Shown here one piece after another: positions 1 to 64,000 of a DNA stretch of 64,000 nt. Numbering within the stretch: position 1 is the first letter of the stretch; every line of letters begins with the position of its first letter. Origin of the DNA: Bacteroidales bacterium (lineage in GTDB: Bacteria > Bacteroidota > Bacteroidia > Bacteroidales > UBA932); contig JAKSJN010000008.1 in the NCBI GenBank assembly GCA_024402135.1, forward strand, positions 58,661-122,660, read 5' to 3'. Below the pieces are notes generated by a model, which had not been told where the DNA came from, searched no databases, and saw only the letters and a program-made list of their open reading frames with translations. The translations under genes were made by a program, and so were the position numbers.

Positions 1-105
1 GACCTCAGAAACCTTGATGCCGCAGTCGTCAATGTGTACGCAGAGCAGAGAGGCATGGATGAAACAATGAAGAACAGGCTGCTCAGCCACCTGATAAAAG
101 CATAG
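1..105 (+). CDS. 3' end of an unidentified gene (partial)
   Basis: An open frame runs from base 1 to a TAG at 103-105 and gives the last 34 residues of a protein that begins outside the window. The tail is polar and probably helical, ending in SHLIKA. Only 3 bases separate the stop from metF, so the two are probably co-transcribed. Too little is present to name the family. Confidence 0.6.
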   Translation, partial: DLRNLDAAVVNVYAEQRGMDETMKNRLLSHLIKA

Positions 106-108
106 CAT

Positions 109-1038
109 ATGAAAATCTCGGAAATACTCAAGTCTAGTGACAAACCTTTCGCATCGATAGAAATCGTACCGCCTCTGAAAGGAATACGTAAGGATGAATT
201 GCTCAAGAACGTAGGCCGCTTCATGGACTACGCTCCAAAGTACATCAATGTGACCAGCCACCGCGATGATTTCGAGTTCGTGGCCAAGGCAGACGGTACT
301 TATGAGAAGCATCTGGTAAGGAACAGAATCAGCGAGATTTCAGTGTGCTCGGTCATCCGTGAGGCTTTCGATGTCGAGGTAGTGCCTCATCTTATCTGTG
401 GAGGTTCATCAAAGGATGAGATAGAGAGCAAGCTTTACAACATGCGCTTCCTCGGATTCGAGAACGTCCTTGCCCTTCGCGGAGACTGTCTGAGCGGCGA
501 GAAGCGTTTCACTCCTCAGCCCGACGGCTATGCATATGCATCCGAACTTGTTGAAGGCATAAGGAAATTTGAGGCTGGATGTGGAGAGGACATATTCAGC
601 ATCGGTGTCGGTGCCTATCCCGAGAAGCATTTCGAGGCCCCTAACCTGGAGATGGACATCGCGAACCTTAAGAAGAAGGTCGATGCAGGAGCTGACTATG
701 TCATAACCCAGATGTTCTTCGACAACGAGGTTTTCTATGAGTATGAGCGCAGATGCCGCGAGGCCGGCATAAATGTGCCGATCATTCCTGGACTGAAACC
801 TCTCTCGACCCCGGCCCAGATCAACCGTCTTCCAGAGGCTTTCTCCATAGACATCCCTAACGATCTTGCCTCAGAGGTCAGCACCCATGCCAACGACCGC
901 AAGGCTGTCTTCCAGATCGGTACTGAATGGTGCCGAATGCAGTGCCGTGACCTCATCGCGCATGGAGTCCCTGCCGTGCATTTCTACACAATGGGTAATC
1001 CGGACAATGTCACTTCTATCTTGAAGGATTGTTTCTAA
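109..1038 (+). CDS. metF: 5,10-methylenetetrahydrofolate reductase
   Basis: Reduces 5,10-methylene-THF to 5-methyl-THF in the cytoplasm, supplying the methyl group for methionine synthesis. At 309 residues it is near the usual length for the bacterial FAD-containing TIM-barrel enzyme. Glu18 lies in SIEIVPP, where the family has its catalytic glutamate, and LALRGD at 121-126 matches the conserved folate/FAD-site loop carrying a key aspartate. The C-terminal half contains ADYVITQMFFD and PIIPGLKPL, also typical. The ATG at 109 follows the preceding gene by 3 bases and the protein starts directly with the barrel, so the start is secure. Family identity is clear. Confidence 0.95.
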   Translation: MKISEILKSSDKPFASIEIVPPLKGIRKDELLKNVGRFMDYAPKYINVTSHRDDFEFVAKADGTYEKHLVRNRISEISVCSVIREAFDVEVVPHLICGGSSKDEIESKLYNMRFLGFENVLALRGDCLSGEKRFTPQPDGYAYASELVEGIRKFEAGCGEDIFSIGVGAYPEKHFEAPNLEMDIANLKKKVDAGADYVITQMFFDNEVFYEYERRCREAGINVPIIPGLKPLSTPAQINRLPEAFSIDIPNDLASEVSTHANDRKAVFQIGTEWCRMQCRDLIAHGVPAVHFYTMGNPDNVTSILKDCF

Positions 1039-1126
1039 AAACCGGAAAATCGTCCATATAGTCCAGTTTGCGATTATTGTTATATAAGCTTGGACTTTTT
1101 TGTAATCCTTGGTTGATGCATTTTTC

Positions 1127-1134
1127 TACCTTTG
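1127..1134 (+). promoter_or_regulatory. -7 box TACCTTTG before the alpha-galactosidase gene
   Basis: TACCTTTG matches the Bacteroidota sigma-A -7 consensus TAnnTTTG. The nearest TTTG (1099-1102) is 24 bases upstream, longer than the usual 19-21, so the -33 element is weak. Transcription would start near 1139, giving a leader of about 22 bases before the ATG at 1161. This supports 1161 over any upstream in-frame start. Confidence 0.6.
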
Positions 1135-1160
1135 CATCAACCGCAAACCGTTTTGACGCA

Positions 1161-2411
1161 ATGAAAACCAATTTAAAAGCCTGCTTGCTGATAGCTGCCT
1201 CACTTCTTGTATCCTTCAATGCTTCTGCCCAGAAGAAGTCAAAGGCAGAGCCTGAGTTCAAACCTTTGACCGACGAGGAGTATGAGTCGCTTGCTGCTAC
1301 TCCTCCTATGGGATGGAACAGCTGGAACAAGTTCGGCTGCAATGTAAGCGAGACCCTCATCAAAGAGATGGCGGACGCCATGGTTTCATCAGGCATGAGG
1401 GATGCGGGTTACCAGTACATCGTCATCGATGACTGCTGGCAGGTTGACCGCGACAGGGACGGCAATATCGTATGCGATCCCGAGAGATTTCCTCACGGCA
1501 TGAAAGCCGTTGCAGACTATGTCCACAGCAAGGGTCTCAAGTTCGGCATCTATTCCTGTGCCGGCTCATATACCTGTCAGGGCCGTCCAGGCAGCAAGGG
1601 TCATCAGTTCCAGGATGCCCGTACCTATGCTTCATGGGGAGTCGATTATCTCAAGTACGACTGGTGCTCCAATGACGGCCAGAACGCAAAGGCTGCTTAC
1701 CAGACTATGTCTGAAGCCATCAAGGCTGCCGGCAGACCGATTGTCCTCAGCATCTGTGAATGGGGCGAGGGCGAGCCTTGGAAGTGGGGCAAGGGAATCG
1801 GCCACCTCTGGAGAGTTACTCCTGATATCCGCGACATATATGACTGTACCTTCGACTGGGGTGGTGTAGGTGTCCTTCAGTGCATCGACGCCATGGCAGA
1901 TCTTCAGCGATATGCCGGCCCTGGTCATTGGAATGATGCTGAGATGCTCGAGGTAGGCAACGGTGGCATGACCCGTGACGAGTATATCACACATTTCAGC
2001 ATGTGGTCCCTTCTGGCTGCTCCGCTCATGTCGGGCAATGATCTCAGAAGCATGACTCCCGAGACCATCGAAATACTCTGCAATACCGAAGTGATCGAGG
2101 TGAACCAGGATCCCAAGGGAGAGCAGGGAACCCGCTGGATGGATATGGGAGACAAGGAGATCTGGGCTAAGCCTCTCTCAGGTGGTGAGGTTGCCATATG
2201 CTTCATGAACCGTTCGGATGTTGAGTGGAACCTTGATCATAACTGGCTCAAGCAGACCATGTACTTTGCAACCGAGATCAACATGAAGACCACCGAATAT
2301 GTTGTCCGTGACCTCTGGGAGCACTGTGACCTTGGTACCACCAAGTCAAATCTTGTCAAGACAATTCCGGCGCACGGAACCCTGATGGTCCGTCTGTCGC
2401 CTAAGAAATAG
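1161..2411 (+). CDS. Secreted alpha-galactosidase, glycoside hydrolase family 27
   Basis: Predicted to remove terminal alpha-linked galactose from oligo- or polysaccharides outside the cytoplasm. A signal peptide occupies residues 1-24 (MKTNLKAC, hydrophobic core, NASAQ). The (beta/alpha)8 domain opens with PPMGWNSWNKFGC at 48-60. YLKYDWC places the nucleophile at Asp167, and WRVTPDIRD places the likely acid/base at Asp222, by analogy with human alpha-galactosidase A. A short C-terminal beta domain ends at 416. The frame stays open upstream to 1068, but the ATG at 1161 begins a proper signal peptide and sits behind a -7 box. A terminator follows. GH27 also contains alpha-N-acetylgalactosaminidases, so the exact substrate is not fixed by sequence. 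Confidence 0.9.
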   Translation: MKTNLKACLLIAASLLVSFNASAQKKSKAEPEFKPLTDEEYESLAATPPMGWNSWNKFGCNVSETLIKEMADAMVSSGMRDAGYQYIVIDDCWQVDRDRDGNIVCDPERFPHGMKAVADYVHSKGLKFGIYSCAGSYTCQGRPGSKGHQFQDARTYASWGVDYLKYDWCSNDGQNAKAAYQTMSEAIKAAGRPIVLSICEWGEGEPWKWGKGIGHLWRVTPDIRDIYDCTFDWGGVGVLQCIDAMADLQRYAGPGHWNDAEMLEVGNGGMTRDEYITHFSMWSLLAAPLMSGNDLRSMTPETIEILCNTEVIEVNQDPKGEQGTRWMDMGDKEIWAKPLSGGEVAICFMNRSDVEWNLDHNWLKQTMYFATEINMKTTEYVVRDLWEHCDLGTTKSNLVKTIPAHGTLMVRLSPKK

Positions 2412-2462
2412 ATTGGTTGTTAATGGTTGTAATGATTAGTATTAATGTGTATTTATTGGCAG

Positions 2463-2496
2463 AAAAAGGTCTCGACGTGAGTCGCGGCCTTTTTTT
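2463..2496 (+). terminator. Intrinsic terminator after the alpha-galactosidase gene
   Basis: An A-run leads into a stem (AAAAAGGTC paired with GGCCTTTTT, one inner mismatch, then CGAC with GTCG) around a GTGA loop, followed by a T-run. It ends the GH27 transcript and separates it from the lipoprotein gene at 2545. Confidence 0.85.
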
Positions 2497-2544
2497 CAAT
2501 TACACTTTTCTGGAAAGAATGTATCATACGAACAATAATAAAAC

Positions 2545-3906
2545 ATGAAAAAGTTATTCACCACAGCGGTAATCCTTGCCGCCGCGCTTGCATCGATCTT
2601 ATCCTGTACCGAGATTAATCCCTATGGCCTCAAGATAGACAGGAACGGCAGCGTGATTATGCCGGAAGGCAAGGAAATCTACATTCAGCAGGAATGGAAG
2701 GACAGCCTTAAGCTGGATCTCCAGGACCCTGAGAGCGATTGGAGCTATCATCGCATGTACTGCACCAAGGATATCTCCATTTTCTGGCAGAAGGGATTTG
2801 GAGCGGATCCTGCAATGGCTCCTGACCTTGACGGCCATCCTATGACCTTTGATGTGTTCAGGGTTGCCGACCGAATCCAGTATTTCTATGACTATTTCTA
2901 CGAGCACATGGGCTTTATCCTGCCTGGATCGAAGGCAGAGAAGTATCGTATGCTCTGCTTTGTCAAGTACGATCTCGAGGCCACAGCATATGGTGGCAAT
3001 GTCGACGACACCATCGGTGCGCTATGGGTCACCCCTGTCCGCATCCAGGACGAGGCGATGAACTGCATCGCCCATGAACTCGGTCATGCCTTCCAGTTCC
3101 AGATCATGAGCGACGGAACAGGCGACGGATGGGGAGGCTCAGGCTTCTATGAGATGACTTCCCAGTGGATGCTCTGGACCGTCAACAATGACTGGATGAC
3201 TTCCGAGAAATACCATTGGGACGACTTCAACAAGCTTACCCACAAGGCTTATCTGGACGGCGTCAACATCTATCACTCTCCTTATGTGCTCATGTGGTGG
3301 TCACAGCAGCACGGAGAACCGATAATTGCCGATCTCTATCGTGAGGGCAAGCGTGGTGACGATCCTGTAATCACTTACAAGGAGCATTTCAACATGAACC
3401 AGGAGCAGTTCAATGATGATATGTACGAGGGCGTAAGGACCTTCATCAACTGGGACTGGAAGAATGAGAATATCTACAACGAGGCACGTCCATATGCCAA
3501 CAAGAACGTGACTGCGCTTGTTGACGCCGGAAGCGGCTGGCAGAGAGTATCACCGGATAATTGCCCGGAGAATTATGGATACAACGGTATTGCGCTTCCA
3601 CTGCCAAAGCAGGGAGAGACCGTGTCGGTAAGTTTCCGCGGTGAGGCTGGAATCAAGGGATACAGCAACTCTCACGTCGACAATGCAGGTTGGCGCTATG
3701 GCTTCGTGGCAGTTGACAAGGACGGCAAGGCCAGCTATGGAGAGACTCACTCGGAGAAAGAGGCGACCATAAGCTATACAGCAGAAACCGAGCTCAGCTA
3801 TCTCTGGTTCGTGGTCATGGGCGCACCGACCGAGCATGTCCAGCTTCCTGGCTGGCGCTCGAACGGCCCGAACGACCAGTGGCCATACTCGATCAGAATC
3901 AACTAA
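2545..3906 (+). CDS. Secreted lipoprotein with HEXXH metallopeptidase-like motif (DUF6055-like)
   Basis: A 453-residue protein with a lipoprotein signal (lipobox ILSC, Cys21), so probably anchored at the cell envelope. Around residue 177 it has IAHELGHAFQ, an HEXXH zinc-binding signature, followed by GGSGFYEMTSQWMLW, which could supply a third ligand (Glu). The C-terminal third (after about 320) looks like a beta-sandwich. This layout resembles secreted Bacteroidota proteins grouped as DUF6055; I assign that by recollection, not search. It lies between a glycosidase and a muramidase, which suggests a role in degrading extracellular glycoprotein or cell-wall material. Peptidase activity is inferred from the motif only. 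Confidence 0.6.
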   Translation: MKKLFTTAVILAAALASILSCTEINPYGLKIDRNGSVIMPEGKEIYIQQEWKDSLKLDLQDPESDWSYHRMYCTKDISIFWQKGFGADPAMAPDLDGHPMTFDVFRVADRIQYFYDYFYEHMGFILPGSKAEKYRMLCFVKYDLEATAYGGNVDDTIGALWVTPVRIQDEAMNCIAHELGHAFQFQIMSDGTGDGWGGSGFYEMTSQWMLWTVNNDWMTSEKYHWDDFNKLTHKAYLDGVNIYHSPYVLMWWSQQHGEPIIADLYREGKRGDDPVITYKEHFNMNQEQFNDDMYEGVRTFINWDWKNENIYNEARPYANKNVTALVDAGSGWQRVSPDNCPENYGYNGIALPLPKQGETVSVSFRGEAGIKGYSNSHVDNAGWRYGFVAVDKDGKASYGETHSEKEATISYTAETELSYLWFVVMGAPTEHVQLPGWRSNGPNDQWPYSIRIN

Positions 3907-3922
3907 GTCACTCAAAAAAGAT

Positions 3923-3947
3923 AAAGGGGCCGGACAGGCCCCTTTTC
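3923..3947. terminator. Bidirectional terminator between convergent genes
   Basis: AAAGGGGCC and GGCCCCTTTT form a perfect stem around a GGACA loop, with A residues on the left and T residues on the right. It can therefore stop transcription of both the HEXXH lipoprotein gene and the convergent namZ-like gene. Confidence 0.85.
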
Positions 3948-3952
3948 TTGTA

Positions 3953-5164
3953 TTACTCAGCGTAGAGCAGGTAAGGCTTTCTCTGTGCCTTGAAGGCGGT
4001 GACGTCGTCCTGCCAGCGCGCCTTGATCTCGTCGGCGGTATTTCCGGCCTCGATCATCTCGCGGACCCAAGATACACCGGTAAGAAGGTTGAAGAATCCG
4101 TTCTTGAGGAAGAATGACTCGGAGTTGAGGTCATGGTAGGCGTCGATGATGTACTCGAGATTGATTCCGTTCGCCCAGATCTCTTCGTACGGCATGTCGC
4201 GCAGGTCACGGCCATGGCATTCCTGGTCCATGCATACCGGACTTTTTGCCCCTGGCATGCTGCGAGGAGTGAAGCTGAAACCCGAACCCTTCATATCCGG
4301 ATGACCGTACATCTCGAAAGGATGGTCGGTTCCGCGGCCGAGAGATACTTCCGTTCCCTCGAAGAAACAGGTGGATGCGTAAAGATAGATGGCTCTCATG
4401 TCCTTGAGGTTAGGTGAAGGAGGCATGATCAGGTCATATCTGGTCTGGTGACCGTAGTTGAGGCAAGGAACTACCTTGAGGTCGCATTTGAGTCCACCTG
4501 GAATCCAGCCTTCGCCGTTTATCATCTGTGCAAGCTCGCCCAGGGTCATGCCGTGTACGATAGGGATAGGCAGACGGCCGATTCCGCTGCTGTAGTTCTC
4601 TGTGTCAAGTATAGGACCATCCACGTAGAATCCGTTGGGGTTCGGACGGTCGAGCAGAACGACCTCCTTGCCTTTCTCGGCGCAGGCGGTCATGAGATTG
4701 TACATGGTGATGTAGTAGGTGTAGTATCTCAGTCCTACGTCCTGGATATCCATGACAAGTACATCGAAACTGTCCATAGCCTCGTCGCTTGGACTGTAGC
4801 CTTTGCCTCCATATAGCGACAGAATCGGAACTCCGGTCTTCGGGTCGGTGGAACTGCTTACATGCTCGCCGGCGTCAGCATCTCCTCTGAAACCATGCTC
4901 GGGGGAGAATATTGCCTTTACGTTCATTCCCTTTTCCATCAGCAAGTCAAGCAGGTGAGGTCCGAAGACTCCGTTCTCGGCATCGACGACAACGTCTCCG
5001 ACGATGCCGCTCATATTGCTGAATATCGCGACTCTCTTGCCCTCCAGCATAGGCATGTACACATCGCTTCTTTCGTCACCAAGGATGACACGGGTGTCCT
5101 CTGACGCACCTGAGCATGCCAGGGCTGTCAGGACCATTGTGAATAATGCAATCAGTTTCTTCAT
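3953..5164 (-). CDS. namZ: Exo-beta-N-acetylmuramidase, NamZ/DUF1343 family (GH171)
   Basis: Members characterised in Bacillus subtilis and Tannerella forsythia release MurNAc from the non-reducing ends of peptidoglycan fragments, for recycling or scavenging. This 403-residue protein has the full-length family layout: RVAIFSN near residue 50, then FSPEHGFRGD with GEHVSSSTD, then VMDIQDVGLRYYTY and LLDRPNPNG, and GRGTDHPFE further on. The N-terminus is a signal sequence ending LTALAC, a plausible but imperfect lipobox. The ATG at 5164 lies only 4 bases from a -7 box (5169-5176), so the mRNA may be leaderless. It is divergent from the transporter gene at 5266. Confidence 0.85.
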   Translation of the reverse strand: MKKLIALFTMVLTALACSGASEDTRVILGDERSDVYMPMLEGKRVAIFSNMSGIVGDVVVDAENGVFGPHLLDLLMEKGMNVKAIFSPEHGFRGDADAGEHVSSSTDPKTGVPILSLYGGKGYSPSDEAMDSFDVLVMDIQDVGLRYYTYYITMYNLMTACAEKGKEVVLLDRPNPNGFYVDGPILDTENYSSGIGRLPIPIVHGMTLGELAQMINGEGWIPGGLKCDLKVVPCLNYGHQTRYDLIMPPSPNLKDMRAIYLYASTCFFEGTEVSLGRGTDHPFEMYGHPDMKGSGFSFTPRSMPGAKSPVCMDQECHGRDLRDMPYEEIWANGINLEYIIDAYHDLNSESFFLKNGFFNLLTGVSWVREMIEAGNTADEIKARWQDDVTAFKAQRKPYLLYAE

Positions 5165-5168
5165 ATGG

Positions 5169-5176
5169 CAAATATA
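5169..5176 (-). promoter_or_regulatory. -7 box TATATTTG for the namZ-like gene
   Basis: Read on the minus strand the box is TATATTTG, a full match to TAnnTTTG. Its last base is 4 nt from the A of the ATG, so the predicted start point nearly coincides with the start codon. Confidence 0.55.
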
Positions 5177-5207
5177 ATAATTTTCGGCGCGGTTGAGGAT
5201 AATGTCT

Positions 5208-5215
5208 TATATTTG
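5208..5215 (+). promoter_or_regulatory. -7 box TATATTTG for the AspT-type transporter gene
   Basis: Full TAnnTTTG match. It predicts a leader of about 45 bases before the ATG at 5266. No clear TTTG is seen at the usual upstream spacing; TTTTC at 5181-5185 is the closest. It pairs with the divergent box at 5169-5176. Confidence 0.55.
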
Positions 5216-5265
5216 CGGCTGAATTGCCGTTTTCTTGCGAGAACGGCTGCCAATAGAAACGAACG

Positions 5266-6933
5266 ATGAGCATCCTTCCTCAAGACCTTCTTCAACCGAC
5301 AGTAATCCAGACAGTTTTCGTCATATCTCTGGTGAGTGTGATTGGTATCTACCTTGGACGTATCAAGGTGGGAGGCATCTCTCTGGGCATCACGTTCGTA
5401 TTCTTTGTGGGTATCATCGCTGCATATCTGGGAGTGACCCTCAATCCGGATATGCTTGGCTATGCCCAGAATTTTGGCCTGATACTTTTCGTCTACACCC
5501 TTGGGCTCGAGGTCGGTCCGGGCTTCTTCAGTTCGTTCAAGAAAGGGGGAGTGACCTTGAACATGCTCTGCATAGCTTTGATTCTGGCCGGTACTCTGAT
5601 GGCTCTTGGACTGTGGGCTGTGACTCCTCTTCCTCTCAGCGAGATCATGGGACTGCTCAGCGGAGCGGTAACCAATACGCCTATGCTTGGTGCTGCTCAG
5701 CAGACGCTTCTCCAGATGGATCCGGGAAGCGCGGAAGCCGCCGATATGGCAATGAGCTGCGCTGTCGCATATCCTATGGGTGTCGTCGGCATGATCGTGG
5801 CGATCATTGTACTCCGCTGGATATTCAAGAAGTTCCATAAGCCGATAGAGACCAAGGAGGACAAGGATACAACCTTCATCAGTGAGTACGTGGTCTCGAA
5901 TCCGGCTGTTTTCGAAAAGACTATCGGCGAGGTCATGAAGCTCCTGGACGTGACGATCGTCATTTCCAGAATATGGCATGACGGCAATGTCCGCATCCCT
6001 GCCGGCAGCATGCACCTTCATGAGGGCGACCACCTGATGGTTGTATCGGACAGACATGACACCGACCGTATCACGGCCCTTTTCGGCCAGATGGTACCTA
6101 AGGACTGGAACAGTTCAGACATCGACTGGAATGCCATCGACCGCGAGGTTGTATGCCGCGAGATATATGTCACCGAGGACAAGCTCAACGGTGTGCGTCT
6201 TGGCTCGCTCAAGCTTCGCAACGCATACGGAATCAACATTACCCGTGTTAACCGTGCAGGCATCATGCTGGTTGCTTCACGTGACCTTATTCTCCAGCTC
6301 GGCGACAAGCTGACCATTGTCGGAGATGCCAAGGCAATCGACAATGTCGCCAACCTGCTTGGCAACCACGAAAGCCAGCTTGACACACCGAATCTGCCCG
6401 TGCTTTTCATCGGTCTGGCTCTCGGTGTCCTTGCCGGTGCAATCGGATTCTCCATCCCGGGAATGTCCATGCCCGTACGCCTTGGAATCGCCGGCGGCCC
6501 TATTCTGGTGGGTATCCTGCTTGGAGCATTCGGCCCGCGTTTCCACCTTACCACCTATACCACCCACAGTGCTATCCTGATTCTGCGCCAGTTCGGTATA
6601 ATTACCTATCTGGCAGGACTGGGACTCAGTTCCGGTGCCGGTTTCTTTGACAAGGTGCTGACTCTTGACGGTCTCGTCTGGCTGGCGATGGGTTTCATCC
6701 TGGCCGTCGTTCCTGTGCTTCTTGTCGGTGTGATCGCAATGAAACGCTACAAACTGGACTTTACTCATTGCGTCGGCATGCTTTGCGGTACAATGGCAAA
6801 CCCTATGGCGCTTACCTATGCCGAGACCACCGGCATAGGTGAAGAGGCTCCTGTTGCCTACGCCACCGTATATCCTGTCACGATGTTCCTGCGCGTCATT
6901 ATCGCACAGATAGTAATGGTTATGTTCTGCTAG
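5266..6933 (+). CDS. AspT/YidE-type membrane transporter with two RCK_C (TrkA-C) domains
   Basis: A 555-residue integral membrane protein. The N-terminal membrane half (about residues 15-185) and the C-terminal half (about 370-555) each have five or so hydrophobic segments and related motifs: GLEVGPGFFSSFKKGG in the first and GLGLSSGAGFFDK in the second, the hallmark of the AspT/YidE/YbjL duplication. Between them lie two TrkA-C-like regulatory domains (about 215-275 and 295-355). Characterised AspT exchanges aspartate for alanine; the substrate here is unknown. The phosphatase gene starts 3 bases after the stop, so the two are co-transcribed. Confidence 0.85.
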   Translation: MSILPQDLLQPTVIQTVFVISLVSVIGIYLGRIKVGGISLGITFVFFVGIIAAYLGVTLNPDMLGYAQNFGLILFVYTLGLEVGPGFFSSFKKGGVTLNMLCIALILAGTLMALGLWAVTPLPLSEIMGLLSGAVTNTPMLGAAQQTLLQMDPGSAEAADMAMSCAVAYPMGVVGMIVAIIVLRWIFKKFHKPIETKEDKDTTFISEYVVSNPAVFEKTIGEVMKLLDVTIVISRIWHDGNVRIPAGSMHLHEGDHLMVVSDRHDTDRITALFGQMVPKDWNSSDIDWNAIDREVVCREIYVTEDKLNGVRLGSLKLRNAYGINITRVNRAGIMLVASRDLILQLGDKLTIVGDAKAIDNVANLLGNHESQLDTPNLPVLFIGLALGVLAGAIGFSIPGMSMPVRLGIAGGPILVGILLGAFGPRFHLTTYTTHSAILILRQFGIITYLAGLGLSSGAGFFDKVLTLDGLVWLAMGFILAVVPVLLVGVIAMKRYKLDFTHCVGMLCGTMANPMALTYAETTGIGEEAPVAYATVYPVTMFLRVIIAQIVMVMFC

Positions 6934-6936
6934 GTC

Positions 6937-7374
6937 ATGAAAGTCCTTTTTGTCTGCCACGGCAACATCTGCCGCAGCCCTATGGCTGAATATATATTCA
7001 AGGACATGGTCCGCAAGAGAGGTCTTGGAGGAATCTTCACGGAGATCTCTTCATGCGCAGTCAGCCGCGAGGAGATCGGCAACCCTGTCTATCCGCCCGC
7101 TCGCCGCGAACTCGGCCGTCACGGCATAGGCTGTCAGGGTCATGCAGCACGCCAGATAACCTTTTCCGACCATGACTACTATGACCTGATCATACTCATG
7201 GATCGCAGCAACATGAGGATTCTCCAGCGCATGTGGGGGGACGCCCGCATGAACAAGGTTCGCATGCTCCTGAACCGCGACGTCGCCGATCCATGGTATA
7301 CAGACGATTTCGAGACCACCTACGACGATATCGTAAATGGCCTCGAAGCGTTGATTGAAGAATATTCTGCCTAG
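6937..7374 (+). CDS. Low-molecular-weight protein-tyrosine phosphatase
   Basis: A 145-residue cytoplasmic phosphatase. The signature C-x5-R loop is Cys7 to Arg13 in VCHGNICRSPMAE at the N-terminus, and the catalytic aspartate is in DPWYTDDF near residue 112. Both are needed for the cysteinyl-phosphate mechanism. In bacteria such enzymes act on phosphotyrosine proteins, often in polysaccharide control, and some relatives are arsenate reductases; the tyrosine-phosphatase form fits better because the aspartate loop is intact. It follows the transporter gene by 3 bases. The stop lies 1 base from the convergent thioredoxin gene, with no terminator between. Confidence 0.9.
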   Translation: MKVLFVCHGNICRSPMAEYIFKDMVRKRGLGGIFTEISSCAVSREEIGNPVYPPARRELGRHGIGCQGHAARQITFSDHDYYDLIILMDRSNMRILQRMWGDARMNKVRMLLNRDVADPWYTDDFETTYDDIVNGLEALIEEYSA

Positions 7375-7375
7375 T

Positions 7376-7882
7376 CTACTTGACGTTGGCTTTCATTGCC
7401 TTTGCAAGATCTGCGGCGGTGAAGTATCCACCTACGACCTTACCCTTTGGATCCACAAGATAGAATGTAGGGATCCAGTCAAGCTTGTATGCGTCGTTGA
7501 CCTTGGTCTCCTTCCACTTGGTGAGCTCGCTTGCCTGAGGCCATTTCATGCCGGCCTTCTCGACGTATGAGAGCCATGCCTCCTTTTCAGTGTCGAAAGA
7601 TATTCCGAGGAACTCGCACTTCTTTCCACCATACTGCTTATAAAGCTCTACAAGTTCAGGCGCTTCTCTGCGGCAGTCACCGCACCAGCTGGCCCAGAAG
7701 TCGATTACAAGATACTTGCCTTTGAAGTCCTTGAGGGAAATCATCTTGCCCTGGGGAGATGGTACGCTGAAAGCAGGGGCCTTCTCTCCGGCTTTGATGA
7801 GTGTAGATGCATCCTGGGCATTTGCAACGAATGCAGAAGTGATGATAGCGGCCGCGATGGCCATGATCTTGAGTGTCTTCAT
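7376..7882 (-). CDS. Periplasmic thioredoxin-like protein, TlpA/ResA type
   Basis: A 168-residue exported disulfide oxidoreductase. The signal peptide (residues 1-23, ending VANAQ) is followed by the AhpC/TSA-thioredoxin fold: GEKAPAFSVPSPQGK, then WASWCGDCRREAP with redox cysteines in CGDC, then the cis-proline region WIPTFYLVDPKGKVVG. It probably reduces or isomerises disulfides in envelope proteins. The start is the ATG at 7882; the frame stays open upstream but only across the end of truB. It begins 10 bases after the truB stop and is the last gene of the long minus-strand run. Confidence 0.85.
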   Translation of the reverse strand: MKTLKIMAIAAAIITSAFVANAQDASTLIKAGEKAPAFSVPSPQGKMISLKDFKGKYLVIDFWASWCGDCRREAPELVELYKQYGGKKCEFLGISFDTEKEAWLSYVEKAGMKWPQASELTKWKETKVNDAYKLDWIPTFYLVDPKGKVVGGYFTAADLAKAMKANVK

Positions 7883-7892
7883 ATTGTCAATG

Positions 7893-8870
7893 TTACTTTG
7901 AATCAGTATTGAACAGTGCCATTGCTTCATCGATGGTGAGTGCATCCTCGACTGCAAAGCCGCCTGTCCTTGTGCGGCGCAGGTTGTTGAGGAAGGCTCC
8001 TGAGCCAAGCGCTTCTCCAAGGTCTCTTGCCAGAGCCCTTATGTATGTACCCTTTGAGCAACCTACCAGGATATCTGCGCTCGGCAGCCCCAGATGATCG
8101 ATTTCCACAACATTGATTCTCGGGTTGACTCTTCCTGCGATGGACTTGTCCGGCTCGCTTGCGGCACCTGCTCCATCGGAAAACGCCTTCGGCCCCTCCC
8201 ATGCTGGCGCATGGGCCCCTCCCGCTTCCGTGCCGCGGGTGGCACGGTTTTCCGATTGGACAGTGCACTCCAGCGAGCTGCCATCATTCCAATCTACAAG
8301 ACGAAGGTATCCGATGTTGATCCTCTGTTTCGAGAGAAGTTCAGCGGCGCTGTGGTCGAAAGCCTCGCCGGATTTCTGCGAAGCCTTGAACTCCTTTCGC
8401 GCCATTTCGTATGCACGGACACCGTCAACCGATTTGGCGGAAAAGAGGGGAGCGACCTGCTCCTGTTCCCCTACGAAAGATGGCAGGACAGCCTCGAGAG
8501 AAGCCTGTGAGACGCCATCCAGGGTATAAAAGGCATCCACGTCCTTCTCGCGGTCATAAGACGCCGTAGTGGCTCCGAAAGTGACTCCTGCGAGGTATTC
8601 TTTGTCGTGAGCCTGGAGTTCCTGGGCCAGACGGGTAGCCTTGCCAAGACATACAAGCAGCACGCCTGTTGCCAGAGGGTCCAGGGTGCCGGCATGTCCG
8701 ACTTTGAGGTTTTTCTTGTTGAAATGCCTTATCGATGCGTACTTCAGCTTGCGGATAACATCCGCGGAAGTCCACCTGTAGGGCTTGTCTATAGGTACGA
8801 TGATACCTGACGGATAATCGTCGATATTACCCGTCAGGACCAGTCCTCTATGTGCTATGAGAGCGTCCAA
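7893..8870 (-). CDS. truB: tRNA pseudouridine-55 synthase, with an in-frame palindromic insert
   Basis: Isomerises U55 in the T-loop of tRNAs. VPIDKPYRWTSADVIRKL near residue 28 and KVGHAGTLDPLATGVL near 60, with the catalytic Asp in TLDPL, identify TruB; CSKGTYIRALARDLGEALG follows at about 260. The start is a TTG at 8870 directly after the rpiB stop; no ATG is available before the conserved region. At 325 residues it is longer than most Bacteroidota TruB proteins. The excess falls at about 195-250, which includes residues 205-232 encoded by a palindromic element (8175-8256) rich in Gly, Ala and Pro. The insert lies between conserved blocks, so the enzyme is probably still active. Confidence 0.9.
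   Translation of the reverse strand: MDALIAHRGLVLTGNIDDYPSGIIVPIDKPYRWTSADVIRKLKYASIRHFNKKNLKVGHAGTLDPLATGVLLVCLGKATRLAQELQAHDKEYLAGVTFGATTASYDREKDVDAFYTLDGVSQASLEAVLPSFVGEQEQVAPLFSAKSVDGVRAYEMARKEFKASQKSGEAFDHSAAELLSKQRINIGYLRLVDWNDGSSLECTVQSENRATRGTEAGGAHAPAWEGPKAFSDGAGAASEPDKSIAGRVNPRINVVEIDHLGLPSADILVGCSKGTYIRALARDLGEALGSGAFLNNLRRTRTGGFAVEDALTIDEAMALFNTDSK
8175..8256. repeat. 82-bp palindromic element inside truB
   Basis: The ends are a perfect 10-bp inverted repeat (ATCGGAAAAC at 8175-8184, GTTTTCCGAT at 8247-8256). Inside are two smaller hairpins: CCCATGC/GCATGGG (8198-8204, 8209-8215, loop TGGC) and CCGTGCC/GGCACGG (8228-8234, 8241-8247). GGCCCCTCCC occurs twice (8191-8200, 8214-8223). 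The whole is read through in frame by truB. This resembles the protein-coding palindromic elements of Rickettsia in kind, not in sequence. No second copy was noticed in this window. Confidence 0.75.
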
Positions 8871-9302
8871 CTAGTCTACCGGAATCTTCTCGATACGGCG
8901 CTGGTGACGACCGCCCTCGAAAGGCTCTGTGAGCCATGCGCGGACGATGCTTACAGCCATTCTGTACGAGATGAAGCGTGCAGGCATCACGAGCACGTTT
9001 GCGTTGTTGTGCTGCTTTACGAGCTTGCCTACTTCGGTGTTCCATGCAAGACCTGCACGGATGCCACGGTGGTGGTTGAGAGTGATTGCCATACCGTTGC
9101 CGGTGCCGCAGAGTGCGATTCCGAGATCGAGCTCACCCTTCTCGACTGCGCTTGCCATTGGGTGTGCGACATCAGCATAGTCCATGCTGTCGGTGGTGTC
9201 GGTTCCGAAATTGACTACTTCGTAGCCTTTGCCAAGAAGATATGAGATCAGCTTCGCCTTGTACTCGACGCCAGCGTGATCGCTGCAGATTCCGATTTTC
9301 AT
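8871..9302 (-). CDS. rpiB: Ribose-5-phosphate isomerase B
   Basis: Interconverts ribulose 5-phosphate and ribose 5-phosphate in the non-oxidative pentose phosphate pathway. The 143-residue protein has the family size and motifs: SDHAG at residues 7-11, NFGTDTTDSMDYADVAHPMA around 31-51, and the catalytic cysteine in ALCGTGNGMAIT near 64. It is the RpiB/LacAB fold and not RpiA. Its stop TAG is directly followed by the TTG start of truB, so the two are translationally linked. The serine hydrolase gene ends 12 bases before its start. Confidence 0.93.
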   Translation of the reverse strand: MKIGICSDHAGVEYKAKLISYLLGKGYEVVNFGTDTTDSMDYADVAHPMASAVEKGELDLGIALCGTGNGMAITLNHHRGIRAGLAWNTEVGKLVKQHNNANVLVMPARFISYRMAVSIVRAWLTEPFEGGRHQRRIEKIPVD

Positions 9303-9314
9303 ATTGGTTTGTCT

Positions 9315-10391
9315 TTAAAGTGTGTCGTAGATATATTTCCAGAGTGTCCTGTATTCGGTCTTGGTATCTTCCGCGAGAGCGGTCATTACAACGACGGCAT
9401 TCTTGTCGGGGAGTATGGTACAGAACTGTCCCCATGCGCCGTCAAGACGGGCTGCGCCATGCTGGCAGCACCACATCTGATAGCCGTAACCGAGGTTCCA
9501 GTCGTCGTTCTTTGTGACTTCAAGTATCTGCTCCTCAGGGAGATTGTTGCGTCCCTGCCACTGGTAGATGTGCGGAGACATTGCATCCTCAATCCACTCG
9601 GAATCGAGAAGCTGCTTGCCATCCCATTCTCCGCGCTGCAGGAAGAACTGGCCCATCTTGGCCAGAGACTCGGTAGTGAGGTAGAGACCCCAGCCACCGG
9701 AATTGATTCCTTCATCGCTTTCCTCCCAGTAGTAATTGCGTATTCCAAGAGGCTTGAAGAGTTTAGCGTCAAGGTAGTCTGCCATCTTCTGGCCGGTCAC
9801 CTTGGTTATGATGGCTGAAAGAAGATAGCTGTTCATGCTGTTGTAAGACCACTTGGTGCCAGGCTTGAATGTTACTTCGCTGTTCAGGGTCTGGCGGGTC
9901 GGGTCAGACATCCTGCCTGCGCGCATGTCGGGAGTGAAGTTGCCGTTTGAAAAGCCGGAAGACATGATCAGAAGATCGTACACGGTCATTTCCTTCAGCC
10001 ACTTCGATGGATGCTTTGGCAGTACGGTGGAATCGAAGTAGTCCACAACATGGTCGGTCAGGCTTACCAGACCATCCTGTACCGCAAAACCTATGGCTGT
10101 AGCGGTGAAGGTCTTGCTTGCGGACCACATGGTGTGAAGCTCGTCAGCGTCGTGTCCTACAGCGTATTCTTCATAGATGATCTCTCCGTCCTTGAGCACC
10201 ATCAGGCTGTGGAGGTCGTCCACAACATGTCCGGCAACGTCCTTGAACGCGTTCCCGTAGGCACTTGTATTGATAGAGGTGCTCTTCGCGCGTTTGAGCG
10301 GCTTGTCCCCGCTATGTGCCGGCATGAACCATACCGATACTGCGAGCACCAGAAGAGCGGCTCCGGCAAGGATGGAGAGTTTCCTTTTCAT
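9315..10391 (-). CDS. Exported serine hydrolase, beta-lactamase class C/PBP4* family
   Basis: A 358-residue protein with an N-terminal hydrophobic segment (residues 5-22, a signal peptide or anchor without a lipobox) and a beta-lactamase-type serine hydrolase domain. The nucleophile motif SxxK is Ser90-Ala-Ser-Lys93 in MWSASKTF. The second motif is in WSYNSMNSYLL near 182, and WGQFCTILPDKNAVVVM near the end replaces the third. Relatives include esterases, D-aminopeptidases and carboxypeptidases; substrate cannot be told. Its ATG overlaps the gltX stop by one base (TAATG), so it depends on gltX transcription. Placement behind cell-wall genes makes a peptide or peptidoglycan substrate possible but unproven. 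Confidence 0.8.
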   Translation of the reverse strand: MKRKLSILAGAALLVLAVSVWFMPAHSGDKPLKRAKSTSINTSAYGNAFKDVAGHVVDDLHSLMVLKDGEIIYEEYAVGHDADELHTMWSASKTFTATAIGFAVQDGLVSLTDHVVDYFDSTVLPKHPSKWLKEMTVYDLLIMSSGFSNGNFTPDMRAGRMSDPTRQTLNSEVTFKPGTKWSYNSMNSYLLSAIITKVTGQKMADYLDAKLFKPLGIRNYYWEESDEGINSGGWGLYLTTESLAKMGQFFLQRGEWDGKQLLDSEWIEDAMSPHIYQWQGRNNLPEEQILEVTKNDDWNLGYGYQMWCCQHGAARLDGAWGQFCTILPDKNAVVVMTALAEDTKTEYRTLWKYIYDTL

Positions 10392-12127
10392 TATCCGAGT
10401 CTGTTCTTGATGAACTCCATGCGGGCAGCGAACTCATCGCGTCCGATGAATGATACGATATCAGCGATGCCGAGACCGCTCGATGCACCGGTAAGGGCGA
10501 GACGCAGGCAGTTCATTACCTTGCCCATAGGCCACTCCTTGCCGCGGATATATTCTTCGAGAGCAGTCTCGATGGCCTCCTTTGTGAATTCGCCTTCCAT
10601 GGCGCATACATGTGCTGCGGCCTCGATAGCCATGGCGCTGCTGTCCGGTTTCCAGAACTTGTCTGCGTCCTTTGCGAGGAACGGAGCAGTAGCTGCGTCA
10701 TCGAATACCTTGGCACGAGGATCTGCGGCTGCACGAGGGTCGGCAGGCTTGGCGTTTGCTGCACCGGCCTTCACTCCGTAAGCCTCGAACTCGGCAGGGG
10801 AGATGAACAGATATGAAGCGATGTCCCAGAAGTCTGCCACGAAAGTCGCACGCTCCTTGATGAGCGAAACCAGGCTCTTGACATAGAACTTGGAGAAAGT
10901 CTTGGTCGCGAAATCTGCCTTGAGCTCATGGAGGCAAGTTCCATCAGCATCTTTCTGGCAAGGTGTGACGGTAATTCCATGCTGTGCAAGGACAGGAATG
11001 AAGGCCTCGGTGAGCTCCTTGTCGGTCTTCATGCGGAGATACTCCTTGTTGAACCACTTTGCCTTCTCAGGGTTGAACTTGGCTCCTGACTTGCCGACCT
11101 TGTCGAGTGAGAATGCATTCACCAGTTCCTCCATGGAGAATATCTCCTGCTCGGTTCCTGGGTTCCATCCGAGCATGGTCAGCAGGTTGACGAATGCGTC
11201 AGGGAAGTAGCCGTCCTCGCGGTATCCGCGTGATTTCTCGCCTTCGGAGTTGACCCACTGGAGAGGGAATACAGGGAAGCCCATCTTGTCTCCGTCGCGC
11301 TTGCTGAGCTTGCCATTGCCGACAGGCTTGAGAAGCAGAGGAAGATGTGCGAATCTTGGCTGTGTGTCAGTCCATCCGAAAGCCTTGTAGAGCATATAAT
11401 GAAGAGGGAGCGATGGCAGCCACTCTTCGCCTCTGATGACCTCGCTGATCTCCATGAGATGATCGTCCACGATGTTCGCGAGATGGTAGGTAGGGAGCTC
11501 GTCGGCTCTCTTCCAGAGCACCTTGTCATCAAGGGTGTCGGTGTTTACTTCCACATGACCGCGGATAAGGTCGTCCATCTTGACGATCTCGTTCTCCGGC
11601 ATCTTGAAACGTACGGTCCAGGTGTCGGTCTCCTCGAGCAGTCTTGCGGTCTCTTCAGCACTCAGACTGAGTGAATTCCTCAGGCTGAGACGAGACTTCT
11701 GGTTGTACGTGAAAGTCTCGCCGGCAGCTTCAGCCTTTGCGCGGATCGCGTCAAGTTCCTCGGCCGTGTCAAAAGCATAGTATGCGTATCCGTTCTCGAC
11801 AAGCTGTTCTGCGTACTTGCGGTAAATAGGCTTGCGCTGCGACTGGCGGTATGGCGCGTGTGGATGACGCTCTGAGGCAGTCTCCACAACCTTTCCGTCC
11901 TGGTCTACGCCCTCATCGGGGATGATACCGCACCAGCGGAGTGATTCAATGATATATTCTTCAGCTCCCGGTACGAATCTGTGGGAGTCTGTATCTTCGA
12001 TTCTTATGATGAAATCGCCTCCATGCTGCTTTGCATAGAGATAGTTATAGAGCGCGGTACGTACTCCGCCCATGTGGAGCGGTCCGGTAGGTGACGGCGC
12101 GAATCTTACTCTTGTTCTTCTTTCCAT
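10391..12127 (-). CDS. gltX: Glutamyl-tRNA synthetase
   Basis: Charges tRNA with glutamate in the cytoplasm. The class I HIGH-type motif is SPTGPLHMGG at residues 12-21 and the KMSKS-type motif is KLSKRDGDKMGF near 275, in family order. At 578 residues it is longer than the E. coli enzyme (471), which includes an Ala/Asp-rich stretch near 475-500 (NAKPADPRAAADPRAK). The start ATG at 12127 follows a -7 box lying between ftsZ and gltX, so it has its own transcription start and also reads from the dcw block. Confidence 0.95.
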   Translation of the reverse strand: MERRTRVRFAPSPTGPLHMGGVRTALYNYLYAKQHGGDFIIRIEDTDSHRFVPGAEEYIIESLRWCGIIPDEGVDQDGKVVETASERHPHAPYRQSQRKPIYRKYAEQLVENGYAYYAFDTAEELDAIRAKAEAAGETFTYNQKSRLSLRNSLSLSAEETARLLEETDTWTVRFKMPENEIVKMDDLIRGHVEVNTDTLDDKVLWKRADELPTYHLANIVDDHLMEISEVIRGEEWLPSLPLHYMLYKAFGWTDTQPRFAHLPLLLKPVGNGKLSKRDGDKMGFPVFPLQWVNSEGEKSRGYREDGYFPDAFVNLLTMLGWNPGTEQEIFSMEELVNAFSLDKVGKSGAKFNPEKAKWFNKEYLRMKTDKELTEAFIPVLAQHGITVTPCQKDADGTCLHELKADFATKTFSKFYVKSLVSLIKERATFVADFWDIASYLFISPAEFEAYGVKAGAANAKPADPRAAADPRAKVFDDAATAPFLAKDADKFWKPDSSAMAIEAAAHVCAMEGEFTKEAIETALEEYIRGKEWPMGKVMNCLRLALTGASSGLGIADIVSFIGRDEFAARMEFIKNRLG

Positions 12128-12144
12128 ATTACTTGTATATCATG

Positions 12145-12152
12145 CAAAGATA
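12145..12152 (-). promoter_or_regulatory. -7 box TATCTTTG for gltX
   Basis: On the minus strand TATCTTTG, a full TAnnTTTG match, ending 17 bases before the gltX ATG and 2 bases past the ftsZ stop. It splits the long minus-strand run into a dcw unit and a gltX-to-thioredoxin unit, though read-through is also likely because no terminator is seen. Confidence 0.6.
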
Positions 12153-12153
12153 G

Positions 12154-13434
12154 CTATTTTTTCCTTGCACTTCTGCGGATTGCAGGGATGGATTCAAGGT
12201 CGCTCCTGTCCTCGCCAGGCTTGATTGCCAGTACCGGCCTCTCGTCATAGTGCAGCTTAGGAGAGTTTGTCTTGGTGTTGTAGCTGATGGTCTGGATCAC
12301 GGTGCCGTCATTTCCAGGAAGGCTTATGCCCTCTTCAGAAGATGCTTTTGCACTCTTGTCATACTCAAAGTCGCTGTCGACCACGATCAGGCTGCCGAGA
12401 TCCACGTTGGTGATGTTGCTGAGCTTGCTGTACTCGAATCCGGTCGCGGCAACGGTGATGTAGATGGAATCGTCAGCGTTCGGATCCTCGTTCCAGATGA
12501 TACCGCGCTTGAACATCGATACCTTGCCGAGCGCAGAGCGTATCTTGCTGGAAATGGAGTCGAGGTCGGTGAGGCTGAGGCCGTTCTCGTTCTTTGCCAC
12601 GGTGATGTTCAGGAGCACCTTCTGGGCGCTGCTGATCTCGAAATCGTTAAGCAGAGGTGAGTTGATGGCGGCATTGATCGCATCGTCGATACGGTTGGGA
12701 CCTGAACCGGTTCCGCAGCCCATGAGAGCGAGTCCACTGTCCTTCATCACGGTTCTCACGTCCTCGAAATCCACGTTCTGGTATCCTGGTTTCTTGATGA
12801 TCTCGATGATGCCGCTGGCTGCGGTTGCAAGAATCTGGTCTGCCATCGGGAAGGCGTTCTGCACCAGATAGTCACCGAATTGTTCCTTGATCTTCTCGTT
12901 ATTGATGATGATCAGGCTGTCGACATTCTTTCTGAGCTCGTTGATGCCGTCGATTGCGCGTCCCATTGCCTCGGTACCCTCGTTCTCGAACGGAATGGTC
13001 ACGACTGCAACGGTAAGTACACCGGCTTCCTTTGCCATGTGGGCAATTACCGGAGCGGCTCCGGTACCGGTTCCGCCACCGAGACCTGCTGTCACGAAAA
13101 GCATGTCGATCATCTCGGAATCATTCTCTCCGAAGAGCATCCGGCGGATGTTGTCCTGGGATTCGATTGCTGCGTTGCGACCCTTTGTGGCATTGGTTCC
13201 CGCTCCGAGTCCCTTGCCCATCTGGATCTTGTTAGGGACATCGCATCGCTGGAGCGCCTGGGAGTCGGTGTTGCAGACTATGTAGTTGCAACCCTTGACC
13301 TTCTGGTTGTACATGTAGTTGACTGCATTGCAGCCGCCACCGCCGACGCCGATTACTGTGATACGTGACTCGTTTGGCTTCCAGTCGTTAGGAAGCGGTA
13401 TGTTGATCTCGGGTATAAAGAAATTCTCTTCCAT
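12154..13434 (-). CDS. ftsZ: Cell division protein FtsZ
   Basis: Tubulin-like GTPase that polymerises into the Z-ring at mid-cell. The 426-residue protein carries GVGGGGCNAVNYM near residue 30, the GTP-binding tubulin signature GGGTGTGAAPVIA near 117, and NIDFADV-like NVDFEDVRTVM near 220. After the globular core (to about 340) comes a linker and the conserved C-terminal peptide around RPVLAIKPGED, where FtsA binds, then a basic tail ARKK. It is the last gene of the dcw cluster, 8 bases after ftsA. Confidence 0.97.
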   Translation of the reverse strand: MEENFFIPEINIPLPNDWKPNESRITVIGVGGGGCNAVNYMYNQKVKGCNYIVCNTDSQALQRCDVPNKIQMGKGLGAGTNATKGRNAAIESQDNIRRMLFGENDSEMIDMLFVTAGLGGGTGTGAAPVIAHMAKEAGVLTVAVVTIPFENEGTEAMGRAIDGINELRKNVDSLIIINNEKIKEQFGDYLVQNAFPMADQILATAASGIIEIIKKPGYQNVDFEDVRTVMKDSGLALMGCGTGSGPNRIDDAINAAINSPLLNDFEISSAQKVLLNITVAKNENGLSLTDLDSISSKIRSALGKVSMFKRGIIWNEDPNADDSIYITVAATGFEYSKLSNITNVDLGSLIVVDSDFEYDKSAKASSEEGISLPGNDGTVIQTISYNTKTNSPKLHYDERPVLAIKPGEDRSDLESIPAIRRSARKK

Positions 13435-13442
13435 AATCGTCT

Positions 13443-15038
13443 CTAAAAATCTGAAGTTTCATCATAGAGGTTGTCAAGCTTCTCCTGGAACCAGCGGACG
13501 ATACCGAACTTGCTGATCGCCTCTTCCTGGCGCTTCTTCCTGTCTGCTTCCTTCTGCTTCTGCTCCTCGATCTTCTGGCGTCTTCTCTCGGCTCTGGCTT
13601 CAGCCTCTAGTCTCTTTCTTTCCGCTTTCTCGGCAGCCTTCTGCGCCTTGATACGCTCCTTCTCTTCTTTGCTTGCCTCTACCTCCTCAGGCCTGAAAAT
13701 CTCCTCAGGGGCTTCGTCTCCATCCTCCTCTTCAACTGTTTCGCCTTGGTCGATGAAGGAAACTTCCTTCTCTTCCTCCTCGGCAGTATCCTCGTCAGGC
13801 TCAATCACAGGTTCTTCCTCTGGAATGATCTCGTCCTCCTCTCTTGGAGCTTCATCGAGACAGTTCAGGTACTCGAGTTCCTTGCCGGCCAGGATCATCG
13901 CGATCGAGGTCGCTGCTGAGGTTTCATCCACACCTGGACAACCTGCGGCCGAATACCTACGGCGAGGATATCCGATTCTTACAGTCATTCCGGACAGCTC
14001 GCCGATGAGCGACGAAAGATTAGGCATGGCAGCAGCTCCACCGGTAACCACGATGCCTCCGCCGAGCTTGTCTCCGAGTCCGCTTTCCTGGACGTACCAG
14101 AGAAGTGCGTGGATGATTTCTTCAAGGCGACTGGTGATGATTTCGGAAAGGTATGCAACGGAAATCTGCTTCGTCAGTCCTGTCTCCTTGTCATGTATCT
14201 GGATAATCTTGTCGCGAAGGCTCTGGAGCTTCTCTGGCATGCATACGCCATAGGCGAGCTTCAGGTTTTCCGCAAGCTTCTCAGAACAGCTGCATTCGTA
14301 CTTGATATCGTTGGTGATCGTTTTTCCTCCGAAAGGTATGGACGCATAGTAGCGAAGGATTCCACCCTTGTAGATGGTCACGGAGCTGGCAGATCCGCCA
14401 ATCTCCATGAGAGCCACGCCGTTGTCCATCTCCTCGCTGTTGAGCACTGCCTTGGCTGTGATCTCCGGGACGAAGAACTTCTTTGCAGCGACGATACCGA
14501 CTTCCTCGAGAGTCTTGTCTATGTTCCTGCTGTCTCTCTGGCGGCCTACGAATACCTTGAACTTGCCCTCAAGGGTGTCGCTGACCATGCCGACGATGTC
14601 GCTCTCGATGGAGTTGATGTAATCGTCGGCTGAGAATGACTGTGCGATAACACCGAAGCTGACATTCTTCTCTGGATTGTCGATAGGGTATGAGTCTACA
14701 GCACTGCTTTTGAGGTACTCGATTTCCTCCTCGCTGATGCTGGCTTCAGGGTCGGTCCTGACAATCTTTGCGCTGGCCTTCTGCTGGGTCACGCAGTATC
14801 TTGGCAGACCGACAACGACCTGGAGAATCTTTATCTTCAGTTCGCTCTCCGCCTGTTCGATAGCCTTTCCGAGCTCCTTTCCGGCCATCTTTGGATTGAG
14901 AACGGCACTGTCCCTGACTCCGAGGGACGGCGTTTCTCTGTAGTATAGGATCTGGGTGTCCTTACCATCGATTTTTGCCACAGTAACGGCGATCTTCGAT
15001 GAACCCAGATCGACCGCTGCAATATACCTTTCGTCCAT
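13443..15038 (-). CDS. ftsA: Cell division protein FtsA with a long charged C-terminal extension
   Basis: Actin-like ATPase that tethers FtsZ to the membrane. The actin fold runs to about residue 395: VDLGSSKIAV at 9-18 (phosphate 1), the SHS2 insert, MEIGGSASSVTIYKGG near 217, and VVTGGAAAMPNL near 337. Residues 396-531 are unusual: an acidic stretch (396-455, many Glu), then a dense Lys/Arg/Glu helix (456-507), ending in an amphipathic segment (SKFGIVRWFQEKLDNLYD, about 509-526) that matches the membrane-targeting helix of FtsA in role and position. E. coli FtsA has 420 residues. Start ATG is 3 bases after ftsQ. Confidence 0.93.
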   Translation of the reverse strand: MDERYIAAVDLGSSKIAVTVAKIDGKDTQILYYRETPSLGVRDSAVLNPKMAGKELGKAIEQAESELKIKILQVVVGLPRYCVTQQKASAKIVRTDPEASISEEEIEYLKSSAVDSYPIDNPEKNVSFGVIAQSFSADDYINSIESDIVGMVSDTLEGKFKVFVGRQRDSRNIDKTLEEVGIVAAKKFFVPEITAKAVLNSEEMDNGVALMEIGGSASSVTIYKGGILRYYASIPFGGKTITNDIKYECSCSEKLAENLKLAYGVCMPEKLQSLRDKIIQIHDKETGLTKQISVAYLSEIITSRLEEIIHALLWYVQESGLGDKLGGGIVVTGGAAAMPNLSSLIGELSGMTVRIGYPRRRYSAAGCPGVDETSAATSIAMILAGKELEYLNCLDEAPREEDEIIPEEEPVIEPDEDTAEEEEKEVSFIDQGETVEEEDGDEAPEEIFRPEEVEASKEEKERIKAQKAAEKAERKRLEAEARAERRRQKIEEQKQKEADRKKRQEEAISKFGIVRWFQEKLDNLYDETSDF

Positions 15039-15041
15039 ATC

Positions 15042-15818
15042 TTATTTTTTGCAGATTATCTGTTTCTCAAACTGGACATTCACTGTCCTGTAGTAGTTCT
15101 CGTCCTTCTCAGGCTTGATGTACTTGTAATAGTTCTCGACCCTTCCGAACTTGGCTGCTATGTCTGTCGGGTATCCGAAAATGAATACCTCGCGTCCTTC
15201 GCGTGGGTAGAGCATGAGCCCATCCTTTTCATCCACATGAATCTGGGATATGTTCTCTGCCCAGACCTTGCTGTCTTCCATATAGCGAAGCATGCCTATC
15301 AGGCTGGCCATCCACTCGCGTCCCTTCTCTTCAGGAGCCATGCCCTTGTAGTCGGCATCTATGTTCAGACTGATGTCTCCGTCAACGACCGGAACCATGT
15401 AAGGATAGCCCGGCTGCAGAGGGAAGATGAATCCCGATTCGTCTGCATAGAATCCCGTTTCGCCCATCTGCAGACGCAGCACAGGCTTGCGCTGGGTGAT
15501 GACAAGATTCAGGTATCCGTCATCGGTCACATAGGCTTCACTGGCCTGAATCGCACTCTGGGAGTTCAGGGCAGCTTCGACCATGTCAAGCCTCATGCTG
15601 TCAAGCCTCTGGCCTACGTATGAGCCGAAGTTTCGCTCCAGGATATGCTTGACCTCGTCCTCGTCCACGAAGCGGTAGCTTTCCTTGAAGCTGACGCGAA
15701 CGTCCGAACAAGTGTCCTGCATGCGGTCACGCGAGCGGGCGCCGCAGATGGCGACGAACGCTGTGATGCACAGCAGCAGGGCTGCGATGGTCAGGGCCTT
15801 TCTTACTATTACATTCAT
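15042..15818 (-). CDS. ftsQ: Cell division protein FtsQ/DivIB
   Basis: Divisome protein linking FtsL and the septal synthase to early division proteins. The 258-residue sequence has a single N-terminal membrane helix (about 9-25) followed by a periplasmic part with a POTRA-like segment (CSDVRVSFKESYRFVDEDEVKHILE, residues 37-61) and a beta domain. The sequence is poorly conserved, as is usual for FtsQ; assignment rests on size, topology and its place between murC and ftsA. Its ATG overlaps the murC stop by 4 bases (ATGA), showing coupled translation. Confidence 0.88.
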   Translation of the reverse strand: MNVIVRKALTIAALLLCITAFVAICGARSRDRMQDTCSDVRVSFKESYRFVDEDEVKHILERNFGSYVGQRLDSMRLDMVEAALNSQSAIQASEAYVTDDGYLNLVITQRKPVLRLQMGETGFYADESGFIFPLQPGYPYMVPVVDGDISLNIDADYKGMAPEEKGREWMASLIGMLRYMEDSKVWAENISQIHVDEKDGLMLYPREGREVFIFGYPTDIAAKFGRVENYYKYIKPEKDENYYRTVNVQFEKQIICKK

Positions 15819-17173
15819 ATGCGTGCTTCAAGCATCTTTGTTATAGGCTCGATGAATGCATCGATATTTCCAGCTCCGAAGGTGACGAGAACGTCCAGTT
15901 CCTCTTTCTCGAGCGTCTCCATCAGCTCATCCTTGCGGATGAGTGCCTTTGAAGGAGCTGTTATGTCCTTGAAGATGATTTCAGAGGTAACACCAGGGAT
16001 AGGTTCCTCGCGGGCAGGATAGATGTCCAGCAGAATCAGTCTGTCGACTGCGCTCAGTGCCTCGGCGAATTCTGCCGCAAAGTCTCTGGTACGGGTATAG
16101 AGGTGTGGCTGGAACACAGCCGTGATCTTCCTGTGAGGGAAGATGCCTCTGATAGAGGAGATTGCTGTAGCGAGTTCTGCCGGATGATGTGCATAGTCGT
16201 CGATGTATGTAAGGCTTGTGGTGTTCACGTGCACGTCTATTCTGCGCTTGGCACCGCCGAATGTACCTACTGCGTGGCGTATTGCATCCTCAGGAATGCC
16301 GTAGAGAAGGCTGACGGCAGCCGCAGCAATGCTGTTCTCTACATTTACCCAGCCGAGAGTTCCGACCTTGATGTCCTTGAGGACTCCTTCCGGATGAACG
16401 AGGTCATAGGTGTAGTGGCCGAGTTCATCGAGACGCATGTTCTCAGCATGGAAGTCAGCTTCAGCATCGTCAAGGTGATAGCTGTATATCCTGGCCTTTG
16501 TATGGCTGTTGTCAACAGGGAGCCCCTTCTTGGCAACGATTGCATCACTGACCTGGGAAGCGAATGCCTGGAATGCCTCGATCACATGTGCATGATCTCC
16601 GTAGATGTCAAGGTGATCGGCGTCCATGGCGGTGATCACTGCTATTGAAGGGAACAGCTGAAGGAAAGAACGGTCGAATTCGTCCGCTTCAGCCACGACG
16701 GTAGGAGTCTGGCTCATGAGCAGGTTGGTGCCGTAATTCTTCGAGATTCCTCCCAGGAACGCGGTACATCCCTCGCCGCTTTCAGTCAGTATATGTGCCA
16801 GCAAGGTGCTGGTGGTCGTTTTTCCGTGAGTTCCTGAGACCGCAAGGCAGCGCTGTCCTTTGGCGATCTCTCCCAGGGTGCGGGAACGCTTGATCACACG
16901 ATAGCCATGCTCCTGGACATAGACGAGTTCTCCCATGTCGGCAGGGATGGCAGGAGTGAAGACAACAAGCGTGCTGTCGACATCCTTCGGGATGTAGCTG
17001 CAGTCGTCGCTGTAGTGCACGCCTATGCCTTCTTCTTCGAGCTTTTTTGTCAGTTCGGACGGGGTGCGGTCGTATCCGCTCACTTCGTATCCTTTGAATT
17101 TATAGTATCTGGCAATGGCACTCATGCCAATGCCGCCGATTCCGATGAAATATACGTTCTTCAGCTCAGCCAT
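15815..17173 (-). CDS. murC: UDP-N-acetylmuramate--L-alanine ligase
   Basis: Adds L-alanine to UDP-MurNAc, the first amino acid of the peptidoglycan stem peptide, using ATP. The 452-residue Mur ligase shows GIGGIGMSAIARY at 11-23 (UDP-binding Rossmann), the P-loop SGTHGKTTTSTLLAH near 114, and DDYAHHPAEL near 320, the MurC/Mpl-type motif in the third domain. Position after murG and before ftsQ is standard for the Bacteroidota dcw cluster and argues for MurC over Mpl. It starts 2 bases after murG and overlaps ftsQ by 4. Confidence 0.95.
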   Translation of the reverse strand: MAELKNVYFIGIGGIGMSAIARYYKFKGYEVSGYDRTPSELTKKLEEEGIGVHYSDDCSYIPKDVDSTLVVFTPAIPADMGELVYVQEHGYRVIKRSRTLGEIAKGQRCLAVSGTHGKTTTSTLLAHILTESGEGCTAFLGGISKNYGTNLLMSQTPTVVAEADEFDRSFLQLFPSIAVITAMDADHLDIYGDHAHVIEAFQAFASQVSDAIVAKKGLPVDNSHTKARIYSYHLDDAEADFHAENMRLDELGHYTYDLVHPEGVLKDIKVGTLGWVNVENSIAAAAVSLLYGIPEDAIRHAVGTFGGAKRRIDVHVNTTSLTYIDDYAHHPAELATAISSIRGIFPHRKITAVFQPHLYTRTRDFAAEFAEALSAVDRLILLDIYPAREEPIPGVTSEIIFKDITAPSKALIRKDELMETLEKEELDVLVTFGAGNIDAFIEPITKMLEARI

Positions 17174-17175
17174 GT

Positions 17176-18309
17176 CTATTTCTCCAATAATGCGTATGCC
17201 TCCTCTACAATCTTCATTGCCGCGTCAGGGAGTGCAAGCTGTGCGACATTCTTTTCTATTTCTGTGATTCTGGCCTGGTCGTGTACCAGCTCCAGTGCCG
17301 CAGGCATCAGTTTTTCTGCGGCTTCGGCATCCTTTACGATGAGAGCTGCGTCCTTGCGCACAAGGGCCATGGCATTGTGGGTCTGATGGTCTTCTGCCAC
17401 GTTTGGAGAAGGCACGAGCACAGTTGCCTTGTGAGTGGCGCAGAACTCAGATACCGAACTGGCACCCGAACGCGAGATCACGACGTCCGCTGCTGCGTAT
17501 GCAAGGTCCATCCGCTTGATGAAGTCGCTGTGCATGATGTCTTTGCACTCTTTGTGACCTTCCATGAACTTGTCTGTCTCCGGCTTGTAGTACTTGCCGC
17601 ACTGCCACAGAACCTGGACGCCTTCGCCACCAGGGCAGCCGTCATCGATCCACTTTTTCATCGCATCGTTGAGGGTACGGCTTCCAAGGCTTCCACCAAC
17701 GATGAGGATGTGCTTCTTCCCAGGGTCGAAACCGTACATTTCAATGCCTTCAGCCTTCATCTCTGCCGTGGCCGGCACCATTTCCTTGCGGATCGGATTT
17801 CCTGTCATGACGATCTTGTCGGCAGGGAAGAATCTTTCCATATTCTCGTATGCGACGCAGATACGTCCCACGCGCTTTCCAAGCATCTTGTTGGTCAGTC
17901 CGGCGAATCCGTTCTGCTCCTGGATAAGTGCAGGAATGCCCATCGAAGTCGCTGCGAAAAGCAGGGGAGCGCTGGCGTATCCGCCGACACCTATGGCGAT
18001 GTCGGGCTTGAATTCCTTGATGATCTTCCTTGCTTTCAGCACGCTTCCGACAACCTTGAACGGAACGGTCAGGTCATTGATTATGTTCTTCAGTGTCAGC
18101 TGCCTCTGCAGTCCGACAATCTTCAGCCCGACAATCTTGTATCCGGCTGCCGGCACTTTCTCCATCTCCATCTTGCCCTCGGCACCTACGAAGAGGATTT
18201 CTGTTTCCGGGTTGACTTCTTTGAGCTTGCCTGCAATCGATACGGCCGGGAAGATATGTCCTCCTGTGCCGCCACCGCTTATTATGACTCTCAATGCCTT
18301 GTGTTCCAT
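17176..18309 (-). CDS. murG: UDP-GlcNAc:undecaprenyl-PP-MurNAc-pentapeptide GlcNAc transferase
   Basis: Converts lipid I to lipid II on the inner face of the cytoplasmic membrane. The 377-residue GT28 enzyme shows the glycine-rich loop SGGGTGGHIFPA at 10-21, GVGGYASAPLLFAA near 108 and the donor-site region SRSGASSVSEFCA near 283, all characteristic of MurG. It follows ftsW by 3 bases and precedes murC by 2, so it is transcribed in the middle of the cluster. Confidence 0.96.
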   Translation of the reverse strand: MEHKALRVIISGGGTGGHIFPAVSIAGKLKEVNPETEILFVGAEGKMEMEKVPAAGYKIVGLKIVGLQRQLTLKNIINDLTVPFKVVGSVLKARKIIKEFKPDIAIGVGGYASAPLLFAATSMGIPALIQEQNGFAGLTNKMLGKRVGRICVAYENMERFFPADKIVMTGNPIRKEMVPATAEMKAEGIEMYGFDPGKKHILIVGGSLGSRTLNDAMKKWIDDGCPGGEGVQVLWQCGKYYKPETDKFMEGHKECKDIMHSDFIKRMDLAYAAADVVISRSGASSVSEFCATHKATVLVPSPNVAEDHQTHNAMALVRKDAALIVKDAEAAEKLMPAALELVHDQARITEIEKNVAQLALPDAAMKIVEEAYALLEK

Positions 18310-18312
18310 ATC

Positions 18313-19692
18313 TTAGTTTTCGATCAGGTTATCTTCCAGTCTGTCAAGGTCATCCATGCCGGCATCAACGTCCGGGCGGCTCTCTATGAGAGGCTCCGCG
18401 TCACGGATTTCCTTTGCTATGTTCTTCTCGGCAGTCTTGCTGATGCTGAGTATGATTCCGAAAGCTGCGCTGAACATGATGAACGCAAAGCGTCCATGGC
18501 TGATCAGCGGCAATGTCTGTCCGGTCATAGGGAATATTCCGGTGTTCACGAACATGTGCAGGTAGGCCTGGCCGCTTATGAGCAATACCAGTCCTGCGAC
18601 CGCAACCTTAGGGAAGGTCTCGTCACAGTTCCTGGCGATCAGCGATCCGCGCATGATCAGGCTGCTGAAAAGTACAAACAGTATGATCGCTCCGAACAGG
18701 CCGTATTCCTCGACCACGAAGCTGAACATGAAGTCCTCGAACATTACGGAAACCTTATATTTCTGGCTGCTGCCGCCGGCACCTTTGCCGAACAGTCCGC
18801 CTTCCTTGATGGCGATACGTGATCCGTACTGTTGCTCGATGGCTCCTAGAGCCTTGTAGTACTCCTGGCTCTTTGGTTTTGCGTCCAGCACCCTTTGAAT
18901 CTTGTCGTCAAATGATTCGAGTCGGCTCTGCGCTGTTTCGAGACGGCTGAACACGGCTCCGTCAGTCAGTTTGAATGTTCCGTAGATGCCTATTCCCAGT
19001 ATGGCAATTGCTCCTCCGATGAGGAACAGTTCCCGCATGTTCAGTCCACCGACCCATATCGTCAGGAACATGACCAGGGCTATGAACAGTGAACTGGTGA
19101 CACTTCCCATTGCAACCAGGAGGAAGATGAGGCCCATAGGACAGTAGATGCAGATTATCTTTTTCCACATCTCACTGCCGATGAAGAAGAAACGCGGATA
19201 TCTGTCAGCTATTATCTCAAGGAATGCAAAACCGCCATTTTTCAAAGTCTCGATTGCGTAGGCCAGGTACATGACCATTGCAACCTTGACGAACTCGAAT
19301 ACGTGGAACTGGAACCCTCCGATCTTGATGACGCGCCATGCACCATTGATAGGTGCAGCAGCTATCGGTCCCAGGCTCATATGTGAAGCAAGGAAAAGCA
19401 GCAGAGCCACGCTCGTCACGAATCCCAGGCGGCCGAAAGTCCTGAGGACCTTCACTCCACAGAGGAGATATAAGAACGCAATGACGGCAAGGCCCATTCC
19501 GATAGTCTTGAAATGGTTGAACATCACGTCTGTACGCGATGCCGTTCCTCTCAATACCTCGGGAAGCTGGGAGGTTGACGAGAAGATGCACAAAGCCGAG
19601 ATCATCATCAGCAGAAGCAGGATGATGAGCACGAGCTTGTCACCCGCGAACTTGTCCATCAAGGCTACGAACCAGTTTTTCTTGCCTGCCAT
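18313..19692 (-). CDS. ftsW: Peptidoglycan glycosyltransferase FtsW (SEDS family)
   Basis: Polymerises glycan strands from lipid II at the septum together with the transpeptidase FtsI. The 459-residue protein has about ten membrane segments, the first at residues 20-37 and the last near 405-428. A large periplasmic loop (about 230-305) contains AIEQQYGSRIAIKEGGLFGKG, and FMFSFVVEEYGLFGAI near 318 is the typical SEDS motif preceding a helix. Context between murD and murG identifies it as FtsW and not RodA. The cytoplasmic tail (about 430-459) is acidic. Confidence 0.94.
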   Translation of the reverse strand: MAGKKNWFVALMDKFAGDKLVLIILLLLMMISALCIFSSTSQLPEVLRGTASRTDVMFNHFKTIGMGLAVIAFLYLLCGVKVLRTFGRLGFVTSVALLLFLASHMSLGPIAAAPINGAWRVIKIGGFQFHVFEFVKVAMVMYLAYAIETLKNGGFAFLEIIADRYPRFFFIGSEMWKKIICIYCPMGLIFLLVAMGSVTSSLFIALVMFLTIWVGGLNMRELFLIGGAIAILGIGIYGTFKLTDGAVFSRLETAQSRLESFDDKIQRVLDAKPKSQEYYKALGAIEQQYGSRIAIKEGGLFGKGAGGSSQKYKVSVMFEDFMFSFVVEEYGLFGAIILFVLFSSLIMRGSLIARNCDETFPKVAVAGLVLLISGQAYLHMFVNTGIFPMTGQTLPLISHGRFAFIMFSAAFGIILSISKTAEKNIAKEIRDAEPLIESRPDVDAGMDDLDRLEDNLIEN

Positions 19693-19695
19693 CTT

Positions 19696-21045
19696 CTAGA
19701 GCTTTCTTACTGCGTCCTTGAACTTGCGTCCTCTGTCCTCGTAATTGTCAAACAGGTCGAAGCTTGCACAGCATGGGCTGAGCAGAACGACGTCTCCGCT
19801 CTCGGCGAATGCTGCAGAAGCCTTGACGGCCTCGTCTGCGCTGAATGCGTCGCAGATATTTTCGCTTCCTACCATTTCCTCGAATGCTTCGTGGATCTTT
19901 TCGTTATGGAGACCCATGCAGACGATGGCCTTGACCTTGCTGCGAACAAGCTCGTTGAGCACGCTGTAGTCATTTCCCTTGTCCTTTCCGCCAACGATCC
20001 ATACGACCGGACGGGTCTGGCACTCGAGCGCGTACCATGCTGAATCTACATTTGTAGCCTTTGAGTCATTGATATACAGCACATTCTTTACGCTGAGCAC
20101 AGGCTCGAGGCGGTGTTCGATAGGAGCAAAGGTCGAAAGGCTCTCGCGGATTACCTTGTCATCGATGTCAATCGCTTTTGCAGCAAGTGCAGCAGCCATC
20201 GAGTTGTAGATGTTGTGCTTGCCTCCAAGTGCAAGTTCCTTGAGGTAGATCTCGCTCTCGGTCTCGCCCATGCGGATGACAATCCTGTCGTCGATCAGAC
20301 ATGCACCCTGTTCTACGGTTTTCTCCTGGCTGAACGGGAGCATGCGAGCCTTGAGCACTATCTTGTTGAGGTGCTCCATTGTGATGGCGTCGTCAGAATC
20401 GAAGATGAAGCAATCCTCAGGACGCAGGTTCCTTGCGATGCGGAACTTGGCTGCGGTGTAGTTCTCCATCTTGTGGTCATAACGGTCAAGATGGTCAGGG
20501 GTGATGTTGGTGATGATGGCGATGTCCGGACGGAAATCGTATGCATTGTCAAGCTGGAAGCTGCTGAGCTCCAGAACATAATAGTCGAAGTTCTCGGTAG
20601 CTACCTGGTATGCGTAGCTCTGGCCGATGTTCCCTCCAAGACCTACGTTGAGGCCAGCCTGCTTGAGCAGGTAATAGATCAGTGAGGTAGTGGTGGTCTT
20701 TCCATTGCTGCCTGTGATACAGATCTTCTTCGCGTTGTCGTATCGTCCGGCGAACTCGATCTCCGAGATGATATGGGTGCCCTGTCCCATAAGTTTCTGG
20801 ATGATAGGAGCACTTTCCGGAATACCGGGACTCTTGATGACTTCATCAGCGTTGAGGATGAGATCCTCGCTGTGCATGCCCTGCTCGTAAGGAATCTTCC
20901 ACTCGTCAAGCATCTTCGAGTACTTCTCGGCGATGCTTCCCTTGTCGGAAAGGAAGACATCGAATCCCTTTACCTTGGCGAGTACAGCAGCACCGACGCC
21001 GCTTTCCGCTCCGCCCAAAACAACTATTCTACCCATTGTATTCAT
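19696..21045 (-). CDS. murD: UDP-N-acetylmuramoyl-L-alanine--D-glutamate ligase
   Basis: Adds D-glutamate to UDP-MurNAc-L-Ala. The 449-residue Mur ligase has an N-terminal Rossmann motif VVLGGAESGVGAAVLA at 8-23, the P-loop ITGSNGKTTTTSLIYY near 112, and the third-domain motif INDSKATNVDSAWYAL near 318, which is the MurD-specific form. It starts 2 bases after mraY and ends 3 before ftsW. All catalytic blocks are present. Confidence 0.95.
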   Translation of the reverse strand: MNTMGRIVVLGGAESGVGAAVLAKVKGFDVFLSDKGSIAEKYSKMLDEWKIPYEQGMHSEDLILNADEVIKSPGIPESAPIIQKLMGQGTHIISEIEFAGRYDNAKKICITGSNGKTTTTSLIYYLLKQAGLNVGLGGNIGQSYAYQVATENFDYYVLELSSFQLDNAYDFRPDIAIITNITPDHLDRYDHKMENYTAAKFRIARNLRPEDCFIFDSDDAITMEHLNKIVLKARMLPFSQEKTVEQGACLIDDRIVIRMGETESEIYLKELALGGKHNIYNSMAAALAAKAIDIDDKVIRESLSTFAPIEHRLEPVLSVKNVLYINDSKATNVDSAWYALECQTRPVVWIVGGKDKGNDYSVLNELVRSKVKAIVCMGLHNEKIHEAFEEMVGSENICDAFSADEAVKASAAFAESGDVVLLSPCCASFDLFDNYEDRGRKFKDAVRKL

Positions 21046-21047
21046 CT

Positions 21048-22340
21048 TTATCTGATCTTCAAAAGTGCAAGTGTCGATACTGCGAGAATGATTCCGATAA
21101 TCCAGAATCGGCTTACGATCTTAGCCTCCGGAATTGCATGTACCGGGGTCTGGATGAGTGCCGGAATACCTTCTTTCTGGTAATGATGGTGCAGCGGGGT
21201 CATCTTCCATATTCTGCGACCCTCGCCGTATTTCTTTCTGGTATATTTGAAATATGACCTCTGCATGAGAACCGACAGGCTCTCTACGAAGAAAATTCCA
21301 CAAAGCAGAGGGAGAAGAAGCTCCTTGCGGATCAGGATGGCGCTGACGCCGATTATACCGCCGATGGTGAGGCTGCCGGTGTCGCCCATGAAGATCTGTG
21401 CCGGATAGCTGTTGTACCAGAGGAATCCGATCAAGGCGCCGACGAAGGCAGACATGAATATGGCTATTTCACCACTGCCGGGAATGAACATGATGTTCAG
21501 GTATCCCGAGTTAAGTATGTTGCCTCCCAGCCATGCCAGGATTCCGATCACGACTCCGACTATGGCTGAAGTTCCGGCCGCAAGTCCGTCCATGCCGTCG
21601 GTAAGGTTGGTGCCGTTCGAGCAGGCAGTAATGACTATGACGATCATAAGGACGTAGATTGCCCACTTGCAGTACCATCCCCACTTGCCTCTGAAAGGTG
21701 AGAAGATCTTGTAGTCAAGCTCATGGCTTTTTACGAACGGGATGGTGGTCTTGGTGCTCTTGACGACATCCTCGCTGGTCCAGTTAGAACCGTCGACAAG
21801 TTTCTCGGAATGAACATTGAGATCGCTTGAGCTGCTTACCACTACAGAATCACCGGCAACGTCCTCGCGGACTACGATCTTGTTGCTGAAACATACGGTA
21901 AGGCCGATGATGAATCCGAGTGCAATCTGTCCTATCAGCTTGCCTCTTTCGCTCATGCCTTCCTTGTTGTGCTTGAAGACCTTGATGTAGTCGTCGGCGA
22001 AACCGATCGCTCCGCACCACAGGGTGGTGAGAAGAAGGAGCTGCACATAGATGTTGCTGAGGTCGCATACAAGCAGCACTCCGGAGAGGATTCCGAGAAT
22101 GATGAGTACGCCACCCATGGTAGGGGTGCCCTTCTTCTGCATCTGTCCTTCCAGTCCGAGATCTCTGATCTCCTCGCCGATCTGCTTCCTCTGGAGCAGG
22201 GCGATGATCTTCTTTCCGGAAAAGAAAACGAACAGCATGCTTATGACACTGGCGAGCATAGCCCTGAAGGACAGGTAGTTCATCAGGCCTGCTCCAGGGA
22301 TGTCAAGATGTTCGAGCGCTTTGAAAAGATGATATATCAT
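21048..22340 (-). CDS. mraY: Phospho-N-acetylmuramoyl-pentapeptide transferase
   Basis: Transfers phospho-MurNAc-pentapeptide to undecaprenyl phosphate, giving lipid I. The 430-residue membrane protein has KKGTPTMGGVLII near 70, GFADDYIKVFKHNKEGM near 113 and NLTDGMDGLAAGTS near 243, the aspartate-rich active-site motifs, plus MTPLHHHYQKEG near 387. An extra segment of about 60 residues (about 155-215, Ser/Val rich) sits between membrane helices; such an insert is usual in Bacteroidota MraY. It follows murE by 3 bases. Confidence 0.96.
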   Translation of the reverse strand: MIYHLFKALEHLDIPGAGLMNYLSFRAMLASVISMLFVFFSGKKIIALLQRKQIGEEIRDLGLEGQMQKKGTPTMGGVLIILGILSGVLLVCDLSNIYVQLLLLTTLWCGAIGFADDYIKVFKHNKEGMSERGKLIGQIALGFIIGLTVCFSNKIVVREDVAGDSVVVSSSSDLNVHSEKLVDGSNWTSEDVVKSTKTTIPFVKSHELDYKIFSPFRGKWGWYCKWAIYVLMIVIVITACSNGTNLTDGMDGLAAGTSAIVGVVIGILAWLGGNILNSGYLNIMFIPGSGEIAIFMSAFVGALIGFLWYNSYPAQIFMGDTGSLTIGGIIGVSAILIRKELLLPLLCGIFFVESLSVLMQRSYFKYTRKKYGEGRRIWKMTPLHHHYQKEGIPALIQTPVHAIPEAKIVSRFWIIGIILAVSTLALLKIR

Positions 22341-22343
22341 GTC

Positions 22344-23747
22344 TTATGCGATGCTTTCAAATACTTCTTTCACTACTTCTCTCTCATCGAAATGTCTCTT
22401 CTCCTTTCCGATGATCTGGTATGTCTCGTGGCCCTTGCCGGCGAGCAGGATCGCTGCACCTTCCGGTGCCATCATGATGGATGCACGTATGGCTTCTCTG
22501 CGGTCGGCGATGAATATGCTCTTCGCCAATCCGGCATTGTCGAAACCCTTGCGGATGTCGTTGAGGATGTCTTCGGTGTTCTCGGTGCGGGAATTGTCCG
22601 AGGTCACGAATATCCTGTCAGCGTATTTCTGGGCGATTGCAGCCATCTCCGGACGCTTTGTCTTGTCACGGTCTCCGCCGCAGCCGAACAGGCAGATCAG
22701 CTCGGTGTCGCGGGCAATGCCGCGAAGGGTTGCAAGGACGTTGTCCAGCGCGTCAGGAGTATGCGCGTAGTCGATGATCACTGACAGGTTGCGGGGGCCG
22801 CGGAGTGTCTCCAGACGTCCGCTGGCGCTTTCAAGGCTGCTCAGGGCAACGAGAGCCTCCTGCTTGTCAGCTCCGACAGCCAGTGCAGCGCTGTATATCG
22901 CAAGCAGGTTGTAGGCATTGTGACGGCCGATTAGGCGGGTCCACACCTCGGTGTCGTCTACCTTGAGCATCATGCCTTCGAAGCTTTCTTCCACGATACG
23001 GCAGGTATGGTCGGCAAGTTCGCGGCAAGAGTATGTGACGAGTTTCGCCTTGCAGTTCTGGACCATCACCAGGCCGTTGCGGTCGTCGATGTTGATGATC
23101 GCGGTGGCGTCTTTGTCGAGTCCGTCGAAGAACAGCTTCTTGCATCTGAGGTACTCGGCAAAGGTCTTGTGGTAGTCAAGATGGTCGTGGGTCAGGTTCG
23201 AGAAGATGGCGACCTTGAATTTAAGGCCTGCGACTCTTTCCTGCTCGACACCGATGGAGCTTACTTCCATGAAACAGTACTCGCAGCCGGCGTCTACCAT
23301 CTCTGCCATGAGTGAGTTGATGGTGATAGGGTCAGCGGTCGTATTCTCAGTCTCGCTGCGCTTCGTTCCAACAAAGTTTGCAATCGTAGAGAGCAGTCCG
23401 CAGTTGTAACCCAGACCCATGAACAGCTGGTAGAGGAGGGTCACGGTAGTCGTCTTTCCATTGGTTCCGGTGATGCCAACCAGTGTGAGCTTCTCTGAAG
23501 GATGTCCATAGCGGTTGGCTGCACAGATGGCGAGTCCGTGCCTGTCGGTCGAAATGACGGCAGCGGCGCCTGCCGTAAGTGCGGCGTCGATGAAGTCATG
23601 GCCGTCTACTGCAAGTCCCTTTACTGCTATGAAAAGGGATCCCGGAACGACCTTTCGTGAATCGCTGAAGATTCCGTCGATTTCCGTCTCGGCGTTTCCG
23701 TGCAGTATCACTGCACCGCTGTCCTTGATTATTTCACTGAGTTTCAT
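22344..23747 (-). CDS. murE: UDP-MurNAc-L-Ala-D-Glu--diamino acid ligase
   Basis: Adds the third residue of the stem peptide. The 467-residue Mur ligase shows SDSRKVVPGSLFIAVKG near 28, the P-loop ITGTNGKTTTVTLLYQ near 93 and DYAHTPDALDNVL near 324. The specificity loop reads TSDNSRTENTE where the meso-diaminopimelate type usually has DNPR; the arginine that contacts DAP is kept but proline is replaced by serine. I infer meso-DAP as substrate, which is usual in this phylum. Transcribed between ftsI and mraY. Confidence 0.94.
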   Translation of the reverse strand: MKLSEIIKDSGAVILHGNAETEIDGIFSDSRKVVPGSLFIAVKGLAVDGHDFIDAALTAGAAAVISTDRHGLAICAANRYGHPSEKLTLVGITGTNGKTTTVTLLYQLFMGLGYNCGLLSTIANFVGTKRSETENTTADPITINSLMAEMVDAGCEYCFMEVSSIGVEQERVAGLKFKVAIFSNLTHDHLDYHKTFAEYLRCKKLFFDGLDKDATAIINIDDRNGLVMVQNCKAKLVTYSCRELADHTCRIVEESFEGMMLKVDDTEVWTRLIGRHNAYNLLAIYSAALAVGADKQEALVALSSLESASGRLETLRGPRNLSVIIDYAHTPDALDNVLATLRGIARDTELICLFGCGGDRDKTKRPEMAAIAQKYADRIFVTSDNSRTENTEDILNDIRKGFDNAGLAKSIFIADRREAIRASIMMAPEGAAILLAGKGHETYQIIGKEKRHFDEREVVKEVFESIA

Positions 23748-23748
23748 G

Positions 23749-25857
23749 CTATTTCAATGTAAGTCTTACAATGTCACCCATTTTTGCAACGCTTCCTGAC
23801 CTTGGGCTCTGGCTGCTTACGTGTCCTGCGCCGCTGTATCTGCATACAAGTCCGGCTCTCTCGATTGCGTAGATCGCGTCCTTGAGACCCATTCCTGTCA
23901 CGTCAGGAACACGGCCGTCATTATCTTCGTCAGCCTTGTCGATTTCAAGTTCTCCGGCAGCCATGAGAGGAACTGAACCATTGCCTCGCAGTTCCTCGCG
24001 CCAGGCAGGGTCTGTCGCGCATATTCCGTCGACGATCTCGCGTACTGCGAGTGCCGGAATGGTACCTCCGTAGAAGTTGGCTCCTGACAGGACAGAATAA
24101 ATGGTACAGATGATGGAGTATTTCGGTTCTTCGGCAGGGAAGAAGCCCACGAATGTTCCCTGGTGCTTCTTTCTTCCGTATCCGTCGGTGTACTTGTTCG
24201 CATACTCCTTCGAGTCGGTCTCTGACAGGAGGATACGTGCCGTACCGGTCTTTCCTGCCACGGTGCAAGGTGCCCCCTTGAGCCTTGATCCGGTACCGTC
24301 CTGAACTACGGCAATGAGTCCTCTGGTCAGAGTGTCGGCTGTCGCTCTCGAACAGATTGACTCGTTGAGCACGCTTGGGCCATACTTTATCTCTGTCTTG
24401 CCGTTTCTCTCGATCTGCTCTACCAGGTATGGCTTCATCATCTTTCCGTGGTTGGCAATCGCATTATAGAAGGTTAGTATGTGCATAGGGGTAACGGCGA
24501 CCGAATAACCATAGGCCGTTGTTCCGAGATCGGTGAAGCTGAGAGCCTTCTCCGGCTTTGGAAGGTCGGGAGTGGCCATTCCATCCAGGTCGAAGTTGAA
24601 GGCCTCGCCAAGCTTGTATGTGTACAACTTGTCGATCATCCTTCGGGTGTCGTCCTTGTAATGCTGTGTCGCCAGATACGCGAATACGTAGTTTGACGAT
24701 ATTTCCAGTCCGCGTCGGATGGTGATTTCATCCAGTCCGGTCTGGCGCTCGTGATTTGTTATGTACGAATCCTGAGGAAGCTGTCCGAGCAGACCGTGGT
24801 GGGTCGGAATGGTCTCCTCGAGACTCTTTACATATCCATCCTCCATGAGAGTCATGAGTGTGGTAAGCTTGAATACCGATCCAGGCTCTCCCTTTCGTCC
24901 GATTGCGTAATTATAGCTCTCTTCGATCTGGCCGTCATTGTTTCGCTTCAGGTTGACCATTGCACGGATGGCTCCGGTCTTGACGTCCATGACGATGGCG
25001 CATCCACCCTCCACTAGATAGTTTGTGTCGATCTGGCGTCGCAGCGCCTTGTCGGCGAGGTCCTGGAAATCGACGTTGAGTGTCGACACCACGTCCATGC
25101 CTTCTTCAGGTTTGCGATATGTGCTGTCGTTGTCTGTCACCCTGCGGCCTCCGTCGGCACGTCTGAGGAAGTCGTATCCATCCTTGCCCCTGAGGATATG
25201 GTCGAACTTGCCTTCGAGTCCGATATTGGTATTGGTGCTGGCTTCGGAATTCATTCGCACGAAGCCTACAGTACGCCTTGCAAGTGTGCCGTATGGGTAT
25301 TCGCGTATGTTCTGCTGTTCCACGATAAGACCGCCCTTGTACGAAGCCTCGTTGAAAAGCGGCAGCTTCTTTATTTCCTGGAGCGTGAGATAGTCGATTC
25401 CGCTTCCGAACTTGCGGTACATCCTTCCTGCTTCACGGTCGGCTATGATCTGGTCGTAGTACTCGTCGGCGGTCTTCTGCGGGAAGAATCTTGGAAGCTC
25501 ATCGGCAAGGGCTCTGGCCTTTGCACGCCATCTCTGCTCCCATACCACGCTGCTGTCCTTGCTGGACTCGAATTCACTCCTGCGGACGCTGCAGTCCATG
25601 GCAACCGTATAGTTCGGGAATGTCATTGCGAGTACACGTCCATCGCAGGCCTTGATCGTTCCGCGTCGGGCTGGCAGGGTTCGCTTGGTCACGCTGGGCG
25701 TGAGTTCCTGGGCGATGACAGGGTTCGGCTCGAAGATGAGCTGGTAATAGAGTATCGCACCGGTAAGCATTACCGATGCAACGAGGAAAAGGAGATATGT
25801 CCAATAGAGAGTCCTTCCTACTCTATCCCTTCTTTTTTCTGTATTCTTTTCTGCCAT
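23749..25857 (-). CDS. ftsI: Septal penicillin-binding protein (FtsI/PBP3 type) with one PASTA domain
   Basis: Class B transpeptidase that cross-links septal peptidoglycan with FtsW. The 702-residue protein has one membrane helix (about 17-38), an N-terminal dimerisation domain, then the transpeptidase domain with SxxK in GSVFKLTTLM near 324, SSNY near 380 and KTGTARI near 520. A single PASTA domain fills the C-terminus (about 642-702, VPDVTGMGLKDAIY). In the phylum this gene sits between ftsL and murE, as here. The ATG at 25857 lies 2 bases after the ftsL stop. Confidence 0.95.
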   Translation of the reverse strand: MAEKNTEKRRDRVGRTLYWTYLLFLVASVMLTGAILYYQLIFEPNPVIAQELTPSVTKRTLPARRGTIKACDGRVLAMTFPNYTVAMDCSVRRSEFESSKDSSVVWEQRWRAKARALADELPRFFPQKTADEYYDQIIADREAGRMYRKFGSGIDYLTLQEIKKLPLFNEASYKGGLIVEQQNIREYPYGTLARRTVGFVRMNSEASTNTNIGLEGKFDHILRGKDGYDFLRRADGGRRVTDNDSTYRKPEEGMDVVSTLNVDFQDLADKALRRQIDTNYLVEGGCAIVMDVKTGAIRAMVNLKRNNDGQIEESYNYAIGRKGEPGSVFKLTTLMTLMEDGYVKSLEETIPTHHGLLGQLPQDSYITNHERQTGLDEITIRRGLEISSNYVFAYLATQHYKDDTRRMIDKLYTYKLGEAFNFDLDGMATPDLPKPEKALSFTDLGTTAYGYSVAVTPMHILTFYNAIANHGKMMKPYLVEQIERNGKTEIKYGPSVLNESICSRATADTLTRGLIAVVQDGTGSRLKGAPCTVAGKTGTARILLSETDSKEYANKYTDGYGRKKHQGTFVGFFPAEEPKYSIICTIYSVLSGANFYGGTIPALAVREIVDGICATDPAWREELRGNGSVPLMAAGELEIDKADEDNDGRVPDVTGMGLKDAIYAIERAGLVCRYSGAGHVSSQSPRSGSVAKMGDIVRLTLK

Positions 25858-25859
25858 TC

Positions 25860-26225
25860 CTAGTCTTTCTTCAGGATTGTCGCTGCGTGCGCGGGCTCTT
25901 CAAGGTCGGAACCGAGAAGCTCAAGCTGTGCTGCCACGGTTGTCCTGCGGTTGAGGCTGCGCTGCTCGAAGATCCTGTTGGAGTATCTGATCTCCAGTTC
26001 CTTGAGTTCCTTTTCGTTGTCTTCGACCTTTGTCATGGTCTGGTCGAACTTTATACCATACCATATCGAACAGCCGAGCAGGAACACGATGTACAGGATG
26101 TGAGGAAAGTACTGTCCCACATCCAGTTTTTTCATCAGTTCGCCCTTGATGATGGCCTTGAATATCGATGCAATGCCTCTGCCGAGGTCCTGCAGCCTCC
26201 ACTTTCCTGCTTCTTCTTCCATCAT
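25860..26225 (-). CDS. ftsL: FtsL-like division protein
   Basis: A 121-residue bitopic protein: cytoplasmic N-terminus with a Lys-rich part, one membrane helix (about 41-58, ILYIVFLLGCSIWYG), then a periplasmic coiled coil (about 60-100) rich in Glu, Lys and Leu. Size, topology and position between rsmH and ftsI identify the FtsL slot; sequence similarity within the family is always low. The start is the ATG at 26225, which overlaps the rsmH stop (ATGA). A much longer frame extends upstream but only as an out-of-frame shadow of rsmH. FtsL would join FtsQ in activating FtsWI. Confidence 0.85.
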   Translation of the reverse strand: MMEEEAGKWRLQDLGRGIASIFKAIIKGELMKKLDVGQYFPHILYIVFLLGCSIWYGIKFDQTMTKVEDNEKELKELEIRYSNRIFEQRSLNRRTTVAAQLELLGSDLEEPAHAATILKKD

Positions 26226-27172
26226 TCTGCTCTTTTTTCTGCGATTCTCAACTTTGCGCTTCTTGCCCGCGTGTTGGTTGCTATCTCGCTCTCTTTCGGG
26301 AGTATCGGCTTGCGGTTCACCGCTTCGAGAGGGGTGTTGCAGCGTCCGTATACGTCCCTTATGACCTCGCCGTCCACGTTTCCGGTCTTGATGAAGTTCT
26401 TTACCATCCTGTCCTCGAGCGAGTGGTAGGTGATCACCACCAGTCTGCCGCCAGGGCGCAGGCTGGCTGCTGCGCCGCTGAGGAATTTCTCCAGCGAACG
26501 CATCTCCTGGTTGACCTCGATGCGAAGCGCCTGGTACACCTTTGCAAGAAATTTGTGCTCGGCATGAGGAGGCAGTGCCTTCGCTATCGCGGCGTCCAGT
26601 TCGCCGGTAGTTCTGATAGGGGAGCGGTCGCGGGCTGAAACTATCATGGCTGCCACGCGGCGTGCGTTCTCCACCTCGCCGTATATCCTGAGTATGCGCT
26701 CCAGCTCCTCTGCGCTGCATTCATTGACCAGGTCTGCCGCGCTGCGCTCCGCCTGTACGTTCATCCTCATGTCCAGAGGGGCGTCGTATCTGAACGAGAA
26801 TCCGCGGTCCGCGGTGTCGAACTGATGCGACGATACGCCAAGGTCGGCAAGTATTCCGTCAATTCCGCAAACATCGTCCGCTTCGCGCTCAGGAAAATCG
26901 CGTGTGGCCTCATGGGCCTCCATGAGCGCGAAGTTGTGGACGAATCTGAAATTGTTGTGTATCAGTTTGAAACGCTTGTCGTCAATGCTGTTCTTCAAGG
27001 CGTCGGAGTCGCGGTCGAACGCAATGAGCCTGCCGTCCCCGGCCAGATGGTCAAGGATAGCCCTGGAGTGGCCGCCACCGCCGAAGGTAGCGTCCATATA
27101 GATGCCCGAAGGGTTGGAAATCAATGCTTCTACGCTCTCTTCGAGAAGAACGGGAATGTGGTATTCTGACAT
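26222..27172 (-). CDS. rsmH: 16S rRNA (cytosine-1402-N4)-methyltransferase
   Basis: Methylates N4 of C1402 in the P-site of 16S rRNA using SAM; also known as MraW. The 316-residue protein has HIPVLLEESVEAL at 5-17, the SAM motif MDATFGGGGHSRAILDHL near 26, ILADLGVSSHQFD near 107 with RGFSFRYDAPLDMRM, and VITYHSLEDRMVKNF near 253, all diagnostic. It is the second gene of the dcw cluster, 12 bases after mraZ, and overlaps ftsL by 4. Confidence 0.96.
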   Translation of the reverse strand: MSEYHIPVLLEESVEALISNPSGIYMDATFGGGGHSRAILDHLAGDGRLIAFDRDSDALKNSIDDKRFKLIHNNFRFVHNFALMEAHEATRDFPEREADDVCGIDGILADLGVSSHQFDTADRGFSFRYDAPLDMRMNVQAERSAADLVNECSAEELERILRIYGEVENARRVAAMIVSARDRSPIRTTGELDAAIAKALPPHAEHKFLAKVYQALRIEVNQEMRSLEKFLSGAAASLRPGGRLVVITYHSLEDRMVKNFIKTGNVDGEVIRDVYGRCNTPLEAVNRKPILPKESEIATNTRARSAKLRIAEKRAE

Positions 27173-27184
27173 CTGTCGGTCTCC

Positions 27185-27637
27185 TTACCTTGATTCAGGC
27201 AGTCTACCGGCAATTGCGAGATATTCCTCGTTCGAGATCGAGCTGGACTCGAATTTCTCCTTCGACCAGATCTCGATCTTGTAGTCATTTCCGGAAAAGA
27301 CCACCTCTTTGGTTACACCAATGAGTTCAAGCAATGCTCTGGAAATGGTGATGCGTCCGAATTTTGGATCTGGGGTCACAAGATCACGTCCGCTCATGTA
27401 CTGTCTCCAGAACTTCGCGTGATCTGCGTTGAAGAAATTCAGTCGGGATCTGACTTCAAGAGACTGCTTTTCCCATTCTTCCATGGTGTACATTTCAAGG
27501 CAGTCGGAGAAGATGTCCTTCTTGATTACGAATCTCATGTCCCCTCCCGCCGGCATCATTGCACGGAACTCCGAAGGAAAGACGAGTCTTCCCTTGTCAT
27601 CGAGTTTCGAAGAATATGTGCCGATAAAAGAGGTCAT
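27185..27637 (-). CDS. mraZ: Transcriptional regulator MraZ
   Basis: DNA-binding repressor of the division and cell-wall cluster, with two SpoVT/AbrB-like halves. The 150-residue sequence starts MTSFIGTYSSKLDDKGRLVFP, the usual MraZ N-terminus, and has the second half around DPKFGRITISRALLELIG (about 97-114). The ATG at 27637 is chosen because an upstream in-frame start at 27655 would add residues not found in the family. It heads the cluster; two direct repeats matching known MraZ boxes lie upstream at 27686-27702, so autoregulation is likely. Confidence 0.94.
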   Translation of the reverse strand: MTSFIGTYSSKLDDKGRLVFPSEFRAMMPAGGDMRFVIKKDIFSDCLEMYTMEEWEKQSLEVRSRLNFFNADHAKFWRQYMSGRDLVTPDPKFGRITISRALLELIGVTKEVVFSGNDYKIEIWSKEKFESSSISNEEYLAIAGRLPESR

Positions 27638-27665
27638 GGTTAAACAATAGTTCACGCGATTGCCA

Positions 27666-27673
27666 CAAAGATA
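27666..27673 (-). promoter_or_regulatory. -7 box TATCTTTG of the dcw cluster promoter
   Basis: Minus-strand TATCTTTG, full TAnnTTTG match, predicts a start point near 27661 and a leader of about 24 bases before mraZ. The expected -33 position is occupied by the MraZ boxes and has no clear TTTG. Confidence 0.65.
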
Positions 27674-27685
27674 GGAAAAACCTTT

Positions 27686-27702
27686 CCACTTTGCTCCACT
27701 TT
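27686..27702 (-). promoter_or_regulatory. MraZ operator: two AAAGTGG boxes with 10-bp period
   Basis: Minus strand reads AAAGTGG-AGC-AAAGTGG. Published MraZ sites are short direct repeats with a 10-bp period: TGGGN repeats in E. coli and AAAGTG(T/G)N3 repeats in Mollicutes. Both repeats here fit the latter exactly. They cover the -33 region of the mraZ promoter, so bound MraZ would block RNA polymerase. Confidence 0.7.
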
Positions 27703-27810
27703 CTTACAATTTTTTACACCGAAACTTATCAACAGGCTTCTGTTGCGCGTGAGAGGTGGTTTTGAAAAAATAATTCTGTATGGAGATCTGCCGGCAGGGG
27801 GGTGGAATAC

Positions 27811-27840
27811 GAAAGAAGGCGGCCTGAAAAGGTCGCCTTC
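27811..27840 (-). terminator. Hairpin terminator after tRNA-His
   Basis: GAAGGCGGCC (27815-27824) pairs with GGTCGCCTTC (27831-27840), 10 bp with one weak pair, around a 6-base loop. On the minus strand it follows the tRNA by 7 bases and is followed by CTTTC, a short T-poor tail. It is the probable end of the tRNA transcript. Confidence 0.65.
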
Positions 27841-27847
27841 TGCGAGG

Positions 27848-27921
27848 GGTGAGATGTGGGGCTCGAACCCACGACACCCAGAACCACAATCTGGTGCTCT
27901 ACCAACTGAACTAATCTCACC
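27848..27921 (-). tRNA. tRNA-His (anticodon GTG)
   Basis: Read on the minus strand, 74 bases fold as a cloverleaf: acceptor GTGAGAT/ATCTCAC, D-stem GTTC/GAGC, anticodon stem CCAGA/TCTGG around a loop with GTG, and T-arm GTGGG-TTCGAAC-CCCAC. An extra 5' G is encoded and faces C73, the G-1:C73 pair special to tRNA-His. The 3' CCA is not encoded. A strong promoter precedes it and a hairpin follows, so it is transcribed alone. Confidence 0.96.
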
Positions 27922-27937
27922 GTGTATTTTGAGGTCA

Positions 27938-27968
27938 CAAAGATAGATAATTATTTCGAATTTCCAAA
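27938..27968 (-). promoter_or_regulatory. Full -33/-7 promoter of tRNA-His
   Basis: On the minus strand, TTTG (27965-27968), a 19-base spacer and TATCTTTG (27938-27945) match the Bacteroidota vegetative consensus exactly. The tRNA 5' end is 17 bases past the box. Confidence 0.8.
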
Positions 27969-27998
27969 CTCATGCACTGATTTTTCGTTTAGAATGCC

Positions 27999-28006
27999 TA
28001 TATTTG
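27999..28006 (+). promoter_or_regulatory. -7 box TATATTTG for the carboxyltransferase gene
   Basis: Full TAnnTTTG match, giving a leader of about 28 bases before the ATG at 28039. The -33 element is not clear. Confidence 0.6.
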
Positions 28007-28038
28007 TGATTGCACAATTATAACAACCAGTATTAGTA

Positions 28039-29823
28039 ATGGCAAGAGAAATCAAGTTCTCCCTCGTTTACAGGGATATGTGGCAGTCTTCAGGCAAGTT
28101 CCAGCCTAGAGTAGATCAGCTGGTCAAGGTCGCGCCTGCAATCATTGACATGGGCTGCTTTGACCGAGTAGAGACCAACGGCGGTGCCTTTGAGCAGGTT
28201 AACCTCCTTTATGGTGAAAACCCTAATGTGGCCGTCCGCAAGTGGACTGCACCTTTCCACAAGGTGGGCATCCAGACACATATGCTTGAAAGAGGTCTTA
28301 ACGCTCTCAGAATGAATCCTGTCCCAGCTGACGTCCGTGAACTCATGTTCAAGGTCAAGAAGGCGCAGGGAACCGATATCTCCCGCTCATTCTGCGGACT
28401 TAACGATCCACGTAACCTCAAGCTCTCGGTAGAGTACGCAAAGAAGGCCGGCATGATCTCACAGGCGGCACTCTCGATCACCCACTCTCCAGTGCACACC
28501 GTCGAGTATTACATGGGACTCGTAGACAAGCTTGTCGAGTATGGCGCAGACGAGATCTGCCTCAAGGATATGGCCGGTATCGGCCGTCCTACTTTCCTCG
28601 CACAGCTTACCAATGGAATAAAGACCAAGTATCCTCATATCAAGGTTCAGTATCATGGTCACAGCGGACCTGGCTTCTCTCCTGCTTCAATGCTTGAGGT
28701 TGCACGCGCCGGCGCCGACTATATCGACGTTGCAGTAGAGCCTCTTTCATGGGGTAAGGTTCATCCAGACGTGATCACCATCCAGCAGATGCTCCGTGGC
28801 GACGGTTTCCTCGTAAAGGATATCAACATGGATGCCTACATGGAGACCCGTGCACTCACCCAGGAGTTCATCGACGACTTCCTTGGCTACTGGATCAATC
28901 CTACCAACTCCCAGATGACCTCGCTTCTCGTAGGCTGCGGTCTTCCAGGAGGTATGATGGGATCGATGATGGCCGACCTGAAGGGCTTCAAGGATGCAAT
29001 CAATGCAGCAGAGAAGGCTCATGGACAGCCTGTAAGCAGCCTCGACACCCTTATGGTCAAGCTCTTCAACGAGGTTGAGTACGTATGGCCTAAGCTCGGC
29101 TACCCACCACTTGTGACTCCTTTCAGCCAGTATGTCAAGAATACAGCTCTCATGAACCTTTTCTCAATGGCACAGGGCAAGCCTCGCTTCTCGCAGATTG
29201 ACAAGGATACATGGGGAATGATCCTCGGCAAGATGGGTAATCTTCCAGGAGAACTCGCACCGGAGATCATCGCACTCGCGAAGGAGAAGGGTATGGAATT
29301 CCAGACCACCAACCCACAGGACAACTATCCAAACGAGCTTCCTAAGTTCCGCAAGATGATGGAAGAGGAAGGATGGGACTGCGGTCAGGACGACGAAGAG
29401 CTCTTCGAACTTGCCATGCACGAGCGTCAGTATCGTGACTATCGTTCAGGCATCGCAAAGGAGCGCTTCAACAAGGAACTCGAGGATCTCAAGGCAAAGG
29501 CTGGTGCTCCTATAGTGGTTACCCGTCCGGTTGTGGAGATGCCTAAGTTCGATGTAAAGGACTACGCTGAGAAGTATCCAAAGGCAGTTCCTGTACAGGC
29601 TCCTGTAAAGGGTCGGCTTCTCTGGCAGATCGATGTCAAGGATGATTCCAAGGCACCGGTTGCAGGTACTCAGGTAGAGGCTGGCAAGGCAATGGGACAT
29701 GTCCAGGCATTCTATGGAATGGAGGAGATCATCCCTGCAGTAAGCGGTCGTGTAGTCGCAACCCTCGGAAAGCAGGGCGACATGGTGGAAAAGGGCGAAA
29801 TCATCGCATTCGTACAGGAGTAA
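28039..29823 (+). CDS. Oxaloacetate decarboxylase alpha/pyruvate carboxylase B-type protein without biotinyl lysine
   Basis: Carboxyltransferase of the HMGL-like TIM-barrel family, about residues 1-470, moving CO2 between a 2-oxoacid and biotin. RDMWQSSG near 13 is the DxxQ metal/substrate motif, ICLKDMAGIGRP near 173 has the carbamylated-lysine motif, and YHGHSGPGF near 211 holds metal-binding histidines. A biotinyl/lipoyl-like domain ends the protein (about 525-594). There the expected AMKM is replaced by FYGMEE, so the lysine that carries biotin is absent, although the PAVSGRV and VEKGEIIAFV strands remain. It probably works with biotin on another subunit, or has lost the reaction. No partner gene lies nearby. 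Single-gene transcript with promoter and terminator. Confidence 0.8.
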   Translation: MAREIKFSLVYRDMWQSSGKFQPRVDQLVKVAPAIIDMGCFDRVETNGGAFEQVNLLYGENPNVAVRKWTAPFHKVGIQTHMLERGLNALRMNPVPADVRELMFKVKKAQGTDISRSFCGLNDPRNLKLSVEYAKKAGMISQAALSITHSPVHTVEYYMGLVDKLVEYGADEICLKDMAGIGRPTFLAQLTNGIKTKYPHIKVQYHGHSGPGFSPASMLEVARAGADYIDVAVEPLSWGKVHPDVITIQQMLRGDGFLVKDINMDAYMETRALTQEFIDDFLGYWINPTNSQMTSLLVGCGLPGGMMGSMMADLKGFKDAINAAEKAHGQPVSSLDTLMVKLFNEVEYVWPKLGYPPLVTPFSQYVKNTALMNLFSMAQGKPRFSQIDKDTWGMILGKMGNLPGELAPEIIALAKEKGMEFQTTNPQDNYPNELPKFRKMMEEEGWDCGQDDEELFELAMHERQYRDYRSGIAKERFNKELEDLKAKAGAPIVVTRPVVEMPKFDVKDYAEKYPKAVPVQAPVKGRLLWQIDVKDDSKAPVAGTQVEAGKAMGHVQAFYGMEEIIPAVSGRVVATLGKQGDMVEKGEIIAFVQE

Positions 29824-29863
29824 TACTGTAACCCAGGGCCTTCCAAGGCCGATAATATAAGTT

Positions 29864-29900
29864 AGCCGTGTTTCAGCAATGGAACACGGCTGTTTTTTTT
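29864..29900 (+). terminator. Intrinsic terminator after the carboxyltransferase gene
   Basis: AGCCGTGTT and AACACGGCT form a 9-bp stem around an 11-base loop, followed by G and eight T residues. Confidence 0.88.
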
Positions 29901-29969
29901 CAACTTTGCCCATGCTGCCGCCCTGCCATGGAGTAGTCCAGGCTGGTTTCCCGGCGTTGAGAGACAGAT

Positions 29970-30689
29970 ATGAGAATGAAGGAGTTGGGACTGGATGACA
30001 GACCCAGGGAGAAACTGCTGGAGCAAGGTCCGTCGATGCTCAGCAATGCAGAGTTGCTTGCCATAATAATAAGGACGGGAACTCCAGCGGAGAATGCCGT
30101 CGAGGTGGCGAGGCGGCTGATACAAGCTGCCGGAGGCAGCCTGTCCGGAGTCGCGGACATGCCGCTGTCCGGCATGGTCGGAGTCTCCGGGCTCGGCCGC
30201 ATCAAAGCGGCCGGCATATCCGCCGCCCTTGAGCTAGGTCGCCGTTTCATGTCGGAGGCATCCACGGTAAGGAAAGTCAGCATAGTATCCCCTCGGATGG
30301 TCTACTCGATGATGCATCCTTATATGAAAGGACTGAATCATGAGGAGTGCTGGATAATCTATCTGAACCGTGCCAGATATGTGACAGGCAAGGAGAAACT
30401 GTTCTCCGGTGGAATGAACTCGACTCTGCTGGATTCAAGGATGATAGTGAAGCATGCTCTTGACCGTCATGCGGACGGGCTCATACTTACACATAACCAT
30501 CCATCAGGCAATCCACGTCCGGGAAGTGAGGATAAACGCCAGACCGAGGCGCTGAAGAACGCCTTGCGCACATTTGAACTTAGCCTCGTCGACCATGTCG
30601 TCATTGCCGACGGTGCCTATTTCAGTTTTGCCGATGACAGGATGGAGACTGCAGATCTGTCAGACGAGCTTGCAGATGAGCGTCGCTGA
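29970..30689 (+). CDS. radC: RadC/YeeS family JAB-domain protein
   Basis: A 239-residue protein with an N-terminal helix-hairpin-helix region (MKELGLDDRPREKLLEQG, SNAELLAIIIRTGT) and a C-terminal JAMM metal-binding domain with THNHPSGNPRPGSED (about 171-185), the H-x-H-x7-S-x2-D signature. The historic link to DNA repair has been withdrawn in E. coli; the fold suggests a metal-dependent hydrolase acting on nucleic acid or protein. Its last 30 bases overlap the convergent miaB 3' end. The ATG at 29970 encodes MRMKELG; the second Met at 29976 is an equal alternative. Confidence 0.9.
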   Translation: MRMKELGLDDRPREKLLEQGPSMLSNAELLAIIIRTGTPAENAVEVARRLIQAAGGSLSGVADMPLSGMVGVSGLGRIKAAGISAALELGRRFMSEASTVRKVSIVSPRMVYSMMHPYMKGLNHEECWIIYLNRARYVTGKEKLFSGGMNSTLLDSRMIVKHALDRHADGLILTHNHPSGNPRPGSEDKRQTEALKNALRTFELSLVDHVVIADGAYFSFADDRMETADLSDELADERR

Positions 30690-31994
30690 TGTACAGTTGA
30701 GAACCTCGACGTCCACGTAATCGCCGGCCTTGTGCTCAGTATCCGGCCATACGCACATCTTGTTGTTGGATGCTCGGCCGCAAAGCTCTTCCTGATTCTT
30801 CTTTGAAGGACCTTCCACGAGTACGCGGAAACGCTTGCCGAGATCTCTCTGGTAGCTCTCCATGCTCTTCCTGCCCTGGAGCGCGATGATTTCGTTGAGG
30901 CGTCTTGTCTTGGTCTCGATGTCGACATCGTCTGGATAGTTGCGTGCCGCAATGGTTCCTGGACGTTCCGAATAATAGAACATGAATGCGGTGTCGAAAC
31001 CGACCTCGTCGAACAGGGAGAGTGTGTCCTTGTGGTCTTCTTCGGTCTCGGAGCAGAAACCCGCTATCACGTCGGTGGTCAGACCGCAGTCAGGAATGAT
31101 GCTGCGGATCTTTGCCACGCGCTCGAGATACCATTCCCTGGTGTAGCGGCGGCGCATCTTCTCAAGCATGCGGTTGCTTCCGGACTGTACTGGGAAGTGG
31201 ATGTGCTTGCAGATGTTCTCGTATTTCGCCATGACTTCGATGACCTCGTCGGAAAAGTCCTGCGGATTGGAGGTCGAGAAGCGTACACGAAGCTCAGGAC
31301 TGATCTGTGCGACCATCTCGAGAAGGTTCGCGAAATTCACGTCTTCTGTCTCAGTCTTCCAATGGTAAGAGTCAACGTTCTGGCCGAGGAGGGTCACCTC
31401 CTTGTAGCCGGCATTGAAGCAGTCGCAGGCCTCGCGTACGATGGTGTGGGCGTCCCTGCTACGCTCTGCGCCGCGGGTATACGGTACCACGCAGTATGAA
31501 CATACGTTGTTGCATCCACGCATGATTGAAATGAAAGCAGACACTCCGTTTCTGTCCGTGCGGACGGGCTTGATGTCGGCGTAGGTTTCCTCGCGCGAGA
31601 GCATTACATTGATTTGCGGGTGTCCGTCTCCTGCTGCTGCAAGCAGTTCGGGCAGACTTCTGTAGGCGTCAGGGCCGGCTACGATATCTACCTTGCCGGT
31701 CTCGAGGAGCTTGTCCTTCAGTCTCTCCGCCATGCAGCCAAGGATTCCGATGATCACTGTGCGGTTGCGGCGCTGGAGATTGAACTGCTCGATTCGCCCC
31801 CAGATGCGCTGCTCTGCATTGTCACGTACCGAACATGTGTTTGCCATGATGACGTCAGCCTCGTCCATGCTCTCTGTCCTGGCATAGCCATGCTGTGCGA
31901 GAATAGAGAAGATCACTTCGCTGTCATTGACGTTCATCTGGCACCCGTAGGTCTCGATGTATACTTTTGGTATGTTTATTGATTGACTCTCCAT
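30660..31994 (-). CDS. miaB: tRNA-2-methylthio-N6-dimethylallyladenosine synthase
   Basis: Radical-SAM methylthiotransferase that adds a methylthio group to i6A37 of tRNAs reading UNN codons. The N-terminal domain has YIETYGCQMNVNDSEV with the first cluster cysteine, followed by ANTCSVR and LGCMAER. The radical-SAM motif CxxxCxxC is in MRGCNNVCSYCVVPYTRG. A C-terminal TRAM domain ends the 444-residue protein. Start is the ATG at 31994; a GTG at 32012 extends the frame by 6 residues but is less likely. A candidate promoter lies about 185 bases upstream, with a long palindrome between. It overlaps radC by 30 bases at the 3' end. Confidence 0.93.
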   Translation of the reverse strand: MESQSINIPKVYIETYGCQMNVNDSEVIFSILAQHGYARTESMDEADVIMANTCSVRDNAEQRIWGRIEQFNLQRRNRTVIIGILGCMAERLKDKLLETGKVDIVAGPDAYRSLPELLAAAGDGHPQINVMLSREETYADIKPVRTDRNGVSAFISIMRGCNNVCSYCVVPYTRGAERSRDAHTIVREACDCFNAGYKEVTLLGQNVDSYHWKTETEDVNFANLLEMVAQISPELRVRFSTSNPQDFSDEVIEVMAKYENICKHIHFPVQSGSNRMLEKMRRRYTREWYLERVAKIRSIIPDCGLTTDVIAGFCSETEEDHKDTLSLFDEVGFDTAFMFYYSERPGTIAARNYPDDVDIETKTRRLNEIIALQGRKSMESYQRDLGKRFRVLVEGPSKKNQEELCGRASNNKMCVWPDTEHKAGDYVDVEVLNCTSATLICKLV

Positions 31995-32016
31995 GGTTTG
32001 TCTTTTAGTCACTCTT

Positions 32017-32158
32017 AAAAAAATAACTTGGTAATCTTTATGTGTCTTTCATGTCCATATTCATTTATTCATTGGTCACGTAGCTACTGCTACGCTCCCT
32101 CTTCATAAATGAATCTGTCCTATGAAATCCACCATTAATCTTTACCAACTTATTTTTT
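32017..32158. repeat. 142-bp imperfect palindrome (MITE-like)
   Basis: The end arms AAAAAATAACTTGGTAA (from 32018) and its near-complement TTTACCAACTTATTTTTT (to 32158) pair with one or two mismatches. Inner pairs are TTTCAT/ATGAAA, ATTCATTTAT/ATAAATGAAT and, at the centre, GTAGC-TACT-GCTAC (32080-32093). The symmetry axis is at 32087 for outer and inner arms alike. It has no coding capacity and lies between miaB and its promoter box. No other copy was seen here. Confidence 0.75.
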
Positions 32159-32177
32159 CATCATTCCTTACAGGGCA

Positions 32178-32185
32178 CAAAGATA
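32178..32185 (-). promoter_or_regulatory. -7 box TATCTTTG facing miaB
   Basis: Minus-strand TATCTTTG, full consensus. A transcript from here would carry the long palindrome in its leader before miaB. Confidence 0.5.
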
Positions 32186-32197
32186 GCTGAATTTTTG

Positions 32198-32205
32198 TAT
32201 CTTTG
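32198..32205 (+). promoter_or_regulatory. -7 box TATCTTTG for the lipoprotein-SPOR-rpoN operon
   Basis: Full TAnnTTTG match, back-to-back with the miaB box; the leader to the ATG at 32234 is about 24 bases. Confidence 0.6.
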
Positions 32206-32233
32206 CGAATTATAGAACAGCTGAAACCAACGG

Positions 32234-32749
32234 ATGAAAAACCTGAAACGCATACTGTATTGTGCCGCTATGGCACTCGTGATGCTGGCTTCGACAAGCT
32301 GTGCGTCGGTCAAGGACATCGCCATTACCTCATGTGCGGTCGAGGCCTTGTCTCCTCGTGGACTCAAAGCGGTAGATGCGGTTCTCGCGCTCGGCATCGA
32401 CAATCCGGTGTTCGGTTTCAAGATCACCTGGCTGGATGGTGTCATCCGCAACGGAGAGAGAGCCTTTGCTACTTTCAATGCCGAGGACATCAGTGTCGAC
32501 AGGCGCAGCATGAAGATCTACTCGGTTCCTTGCACCGGAGCACTTGACAAGAGTGTCTCGCTCATGGAACTTCTGAGACTGGCATCATCAAGGGATTTCA
32601 GCAACTACGTCATGGATGTCGATGTCCATGTCAAACTGCGCTGGGGACCTGGTACCACACTTCACTTCAAGGACATGAGCATCAGTGAAATGATGGAGAC
32701 CAGCTATGCGCTCGAGATTTTGGAAAAGATAAATGAAGCTTTGATTTAA
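32234..32749 (+). CDS. Small lipoprotein of unknown function
   Basis: 171 residues with a lipoprotein signal (lipobox STSC, Cys23). The rest is a predicted beta-rich domain: LGIDNPVFGFKITWLDGVI recalls the N-P-x-F/W pattern of LEA-2-type (WHy) domains, in which alternating strands follow, but the match is loose and I do not assign the family. It is the first gene of a three-gene run with only 3 bases to the SPOR gene, and then rpoN, a setting that suggests an envelope protein and not a regulator of sigma-54. Confidence 0.7.
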   Translation: MKNLKRILYCAAMALVMLASTSCASVKDIAITSCAVEALSPRGLKAVDAVLALGIDNPVFGFKITWLDGVIRNGERAFATFNAEDISVDRRSMKIYSVPCTGALDKSVSLMELLRLASSRDFSNYVMDVDVHVKLRWGPGTTLHFKDMSISEMMETSYALEILEKINEALI

Positions 32750-32752
32750 AGG

Positions 32753-33301
32753 ATGAAAAAGTTTTTGATGGCAATTACCGCCATGCTGCTTTTTTCTTTT
32801 GCAGCATCGGCTCAGAATAACAACGGCTGGTACGAGGCCGATTCTCTCGTATACATTCCGACTGCGGCTCTCGATTCCAGCCTTGTCGGAAGGGATGTCC
32901 TTGGCATGATTTCGTCCGAGGTTCACCAGAGCGCCCAGATAAAGAGCGGCCTTGCAAGCCGCATCGAGAAGAATGCGTCGCGTGTTATCAGCGGATACCG
33001 CGTACGTATCTTCTTTGATAACAAGCAGACCTCCCGTGGCGACTCTGAGGCGGCTCTCAACCGCTTCCGCAACATGTTTCCAGGTGTTGCGGCATATCGC
33101 AGCTTCGCAAATCCATTCTTCAAGGTGACGGTCGGAGACTTCCGTACCCGCTCCGAGGCAACCAGACTGCTCCAGCAGGTAAAGGGAATGTTCCCTTCAG
33201 CAATCCTGATCAAGGAAAACATCAACTACCCTGTGGTCAATACGGAGAATTCATATATGGTCGATACCGTCCGTGTCCGCAGGCAGCTAAGCTCCAGGTA
33301 A
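32753..33301 (+). CDS. Exported SPOR-domain protein
   Basis: A 182-residue protein with a signal peptide (1-20, ending AASAQ). Residues about 82-160 form a SPOR-like domain: GYRVRIFFDNKQTSRGDSE, then FFKVTVGDFRTRSEATRLLQ, then FPSAILIKENI, matching the repeated beta-alpha-beta pattern. SPOR domains bind denuded glycan strands at division septa, so it probably acts at the cell wall. It has no membrane anchor other than the cleaved signal. The 3-base gaps on both sides place it in an operon with the lipoprotein gene and rpoN. Confidence 0.85.
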   Translation: MKKFLMAITAMLLFSFAASAQNNNGWYEADSLVYIPTAALDSSLVGRDVLGMISSEVHQSAQIKSGLASRIEKNASRVISGYRVRIFFDNKQTSRGDSEAALNRFRNMFPGVAAYRSFANPFFKVTVGDFRTRSEATRLLQQVKGMFPSAILIKENINYPVVNTENSYMVDTVRVRRQLSSR

Positions 33302-33304
33302 GTC

Positions 33305-34732
33305 ATGAATAAGCAGGGACTGGAGGCCAAGCAGGTCCAGACACAGAAACTCTCGCCGCAGCAGATCCAGACGATCAAGCTGATCGAGCTCCCTATCCAG
33401 GACCTCGAGCTGAAGATCCGACAGACCTTCGACGAGAACCCTGTGCTTGATGACGACCCCAATCCCCAGGAGGACAATTCCAGCGAGAGCGATGAACCAA
33501 AGGATATCTCGCTCAGTGAAGTGAAGGATGATGGCGACATTCCTTATTACAGGACTCACATAGAGAGAGACAAGGACGAGCTTCCGCAATATAATACATT
33601 CTCTGTCAAGGAGAGTTTTTCCCAGAGTCTTATCACCCAGTTAGGGTTCCGCAATCTTGACGATCGCCGCATGGCTATCGGAAGATTCATAATATGCAGC
33701 CTCGATGATGACGGTTATCTTCGCCGTGACATCGATTCCATAGTTGACGATCTTGCCTTCAAGTCAGGAATAGAGACTGACTATGACGAAGTCCTCGACA
33801 TCCTTGAGATAATCCAGGATCTCGAGCCTGCCGGTGTCGGTGCACGTGATCTCCAGGAATGCCTTCTGCTGCAGCTGCAGCACAGTCCGGACAATGAAGT
33901 GAACCGCAACGCGATTGTCGTGATCGAGAATTACTTCAAGGAATTCGCCGGCAAGCATCATTCCCGCATAATGGCCCGTACAGGAATGGACGAGAGGCAG
34001 CTCAAGGAAGTGACCAGACGCATCATGAAGCTGAATCCGGCTCCGGGTGGCCAGATTGATGACTCCTATAACGACAGGGCAAGGCAGGTCATTCCCGATT
34101 TCAAGCTCAGGTATGATGATATCACCGGAGGGCAGGTCCTTGAGATGCCGCGTTTCCGCATTCCGGAAATACGTGTCCGCAAGGAATACAGCGAGATGGT
34201 GAAAGCCTCGGAGGCTGGCGCAGACAGGGCACAGAAGGAGGCCATTGCATTCGTGAAGCAGAAGTACAATTCCGCCAAATGGTTCGTGGAGGCGCTGAAG
34301 CAGCGCCAGAATACCCTCATGAAGACCATGCAGGCCATTCTGGACTATCAGCCTGAGTACTTCAAGGATGGCGATGAGTCCAAACTCCGTCCTATGGTAC
34401 TCAAGGACATTGCCGAAAAGACGGGTTTCGACATCTCGACCATCTCACGTGTGGTCAACAGCAAGTACATCGAGACAAGCTTCGGCATCATGCCGCTTAA
34501 ATATTTCTTCTCCGAAGGCCTTGCAAATCAGGACGGAGAGGAGGTCTCTACACGTGAGCTCAAGACTGCCCTCAAGGATATCATAGATGCGGAAGACAAG
34601 CGCAGGCCTCTGACCGACGAGCAGCTTGTCGACATGATGACCAAGAGGGGCTATAAAGTAGCACGCCGAACCGTCGCTAAGTATCGCGATCAGCTCGGCA
34701 TTCCTACTGCAAGGCTCAGAAAGGATCTCTGA
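33305..34732 (+). CDS. rpoN: RNA polymerase sigma-54 factor
   Basis: Directs RNA polymerase to -24/-12 promoters, which open only with an AAA+ enhancer-binding protein. The 475-residue protein starts with the Gln/Leu-rich region I (MNKQGLEAKQVQTQKLSPQQ) followed by an acidic region II (about 50-80), the core-binding domain, and the helix-turn-helix. The RpoN box ARRTVAKYRDQL is near 457. All regions are present. A strong matching promoter lies before groES at 61871 in this window. The stop is 5 bases from the convergent lipoprotein gene, with no terminator. Confidence 0.96.
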   Translation: MNKQGLEAKQVQTQKLSPQQIQTIKLIELPIQDLELKIRQTFDENPVLDDDPNPQEDNSSESDEPKDISLSEVKDDGDIPYYRTHIERDKDELPQYNTFSVKESFSQSLITQLGFRNLDDRRMAIGRFIICSLDDDGYLRRDIDSIVDDLAFKSGIETDYDEVLDILEIIQDLEPAGVGARDLQECLLLQLQHSPDNEVNRNAIVVIENYFKEFAGKHHSRIMARTGMDERQLKEVTRRIMKLNPAPGGQIDDSYNDRARQVIPDFKLRYDDITGGQVLEMPRFRIPEIRVRKEYSEMVKASEAGADRAQKEAIAFVKQKYNSAKWFVEALKQRQNTLMKTMQAILDYQPEYFKDGDESKLRPMVLKDIAEKTGFDISTISRVVNSKYIETSFGIMPLKYFFSEGLANQDGEEVSTRELKTALKDIIDAEDKRRPLTDEQLVDMMTKRGYKVARRTVAKYRDQLGIPTARLRKDL

Positions 34733-34737
34733 TTCTC

Positions 34738-35466
34738 TTATTGCTGTTTTGTAAGACTTCCCGTGGTGAAGTACTCTGTGGTCTCCTTTACGATTGCATT
34801 GTTTTCAATCTTGTGCCAGAGCCACTCAAGCTTGAGGTATATCTTGTCTTTCCCATCGGGAATCACATCCTCGATCGGCACGGAAACAAATCCATTCACG
34901 ACCTTGAGGTCGCCATCCTTGAAGCTGCTGTTTCCGTAATACTCGTTATAGGCGTTGTGGACAAACTGAAGATAGACAGTGTCGCCGACTGACTTCACGT
35001 CGTTGAACAGGAGGTCATAGTCATGGGGACCTGGAGATTCCTTCTTGACCACATAGTTGATGTTCATGTTCAGCATGTTCCTGGCCATCCATGCTCCTGC
35101 GACGTTGACAGGGTCGCTTACGACCTTGCCGTCGCCGTTCTTGTACTTGCCAGCATCTTCATCGCCTATTCTGACCAGGTCCTTGATGTCAACCTTGTGC
35201 CATTCCTTGAGCTGGATATCATATGAATTGTCGCTGGTCTGGGTAAGCACGTCACATATGATGTACACTCGTTTGATGCTGTCCGGGATGTTGCTGTATG
35301 AGTTCGATGCAATGTTAAGCTGGACGTTGTCGTCCGTGTAGAGGATTCCACCTTTCCACTGTGCCATCGATGAGTAGTTTGTCTGGATCGGGCCGTCTGG
35401 AAGGCAGGCGGTCATGGTAAATGCAAAGGCAATAGCTGTCAGTGCGGAAATGATTCTGTGTTTCAT
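34738..35466 (-). CDS. NigD-like lipoprotein
   Basis: 242 residues with a lipoprotein signal (MTAC, Cys21). The mature part alternates beta-strand segments, for example IKRVYIICDVLTQTSDNSYD (about 82-101) and DTVYLQFVHNAYNEYYGNSSF further on. The order of an OB-like N-terminal domain and a beta-sandwich C-terminal domain resembles NigD-like proteins of Bacteroides, but I rate this as possible only. The ATG at 35466 starts the signal; the longer frame to 35502 enters a 16-bp tandem repeat beside the mobile element. Its probable promoter (35562-35569) now lies inside the element's left end. Confidence 0.6.
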   Translation of the reverse strand: MKHRIISALTAIAFAFTMTACLPDGPIQTNYSSMAQWKGGILYTDDNVQLNIASNSYSNIPDSIKRVYIICDVLTQTSDNSYDIQLKEWHKVDIKDLVRIGDEDAGKYKNGDGKVVSDPVNVAGAWMARNMLNMNINYVVKKESPGPHDYDLLFNDVKSVGDTVYLQFVHNAYNEYYGNSSFKDGDLKVVNGFVSVPIEDVIPDGKDKIYLKLEWLWHKIENNAIVKETTEYFTTGSLTKQQ

Positions 35467-35484
35467 GTTGTTAAGTTTATAATT

Positions 35485-35516
35485 ATTTAGCCGAGAAAAC
35501 ATTTAGCCGAGAAAAC
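35485..35516. repeat. 16-bp tandem duplication at the left junction of the IS605-like element
   Basis: ATTTAGCCGAGAAAAC occurs twice head to tail (35485-35500 and 35501-35516), directly before the left hairpin. Part of the second copy (AGCCGA) pairs with TCGGCT at 35543-35548 as an outer stem of that hairpin. Confidence 0.85.
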
Positions 35517-35538
35517 CCATAAGTCTTCAGCTTATGGG
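35516..35538 (+). repeat. Left-end hairpin
   Basis: An 8-bp perfect stem, CCCATAAG/CTTATGGG, loop TCTTCAG, outer stem AGCCGA/TCGGCT with unpaired GAAAA and TGGA-type bases. Sequence and loop match the right-end hairpin at 38633. Confidence 0.85.
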
Positions 35539-35561
35539 TGGATCGGCTGTCCTTTCTGCTG

Positions 35562-35569
35562 CAAAGATA
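35562..35569 (-). promoter_or_regulatory. -7 box TATCTTTG facing the NigD-like lipoprotein gene
   Basis: Minus-strand TATCTTTG between the tnpA stop and the left hairpin. ATTG (35588-35591) lies 18 bases upstream as a partial -33 element. It points out of the element into 34738-35466. Confidence 0.45.
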
Positions 35570-35573
35570 ATCT

Positions 35574-35969
35574 TTAACCTTGGTTCTCAATATATCTTCG
35601 TACTGTTTCCGGTGAAGCTTCTCCGATTGAGCATACGAAGAATCCGTCGCTCCAGAAAGTTCGTTCTTTCCAACAGTGATGTCGTAGCCACTCTGGATAT
35701 CGTTTCCACAATTCATGTGTGCTGTCTTGTTTCAACCGTCGTACGATTGAAGTGACTGAGACATTTGGCGGATAGGATATCGGCATGTGAATATGGTCTT
35801 TGTCCGTTTCCATGACTTCAATAACGAAATCGGACACCTTCTCTATGTCAGAGAAGATGCCCTTGATGATTTGTTGCATGTCACCCTCAAGAAGACTCTT
35901 GCGATACTTGCAGACGAAGATGAGGTGGCATTTGAGGTAGAACTTATGTCGGTTTTGACATGTGTACAT
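35574..35969 (-). CDS. tnpA: IS200/IS605 family transposase TnpA (Y1 HUH)
   Basis: A 131-residue single-strand DNA transposase that cuts at hairpin-marked ends through a 5'-phosphotyrosine. It begins NRHKFYLKCHLIFVCKYRK, the standard start of the family, has the metal-binding HUH pair as His59-Ile-His61, and the catalytic tyrosine is Tyr126 in RRYIENQG. All are intact, so it is predicted active. Only 26 bases separate it from the stop of the upstream minus-strand gene; no promoter box is seen in that gap, so transcription may come from the sigma operon. Confidence 0.93.
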   Translation of the reverse strand: MYTCQNRHKFYLKCHLIFVCKYRKSLLEGDMQQIIKGIFSDIEKVSDFVIEVMETDKDHIHMPISYPPNVSVTSIVRRLKQDSTHELWKRYPEWLRHHCWKERTFWSDGFFVCSIGEASPETVRRYIENQG

Positions 35970-35980
35970 CGTCCGATTTC

Positions 35981-35996
35981 ATTGAGAGCGCTCAAT
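35981..35996. repeat. Short hairpin between the membrane-protein gene and tnpA
   Basis: ATTGAG and CTCAAT (6 bp) flank AGCG. It covers the stop of the gene at 35996 and has no T-run, so it is not a convincing terminator. It does not resemble the element-end hairpins. Confidence 0.45.
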
Positions 35997-36388
35997 CATG
36001 CACTCCTGCTCCACTCATTGGTATTAATGAGCGGCAATGAGCCCAAGATGAAACTCGTCGCTGCCAGGAGAGTCAGGATAATGCTTCTGTGATCAGTGTA
36101 GAACAGGGTTAACTCCGGGAACTGGTTATCCGTTAGCATGTGATTCAGCAAAGCATTGCCGGCGAGCGGATGGAATAGAACCAGGCTCATCAGAAAACAG
36201 CCTGTCAGCAATCCGACGATGAAACAGCAGACTGAGACCGTCTTGTGGAAACGGTTCATCCTGTCCTGTTCCGGTCTCACCATGTCTATCACATCCATCT
36301 TGCCGGAAATCTCCGTCATGATGCGTTCTGTATCGACTTCGGGCTTGAAACTCTTGAAGAGTTCATCTATTTCTATATCCTTATTCAT
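35996..36388 (-). CDS. Two-helix membrane protein, possible anti-sigma partner
   Basis: 130 residues: a cytoplasmic N-terminal part (1-50, DELFKSFKPEVDTERIMTE) and two membrane helices (about 51-73 and 104-121). Its start overlaps the end of the sigma-factor gene by 8 bases, so translation is coupled. Coupling to an ECF sigma gene plus a membrane protein with a cytoplasmic head is the usual anti-sigma layout, but no zinc-binding anti-sigma motif (HxxxCxxC) is present. I therefore give the role as possible only. GC content of the sampled lines (about 47-48%) is lower than in nearby rpoN. Confidence 0.6.
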   Translation of the reverse strand: MNKDIEIDELFKSFKPEVDTERIMTEISGKMDVIDMVRPEQDRMNRFHKTVSVCCFIVGLLTGCFLMSLVLFHPLAGNALLNHMLTDNQFPELTLFYTDHRSIILTLLAATSFILGSLPLINTNEWSRSA

Positions 36389-36860
36389 CTCTCAATTTTT
36401 CTTTCAGGTGATTCCTGCCTCTATTCAGATACGACTTGACCGTTCCTATGGGTTTTCGCATGACTATAGCTATGTCAATTATCTTCATGTCTTCCATGTA
36501 GAAGAGCAGAATTGCCGCCTTTTCATCCAATGGAAGTCCCTCTATGGCCGAGTACAATCCCTCATACTCCATACGGTTATGTCTCTCACTGCCCTCGATA
36601 TTGATCCCAGCCTCAAGCGGTTCTGTGGGAATGCTCTTTTTCCGCTTATGGTCAATGAAACCGTTGTAGGCGATTCTATACAACCATGTCGAGAACTTGA
36701 AATTTTCTACATATCCCCTGTAGGACAGGTAGGCTTTCAACGAGGTCTCCTGTGCGAGGTCCTCGGCTTCAGGATAATTGCCATCACAAAGAGCCAGGAG
36801 AAACTTCAACAGTCCCTCCTGCTCCCGTTCCAGCAATAGTATGAAGCGCTCGCGTGTCAT
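36381..36860 (-). CDS. ECF-type RNA polymerase sigma factor
   Basis: A 159-residue sigma-70 family protein with only regions 2 and 4. Region 2 (about 8-75) contains NYPEAEDLAQETSLKAYLSY and KFSTWLYRIAYNGFIDHKRK, matching the core-binding and -10 motifs. Region 4 (about 105-158) contains LPLDEKAAILLFYMEDMKI and the helix-turn-helix IAIVMRKPIGTVKSYLNRGR. It starts directly after the DUF6249-like gene (1 base from stop to ATG) and overlaps the next gene by 8 bases. It lies between the two transposition genes of the IS605-like element. Target promoters are unknown. Confidence 0.92.
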   Translation of the reverse strand: MTRERFILLLEREQEGLLKFLLALCDGNYPEAEDLAQETSLKAYLSYRGYVENFKFSTWLYRIAYNGFIDHKRKKSIPTEPLEAGINIEGSERHNRMEYEGLYSAIEGLPLDEKAAILLFYMEDMKIIDIAIVMRKPIGTVKSYLNRGRNHLKEKLRDE

Positions 36861-37274
36861 CTAGTCCTTGAGCATCTTCTTGCCCTTGAAATAACCAATA
36901 AGCAACGATGCACCGATGGCGATGAAACATGCGCCTCCCATAATATCGCCTTGAATGAGATGGCCTCTGGAGATGCATTCAATTATAGCGATGGAAAAGA
37001 AGACAACGGCAAACAGGCTGATACCGGTTCCACAGACAAGGAGAGCCAGAAGGACATATTGATTTACTGATTTGGACTGTTTGCCCGAGCGAAACAATTC
37101 TGGATCGATTGTCTGTCCCTTTTCTAAGGCAGACAGCAGCAGGTTGGTCTTCCTTTCTCCCTCCTTCTTCTTGAACCACATTACGATTGTCACGAAGCCG
37201 AGAATGAAAAGAATGACCATAAGGAAGGTCAGCAGATTGTTCAGCAGATTGTAAAGGTGTAAGTCCATATTCAA
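36861..37274 (-). CDS. Small membrane protein, DUF6249-like
   Basis: 137 residues with three membrane helices: about 10-32, 72-95 and 108-128, and a Lys-rich cytoplasmic loop (33-70, KKKEGERKTNLLLSALEKGQ) between the first two. Such proteins beside sigma-70 genes in Bacteroidota are filed as DUF6249; I assign this from recollection of layout and sequence pattern. It is first in the three-gene operon and follows a -7 box by 19 bases. It might sense membrane state for the sigma factor, which is a guess. Confidence 0.65.
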   Translation of the reverse strand: MNMDLHLYNLLNNLLTFLMVILFILGFVTIVMWFKKKEGERKTNLLLSALEKGQTIDPELFRSGKQSKSVNQYVLLALLVCGTGISLFAVVFFSIAIIECISRGHLIQGDIMGGACFIAIGASLLIGYFKGKKMLKD

Positions 37275-37292
37275 TACTTGTTTTAATTAATA

Positions 37293-37300
37293 CAAAGATA
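37293..37300 (-). promoter_or_regulatory. -7 box TATCTTTG for the sigma-factor operon
   Basis: Minus-strand TATCTTTG, full consensus, ending 18 bases before the ATG at 37274. No TTTG at the usual -33 distance. It makes the operon independent of tnpB, which runs the other way. Confidence 0.6.
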
Positions 37301-37429
37301 ACTTTTCAAAGACGTCTCTGCCTATATAAACGGAAACAGAGCATGAAAGGTTGCAACTATTGTTGTTATTTTAATAGATAACTATTTCGGACATTTGCTC
37401 AACTGCTTGATTTTTCGTATCTTTAAGTA

Positions 37430-38623
37430 ATGAAGACGGTGTATCGCACATATAGGTTCCGGATGTATCCGAACGCTGAGCAGCGGCAGGTTCTTGCCCG
37501 CTACTTCGGCTCTGTGCGCTTTATCTACAATCATTATCTTGCGGAGCGAAAACGACAGTATGAGGAGAACGGAAAGAGCGACAACTACAACGCTCAGGCG
37601 AAGGATCTTGTCATCCTCAAGCGTACTGAAGGCTTCGAATGGCTGAAAGAAATCAACAGCCAGACTCTGCAGCAGACGCTGATGCATCTCGACACTGCCT
37701 ACAAGAACTTCTTCAACCGTACGGCGGATTTTCCTAAGTTCAAGAGCAGGAAGAGGGGCGGCAGCTTCACTGTCCCGCAGTTCTGCTACATTGAGGACGG
37801 ATATGTCCATATCCCGAAGTTCAAGGAAGGACTGAAGGTTAAGGAACATCGCAAGGTCAAGGGTGCGGTGAGGTCAATGACCATCAGCATCACCCCTACA
37901 GGAAAATATTACGTAAGCATACTCACTGAAGAGCAGTACGAACCAATGCAGAGAACCAACGCATCGGTCGGGCTGGATATGGGCCTCAAGTCCCTTGTCA
38001 CCACTTCCGAGGGGGAGACTTACGACAACAACAGATACACGAAGAAGTACGAGCAAAAGCTCACTATGGCCCAGAAGCATCTTTCCAGAAAGAAGAAGGA
38101 CAGCAACAGTTGGGAGAAGCAGAGAATGAAGGTCGCCAAAATCCACGAGCACCTTGCGAACAGCCGCAAGGACTGGCAACACAAGGTCAGTGCAGACATC
38201 GTCAGACGGTATGACACCATCTGCGTAGAGGACCTCGGCGTCAAACAGATGGAGGAGAAGAAGACAAAGGCCGGAAAGAAGAACTGCCTGAGCAAATCCA
38301 TCAGCGATGCCGGATGGTCAAGTCTTGTCGCAATGATAGTGTACAAAGCAGAGATGAACGACAAGACAGTCGTCAAGGTGGACCGCTACTATCCGAGCAG
38401 CAAGACCTGCAGTGTCTGCGGCTGGAAGAACGAATCTCTGTCGCTTGCGGATCGAAGCTGGACTTGCCCGGAGTGCGGTACAAAGCATGACCGCGACGCG
38501 AATGCCGCGGTCAATATCTTAAGCGAAGGTCTTCGTGTATTGAGTAGTAAATCATCGGCGGGAACCGTCGATTACACTGGTGGAGGCAGTGTAAGACCTA
38601 CTTCGGTAGGCAGCCGCCTGTGA
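37430..38623 (+). CDS. tnpB: TnpB, RNA-guided RuvC-like nuclease of an IS605-family element
   Basis: A 397-residue ancestor-type relative of Cas12. After the N-terminal RNA-binding part come the RuvC residues: Asp183 in GLDMGLKSL, Glu267 in CVEDLGVKQM and Asp356 in HDRDANAAVN. The zinc finger has Cys327, Cys330, Cys346 and Cys349. All are intact, so cleavage activity is predicted, unlike the nuclease-dead TldR repressors. Known TnpB proteins use an omega RNA from the element's right end to cut the donor-matching site and keep the element in place. The ATG at 37430 follows TATCTTTA, a near -7 box. Its stop lies in the outer stem of the right-end hairpin. Confidence 0.95.
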   Translation: MKTVYRTYRFRMYPNAEQRQVLARYFGSVRFIYNHYLAERKRQYEENGKSDNYNAQAKDLVILKRTEGFEWLKEINSQTLQQTLMHLDTAYKNFFNRTADFPKFKSRKRGGSFTVPQFCYIEDGYVHIPKFKEGLKVKEHRKVKGAVRSMTISITPTGKYYVSILTEEQYEPMQRTNASVGLDMGLKSLVTTSEGETYDNNRYTKKYEQKLTMAQKHLSRKKKDSNSWEKQRMKVAKIHEHLANSRKDWQHKVSADIVRRYDTICVEDLGVKQMEEKKTKAGKKNCLSKSISDAGWSSLVAMIVYKAEMNDKTVVKVDRYYPSSKTCSVCGWKNESLSLADRSWTCPECGTKHDRDANAAVNILSEGLRVLSSKSSAGTVDYTGGGSVRPTSVGSRL

Positions 38624-38663
38624 AGCCAGAAGCCCAAAAGTCTTTAGCTTTTGGGTGGTTCAC
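38500..38663 (+). ncRNA. Candidate omega RNA at the tnpB 3' end
   Basis: TnpB guide RNAs overlap the tnpB 3' end and run through the right end into flanking DNA. Here the last 120 bases of tnpB hold several hairpins, for example CCTAC-TTCG-GTAGG (38597-38610), followed by the right-end hairpin at 38633-38655. The guide would begin near 38664 in the flanking regulator gene. The 5' boundary is a guess. Confidence 0.4.
38633..38655 (+). repeat. Right-end hairpin
   Basis: CCCAAAAG/CTTTTGGG, loop TCTTTAG, with an outer stem GTGAA-CC (38620-38627) to GGTTCAC (38657-38663). It covers the region between the tnpB stop and the regulator stop. Confidence 0.85.
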
Positions 38664-39121
38664 TGTTGTCTGCTGGTCCTCCTGTTGGGATGACCTATGA
38701 TCTGAATGTCGATGGAATCGACTTTGAATCCCTTGAACTTGCGTGATTTGATACGGTTGTCAATAAAGTCTGTCAGTTCCTTGTCAACGAAGTCCACATA
38801 TTCGTTGTTCTGGATGTCGTAAAGATGAATGTGACGATTGGTGTTGACGTCGAAATACATCTTGTTGTTGGCGCTCATCCGGTGGTGGTATACCCCGAGG
38901 AGGGCCATCTGGGAAAGGATGTTGTACACCGTCGCGACGGAGACCTTGCATCTGCCGTTGTCCTTGATCCATTCGGCAACGCTGTCAGCACTGGCATGGC
39001 AGAGAGTCAGCATCGCTTCATGTACGGCAAGTCGCTGTGCAGTTGCCTTGAGGGCATGGATCCGGAGTGTTTCCCGGAACTGCAGCATGCGGTCTGCTGT
39101 CTTTGTCTGGTTGGTTTGCAT
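38660..39121 (-). CDS. Fur/PerR-family transcriptional regulator
   Basis: A 153-residue protein with a winged-helix N-terminal domain (about 12-85: LKATAQRLAVHEAML and VSVATVYNILSQMALLGV, the Fur recognition helix) and a dimerisation domain with RHIHLYDIQNNEYVDF. The CxxC pairs that hold structural zinc in most Fur proteins are missing. Its neighbour trxB, divergent, suggests a PerR-like peroxide response. The ATG at 39121 is preferred over a TTG at 39142. The stop (38660-38662) lies inside the right-end hairpin region of the mobile element, so the last residues may come from the element. Confidence 0.88.
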   Translation of the reverse strand: MQTNQTKTADRMLQFRETLRIHALKATAQRLAVHEAMLTLCHASADSVAEWIKDNGRCKVSVATVYNILSQMALLGVYHHRMSANNKMYFDVNTNRHIHLYDIQNNEYVDFVDKELTDFIDNRIKSRKFKGFKVDSIDIQIIGHPNRRTSRQQ

Positions 39122-39139
39122 AGGTTGTCCTTGGGAACG

Positions 39140-39147
39140 CAAATATA
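39140..39147 (-). promoter_or_regulatory. -7 box TATATTTG for the Fur-family gene
   Basis: Minus-strand TATATTTG, full match; leader about 14 bases to the ATG at 39121. Confidence 0.6.
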
Positions 39148-39169
39148 ATAATAATTGTATGAAAATGGC

Positions 39170-39177
39170 TATATTTG
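39170..39177 (+). promoter_or_regulatory. -7 box TATATTTG for trxB
   Basis: Full TAnnTTTG match, 29 bases before the ATG at 39207. It is back-to-back with the regulator's box, so the regulator could control both genes from the 22 bases between. Confidence 0.6.
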
Positions 39178-39206
39178 CATGTTGTCCTCAAAGGGACCAG
39201 ATATTC

Positions 39207-40130
39207 ATGGAAAAGACAAGATGCCTTATAATCGGAGGCGGCCCGGCAGGATATACTGCAGCCATCTATGCTTCCAGAGCTTCTCTTGCTCCAGTGCTCT
39301 ATGAGGGTATGGAGCCGGGCGGTCAGCTGACAACTACCACAATGGTCGAGAACTATCCAGGTTTCGCGGATGGTGTAGATGCAAACGAACTGATGACCGC
39401 AATGCGCAAGCAGGCTGCCAATTACGGCGCAGATATCCGTCGTGGCACGGTGACATCCGTCGATTTCTCGACCAGGCCTCTCCGTGTCACCATTGATTCG
39501 GAGAACGAGATCGAGGCCGATGCCGTCATCATCGCTACCGGAGCTTCGGCGAAGTATCTCGGTCTTCCTTCCGAGCGCAAGTTCCGCGGCATGGGCGTCA
39601 GCGCATGTGCTACCTGTGACGGCTTCTTCTATCGCAAGAGAGTCGTGGCGGTCGTAGGTGGCGGAGACACAGCCTGTGAGGAGGCTTCATATCTCGCCGG
39701 TCTTGCACGTAAAGTATACATGATCGTGCGCAGGGATGTCCTCAGGGCTTCCAAGGCCATGCAGGAAAGAGTAATGAATCTTCCTAATGTCGAGATCCTC
39801 TGGAACTGCAATACCGAGGAGATTCTCGGGGATGCGGACGGAGTGACCGGCGCACGTCTCCGCCGCAAGGATGGCGAGGTTTTTGATATCGAAATCGATG
39901 GATTTTTCCTTGCAATCGGACACCATCCAAATGCAGAGGTTTTCTCACAGTGGATCGAGACTGATGAACAGGGGTATATCATTACAGAAGGCAAGACTAC
40001 CCGTACCAATGTACCCGGTGTCTTCGCTGCCGGTGATGTGATGGATCCGCTCTATCGTCAGGCCGTGTCTGCCGCAGGCTCAGGATGTCATGCGGCCATG
40101 GATGCGGAAAAGTATTTAATGGGACTTTAA
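39207..40130 (+). CDS. trxB: Thioredoxin reductase
   Basis: NADPH-dependent flavoenzyme that reduces thioredoxin in the cytoplasm. The 307-residue protein has the FAD motif IIGGGPAGYTAAIYASRA at 8-25, the redox pair in SACATCDGFFY near 133-142, the NADPH motif VGGGDTACEEASYLAG near 151 and the FAD-end motif GVFAAGDVMD near 272. The ATG at 39207 begins directly with the flavin fold; the same frame is open upstream but runs over the promoter and the opposite regulator gene. BamD follows after 9 bases. Confidence 0.96.
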   Translation: MEKTRCLIIGGGPAGYTAAIYASRASLAPVLYEGMEPGGQLTTTTMVENYPGFADGVDANELMTAMRKQAANYGADIRRGTVTSVDFSTRPLRVTIDSENEIEADAVIIATGASAKYLGLPSERKFRGMGVSACATCDGFFYRKRVVAVVGGGDTACEEASYLAGLARKVYMIVRRDVLRASKAMQERVMNLPNVEILWNCNTEEILGDADGVTGARLRRKDGEVFDIEIDGFFLAIGHHPNAEVFSQWIETDEQGYIITEGKTTRTNVPGVFAAGDVMDPLYRQAVSAAGSGCHAAMDAEKYLMGL

Positions 40131-40139
40131 GATACAGAT

Positions 40140-40982
40140 ATGTCAAGAATAAGAATGATCATTGCCTTGGCCGTCGCTCTCGTAAGTACAGCGGCGTGCA
40201 AGTCTGCATATGAGGTGATTCTCGAGGGTAATGATGTCGACTTGAAGTATGCCACTGCCTTCGACAACTACAATATCGGCAAGTATTCGAAGGCTGCCCG
40301 CATGTTCGAGTCGCTGTCTCCGCTCGTAAGGGGATCGGAAAGAGAGGATACCGTCCAGTACTACTGGGCACTCAGCAACTACAAGTACAAGGATTACTAC
40401 ACCGCTGAGACTAATTTCAATTCTTTCATCTCGACCTTCCCGCTCAGCCCGTTCACCGAGTCGGCGTCTTTCTATCGCATAGACTGTATGTTCAGGACGA
40501 CTCTGCGCTATGAGCTTGACCAGACTCCGACCCGAAAGACCGTTGCGGCCATCTCCGAGTATCTTACAGACTACCCTGAGAATCCATACATGGATGATTG
40601 CAACCGCATGCTTGACAATCTTGGTGACAGGCTTGACAAGAAGGCTTTCGAGAATGCGCGTCTGTATTACAAGATGGAGGATTACAAGGCGGCTACCGTT
40701 GCGCTGAAGAACGTGCTGAAGGACAATTCTGACAACAGATACCGCGAGGATATCCTTTACACGCTTGCGATGGCGTCCTACAAGTACGCAGATCTCAGCT
40801 ATACAGAGAAGCAGAAGGAAAGATTTCTCCTTTTCGTAGACGATTATCTTAACTTTGTAGGCGAGTATCCTGAGTCTGACTACAGAAGGGAACTGGATTC
40901 CCACTACCGCAGGGCTCAGCGTTTCCTCGGCCGCAACACCAGTATCCTCGATGCTTCTGTCGAGGCAGAAGAGGAGGAATAA
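40140..40982 (+). CDS. bamD: Outer membrane assembly lipoprotein BamD
   Basis: Essential lipoprotein of the BAM complex, which folds beta-barrel proteins into the outer membrane with BamA (48893). 280 residues, signal with lipobox TAAC (Cys20), then five TPR-like helix pairs: for example KYATAFDNYNIGKYSKAARM (about 36-55), YYTAETNFNSFISTFPLSPF (82-101) and the YLTDYPENPYMDD repeat. The charged tail ends in EAEEEE. It is followed by rpoZ, the standard order in the phylum. Confidence 0.93.
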   Translation: MSRIRMIIALAVALVSTAACKSAYEVILEGNDVDLKYATAFDNYNIGKYSKAARMFESLSPLVRGSEREDTVQYYWALSNYKYKDYYTAETNFNSFISTFPLSPFTESASFYRIDCMFRTTLRYELDQTPTRKTVAAISEYLTDYPENPYMDDCNRMLDNLGDRLDKKAFENARLYYKMEDYKAATVALKNVLKDNSDNRYREDILYTLAMASYKYADLSYTEKQKERFLLFVDDYLNFVGEYPESDYRRELDSHYRRAQRFLGRNTSILDASVEAEEEE

Positions 40983-41025
40983 AAAATTTTGAAACTTTCT
41001 GCGCGTGAGGCGCAGTACAAGAGAT

Positions 41026-41358
41026 ATGGACATCAAGAAAATACCTACAAACACCATCACCAGGGACATCAAGAGCCTGGCAGAGCCTACCGGCAACATC
41101 TATGAGTCGGTTGTGGTTCTCTACAAGAGAGCAAATCAGATTGCCATTGCAGAGAAGAAAGAGCTTAACAAGAAGCTCGAGGAATTCAAGAATGAGCGTG
41201 ACACCATGGAAGAGGTGTTCGAGAACAAGGAACAGATCGACATCTCAAAGCACTATGAGCGTCGTCCAAAACCGGATCTCGTAGCACTTTCCGAGTTTGA
41301 GAATGGCGAGCTTTACTACAGAAGAGCAAGAAAGGAAGAGGGAGAGGAAACTGAGTAA
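41026..41358 (+). CDS. rpoZ: RNA polymerase omega subunit (RpoZ/Rpb6-like)
   Basis: A 110-residue protein of the Bacteroidota omega type: the start MDIKKIPTNTITRDI, then NIYESVVVLYKRANQIA (about 28-44), matching the helical Rpb6 core that clamps beta-prime, then a Lys/Glu-rich extension. Position directly after bamD is conserved in the phylum. The ATG at 41026 is chosen because the in-frame GTG/TTG-type starts before it add residues foreign to the family. recN starts 6 bases after the stop; in relatives coaBC and a DUF4835 gene usually lie between. Confidence 0.88.
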   Translation: MDIKKIPTNTITRDIKSLAEPTGNIYESVVVLYKRANQIAIAEKKELNKKLEEFKNERDTMEEVFENKEQIDISKHYERRPKPDLVALSEFENGELYYRRARKEEGEETE

Positions 41359-41364
41359 TACTCG

Positions 41365-43053
41365 ATGCTGAAGACTTTAAGCGTAAAGAATTATGTATTG
41401 ATAGACTCTCTGGAGATTGATTTCCCAGAGGGCCTTATCATTATTACGGGACAGACAGGCGCCGGAAAGTCCATTCTTCTAGGTGCGTTGTCGCTTGTGA
41501 TGGGAGCAAAGGCGGATGCCTCGGCAATAGCTGAAGGCGCTGACAGCTGCGTTGTCGAGGCGGTTTTCGGCTGCAGCGAGAATGACACGGCAACACGCGA
41601 ACTGCTTGAGGCGAATGACCTCGAGTGGGACGGTGGCAGTCTCATCGTCCGCAGGGTGGTCTACCGCTCAGGCCGCTCGCGCTCATTCATCAATGACTGC
41701 CCGGTACAGCTCCAGCTGCTGTCGTCGGTCACATCACGTCTCATAGACATACATTCCCAGCATCAGAGCCTTCAGTTGTGTGACAGATCATTCCAACTGT
41801 CCGTTCTGGATCATTTTGCGGGCAATTCCGGCCTGCTCGCAGAATATAGGACACTTTGGAATGAACACCAGAAACTTGTCTCCGAACGCAAGGAACTTCG
41901 CCTTAAACTGGAACGGCTTTCCGCAGAGAAAGACTATAATGAAGCTCAGTTCCAGCAGCTGGACGAGGCCCGGCTTATCGAGGGTGAACTGGAGGAACTC
42001 GAGACTGAGCAGAGACAGCTGTCCAACGTCGAGGAGATCAAGGAGACGCTCTGCCGTGCGGAGTCGTCATTGGAGCCGGAGAGGGATGACTGCACATCCC
42101 CAAGCATGGCGTTGAAGGAATGTTCCAACATGCTTTCCCGCCTGAGAGAGTATCTTCCAGAGGCGGAAGAACTTTCATCAAGGCTTGATTCTGTCCGGAT
42201 CGAGCTTGATGACATAGCCTCGGAGATTTCTTCTTTGAATTCAGGCATGGATGCTTCTCCGGAAAGACTGGAGCAGGTTGAGGACCGTCTTGGACTCCTC
42301 TATGACCTGATGAAGAAACACAATTGCAGGACAATAGAGGAACTCGTCGAGACCAGAGAAAGGTATTCTTCGTACCTGTTCGATTCAGGAGACCTGCAGG
42401 ATAGACTTGATGCGGCCGATGCACGGATATCGGAACTCGAAAAACAGCTTGACAAGTCTGCAGAAGCCCTGAGCACCCGCAGAGCAGGAGCGGCTGGCCC
42501 GTTGGGAAAGGCTGTGACTGATTCTCTGGCATTTCTTGAACTTGACCGTGCGGTGTTTGAAATCCGCCTTGCGCCGGTACAGACAGGCCCTGATGGCCGC
42601 GATGCGGTATCCTTCCTCTTTACTTCTACCGGGCGTAATGCCGTTGATGTATCACGTTGTGCGTCAGGCGGTGAGATTTCACGTATAATGCTGAGCCTGA
42701 AGGCTCTCATGGCTGGACTCACAGCCATGCCTACGCTGATTTTCGATGAAATTGACACAGGCGTATCGGGCAGTGTTGCAGCCAAGATGGGCAATATGAT
42801 CTGCAGGATGGGACGGAGCATGCAGGTATTTGCCATCACTCATCTCCCTCAGGTAGCAGCCCAGGGTGATGCACACTATGTGGTAGAGAAAAAAACAGAG
42901 GGCGAAGGCAATGATGCCCGCACCCTCTCTCATATCCGTGAACTCGGTTCCGAGGAACGTGTATTTGAGGTTGCCCGTCTGCTCAGTGGTGCATCTCTCA
43001 GCGACGAGGCTGTCGCCAATGCCCGCGCCCTGCTGGCAGAATCAGGCCGCTGA
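41365..43053 (+). CDS. recN: DNA repair protein RecN
   Basis: SMC-like ATPase that helps repair double-strand breaks by bridging DNA. The 562-residue protein has Walker A GQTGAGKS (about 29-36) at the N-terminus, long coiled coils (about 155-230 and 275-375), and the C-terminal ATPase half with the signature CASGGEISRIMLS near 434 and Walker B TLIFDEIDTGVSG near 456. Length fits the family. The stop is 1 base from the convergent LysM gene, with no terminator between. Confidence 0.95.
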   Translation: MLKTLSVKNYVLIDSLEIDFPEGLIIITGQTGAGKSILLGALSLVMGAKADASAIAEGADSCVVEAVFGCSENDTATRELLEANDLEWDGGSLIVRRVVYRSGRSRSFINDCPVQLQLLSSVTSRLIDIHSQHQSLQLCDRSFQLSVLDHFAGNSGLLAEYRTLWNEHQKLVSERKELRLKLERLSAEKDYNEAQFQQLDEARLIEGELEELETEQRQLSNVEEIKETLCRAESSLEPERDDCTSPSMALKECSNMLSRLREYLPEAEELSSRLDSVRIELDDIASEISSLNSGMDASPERLEQVEDRLGLLYDLMKKHNCRTIEELVETRERYSSYLFDSGDLQDRLDAADARISELEKQLDKSAEALSTRRAGAAGPLGKAVTDSLAFLELDRAVFEIRLAPVQTGPDGRDAVSFLFTSTGRNAVDVSRCASGGEISRIMLSLKALMAGLTAMPTLIFDEIDTGVSGSVAAKMGNMICRMGRSMQVFAITHLPQVAAQGDAHYVVEKKTEGEGNDARTLSHIRELGSEERVFEVARLLSGASLSDEAVANARALLAESGR

Positions 43054-43054
43054 T

Positions 43055-44728
43055 CTATCTTACGCTTACCAGTCTGATATCGTATCCTCTGTCGAACAGG
43101 ATGCGTCTTACTGCTGTGTTTACGGCACTGCCGCTTGCACTGTTGACGAATTGCAGGTCGGTCTGAAGTCCGTGTGCCCTTGTTCCAGCCAGTCTCTTTG
43201 CCCAGTTCCTTCCATTTTCCGCGCAGGCCTTCACCATCTGGTAGGTCGAGTCATATCCCTGGAACGCAAACGGACCAGGCTCGGCATTATACAGGGCGCG
43301 ATAGGTCATAAGGAAGTCCATTACCTTAGGCTCGCTGTAATCGACGAAATACTGTGTGCAGATATGCATTCTGGTAGTGTGGAACTGCTCTACATCGATT
43401 GTATCGAAGTTTCGTACCTTGGCAAGGCAGTAGGATACGGCATCATGCTTGCGGACGTTGAGCAGGCTGACGTTTCTGATAGCGTCGTTTACGAATGCTT
43501 CACTCTCGGATGCAATTACAACCCTTGTCACTCCGTCCTTGCTTGAAAGGTTCTCCATCCTGTTTATGACGTCGCGGCCTTCAAGGATTCCGTAGCTGAG
43601 CAAGGTGTAGTTGACGTGACTGCTGTCCATGCGTGCCTTGAGCATCGCTGCATTACCAGTGAGGGCTTTGCTCTTTTCAGTAACGAGTATGACCTTGTCC
43701 GATGGTGCAATTTCCTCGCGGAGCCATGATACAAGCTCTCTTGCCTGCATTTCTGCCGAACATGGCAGCTGTACCATATTGCTGTTGGTTGCTGCAAGGC
43801 TTGCTACTTTCTGTTCGAGAGGGGATACGATCACTGAGTTATCCTGACATTTCTCAAGGGCCTTGGCTACGTCAGCGCTGGTGATCGGTCCGATGACGAG
43901 ATCGCTTCTGTTGAAGTCGGCTGTCTCTGCCGGCATTGCTCCATGGGCACAGTCGAACACATCCATCCTGACCTTTATTCCTTCTGCTTCGAGGTCGCGC
44001 AAGGCAACGAGTGCGCCGCAGTAGAAATCATAAGGGTTCTCTGCCGGCTGTCCCTTCGAATCCAGAGGGAGAATGAGGCTCATGTTGACTTTGTCTTTCT
44101 TTCCGAAGCTGAAGAGGTCATCCCAGACCGAACCATTGTCATTCTGGGTGTTGCTTTCTGCTACGGCTGTCTCTTCGATATATGGAACGCCTGTGCCGCT
44201 GGCTGTTGCTGGCTGGCTTGCCGAAGGCTTGTAGTTGCGAGGAATCCTGATCTGCTGGCGGCGGCTGACTGACTGTGATGTCATACCGTTGAACTCCATG
44301 ATCACATCGGCCGGCACTCCGTATTTCGCTGAGATGGTTGCCATGTCCTCGAACCATTTTACCGTATGTACTATGTATTCGGTCTCGCTCTGGCTGGATG
44401 GTGACGATGTTTCGACGTGAGAGGCTGAACTGTCCGATGACGTCGGGATGAGGATTATCTGGTTTTTCTTGAGTCCTTCGGTTTCCAGGTTGAGAGCCTT
44501 GTTTGCTGCACAGATATCCTCGACGCTGACTCCGTAGGCCTTGCTGATGGAGTACAGTGTCTGTCGCTCAAGTACGACGTGTGAATAGAAGACTTCGCCG
44601 GCGGCGTTCTTGGTCTTCTCCTTCGAAACGGTAACGGGAGTTGCCACATAGTTGTCATCCTGAGCCTTTGCGTTATAAGAGCACAGGCTCATTCCGATCA
44701 GGAATACAGTCAGTATCTTCTTCATCAT
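43055..44728 (-). CDS. Exported protein with two LysM domains and a periplasmic-binding-protein fold
   Basis: 557 residues: signal peptide (1-22, ending NAKAQ), LysM 1 (about 48-94, VVLERQTLYSISKAYGVSVE), a Ser-rich linker, LysM 2 (about 111-158, HTVKWFEDMATISAKYGVPA), another linker, then a type 1 binding-protein domain (about 210-557) resembling leucine/amino-acid binding proteins. LysM binds peptidoglycan. The C-terminal domain could be a sensor or a structural adaptor, as in LpoA-type activators of cell-wall synthases; this comparison is an inference. It follows the glycosyltransferase gene by 3 bases. The second Met (44725) is an equal start. Confidence 0.82.
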   Translation of the reverse strand: MMKKILTVFLIGMSLCSYNAKAQDDNYVATPVTVSKEKTKNAAGEVFYSHVVLERQTLYSISKAYGVSVEDICAANKALNLETEGLKKNQIILIPTSSDSSASHVETSSPSSQSETEYIVHTVKWFEDMATISAKYGVPADVIMEFNGMTSQSVSRRQQIRIPRNYKPSASQPATASGTGVPYIEETAVAESNTQNDNGSVWDDLFSFGKKDKVNMSLILPLDSKGQPAENPYDFYCGALVALRDLEAEGIKVRMDVFDCAHGAMPAETADFNRSDLVIGPITSADVAKALEKCQDNSVIVSPLEQKVASLAATNSNMVQLPCSAEMQARELVSWLREEIAPSDKVILVTEKSKALTGNAAMLKARMDSSHVNYTLLSYGILEGRDVINRMENLSSKDGVTRVVIASESEAFVNDAIRNVSLLNVRKHDAVSYCLAKVRNFDTIDVEQFHTTRMHICTQYFVDYSEPKVMDFLMTYRALYNAEPGPFAFQGYDSTYQMVKACAENGRNWAKRLAGTRAHGLQTDLQFVNSASGSAVNTAVRRILFDRGYDIRLVSVR

Positions 44729-44731
44729 ATT

Positions 44732-45853
44732 CTACAGTTCGTTCTGGAAGGAAATCAGGTCATCGCAGAATGCTTTCCATGACAATCTCTGCTTTTCCTT
44801 TCTTATGTTCCCGATGCAGCCTGTCCTCAGGCTTTCATCGCTGAAATATCTTTCAATGTCCCGGAGTATGCATTCCGGATCCGGTTTCTCACTCACAAGA
44901 CCCGTGCCTGTGTCTCCGATTGCCTCCCTTAAGCCACCTACGTCAGTCACAATCATAGGAACCTCGAAATGGTAGGAAACAGAGCTGATTCCGCTCTGGG
45001 TTGCACTGCGGTAAGGGAGTACTGTGACATCCGCCGCCGAGAAGTATTTCTTTACCTCGGAATCGCGGATATATTGCGGATACAGGAAAATCCTTTCCTT
45101 GGCTCCGCTCCCGTCTATTATCTCCTGATACTTGTCGAAAGAGCCGTAGGGCTCGCCGGCTACTATCAACTGGTAGTCTTCGGGAAGCCTGCTGAATGCC
45201 TCCAGAAGTATGTCCAGGCCCTTGTACTGGCGTATGAGTCCGAAAAAGAGAATATTCTTCTTCCCGTGAGGTATGCCCAGTGAATCTTCGGCCTCGGCCC
45301 TGCCCATCTTTGCTCCGAAATGAGAATAGAGCGGATGTGGGTGTATCATGAATCGGGCATCCGGTTTGAATCTGAGCAGGTCATCTGCAACCTCATGACA
45401 CATCGTGACGTATCCTGTACAGCCTCCGAGGAAGTATCTGGTAAACGGCTTGTCGATGATCCGTGGTTCGTGGGGAATGACGTTGTCCAGAATAGCCACG
45501 ACCTTGCACTTTTTCTTCATATGTCTGGCCACGAGTCCGAGAGAAGGACCGAACCAGGACATCCAGTAGCGCATTATCAGTAGGTCGGGCTCCCATGCCG
45601 CGATTTTCTTCGCGGTAGTGATCCAGGTAAAAGGATTGGCCGTATCCAGCAGAGCTTCAGACTCTACGGGTACGGCCTCGTCGTCCTTTGTAACGTACTG
45701 TGTCTTTCCTGGGAAGAGGAAGTCGGGGTACTGGCGTGTGAAATTGAATGCCTTGACCATGTGATCCTTGCCCAGTTCGTCAAATATGTTTGCGTTAAAC
45801 TGGGAGATCCCTCCTCTGTAAGGGTAGAAACAGGACAGTATCGCTATCTTCAA
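44732..45853 (-). CDS. Glycosyltransferase family 4 protein
   Basis: 373-residue GT-B fold enzyme that probably transfers a sugar from an activated donor. The N-terminal domain starts CFYPYRGGISQFNAN (acceptor side); the C-terminal donor domain has ILFFGLIRQYKGLDILLEAF (about 206-225) and the nucleotide-sugar motif RSATQSGISSVSYHFEVPM (about 290-308) with VTDVGGLREAI following. No membrane segment is visible. The sugar and acceptor are unknown. It sits between the Skp-like lipoprotein and LysM genes with 2-3-base gaps, so an envelope glycan is a fair guess. Confidence 0.88.
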   Translation of the reverse strand: MKIAILSCFYPYRGGISQFNANIFDELGKDHMVKAFNFTRQYPDFLFPGKTQYVTKDDEAVPVESEALLDTANPFTWITTAKKIAAWEPDLLIMRYWMSWFGPSLGLVARHMKKKCKVVAILDNVIPHEPRIIDKPFTRYFLGGCTGYVTMCHEVADDLLRFKPDARFMIHPHPLYSHFGAKMGRAEAEDSLGIPHGKKNILFFGLIRQYKGLDILLEAFSRLPEDYQLIVAGEPYGSFDKYQEIIDGSGAKERIFLYPQYIRDSEVKKYFSAADVTVLPYRSATQSGISSVSYHFEVPMIVTDVGGLREAIGDTGTGLVSEKPDPECILRDIERYFSDESLRTGCIGNIRKEKQRLSWKAFCDDLISFQNEL

Positions 45854-45855
45854 TA

Positions 45856-46455
45856 TTACTGATTCTTGGTCTTCTGGTACTCGGCGTTGAGGCCGGCGAT
45901 GACAGCGTCAGTGATGTCGAACTCTGCTGATCCAGCGGCAACAGGTGCAGGAAGGAGACCTCCCTGGGTGCTGATGATCATTGCATACTGCTTTTCCTCG
46001 TTGAGCTTGTCAAGGTACTGCTTGATTGCGTCAGCAATCTGGTTCATGACTACTGCTGACTCCTCCTGCATCTCAGCCTGCTTCTGTGCATAGTAGTTCT
46101 CGAACTCCTGCTGCTGCTGAGCGAGCTTCTGGCTCTGCTGCTCTGCTACCGAGCGGATGATGGTACCCTTGTTGATCTTATCCTGGAAAGCGTTGACGTC
46201 GCTCTGGAGCTTGTTGCCGCGGCGGTTGAGCTCCTGCTCGATGCTCTGAGCCTTGGTCTCTACGACGCTGCTGAGGTCGCTTGCCATGTCGTACTCGTCA
46301 AGTACTCTGTCAAGATTGAAATATACGATAGAACCTTTCTGTGCTACGGGTGCTGCAGCGCTTTCGGTGCCGGTAGCCGGAGCCTGGTTGGTGCATGCGC
46401 CGCAGAGCATTGCTGCAGCGGCGAATACGCTGAGGATAAGAGTGTTTCTTTTCAT
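45856..46455 (-). CDS. Skp/OmpH-like lipoprotein
   Basis: 199 residues with lipobox LCGAC (Cys21). The mature part, after a Pro/Ala linker, has a strand KGSIVYFNLDRVLDEYD and then a long Gln-rich coiled coil (about 80-140, SQKLAQQQQEFENYYAQKQAE), ending in beta strands, the OmpH/Skp pattern. Skp chaperones unfolded outer-membrane proteins. Being a lipoprotein it would work at a membrane. The ATG at 46455 starts the signal; upstream frame passes through the promoter box at 46495-46502. The bamA-linked Skp at 51527 is a second member. Confidence 0.85.
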   Translation of the reverse strand: MKRNTLILSVFAAAAMLCGACTNQAPATGTESAAAPVAQKGSIVYFNLDRVLDEYDMASDLSSVVETKAQSIEQELNRRGNKLQSDVNAFQDKINKGTIIRSVAEQQSQKLAQQQQEFENYYAQKQAEMQEESAVVMNQIADAIKQYLDKLNEEKQYAMIISTQGGLLPAPVAAGSAEFDITDAVIAGLNAEYQKTKNQ

Positions 46456-46494
46456 TGTATCTTTGTTTTTATTATATCGTTGTGAAAGTGACCG

Positions 46495-46502
46495 CAAATA
46501 TA
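46495..46502 (-). promoter_or_regulatory. -7 box TATATTTG for the Skp-like lipoprotein gene
   Basis: Minus-strand TATATTTG directly downstream of the pdxJ stop; leader about 34 bases. It begins the Skp-glycosyltransferase-LysM unit. Confidence 0.6.
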
Positions 46503-46503
46503 G

Positions 46504-47223
46504 TTATTTTATCTCAATCTTAGACAGATAAGCCTTTACGGTTTTTTCGAGGCCGAGGTAAAGCGCGTCGCAGATGAGAGCATGGCCGATGCTAACTTCG
46601 TCGGTCCATGGAATGGTCTGGATAAAATACTCGAGGTTCTCAAGGCTGAGATCGTGACCTGCGTTGAGGCCGAGCCCGCATCTGCGTGCCTCCTCTGCCG
46701 TACGGAGATAGTCGGCGATGGCCTTCTCGCGGTCTTCAGGGTACAACTCGGCATAGCCGGCGGTATAGAGTTCGACGCGGTCTGCGCCGCATTCCTTTGC
46801 TCCTGCAGCCATCTCCGGAACAGGGTCGATGAAAATGGATACCCTGATGCCTTTGCTGTGGAAAGTCCTGCACATCTCAGTCAGGAACTCCTTGTGGCGT
46901 ATGGTGTCCCAGCCTGCGTTCGAAGTGAGCGCATCCGGTCCGTCAGGAACGAGCGTCACCTGGTCAGGAACAACCTCCATCACGAGATCCACGAAACTGT
47001 CGATTGGATTTCCTTCTATGTTGAGCTCGGTCTTCACAAGTTTCCTGAGCCCTCTGACGTCGTCGTATCTGATATGTCTTGCATCCGGTCTTGGGTGCAC
47101 GGTGATTCCGTGTGCTCCAAAGCCCTCGATGTCGACTGCAGCCTTGAGAACGTCAGGCATGTTTCCACCTCGTGCGTTGCGGATAGTGGCAATCTTGTTT
47201 ATGTTAACGCTTAATCTTGTCAT
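46504..47223 (-). CDS. pdxJ: Pyridoxine 5'-phosphate synthase
   Basis: Condenses 1-deoxyxylulose 5-phosphate with 3-amino-2-oxopropyl phosphate to pyridoxine 5'-phosphate, for vitamin B6 synthesis. The 239-residue TIM barrel starts RLSVNINKIATIRNARGG, has HPRPDARHIRYDDV at about 42-55 and GLNAGHDLSLENL near 195, matching the family throughout. Promoter box at 47247-47254. nadK is divergent. Confidence 0.95.
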   Translation of the reverse strand: MTRLSVNINKIATIRNARGGNMPDVLKAAVDIEGFGAHGITVHPRPDARHIRYDDVRGLRKLVKTELNIEGNPIDSFVDLVMEVVPDQVTLVPDGPDALTSNAGWDTIRHKEFLTEMCRTFHSKGIRVSIFIDPVPEMAAGAKECGADRVELYTAGYAELYPEDREKAIADYLRTAEEARRCGLGLNAGHDLSLENLEYFIQTIPWTDEVSIGHALICDALYLGLEKTVKAYLSKIEIK

Positions 47224-47246
47224 TGTCTCTGACTGTTATAACCCGA

Positions 47247-47254
47247 CAAAAGTA
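47247..47254 (-). promoter_or_regulatory. -7 box TACTTTTG for pdxJ
   Basis: Minus-strand TACTTTTG matches TAnnTTTG; leader about 19 bases to the ATG at 47223. Confidence 0.55.
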
Positions 47255-47287
47255 AACAATTCGTGCCGAAATCTTGAATAAAGTTCC

Positions 47288-47295
47288 TATTTTTG
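47288..47295 (+). promoter_or_regulatory. -7 box TATTTTTG for nadK
   Basis: Matches TAnnTTTG; leader about 24 bases to the ATG at 47324. Starts the nadK-uppS unit. Confidence 0.55.
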
Positions 47296-47323
47296 ACATT
47301 TATTATATGAATCATCAGGAATA

Positions 47324-48142
47324 ATGAGCAAAAGATACGCCATATTCACAAAGCAGCGGCCGCATGAGAACAGCAGGATGGAGGCATTTTTCTCCCGCCT
47401 TGAGGCTGAGGGCTGCGAGCTGTACGGGATAAACGGGGCAGAAGATCTCCTTCCGGATACCGATGCCCTCATAAGCGTAGGAGGAGATGGTACGTTCCTT
47501 TCTTCGGCGGCGATGGCTGCGCCGCTCGGGCTGCCGGTACTTGGCGTGAACACCGGCCGTCTGGGCTTCCTTTCGGAGTATTCGCCTGAAGAACTTGTCG
47601 AACCTCTGCTCGCGGGAGAGTATGAGATAGAGCATCGTGCAATGTTATGCGCTGATCCGCTTGGAACGACCCCTCTCCCTGGCAGTGAATGGGCGGCACT
47701 CAACGAGGTGGCAGTCCACCGTTACGGTACCTCGATACTGGAGATAGACATAACAGTCGACGGCATAAATCTTCCGACTTACTGGGCAGACGGCCTTCTT
47801 GTCGCCACCAGTTCCGGTTCGACTGCGTATTCACTCAGTGCAGGCGGACCTATCTGCACTCCAGACACCAAGGTTCTGGTCATAACCCCTATTGCGCCGC
47901 ATAATCTCAATGTGCGTCCACTGGTTGTTCCGGAGTCTTCGCGTGTCGAGATTTCGGTACGTACACGGGATTCGGAAGTCATGGTCACCATGGACAACCG
48001 CAAGGTCCTGATGCCTTCGCCTAATGGCGTGGTTGTAACAGTGGCACATTTTTCGCTTAAGAGAATCCGACTCAACAGGTCAAACTTTTTCACAGCGCTC
48101 CGGAAGAAGCTCTTCTGGGGTGAAGATGCAAGGAATAACTGA
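47324..48142 (+). CDS. nadK: NAD kinase
   Basis: Phosphorylates NAD to NADP in the cytoplasm. The 272-residue protein has the family signature SVGGDGTFLSSA at about 51-62, NTGRLGFLSEY near 76, NEVAVHRYGT near 127 and TSSGSTAYSLSAGGP near 164. All substrate-binding blocks are present. It precedes uppS by 3 bases. Confidence 0.95.
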   Translation: MSKRYAIFTKQRPHENSRMEAFFSRLEAEGCELYGINGAEDLLPDTDALISVGGDGTFLSSAAMAAPLGLPVLGVNTGRLGFLSEYSPEELVEPLLAGEYEIEHRAMLCADPLGTTPLPGSEWAALNEVAVHRYGTSILEIDITVDGINLPTYWADGLLVATSSGSTAYSLSAGGPICTPDTKVLVITPIAPHNLNVRPLVVPESSRVEISVRTRDSEVMVTMDNRKVLMPSPNGVVVTVAHFSLKRIRLNRSNFFTALRKKLFWGEDARNN

Positions 48143-48145
48143 TTT

Positions 48146-48853
48146 ATGGAGAAAAGAATACCACGACACGTGTCCATGATCATGGACGGCAATGGAAGAT
48201 GGGCCCGCGAAAGAGGGAAAGAAAGAGTTTATGGACACTTTGAAGGTGTGGAAAGCGTGCGCGCCTGCACCGAAACGGCTGTGGAGGCCGGCGTGGAGTA
48301 TCTTTCTCTTTTTGCGTTCTCGGAAGAGAACTGGGGCCGTCCGGAAGCCGAAGTGACCACCCTCATGGAACTGATGGCTTCGTCAATGATCAATGAACGT
48401 GACACATTCATGGCAAATGGCATACGCTTCAGGGTCCTTGGAAATCTCAGCCGCCTCTCGGAAAAACTCCGCGCCGCCATCGACGAGATGGAAAAGGCGA
48501 CATCGGAGAACACACGCCTGACCCTGATCATTTTCCTCAGCTACAGTGGCAAGTGGGATATCATGCAGGCCGCAAAGCGCCTTGCCGCCGATTATGCAGG
48601 CCGTGAGGACGAAATGGCCGGACTGGACATCAGCTCCTTTGACAAGTATCTGGTTACAGCCGGTATCCCGGATCCTGATCTCATAGTCCGAACATCCGGA
48701 GAACAGCGTATCAGCAACTATCTCCTTTGGCAGAGCGCTTATTCCGAGTTCTATTTTACAGATATCCTCTGGCCGGACTTCCGGAGAGAACAGTTTCTGG
48801 CCGCTATCGAAGACTATGCCGGCCGTGACAGACGCTATGGAAAAGTCAAATAA
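48146..48853 (+). CDS. uppS: Undecaprenyl-diphosphate synthase (isoprenyl transferase)
   Basis: Elongates farnesyl diphosphate with cis-isoprene units to C55-PP, the lipid carrier used by MraY and MurG. The 235-residue protein shows MIMDGNGRWARERG (about 11-24, catalytic Asp in MDGN), FAFSEENWGRP near 57 and DLIVRTSGEQRISNYLLWQ near 173, all diagnostic. The bamA promoter box lies just after its stop. Confidence 0.95.
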   Translation: MEKRIPRHVSMIMDGNGRWARERGKERVYGHFEGVESVRACTETAVEAGVEYLSLFAFSEENWGRPEAEVTTLMELMASSMINERDTFMANGIRFRVLGNLSRLSEKLRAAIDEMEKATSENTRLTLIIFLSYSGKWDIMQAAKRLAADYAGREDEMAGLDISSFDKYLVTAGIPDPDLIVRTSGEQRISNYLLWQSAYSEFYFTDILWPDFRREQFLAAIEDYAGRDRRYGKVK

Positions 48854-48858
48854 TTCCT

Positions 48859-48866
48859 TATATTTG
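48859..48866 (+). promoter_or_regulatory. -7 box TATATTTG for bamA
   Basis: Full TAnnTTTG match. A start point near 48871 leaves about 7 bases before the ATG at 48878 but 22 before the ATG at 48893, which favours the second. Confidence 0.6.
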
Positions 48867-48892
48867 CAAGTTGTTAGATGAAAGGATATTTG

Positions 48893-51493
48893 ATGAAAAG
48901 ATATATACTGGCGCTCCTTCTGCTGAACTTTTTGGCAATCAATGCATTCGCTCAGCAGGTGGATTACGTGACCGACTACGGCAATCCGAAGACCTACGTC
49001 CTCGGAGATGTTACGGTGGAAGGAAATACCTATACCCGTCCCGAGCAGATCGTCCAGATCAGCGGTCTCCAGAAGGGCCTTCAGGTCGAACTTCCAGGTG
49101 ACGTGATTTCGTCAGCGGTCAAGAGACTTTGGGCTCAGAACAGATTCGAGGATGTCTCTGTCCGCGTGACCGGTTTCAGCGAGGCCAAAGATTCCGTTTT
49201 TCTCTGTATCGGAATCAAGGAGCATCCAAGAATGTCCAGCTGGACATGCTCCGGCGTCAAGAGCGGCGAGCTCAAGGATATCCAGGAACGTCTGTCCCTG
49301 CGTCGAGGCGGCGAGTTCTCCGAATATGTCTCTAAGACCTCTTGCGACATCATCCGTCGCTATTATGCCGAGAAAGGCTTCCTTAAGGTTCAGGTAACTC
49401 CGGAAATCATACGTGATACCGTCATCAAGAATGCAATCCGCGTCAATTTTGCCATCGACAGGGGAGAACGCATCCGTATCAAGGAGATCCATTTCGTCGG
49501 CAACGATGATATCAAGGAGTACAAGCTGGCCAAGTCGATGAAGAAGACAAAGTCGAACAAGTACTACAACTTCTTCCACAGCAAGAAATTCAACGAAAAG
49601 GAATATCCTAACGACAAGAAGTCGCTCATCTCGGCTTTCAACGAGGCCGGATACCGCGATGCAAGACTCATAAAGGATTCTATCTACTATCTGGATCCAA
49701 AGAAACCTGACCAGCCTTCGAAAAAGCTTGGCATCGATTTCGTCGTCGACAAGGGTGACAAGTACTATTTCCGTGACATCACCTGGACCGGCAACTCTGT
49801 CTACTCTACCGATGTCCTTAATGAACTGCTGGCCATCGAAAAGGGAGATGTCTATGATGTCGTAACCATGGAGAAACGACTTCAGGGTGGTGAGAAGGAG
49901 TCTGATTACGGTGTCTCAAAGCTGTACCGTGACAACGGATACCTTTTCTTCAACGTCACACCTGTCGAGCTGAATATCCAGAATGACTCTGTCGACGTCG
50001 AGATGCGTATCTCCGAGGGTAAGCCAGCGACACTCAACAACATTGTCATCAACGGAAACGACCTGACCAACGAGCGTATCGTACGCCGTCAGATCTTTAC
50101 ACGTCCAGGATACCTTTTCAGCCAGACAGACTTCGAGCGTTCGGTTCGTGAAATCGCATCCCTGGGTCAGTTCGATCCTGAATATGCCATGGATGCTACC
50201 AAGGGATATTCGATCATTCCTAACCAGCTCAGCAATACCGTTGACCTCATCTACAACGTGCAGGAGAAGCCATCCAGCCAGCTTGAGCTCTCCGGAGGTT
50301 GGGGCGGAAAGACCTTCGTCGCTACCGTCGGTGTAAGCTTCAACAACTTCTCTACCCAGAGAATGTTCGACAAGCATGCGTGGACACCTGTCCCTCTCGG
50401 AGACGCCCAGAACCTCGCGTTCCGTTTCCAGACCAACGGTACTTATTACACAGCGCTTACAGCGAGCTTCACAGAGCCATGGCTCTTCGGCAAGAAGCCG
50501 ACTTCACTCAACCTGTCGGCATACTATACCCGCCAGACCAACTCTCTGCTTTATCTGAACATTCTCAGCCATGACCGCCAGATGGAGATTTACGGTTTCT
50601 CCGCTTCTCTGGGTAAGCGTCTTAAGTGGCCTGACAACTATTTCGTTCTCTACAACGGTCTCAGCTGGCAGAGCTACAGGCTCAGCAACTGGTACTCAGG
50701 ATATTTCATCTTCGACGATGGTATCGCTCACAACCTGAGCTACTCGCTCTCACTGAACAGAACCTCGACCGACCAGATGATCTATCCTAGACAGGGATCC
50801 GAGTACTCATTGTCGCTCCAGTTCACTCCTCCGTTCTCGGTATTGAGAAAGAAGGATCTCGGAGATCTCGACAACCAGGAGAATCCTGTGGTCAAGAACT
50901 GGAGGGATATCAACTACAATACTTGGAAGTCTACCGACCGCTACAAGTGGATCGAGTATCATAAGTGGAAGTTCTCAGGTACGAACTATGTGAAGCTCTA
51001 TGACAATTTCGTGCTCATGACACGCGCACAGTTCGGTTACCTTGGCTACTATAACAGAAACTGGGGATATTCTCCATTCGAGGGCTTCCTTGTCGGTGGT
51101 GACGGTATGTCCGGATACAGCACATATGGACAGGATGTAGTTGCACTCCGTGGCTACTCGAACTATTCGCTGACTCCGTACATCATGACTCCATATAACT
51201 CTACCGGACGAGCATATGCCGGTAACGTATACGACAAGTTCACCGTCGAGCTCCGTTACCCTGTCATTCTCCAGAGCCAGTCCACCATCTTTGCGCTGCT
51301 CTTCCTCGAAGGAGGTAACTGCTGGTCTGACATACGTGATTTCAATCCGTTCCAGATCAAGCGCTCTGCAGGCGTAGGTGTTCGAGTATATCTGCCGATG
51401 ATCGGTCTGCTTGGTGTTGACTGGGGCTACGGCTTCGAAGGCCCATCAGGAGACAAGAGCCAGTTCCATTTCGTGATCGGACAGCAGTTCTAG
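48893..51493 (+). CDS. bamA: Outer membrane protein assembly factor BamA
   Basis: Omp85-family barrel that inserts beta-barrel proteins into the outer membrane with BamD. 866 residues: signal peptide (1-21, MKRYILALLLL to AFAQQ), five POTRA domains (about 40-440), and a 16-strand barrel ending in Phe (VIGQQF). VGGDGMSGYSTYG (about 735-747), a surface or lid loop region, precedes the conserved barrel motif LRGYSNYSL. The barrel is longer than in E. coli BamA, with loop insertions usual for the phylum. The alternative ATG at 48878 adds five residues. A skp gene follows by 33 bases. Confidence 0.94.
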   Translation: MKRYILALLLLNFLAINAFAQQVDYVTDYGNPKTYVLGDVTVEGNTYTRPEQIVQISGLQKGLQVELPGDVISSAVKRLWAQNRFEDVSVRVTGFSEAKDSVFLCIGIKEHPRMSSWTCSGVKSGELKDIQERLSLRRGGEFSEYVSKTSCDIIRRYYAEKGFLKVQVTPEIIRDTVIKNAIRVNFAIDRGERIRIKEIHFVGNDDIKEYKLAKSMKKTKSNKYYNFFHSKKFNEKEYPNDKKSLISAFNEAGYRDARLIKDSIYYLDPKKPDQPSKKLGIDFVVDKGDKYYFRDITWTGNSVYSTDVLNELLAIEKGDVYDVVTMEKRLQGGEKESDYGVSKLYRDNGYLFFNVTPVELNIQNDSVDVEMRISEGKPATLNNIVINGNDLTNERIVRRQIFTRPGYLFSQTDFERSVREIASLGQFDPEYAMDATKGYSIIPNQLSNTVDLIYNVQEKPSSQLELSGGWGGKTFVATVGVSFNNFSTQRMFDKHAWTPVPLGDAQNLAFRFQTNGTYYTALTASFTEPWLFGKKPTSLNLSAYYTRQTNSLLYLNILSHDRQMEIYGFSASLGKRLKWPDNYFVLYNGLSWQSYRLSNWYSGYFIFDDGIAHNLSYSLSLNRTSTDQMIYPRQGSEYSLSLQFTPPFSVLRKKDLGDLDNQENPVVKNWRDINYNTWKSTDRYKWIEYHKWKFSGTNYVKLYDNFVLMTRAQFGYLGYYNRNWGYSPFEGFLVGGDGMSGYSTYGQDVVALRGYSNYSLTPYIMTPYNSTGRAYAGNVYDKFTVELRYPVILQSQSTIFALLFLEGGNCWSDIRDFNPFQIKRSAGVGVRVYLPMIGLLGVDWGYGFEGPSGDKSQFHFVIGQQF

Positions 51494-51526
51494 ACTAAAA
51501 CTGAATAACAAAAAAAGACATTGAAT

Positions 51527-52090
51527 ATGAAAAGAATTATCATGATTGCCGCAATGGCACTTATCTCTGCAGCTTCTTTCGCTCAGACCAAGATTGCTCA
51601 CGTAAACTTCTCAGAGCTCGTACAGCTCATGCCGGAGGCTGACGAGGCAAGAGCTACAATGCAGGCAAGCAGCAATGAGGCTCAGGAGACATACCAGGCT
51701 ATGATGGACGAGTTCCAGACAAAGTACACCCAGTATCAGCAGAAGTCTTCAACCTGGACTGCTACCATCCGCGAGAGCAAGGAGAAGGAACTTACCGATA
51801 TGCAGAACAGAATCGCTGAGTTCAGCCAGTCAATCCAGGCAGAGCTCGCAGAGCAGGAGCAGGCTCTCATGGCACCTCTCTACCAGAAGGCACAGGACGC
51901 AGTGAGCAAGCTCGCAAAGGACGGTGGCTACACCTATGTAATGGACAAGGGTTCATTCCTCTATGTTGACGAGGCCAACAGCGTTGACCTTACACCTGCG
52001 GCTCGCAAGGCCCTCAAGATCGCTGACGGCCGTACCCTTGAGTCTCTCCAGGCAGAGCTCATGGCACAGGCTCAGCAGCAGGCTCAGTAA
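51527..52090 (+). CDS. skp: Periplasmic chaperone Skp/OmpH
   Basis: 187 residues: signal peptide (1-20, ending ASFAQ), then TKIAHVNFSELVQLMPEAD, a long coiled coil (about 40-115, SSNEAQETYQAMMDEFQ) and a beta strand region GGYTYVMDKGSFLYVDEA. It binds unfolded outer-membrane proteins on their way to BamA. The ATG at 51527 starts the signal; an in-frame TTG at 51521 is possible but unlikely. Following bamA, it is the usual order in Bacteroidota. Confidence 0.93.
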   Translation: MKRIIMIAAMALISAASFAQTKIAHVNFSELVQLMPEADEARATMQASSNEAQETYQAMMDEFQTKYTQYQQKSSTWTATIRESKEKELTDMQNRIAEFSQSIQAELAEQEQALMAPLYQKAQDAVSKLAKDGGYTYVMDKGSFLYVDEANSVDLTPAARKALKIADGRTLESLQAELMAQAQQQAQ

Positions 52091-52146
52091 TTGATTCATC
52101 TATAAACTGACTCATATAACTCAACAGTTAATAATCCAAAATTGTA

Positions 52147-53991
52147 ATGCAACACAAAGTGATTGACACTAAAGATGTTGTAATTCGTTTTGCGGGAGAC
52201 TCAGGTGACGGCATGCAGCTCACCGGGTCTCTTTTTGCTGATATGTCAGCAATCTACGGAAACGGACTCTCAACATTCCCGGATTATCCGGCAGAAATCA
52301 GAGCGCCAAAGGGTACCGTATCTGGCGTTTCTGGTTTTCAGGTTCACATCGGAACCGACAAGGTTACCACTCCTGGAGACTTCTGTGATCTCCTCGTAGC
52401 GATGAACCCTGCGGCTTTGAAGGCTAATGCCAAGTGGTGTAAGCGTAACGCAATGATTCTCGTTGACGACAGCGCTTTCGATGAGGCTAATATGAAGAAG
52501 GCCGGTTTCACTACCGACAATCCTTTCCTCGAGCTTGGCGTTGAAGACAGGACTCTTATCGTGGCTCCTATCACCGAGCTCACTCAGGAGAGTCTCAAGG
52601 ACAGCGGAATGGATCAGAAGTCTATCGTGAAGTGCAAGAACATGTTCACTCTCGGTATGGCCTGCTACATCTACAGCCGTCCTCTCGAGCATATCTACCA
52701 GTATCTCGAGCGTAAGTTCTCCAAGAAGCATCCTGAGGTAATCGCTCCAAACAAGAAGGTCCTCAACGATGGTTTCAACTATGCAGCCAACATCCAGGCA
52801 ATACCTAACACATATGCAGTAGAGCCTTCAGGAAATGTCAAGAAGGGAATCTACCGCAACATCACAGGTAACCAGGCAGCGGCATGGGGTCTCCTCGCAG
52901 CATCTGAGAAGTCAGGCCTTCCACTTTTCTGCGGTTCATACCCTATCACACCAGCCACTGCCATCCTTGAGGAACTCGCAATCCACAAGAGCCTCGGTGC
53001 CAAGACACTTCAGGCAGAGGATGAGATTGCAGGTATCTGTACTGCTATCGGTGCTTCATTCGCCGGCAACCTCGCAGTGACCACTACTTCTGGTCCTGGT
53101 GTATCGCTTAAGAGCGAGGCCCTCGGACTTGCAGTAATGACCGAGCTTCCTCTTGTTGTCATCGATGTGCAGCGTGGTGGTCCTTCTACCGGTCTTCCTA
53201 CCAAGACTGAGCAGACTGACCTCAATCAGGCACTCTATGGCCGTAATGGTGAGTGTCCTATGCCTGTCATCGCATCTCATTCACCTGCACACTGCTTCGA
53301 CGCTGCGTTCCAGGCTGCGAAGATCGCTCTCGAGCACATGACCCCTGTCATGCTTCTCTCTGAGGGCTTCCTCGGAAACGGTTCTGAACCTTGGTGCATT
53401 CCTTCCATGTCAGATTACCCTGAGATCAAGCCACCATATGCAAAGGCACCGGAGGATGGCTCGAAGTTCCACCCATTCGAGAGAAATCCGGAGACCATGG
53501 TACGCAACTGGGCTGTTCCTGGTCAGAAGGGTCTCGAGCACCGCGTCGGAGGTCTTGAGAAGAACCACAACGGAGTTCTTTCCACTGATCCTGCAAACCA
53601 TGCACTCATGGTTGAGGAACGTGCAAAGAAGGTCGCTCTCATCGCAAACAGCATTCCTGAGCTTGAGGTTATGGGCCCACAGTCAGGCAAGCTTCTCGTT
53701 GTCGGCTGGGGTGGTACCTACGGTCACCTCTATACCGCGTGCCAGGAGATGAAGGAGGAAGGAACCGAGGTTTCTTATGCTCATTTCGACTACATCAACC
53801 CACTCCCTAAGAATACTGAGGAGGTATTCTCTAAATTCGAGAAGATTCTCGTATGCGAGCTCAACAGCGGACAGTTCGCCAACTATCTCCGCGGCGAGTT
53901 CCCTCAGTTCAATTTCATCAAGTTCGGCAAGGTCCAGGGCCAGCCATTCCTCGTGAGCGAGCTTATGGACGCATTCAAAAAGGAGTTATAG
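52147..53991 (+). CDS. korA: 2-oxoglutarate:ferredoxin oxidoreductase, fused gamma-alpha subunit
   Basis: With KorB it oxidises 2-oxoglutarate to succinyl-CoA, or runs in reverse to fix CO2, using ferredoxin in anaerobes. The N-terminal part (about 1-190) is the gamma domain: VIRFAGDSGDGMQLTGSLFAD and FPDYPAEIRAPKG. The alpha part carries CGSYPITPATAILEELA near 264, EDEIAGICTAIGASFAG near 293 and TTTSGPGVSLKSEALGLA near 315. The 614-residue fusion is common in the phylum. Related 2-oxoacid enzymes cannot be excluded wholly, but the RAPKG and PITPAT forms favour KorA. Confidence 0.9.
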   Translation: MQHKVIDTKDVVIRFAGDSGDGMQLTGSLFADMSAIYGNGLSTFPDYPAEIRAPKGTVSGVSGFQVHIGTDKVTTPGDFCDLLVAMNPAALKANAKWCKRNAMILVDDSAFDEANMKKAGFTTDNPFLELGVEDRTLIVAPITELTQESLKDSGMDQKSIVKCKNMFTLGMACYIYSRPLEHIYQYLERKFSKKHPEVIAPNKKVLNDGFNYAANIQAIPNTYAVEPSGNVKKGIYRNITGNQAAAWGLLAASEKSGLPLFCGSYPITPATAILEELAIHKSLGAKTLQAEDEIAGICTAIGASFAGNLAVTTTSGPGVSLKSEALGLAVMTELPLVVIDVQRGGPSTGLPTKTEQTDLNQALYGRNGECPMPVIASHSPAHCFDAAFQAAKIALEHMTPVMLLSEGFLGNGSEPWCIPSMSDYPEIKPPYAKAPEDGSKFHPFERNPETMVRNWAVPGQKGLEHRVGGLEKNHNGVLSTDPANHALMVEERAKKVALIANSIPELEVMGPQSGKLLVVGWGGTYGHLYTACQEMKEEGTEVSYAHFDYINPLPKNTEEVFSKFEKILVCELNSGQFANYLRGEFPQFNFIKFGKVQGQPFLVSELMDAFKKEL

Positions 53992-53994
53992 GTT

Positions 53995-55014
53995 ATGGCA
54001 ACACTTACAGCAAAAGATTTCAAAAGCGATCAGGAAGTACGCTGGTGCCCTGGATGTGGTGACCATGCGGTTCTCGCGGCTCTCCAGAGAGCTCTTCCAA
54101 AGGTGAGCCAGGCTCTCGATTACGCCAAGGAACGCTATGTAGTCGTTTCCGGTATCGGATGCTCCTCACGTCTTCCATATTACATGGATACCTTCGGTTT
54201 CCACAGTATCCACGGTCGTGCAACCGCAATCTCTACCGGTATCAAGGTAGCTAACCCATGGCTTACCGTATGGCAGGCATGTGGTGACGGTGACGCGCTC
54301 GCAATCGGCGGTAACCATTTCATCCACGCTATCCGTCGTAACATCGATATCAATATCATCCTGTTCAACAACCAGATCTACGGTCTGACAAAGGGACAGT
54401 ATTCACCAACCTCGAAGTTCGGCGCAATCACCAAGACCTCTCCTTACGGAACAGTAGAACATCCGTTCAACCCAGGATCGCTTGTCCTTGGTGCAAAGGG
54501 TACTTTCTTCGCACGTTCACTCGACGTCATGATTCAGCTCAATGAGGACATCATGACCAGTGCTGCTCTTCATGACGGTACCTCCGTAGTCGAGATGCTC
54601 ACCAACTGTGCTATCTTCAATGATGGTGCACACAAGAGCCTTTCTGATCCTGCAGTACGTGCCGACCGTACCATCGTTCTCCGCCACGGCGAGAAGATGC
54701 TCTTCGGCAAGGACAACAACAAGGGTCTCGTGCTCAATGGAATGGGTCTCCGTGCCGTTACCGTAGGCGAGGGTGGCTACACTATCGATGATATCCTCAC
54801 ACATGACGCTCACAGTGACAACATGGGTATCCATATGATGCTCGCCGAGATGAAGGGACCGGATATGCCGGTTGCTCTCGGTGTGATCCGTGACGTGAAG
54901 GATGTTACCTATGATGACGGTGTCCGCGATCAGGTCAAGGACATCATGAAGACCTCAAAGATCCACTGCGTGGACGACCTTCTCCGCAGCGGTTCAACCT
55001 GGGAGGTCAAGTAA
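53995..55014 (+). CDS. korB: 2-oxoglutarate:ferredoxin oxidoreductase beta subunit
   Basis: The thiamine-diphosphate subunit. 339 residues with VRWCPGCGDHAVLAALQ at about 15-31 (cysteines), SGIGCSSRLPYYMDTFGFHS near 46, and the TPP motif CGDGDALAIGGNHFIHA near 94, followed by NNQIYGLTKGQYSPT. It starts 3 bases after korA. gdhA follows after 87 bases, so 2-oxoglutarate may feed both enzymes. Confidence 0.93.
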   Translation: MATLTAKDFKSDQEVRWCPGCGDHAVLAALQRALPKVSQALDYAKERYVVVSGIGCSSRLPYYMDTFGFHSIHGRATAISTGIKVANPWLTVWQACGDGDALAIGGNHFIHAIRRNIDINIILFNNQIYGLTKGQYSPTSKFGAITKTSPYGTVEHPFNPGSLVLGAKGTFFARSLDVMIQLNEDIMTSAALHDGTSVVEMLTNCAIFNDGAHKSLSDPAVRADRTIVLRHGEKMLFGKDNNKGLVLNGMGLRAVTVGEGGYTIDDILTHDAHSDNMGIHMMLAEMKGPDMPVALGVIRDVKDVTYDDGVRDQVKDIMKTSKIHCVDDLLRSGSTWEVK

Positions 55015-55101
55015 AAGACAAGACATATCAGATTGCCAGTATTTTCCCCGACTGTACAAGCTGAATAATGAATACAATCATTTCAAGTTTAAATCATTAT
55101 C

Positions 55102-56445
55102 ATGAAAACATCGGAAATCATGGCAAAGCTCCAGGTCAAGTATCCTGGAGAGAACGAATATCTGCAGGCAGTGCAGGAGGTACTCGACTCAATCGAGGAT
55201 GTATATAACCAGCACCCTGAGTTTGAGCAGGCAAAGATCGTTGAGAGAATGGTCGAGCCTGACCGTATATTCACTTTCCGCGTGACCTGGACTGATGACA
55301 GGGGCGAGGTTCAGACGAACCTTGGTTACCGTATCCAGTTCAACAGCGCTATCGGACCATACAAGGGAGGTCTCCGCTTCCACAGGGCAGTTACACCTTC
55401 CATGCTGAAGTTCCTCGGCTTCGAGCAGACTTTCAAGAATGCTCTTACAACTCTTCCTATGGGAGGTGCAAAGGGAGGTTCAGACTTTGATCCGGCTGGA
55501 AAGTCGAACAACGAGATCATGCGTTTCTGTCAGGCATTCATGTATGAGCTCTGGCAGTGCATCGGTCCAGACCAGGACATCCCTGCAGGTGACGTAGGTG
55601 TAGGTGGTCGTGAGATCGGCTACATGTACGGAATGTACAAGAAGCTCGCTCGCCAGTATAACACTGGAGTCCTTACAGGCAAGGGCGGTACCTGGGGAGG
55701 ATCTATCCTCCGTCCGGAAGCAACCGGTTTCGGCGCTCTCTACTTTGTAGAGCACGTCCTGAAACATGCCGGCAAGGACATCAAGGGCTGCAGAGTCGCT
55801 CTTTCAGGCTTCGGAAACGTAGCATGGGGCGCTGCCATCAAGGCAACCGAACTTGGCGCCAAGGTAGTTGCTATCTCTGGTCCTGACGGAGTCTGTGAGA
55901 TTCCTGAGGGCATCACCAAGGATATGATCGACTACATGCTTGTAATGCGTGCTTCAAACCGTAACAAGGTACAGGATATGGCAGATATGTTCCCAGGCAA
56001 GGCAGTCTTCACCGAGGGCAAGAAGGCGTGGAGCGTGAAGTGTGACATCGCACTTCCATGCGCATTCCAGAATGAGCTCAGCGAGGACGACGCAAAGGAA
56101 CTTGTAGCAAACGGAACATGGTGCGTATGCGAGGTGTCCAACATGGGATGCCAGCCAGGCGCCATCCATTACCTCCAGCACAACGGCATCCTCTTCGCGC
56201 CGGGCAAGGCTGTGAACGCAGGTGGTGTTGCAACTTCAGGACTTGAAATGACCCAGAATGCGGGTCACATCAGCTGGAGCGGCAAGGAGGTTGATGACAA
56301 GCTCCACTTTATCATGCAGTCAATACACGAGCAGTGCGTGAAGTACGGCGTGCAGCCAGACGGAAGCATAGATTACGTCAAGGGTGCGAACATCGCCGGC
56401 TTCATGAAGGTTGCGACCGCAATGCTCGAGCAGGGAATCATCTAA
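55102..56445 (+). CDS. gdhA: Glutamate dehydrogenase (NADP-type)
   Basis: Makes glutamate from 2-oxoglutarate and ammonium, main ammonium assimilation in many gut anaerobes. The 447-residue hexameric form shows GPYKGGLRFHRAVTP at about 88-102 and the catalytic region LPMGGAKGGSDFDP (about 117-130, catalytic Lys in GAKGG). The nucleotide-binding domain follows, with VALSGFGNVAWGAAIKA near 231, and NAGGVATSGLEMTQN near 372. Length and motifs fit the small NADP-dependent type, but cofactor choice is not decided here. The 87 bases before it show no clear -7 box. Confidence 0.95.
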   Translation: MKTSEIMAKLQVKYPGENEYLQAVQEVLDSIEDVYNQHPEFEQAKIVERMVEPDRIFTFRVTWTDDRGEVQTNLGYRIQFNSAIGPYKGGLRFHRAVTPSMLKFLGFEQTFKNALTTLPMGGAKGGSDFDPAGKSNNEIMRFCQAFMYELWQCIGPDQDIPAGDVGVGGREIGYMYGMYKKLARQYNTGVLTGKGGTWGGSILRPEATGFGALYFVEHVLKHAGKDIKGCRVALSGFGNVAWGAAIKATELGAKVVAISGPDGVCEIPEGITKDMIDYMLVMRASNRNKVQDMADMFPGKAVFTEGKKAWSVKCDIALPCAFQNELSEDDAKELVANGTWCVCEVSNMGCQPGAIHYLQHNGILFAPGKAVNAGGVATSGLEMTQNAGHISWSGKEVDDKLHFIMQSIHEQCVKYGVQPDGSIDYVKGANIAGFMKVATAMLEQGII

Positions 56446-56451
56446 TTCAAT

Positions 56452-56928
56452 ATGAACTATCAGGCACTAATTGCTGCGCGGCACAGCGTAAGAAAGTTCG
56501 AAGACACTCCGGTAAGACGCGAGGTCCTCGACACCCTCGTGGAGGATGCTTCACTGGCACCTTCTGCGAAGAACACCAAGAGTACAGGATTCATGATCAT
56601 CCAGGATGCATCGCTCCTGGAAGCCATCTCGCACATGCGTGACTTCGGTTCGGCCTTCGTCGCCGGAGCCAAGGCTGCCATCGTCGTGCTCGGTGATCCG
56701 GGCAAGACCGATGCGTGGGTCGAGAATGCATCCATCAGCGCGACCTATCTCATGCTGTCGGCTACTGACAGGGGACTGGGCAGCTGCTGGGTTCAGGTAC
56801 GCGAGAGATACCAGGATAAGAATGCTCCCGAGAAGGGAACAGCCGAAGATTATCTCCGTGAACTCCTTGGAATCCGCGATGATTTGAAGGTGCTCTGTGT
56901 CATAGCCCTTGGCTATCCGCAGAAATAG
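56452..56928 (+). CDS. Nitroreductase-family FMN protein
   Basis: 158 residues of the small nitroreductase fold. It starts LIAARHSVRKFEDTPV (about 5-20), with an Arg-x-Ser-x-Arg FMN-phosphate motif, and contains LAPSAKNTKS near 36 and RGLGSCWVQVRERYQ near 107. Such proteins use FMN and NAD(P)H to reduce quinones, nitro compounds or flavins; the natural substrate is unknown. It lies 6 bases after gdhA and ends the unit before a strong terminator. Confidence 0.88.
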   Translation: MNYQALIAARHSVRKFEDTPVRREVLDTLVEDASLAPSAKNTKSTGFMIIQDASLLEAISHMRDFGSAFVAGAKAAIVVLGDPGKTDAWVENASISATYLMLSATDRGLGSCWVQVRERYQDKNAPEKGTAEDYLRELLGIRDDLKVLCVIALGYPQK

Positions 56929-56950
56929 TGCTGTTTAAATGTTTTAGAGG

Positions 56951-56981
56951 GACCGGCCGCCTTATCGCGACCGGTCTTTTT
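56951..56981 (+). terminator. Terminator after the korAB-gdhA region
   Basis: GACCGGCCGC and GCGACCGGTC form a 9-of-10-pair stem around CTTATC, followed by TTTTT. Confidence 0.88.
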
Positions 56982-57013
56982 ATTGTATATTACCTATAAA
57001 AGGTGTAATTTTG
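56982..57013 (+). promoter_or_regulatory. Promoter of the DASS transporter gene
   Basis: ATTG (56982-56985), a 20-base spacer and TAATTTTG (57006-57013) fit the -33/-7 pattern; leader about 40 bases to the ATG at 57059. Confidence 0.6.
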
Positions 57014-57058
57014 CAGGATTATCCAACGTAGGAAATATTGTTATAATTATACTAAAAA

Positions 57059-58519
57059 ATGGCAAACAACAAGTTAAATGTGAAGTATTGTGTGCTTCTG
57101 CCAATCGTGCTGATTCTCACAATCTTCCTCATGGTTGTCCCTACAAGCTTCTTCGGCATTGATGGACTTACCGTTCTCCAGCAGCGCACCATCGCGCTCT
57201 TCGCTTTCGCCGCACTCATGTGGATCTTCGAGATCATCCCTAGCTGGACCACATCTGTTGCTGTGATTGTCCTCTCACTCCTTCTCCTTTCCAACAAGGG
57301 ACTTGGCTTCCTTATGACTGATGCCAACGGCGCAGCTCTCGAAGGAACCATGGTTTACACCAAGATCATGTCTGCATTCGCTGATCCTGTAGTCATGCTC
57401 TTCCTTGGAGGATTCTGCCTTGCTATCATGGCACAGAAGTATGGCCTCGACGTTACTCTCGCCAAGGCTCTTCTCAAGCCTTTCGGAACCAACCCTAAGA
57501 TGGTTCTCCTTGGCTTCCTTTCAGTTATCGCAGTATTCTCTATGTTCATGAGCAACACTGCTACAGCTGCCATGATGCTCGCATTCCTCGCTCCAGTGCT
57601 TGCTACCTTCCCTGAGGGTGACAAGGGTAAGATCGCTCTTGCGCTCTCTATCCCTGTATCGGCAAACATCGGTGGTATCGGTACAACTATCGGTACCCCT
57701 CCTAACGGAACTGCAGTTTCAAACCTCGAAACCATTGGAATGAGCATCTCATTCGGTGAGTGGGCTATCCATATGATTCCATTCGTGATCATCATGATTC
57801 TCATCGCTTGGGTTGTCCTTCAGGTCATGTTCCCATTCTCAACCAATAAGCTTGAAGTCAACATTCCTGAGAACGACAAGCCAACAACCTGGAGAACCTA
57901 CGTTGTATGGACTACATTCGCAATCACCATCCTTCTCTGGGCTACCGAGCAGCTTCATGGAATCAGCTCAAATGTTGTCGCTCTCGTTCCTCTCGCAGTC
58001 TTCGTATGTACCGGCTGTTTCGACAAGGAGGATATCAAGCAGATCGACTGGAGTGTTCTCTGGCTCGTTGCCGGAGGTTTCGCACTCGGTTATGCAATGC
58101 TTGACATCAGCAAGGGTGGTACCGGTCTTGGTGCAGCTCTCGTGAATGCAATTCCATTCGGCGAGATGTCAATCATCCTCGTATTCGTTGTTGCAGGTCT
58201 CGTTTGCTACCTTCTCTCGAACTTCATCAGCAACTCGGCTACCGCTGCTCTTCTCATCCCTATCCTTCTTTATGTTTCACAGGGCCTCAGCAGCAACCCT
58301 GCATTCGAGAGCTTCGGTGGCACCAAGGCAATGGTTTGCTTCGTGGCAACCTGCGCATCACTCGCAATGCTCATGCCTATCTCAACCCCACCTAATGCAA
58401 TTGCATTCTCTACCGGTCTCATCAAGACCAAGGATATGCTCAAGGTTGGTGGCGTAATCGGCGTTATCGGTCTCGTGTTCGCCTTCGTATGGCTTACCAA
58501 GATCTTCCCATTCGCTTAA
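57059..58519 (+). CDS. SLC13/DASS-family anion transporter
   Basis: 486-residue membrane protein with about eleven hydrophobic helices. Two repeat units each have the DASS ion-binding signature: MSNTATAAMM near residue 163 and ISNSATAALL near 389, matched by GTPPNGTAVS near 216 and STPPNAIAFS near 441. These motifs identify sodium-coupled dicarboxylate, citrate or sulfate carriers; the exact substrate is open. Downstream is an outer-membrane barrel gene, which may supply the outer-membrane step. Use of C4-dicarboxylates would fit the reductive carbon metabolism suggested by korAB. Confidence 0.92.
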   Translation: MANNKLNVKYCVLLPIVLILTIFLMVVPTSFFGIDGLTVLQQRTIALFAFAALMWIFEIIPSWTTSVAVIVLSLLLLSNKGLGFLMTDANGAALEGTMVYTKIMSAFADPVVMLFLGGFCLAIMAQKYGLDVTLAKALLKPFGTNPKMVLLGFLSVIAVFSMFMSNTATAAMMLAFLAPVLATFPEGDKGKIALALSIPVSANIGGIGTTIGTPPNGTAVSNLETIGMSISFGEWAIHMIPFVIIMILIAWVVLQVMFPFSTNKLEVNIPENDKPTTWRTYVVWTTFAITILLWATEQLHGISSNVVALVPLAVFVCTGCFDKEDIKQIDWSVLWLVAGGFALGYAMLDISKGGTGLGAALVNAIPFGEMSIILVFVVAGLVCYLLSNFISNSATAALLIPILLYVSQGLSSNPAFESFGGTKAMVCFVATCASLAMLMPISTPPNAIAFSTGLIKTKDMLKVGGVIGVIGLVFAFVWLTKIFPFA

Positions 58520-58535
58520 TCTGAAAACATTGATA

Positions 58536-58578
58536 GCGCACAGGCGTACTGTTATGGTATATGCCTGTGCGTATTTTT
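58536..58578 (+). terminator. Hairpin terminator after the DASS transporter gene
   Basis: CGCACAGGC (58537-58545) and GCCTGTGCG (58563-58571) pair perfectly around a 17-base loop, followed by TA and six T residues. The porin gene starts only 16 bases later, so it may be an attenuator allowing part of transcription through. Confidence 0.8.
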
Positions 58579-58593
58579 TAACAACCAATGTGT

Positions 58594-59793
58594 ATGAAAA
58601 CCAAAATCTTCATTGCAGGTGCTCTTGCACTTTGCTCGCTTGGTGCTTCCGCTCAGGATGCTCAGCTTAAGTTCTACGGTTTCATCCGTAACTACGCGCA
58701 TGTCGACACCCACGAGATGACCGCGGGTACAGCTGACCTCTTCAGCTATGGTCCTAAGGACAATGACAATACCAATGCGACTTATCACTTCACAGCCATA
58801 ACCAGCCGTCTCGGTCTTGACGTTACAGGCTATCAGTATGGCAACATGTCAGCTACTGCAAAGATCGAGGCAGACTTCTACAACGGTGTATCAGGTGTTA
58901 CCGGTACCGCTCTCTTCCGTCTCCGTCAGGCTTACGTGACACTCGGATGGAAGGGTGAGAACGGTCTTGCAAGTTCGCTGAAGGTAGGTCAGGCATGGCA
59001 TCCTATGGCTGCTGATATGCCAGATGTTATCTCGCTCAACACCGGCGCGCCATTCGGTCCATTCGCAAGAACTCCACTTGCACAGTATGACAGGAGTTTC
59101 AGCAGTGCATGGTCGCTCACCGCAGCCGCAGTATGGCAGATGCAGTACACCTCTGCGGGTCCGGAAGGCGCTTCTGCAAACTATATCAAGTATGGCGGTA
59201 TCCCTGAGCTTTATGCAGGAATTACCTATAAGGGCACAGACGGTCTCGTAAGAGCCGGTATCGATGTCCTTAACATCAAGCCTGTCGCAGCTTCATCAAA
59301 GTACCTTACAGCAGTGAGCCCATTCCTCTACGCACAGTACAAGAAGGATCTCTTCTCTGCCAAGTTCAAGACCATCTACGCACAGTCAGGTGAGCAGGTT
59401 TGTCTCAATGGCGGCTACGGTGTCGCTGAGGACGGAAGCTACACTCCTACCACCAACTCATCAAGCTGGGTAAGCCTTTCATACGGAAAGGACTGGCAGT
59501 ATGTGCTCTTCGGAGGTCTCTCAAAGAATTTCGGTACCGTAAAGGCACTTGACAATGCTGCTGATTTCTGGTTCAGCAAGAACAGCGCAGCCAACATGAA
59601 CACCATGTACAGAGTCACCCCTACCATCATCCGCAATCTCGGAAAGGTAGCTGTCGCTCTTGAGTACGAGCTTACCGCTGTTCAGTATGGTGACAAGGCC
59701 AAGGGAATGAATCTCTCAAAGGGTCTTTACGACCAGGGTCTCCACTGGGTAAGCAACAACCGTATCCAGATGATGCTCAAGTACACCTTCTAG
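58594..59793 (+). CDS. Outer-membrane beta-barrel protein (porin-like)
   Basis: 399 residues: signal peptide (1-21, ending LGASAQ), then amphipathic beta strands throughout and a C-terminal Phe (MMLKYTF), the mark of BAM-dependent barrels. The start AQLKFYGFIRNYAH and LRQAYVTLGWKG resemble DcaP-like/porin families of the phylum, but I cannot name one with confidence. The ATG at 58594 starts the signal; an ATG at 58588 adds two residues. No own -7 box is visible, so expression probably comes from the transporter promoter through the hairpin. Confidence 0.8.
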   Translation: MKTKIFIAGALALCSLGASAQDAQLKFYGFIRNYAHVDTHEMTAGTADLFSYGPKDNDNTNATYHFTAITSRLGLDVTGYQYGNMSATAKIEADFYNGVSGVTGTALFRLRQAYVTLGWKGENGLASSLKVGQAWHPMAADMPDVISLNTGAPFGPFARTPLAQYDRSFSSAWSLTAAAVWQMQYTSAGPEGASANYIKYGGIPELYAGITYKGTDGLVRAGIDVLNIKPVAASSKYLTAVSPFLYAQYKKDLFSAKFKTIYAQSGEQVCLNGGYGVAEDGSYTPTTNSSSWVSLSYGKDWQYVLFGGLSKNFGTVKALDNAADFWFSKNSAANMNTMYRVTPTIIRNLGKVAVALEYELTAVQYGDKAKGMNLSKGLYDQGLHWVSNNRIQMMLKYTF

Positions 59794-59806
59794 CAGGTAA
59801 CAACAT

Positions 59807-59846
59807 AAAAAAAGAGGTTCCGTTTGAAGCGGAACCTCTTTTTTTA
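59807..59846. terminator. Bidirectional terminator between porin and glyA genes
   Basis: AGAGGTTCCG and CGGAACCTCT pair perfectly around TTTGAAG, with A7 on the left and T7 on the right. It can end both convergent transcripts. Confidence 0.93.
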
Positions 59847-59861
59847 TTATATGGTATTCTA

Positions 59862-61214
59862 CTAATACTTGTTGAGAGGATAACCTGCGGTCATCTGGTG
59901 AACTCTCTTGGTGATGTCCTCGAGAACTGCCTTGTGAGCTGCGAGAGAAGCGGCCTGCTCGGCAGTTGGAGTTTCGCCGGCCTTGAGAGAAAGTGCTTCG
60001 ATGTTCTTTGCGCAAGAAGAAAGAACCACGTCAATCATCTCGACGATGTCAATCATGTCCTTCTCGATGAATCCGCGTGAGGTTACAGCTGGAGTTCCAA
60101 CACGGAGACCTGAAGTCTGGAAAGCGGAACGAGAGTCGAATGGAACCATGTTCTTGTTGACGGTGATGTCAGCCTTTACGAGCTCTTTCTCTGCGATCTT
60201 GCCGTTAACCTCAGGGAACTTGGTGCGGAGGTCGATGAGCATAAGGTGGTTGTCAGTACCTCCTGAAACGACCTTGTAGCCCTTTGAGATGAATGCCTCG
60301 CACATTGCCTTTGCATTTGCAATGACCTGCTTCTGGTAGCTGATGTATTCTGGCTGCATTGCCTCGTAGAAAGCGACAGCCTTTGCTGCGATGACGTGCT
60401 CGAGAGGACCTCCCTGGCAGCCGGGGAATACGCTGCTGTCGAGGATCTGGCTCATCTTCTTGACTACACCCTTAGGGGTTGTGCGGCCCCATGGGTCGTC
60501 GAAGTCCTTGCCGAGGATGATTACACCGCCGCGAGGTCCACGAAGGGTCTTGTGGGTGGTGGTTGTGACAATATGTGCGTACTTTACAGGGTTCTTGAGA
60601 AGTCCGGCTGCGATAAGACCTGCGGTGTGGGCCATGTCGATCCAGAGGAGTGCGCCTACCTTGTCGGCAAGAGCTCTCATGCGCTCATAGTCCCACTCTC
60701 TTGAGTATGCAGAAGCTCCACCGATGATGAGCTTAGGTTTACACTCGAGAGCCTTTCTTTCCATCTCGTCGTAGTCGATGAGGCCGGTCTCCTGATTCAG
60801 ACCATACGCAACTGCGTTGTAAAGTATACCTGAAGCGTTGACAGGTGAACCGTGTGTAAGGTGTCCACCCTGAGAAAGGTCGAGACCCATGAAGGTGTCA
60901 CCTGGCTTGAGGACTGCCATGATGACTGCCATGTTTGCCTGAGCGCCAGAGTGAGGCTGTACATTTGCATACTCTGCGTCGTAGATCTTGCAGAGTCTGT
61001 CTATGGCAATCTGCTCGATCTGGTCAACGACCTCGCATCCACCGTAATATCTCTTTCCAGGGTAGCCTTCTGCGTACTTGTTGGTGCAGATGGAACCCAT
61101 GGCTTCCATTACGTGGTTGCTGACATAGTTTTCTGAGGCGATGAGTTCCAGTCCGGAAGACTGTCTCTCTTTCTCTTTCTTGATAAGGTCGAAAATCTGG
61201 AGATCCTGTTTCAT
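59862..61214 (-). CDS. glyA: Serine hydroxymethyltransferase
   Basis: PLP enzyme that turns serine and THF into glycine and methylene-THF, the substrate of MetF at 109. The 450-residue protein starts [16 protein letters not shown] (about 18-33), with [16 protein letters not shown] near 88 and the PLP lysine in [14 protein letters not shown] near 230. It is longer than E. coli GlyA (417) because of an insert near 250-270 ([18 protein letters not shown]) and a C-terminal addition; the former is usual in Bacteroidota. Its leader begins with a strong hairpin. Confidence 0.96.
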
Positions 61215-61237
61215 TCTTTGTCTGATTTGATAAGTTA

Positions 61238-61254
61238 CTGACCCGCGAGGTCAG
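61238..61254 (-). promoter_or_regulatory. 5'-terminal hairpin in the glyA leader
   Basis: CTGACC and GGTCAG (6 bp) with a 5-base loop. The predicted start point (about 61256) puts this hairpin at the very 5' end of the mRNA, where it could stabilise the transcript. It has no known riboswitch shape. Confidence 0.4.
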
Positions 61255-61260
61255 CGAAGA

Positions 61261-61268
61261 CAAATATA
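61261..61268 (-). promoter_or_regulatory. -7 box TATATTTG for glyA
   Basis: Minus-strand TATATTTG, full match; leader about 42 bases to the ATG at 61214. Confidence 0.6.
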
Positions 61269-61289
61269 GTATCTATTTCTCATTTTTTC

Positions 61290-61297
61290 TAACTTTG
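61290..61297 (+). promoter_or_regulatory. -7 box TAACTTTG for the SpoU methyltransferase gene
   Basis: TAnnTTTG match. The ATG is only 5 bases past its last base, so the transcript may be leaderless. It is back-to-back with the glyA box. Confidence 0.5.
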
Positions 61298-61302
61298 CCG
61301 CC

Positions 61303-61848
61303 ATGAAAGACCGAAAACTTTTGAACATAGAACTGGGCCGCGTGAGCACCGTGGAATACAAGTCTTTGCCTGATTCCGGCCTGGTCCTGGTCCTGGATAA
61401 CATCCGAAGCGCACATAATGTCGGGTCCGCATTCCGTACGGCCGATTCATTCAAGGCAGACCGTGTCATACTCTGCGGAATATGCGCCTGCCCTCCATCG
61501 GCGGAAATCCACAAATCCGCGCTAGGTGCCGAGGACAGCGTTGCCTGGGAACATGTGGATGACACGATGGACGCGATTCATAGCCTTCGGGAGCAGGGGT
61601 ATACCATCATAAGCGTGGAACAGACTGTCAACTCTGTCAAGCTGGACGAGTTCTCCGCAGAGCCAGGCCGGCGATATGCGCTGGTGTTCGGAAATGAGGT
61701 CGATGGTGTGCAGCAGCAGGTCGTGGATGCCTCAGACCATTCACTGGAGATACCTCAGTGGGGTACCAAGCATTCCCTTAATGTTTCCGTGGCGCTGGGT
61801 GTCGTGCTCTGGCATTGCCGCTACACCATGCTCCGCGCAGGAATGTGA
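61303..61848 (+). CDS. SpoU/TrmH-family RNA methyltransferase
   Basis: 181-residue knotted SPOUT enzyme that 2'-O-methylates ribose in tRNA or rRNA with SAM. Motif 1 is LDNIRSAHNVGSAFRTAD at about 30-47, motif 2 is LVFGNEVDGV near 127, and motif 3 is IPQWGTKHSLNVSVALGVV near 150. Nothing precedes the SPOUT fold, so substrate RNA cannot be told; TrmL-like or TrmH-like roles are both possible. The start ATG at 61303 nearly touches the -7 box. Its stop TGA lies inside the palindrome upstream of groESL. Confidence 0.9.
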   Translation: MKDRKLLNIELGRVSTVEYKSLPDSGLVLVLDNIRSAHNVGSAFRTADSFKADRVILCGICACPPSAEIHKSALGAEDSVAWEHVDDTMDAIHSLREQGYTIISVEQTVNSVKLDEFSAEPGRRYALVFGNEVDGVQQQVVDASDHSLEIPQWGTKHSLNVSVALGVVLWHCRYTMLRAGM

Positions 61849-61858
61849 CAATTTGTCA
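61846..61858. promoter_or_regulatory. Palindrome TGACAA-T-TTGTCA upstream of groES
   Basis: A perfect 6-bp inverted repeat around one T, 12 bases before the -24 element. It looks like a dimeric regulator site. It begins within the stop codon of the upstream methyltransferase gene. Confidence 0.6.
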
Positions 61859-61870
61859 GTCTTTCTCTGC

Positions 61871-61885
61871 TGGCACGGACGTTGC
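61871..61885 (+). promoter_or_regulatory. Sigma-54 (-24/-12) promoter of groESL
   Basis: TGGCACG-GACG-TTGC matches the sigma-54 consensus YTGGCACGRNNNTTGCW at every fixed place except the last base, with exact spacing of GG and GC (12 bp). The preceding C also fits. Transcription would start near 61897. No TAnnTTTG box was seen in the gap before groES, and rpoN is encoded at 33305. Confidence 0.7.
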
Positions 61886-61900
61886 GTCAAAAGCGTATGA

Positions 61901-61927
61901 ATGCCCTCGGGGCATCAGTCAACTGAT
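61901..61927 (+). promoter_or_regulatory. Two short hairpins in the groES leader
   Basis: ATGCCC/GGGCAT (61901-61915, loop TCG) and ATCAGT/ACTGAT (61914-61927, loop CA) share two bases, so they exclude each other in part. They would lie at the start of the mRNA and may act in stability or temperature sensing. Confidence 0.35.
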
Positions 61928-61950
61928 AATAATTTAAAAAGAATAAAATC

Positions 61951-62217
61951 ATGATCAAACCATTGGCAGACAGAGTTGTCATCGAGCCTAAGGAGGCCGA
62001 GAAGCAGACAGCAGCTGGTCTCTACATACCAGACACAGCAAAGGAAAAACCACAGCAGGGCGTAGTCCTGGCAGTAGGCCCAGGAAAGAAGGACGAGCCT
62101 ATGGAGGTCAAGGAGGGCGATATGGTCCTCTATGGCAAGTATGCGGGTACCGAGGTCACCATCGACGACAAGAAGTACCTCATCGTAAAGCAGTCTGACA
62201 TTCTCGCAATCATCTAA
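61951..62217 (+). CDS. groES: Co-chaperonin GroES
   Basis: Lid of the GroEL folding chamber. The 88-residue protein starts [19 protein letters not shown], has the mobile loop [15 protein letters not shown] at about 20-34 and [20 protein letters not shown] near 63, matching the family throughout. It is a little shorter than the E. coli protein (97). groEL starts 12 bases after the stop. The unit is preceded by a sigma-54-type promoter and palindrome. Confidence 0.97.
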
Positions 62218-63852
<1,635 letters not shown>

Positions 63853-63882
63853 TCGACGTATAATCAGCGATTAAACTATATG

Positions 63883-63916
63883 ATGCCTTCCGGAGCGTTC
63901 CGGGAGGCATTTTTAT
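63883..63916 (+). terminator. Terminator after groESL
   Basis: ATGCCTTCCGGA and TCCGGGAGGCAT form a 12-place stem (one weak pair) around GCGT, followed by a T-rich tract. Confidence 0.92.
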
Positions 63917-63952
63917 TTAAACGATTTTTATGAAAAAATAATTGTGAAAGGT

Positions 63953-63983
63953 ATTGCAGGAAAGAAAAAGATGCGTACCTTTG
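63953..63983 (+). promoter_or_regulatory. Promoter pointing out of the window
   Basis: ATTG (63953-63956), a 19-base spacer and TACCTTTG (63976-63983) fit the -33/-7 consensus well. The transcribed gene begins beyond base 64000; its nature is unknown. The gap 63917-64000 holds nothing else recognisable. Confidence 0.65.
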
Positions 63984-64000
63984 CAATCCCGTTCGACGAA

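Follow-up and report, generated by a model that had tools for sequence, protein, structure and literature searches.

The IS605 group of insertion sequences, such as IS605 of Helicobacter pylori, combines a Y1 transposase gene (tnpA) with a divergent tnpB, has subterminal hairpins and a short target on its 5' side, and inserts without target duplication. The TnpB proteins of IS200/IS605 elements are the ancestors of Cas12, and in the TldR and dead Cas12f-sigma systems a TnpB relative is tied to transcription control. Passenger genes define the transporter IS, which are known from DDE-type IS families. In the annotated IS605 comparators read, tnpA and tnpB are at most about 70 bp apart, in some 46 bp or less, and the abstract of PMC8612924 describes the IS200/IS605 elements as having no genes other than those for transposition and its regulation. 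We have not found passenger genes in IS605 in the literature searched.

The stretch of 64,000 nucleotides analyzed here (the window) contains a unit of 3,183 bp (35481-38663), bounded by a TTTAT target on the left and by TTCAC on the right, in which tnpA and tnpB enclose an operon for a DUF6249-like protein, an ECF sigma factor, and a two-helix membrane protein (Table 1). It shares with the IS605 group the Y1 TnpA, the divergent tnpB, the subterminal hairpins of common orientation at both ends, and the insertion 3' of a short, constant motif without target duplication, and its TnpA shares about 52% identity with those of the H. pylori plasmid and phage. In contrast, its tnpA and tnpB are separated by three additional genes, and it thus departs from the wording of the abstract cited above, which is a usual description rather than a strict criterion. 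As in transporter IS, there are passenger genes inside an element whose relatives mostly appear to be without them, but those are DDE-type families, and here the sigma factor may serve transposition. We propose, with a probability of about 0.72, that this is one IS605-type element with a captured host-type ECF sigma operon between its divergent tnpA and tnpB, an operon that perhaps drives tnpA.

Table 1. Features of the unit and its flanks (positions in the window).
Feature	Position	Strand	Basis or remark
TTTAT target	35476..35480	+	Adjoins left edge of the element; present at 5 of the 6 left ends read; retained in the empty site of G225
Left end	35481..35573	+	Includes hairpin 35516-35538
tnpA, Y1 HUH transposase, 131 aa	35574..35969	-	HUH H59/H61, Tyr126, unusual Pro63 (full-protein numbering)
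Cargo gene 3, 130-aa protein with two hydrophobic stretches	35996..36388	-	Positioned like an anti-sigma factor
Cargo gene 2, ECF sigma factor, 159 aa	36381..36860	-	Pfam
Cargo gene 1, DUF6249-like membrane protein, 137 aa	36861..37274	-	Pfam, hydropathy
ECF-type promoter motif of cargo operon, TGCAAC-N18-GTTTAT	37326..37355	-	Motif conservation
tnpB housekeeping-type promoter	37394..37425	+	TTTG-N20-TATCTTTA
tnpB, RNA-guided nuclease, 397 aa	37430..38623	+	Retains D183/E267/D356 and the four zinc cysteines
Right end and presumed omega-RNA scaffold	38514..38663	+	Hairpin 38633-38655; ends TTCAC; region conserved in 10 copies read
Presumed guide of TnpB RNA	38664..38683	+	Right flank; inferred from ISDra2

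A preliminary description of this DNA had placed two hairpins of the same type and orientation outside the tnpA/tnpB pair, without inner copies, and had set the boundaries at 35505 and 38663. Both hairpins are present, CCCATAAG-TCTTCAG-CTTATGGG on the left and CCCAAAAG-TCTTTAG-CTTTTGGG on the right, on the same strand; the right boundary was exact, but the left one is 35481. Across the 2.61-Mb genome, the hairpin pattern has exactly two matches, the two unit ends (its backward control has 0), and no inner copy was found in the 64-kb window with up to three mismatches allowed (0.02 expected from shuffles). In DNA folding, each end scores better than all 200 of its shuffles (z -4.57 and -3.50). 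The left end starts with AATTATTTAG and contains a 16-bp tandem duplication (35485-35516) that, among the copies read, only the window copy has. The right end finishes with TTCAC; its region is conserved in the 10 copies read, each aligned up to the last TTCAC of its slice, and the flanks beyond TTCAC differ. A search of Rfam at gathering thresholds (34500-39500) for a known RNA family at the right end gave no match. The presumed guide of the TnpB RNA was placed in the right flank on the basis of ISDra2 (PMC8612924), and the TTTAT target likely serves also as the TnpB motif (TAM).

The whole unit, single copy in its genome, is also found with the same ends and 88% identity at a different locus of G225, another species of the genus, in which the insertion site of the window is empty to the base, lacking both the cargo and the tnp genes. 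With respect to this empty site, the insertion in the window shows an exact junction and no target duplication. At the other locus, only the left outer flank of the G225 insertion matches G000; the motif beside its left end is TTAAT, the exception among the six left ends read, and the hairpin loop of the left end is inverted. Among 16 further fur loci, the site is also without tnp genes in six, which are those with nigD beside fur. Comparison thus shows fixed ends at two unlike loci in two species, and, at the window site, an exact entry after TTTAT without duplication, which bears out the proposal of a single element; the search for sites with and without the unit, suggested in the same description, found both in G225. 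Close copies were detected in 2/393 genomes of the order (the window's own and G455, 47%), 1/338 relatives of G118 (G118 itself), and 2/339 genomes of the family (G000 and G225), searches that have many genomes in common.

Pfam and hydropathy agree with the three enclosed genes described earlier, i.e., an ECF sigma factor and two membrane proteins (2 and 3 hydrophobic stretches). The DUF6249 match stays below the Pfam cut-off in the window (29.4 vs. 33 bits), and that of the G212 homologue is above it (37.9). The sigma factor matches only Sigma70_r2 and Sigma70_r4_2, both above cut-offs, without region 3 domains. The 130-aa protein yielded no Pfam match at E 0.001 and no anti-sigma domain match, and its position suggests that it might be an anti-sigma factor. 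A 76% identical operon without tnp genes is found in G212, and thus the cargo looks captured from a host; the homology stops at the last stop codon of the operon and just past its promoter. Among the matches listed, the cargo DNA is present in at least 3 of 400 genomes (G000, G225, and G212), a lower bound since only two candidates were scored per genome. Comparable DUF6249-ECF sigma-membrane protein operons exist in Cryptobacteroides, with DUF6249 beside the sigma gene in 16 of 29 loci read, but they have no tnpA or tnpB within the stretches read.

The ECF-type motif upstream of the cargo operon, picked after viewing the sequences, was found in 9 of the 33 upstream regions, whereas shuffles of two-base blocks gave a mean of 0.13 and a maximum of 3; G212 has it, as do 6 of the 30 paralogous loci. 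Its only strict match in the genome precedes the cargo operon itself, and the backward control also occurs once. A housekeeping-type half-site, TATCTTTG, lies upstream of the operon as well, with two mismatches in the -33 box. Using the housekeeping consensus, as for the tnpB promoter, a crude scan found no such promoter within 300 bp upstream of tnpA. The compact loci L105 and L106 have one before tnpA; however, a missing match says little, because compact L101 also gave none and L093 only weak candidates. Given that tnpA follows directly behind the operon, the captured switch may control the jumping of the element, and the chances that the sigma factor drives tnpA inside its own operon seem to us about even.

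The same slot was inspected in related elements. In 80 genome loci, tnpB is upstream of tnpA in 40 and downstream in 24; another 15 lie on contigs that lack tnpB, and one has no tnpA ORF. Five of the 40 loci with upstream tnpB have a cargo ORF of at least 150 aa, three by scripted detection (L092, L096, and L097) and two from reading ORF lists (L094 and L095); the search for other genes covered loci with gaps >180 bp. Cargo is located upstream in 5/5 TnpAs of the close clade, and the arrangement is compact in most wider relatives. Of the viral loci, 38 in number, 33 have a tnpB. An intervening ORF of 100 aa or more was detected in none that could be judged; four (L210-L213) gave overlapping frames. 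Where viral TnpA identity is 65-67%, 4/5 loci are compact in their gene arrangement. The 11 pattern matches for sigma cargo in viral contigs yielded no confirmed case.

These relatives bear on the possibility, to which we give somewhat less than even odds, that the element is mobile, the sigma operon is a passive passenger, and tnpA is read from an unrecognized promoter. Close kin of two species carry in this slot a gene for an Mfa-like lipoprotein, which is no regulator; L095 has a deleted sigma/membrane pair together with a stop codon in tnpA; and the promoter scan was crude. Against a passive role, the dN/dS values of the cargo genes stay low (0.15, 0.26, and 0.21), only 26 bp separate the last cargo gene from the start of tnpA, and the ECF-type promoter is retained in both element copies (window and G225).

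Slightly less probable is that the unit once moved but has since become fixed in both hosts and is decaying there, as the irregular left ends of both copies and the single copy in the genome could indicate. Moreover, in both sigma-bearing copies an unusual Pro63 adjoins the HUH motif (the window copy also has Cys99). However, tnpA shows a dS of 0.000 between two species whose rpoN differs with a dS of 0.96, and thus this tnpA has spread recently. In addition, all open frames of the window unit are intact, and TnpA (Pfam Y1_Tnp, E 2.8e-35, and NCBIfam transpos_IS200, both above cut-off) retains in the alignment the HUH motif and the catalytic Tyr. TnpB (Pfam OrfB_IS605 and Cas12f1-like_TNB, above cut-offs) likewise keeps its RuvC residues. 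The dS of the cargo, 0.35-0.93 in the same comparison (which leaves out fur), differs from that of tnpA, suggesting that the parts of the unit did not descend together without exchange. The irregular left ends, Pro63, the housekeeping half-site, and this unequal divergence are among the points against our main reading.

The preliminary description had also considered that a resident host operon had received two separate insertions, an IS200-like element with tnpA on one side and a tnpB-only element on the other, and had regarded a tnpB-alone boundary within 37300-37430 as contrary to one element. Such a copy exists in G194, with a match that starts at 37408, adjoining tnpB's own promoter, and such a pair of insertions could be the first origin of the composite. 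At this locus, however, two insertions are excluded by the whole unit elsewhere in G225 and the empty window site, and the end hairpin has no inner copy, so that we consider this explanation very improbable. An RNA-guided transcription system of the TldR or dead Cas12f-sigma kind, to which an ECF sigma gene near a TnpB gene could point, is just as improbable, because the genes are divergent, TnpB has an intact set of nuclease residues, the sigma factor gives the impression of cargo, and other elements of the clade hold non-regulatory cargo. A dead TnpB/Cas12f regulator was rejected, as D183, E267, and D356 are all present.

According to the single-element model, TnpA would move the unit by single-strand peel-and-paste, and TnpB, with the guide of the right flank, would cut the emptied site, whose repair would restore the element. 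Less surely, with evens for both steps taken together, the cargo would have supplied its own autoregulated ECF promoter, and tnpA, with no promoter of its own detected, would now be read as the fourth gene of the operon. A membrane protein of the operon might then restrain the sigma factor until its release by a signal, and the freed factor would transcribe its own operon and tnpA, linking transposition to the signal.

More tentatively, this IS605 lineage could have a slot upstream of tnpA where host operons, once captured, take over from the transposase promoter; with an ECF operon there, the switch would be closed, an envelope-type signal would gate transposition, and TnpB would secure the donor copy. 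If the lineage repeatedly takes up host operons, IS200/IS605 elements become gene carriers, and these elements would be natural examples of cargo kept by single-strand transposition with TnpB. Signal-gated transposition could, moreover, be tested directly in an element whose transposase is placed behind a sigma-factor circuit.

The preliminary description had raised the possibility that the two hairpin ends, tnpA, tnpB and the ECF sigma-factor operon between them form a single IS605-like element, and had suggested looking in relatives for the same ends and for sites with and without the unit. When 400 genomes of the genus were searched at the DNA level, both turned up in one relative, G225. 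This genome contains the whole unit, 88% identical to window 35501-38664, at a different locus, where the gene upstream of it is one that we take to be pnp. The window's own site is also found in G225, where rpoN, nigD and fur lie in a row and the space between nigD and fur is empty. The junction of this empty site is exact (GTTGTTAAGTTTAT directly followed by TGTTGTCT), and the filled site of the window reads GTTGTTAAGTTTAT, element, TGTTGTCT, without duplication. Sixteen further fur loci were compared. Six of them have nigD at most about 70 bp from fur, and no tnp genes were found there; the remaining 10 lack an adjacent nigD and fall outside the site comparison. The whole unit at another locus and the exact empty site support a single element, and they contradict, for this locus, the alternative of two separate insertions beside a host operon.

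Features of the unit and its ends (window coordinates)
Feature	Position	Strand	Remark
Unit	35481-38663		tnpA, cargo and tnpB between two hairpin ends
Left end hairpin	35516-35538
tnpA		minus
130-aa protein		minus	two hydrophobic stretches
ECF sigma factor		minus
DUF6249-like membrane protein		minus
tnpB		plus
Right end hairpin	38633-38655		right end of the unit finishes in TTCAC

As tnpA and the cargo share one strand, the DUF6249-like gene is the first of the row and tnpA would be the last. The end hairpin occurs twice in the whole genome, both times at the unit (allowing up to three mismatches, 2 in the window against 0.02 expected), and the genome encodes one Y1 transposase and, besides the unit's own, one TnpB above the cut-off. 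The right ends of 10 copies are alike through TTCAC and unlike beyond it, and the left flank is TTTAT in five of six copies and TTAAT in G225. The ends, the target and TnpA fit a peel-and-paste transposition of the unit. TnpB retains D183, E267 and D356 together with four cysteines, and with TTTAT next to the right-flank sequence, TnpB would have the emptied site as its target, in the way reported for ISDra2 (PMC8612924). A distant second TnpB-family gene (G000:C1:312466-313371, in the window's genome; L065, L077) is about 24% identical to the window's TnpB. Another relative, G194, has a tnpB-only copy (L074, 5045-6262) that is 94% identical to the window's tnpB, and no tnpA match was found in the 11 kb read.

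The sigma-bearing copies may be weakened or relics. In the window, ATTTAGCCGAGAAAAC is present twice at 35485-35516, a 16-bp tandem duplication between target and left hairpin that five other left ends read did not show. The left hairpin of G225 (L067, 5309-5352) has a long perfect stem, and its loop is inverted with respect to the window's, as though the palindrome had caused a flip. Both TnpAs carry Pro63 beside the HUH motif, and the window's has Cys99 too. Against this, tnpA is near-identical in two species whose rpoN dS is near 1, which speaks for recent spread.

One clade (support 100/99) unites the window's TnpA with those of L092 (G225), L093 (G118), L094 and L095 (G292; partial). In each of the five, cargo is the immediate upstream neighbour of tnpA and shares its strand. 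The cargo of L094 is a 310-aa ORF with an Mfa-like (fimbrillin-like) match; that of L093 is a related gene split in two frames, whose first piece has no Mfa-like match. From cargo through tnpA these two share 68% DNA identity over 1,462 bp, at unlike loci; no tnpB was found on the L093 contig, and the L094 sequence stops within tnpB. In L095, a 254-aa ORF fuses a sigma region 2 with a membrane protein; it can be read as a deleted second sigma operon, and the tnpA of L095 contains a TAG. In G163, a truncated tnpA lies 88 bp from tnpB. Outside the close clade, a 185-aa ORF without Pfam match (L096, 5435-5992; Erysipelotrichaceae MAG) touches or overlaps the tnpA start and is possibly another cargo. 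The Fic-domain gene between tnpB and tnpA of an epsilonproteobacterial MAG (L097, 1423-2031) is on the strand of tnpB and adjoins it, so its slot is not the same. In five viral relatives with TnpA identities of 65-67%, tnpA and tnpB are 85-88 bp apart in four cases; in the fifth, the gap measures 351 bp and contains a 74-aa ORF. Since these are mostly compact, and 5 of the 40 genome loci in which tnpB lies on the upstream side of tnpA have a cargo ORF of at least 150 aa, the compact form is likely the older state. On the TnpA tree the cargo label needs three changes, a value equally low in 1 of 500 shuffles.

Regarding the origin of the cargo, the same operon of three genes is present in the relative G212, at 76% identity to the window's. 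Neither tnpA nor tnpB nor a matching hairpin was found in the 7.9 kb read there; the homology runs from the last codons of the operon to just past its promoter. More remote relatives of the sigma factor, at 37-49% identity, are frequent. DUF6249 adjoins sigma in 16 of the 29 loci read, and neither tnpA nor tnpB was found in any of the 29, within at most 1.5 kb on each side. The G+C content of the cargo is 45.5% (window, 51.7%).

Between the window's genome and G225, dS is 0.000 for tnpA, 0.20 for tnpB, 0.35 for cargo gene 3, 0.48 for sigma, 0.93 for the DUF6249-like gene and 0.96 for rpoN; dN/dS is 0.15 in sigma and 0.26 and 0.21 in the remaining cargo genes. Measured in 100-bp steps along the unit, identity reaches 99-100% over the greater part of tnpA and in some blocks of tnpB; the cargo has 68-93%. 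In tnpB (window 37640-38040, 38340-38640), near-identical blocks and blocks of 82-89% form a mosaic, pointing to exchange between copies; the DUF6249-like gene of G225, closer to that of G212 (dS 0.58) than to the window's, is a further sign of it. Thus, recent exchange or spread has affected the tnp parts, and the cargo has the greater age. The junction at tnpA, common to window and G225, sits inside a near-identical block; one capture common to both copies is therefore favoured, and separate captures of related operons are less probable.

In the literature, no such element was among the matches listed (mostly the best hits, e.g., 20 of 43, 20 of 77 and 15 of 365, subscription journals being mostly outside) for IS605 elements with cargo, passenger or associated genes, for TnpB or Cas12f linked to sigma factors, or for transposons with ECF sigma factors, and nothing pertinent was listed on DUF6249 or Cryptobacteroides; as evidence of novelty, this is weak.

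The cargo operon starts with TGCAAC-N18-GTTTAT. Of 33 upstream regions, 9 contain the motif TGYAAC-N17-19-GYYTA, which was selected after the sequences had been inspected (those of the window, G225 and G212, and 6 from the 30 paralogous loci), versus a mean of 0.13 and a maximum of 3 in 500 shuffles and 0 in two strand and reversal controls. The strict motif occurs once in the genome, at the cargo operon, and its backward control likewise once. A scan for housekeeping-type promoters by their consensus found none in the 300 bp before the window's tnpA, one before the window's tnpB and one each before tnpA of the compact L105 and L106. The compact L101 gave none, L093 gave weak candidates, and the window's cargo operon is preceded by a half-site. 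The tnpA start lies 26 bp beyond the last cargo stop. In the simplest reading, to which we give about an even chance, an operon driven by the sigma factor would include tnpA as its fourth gene.
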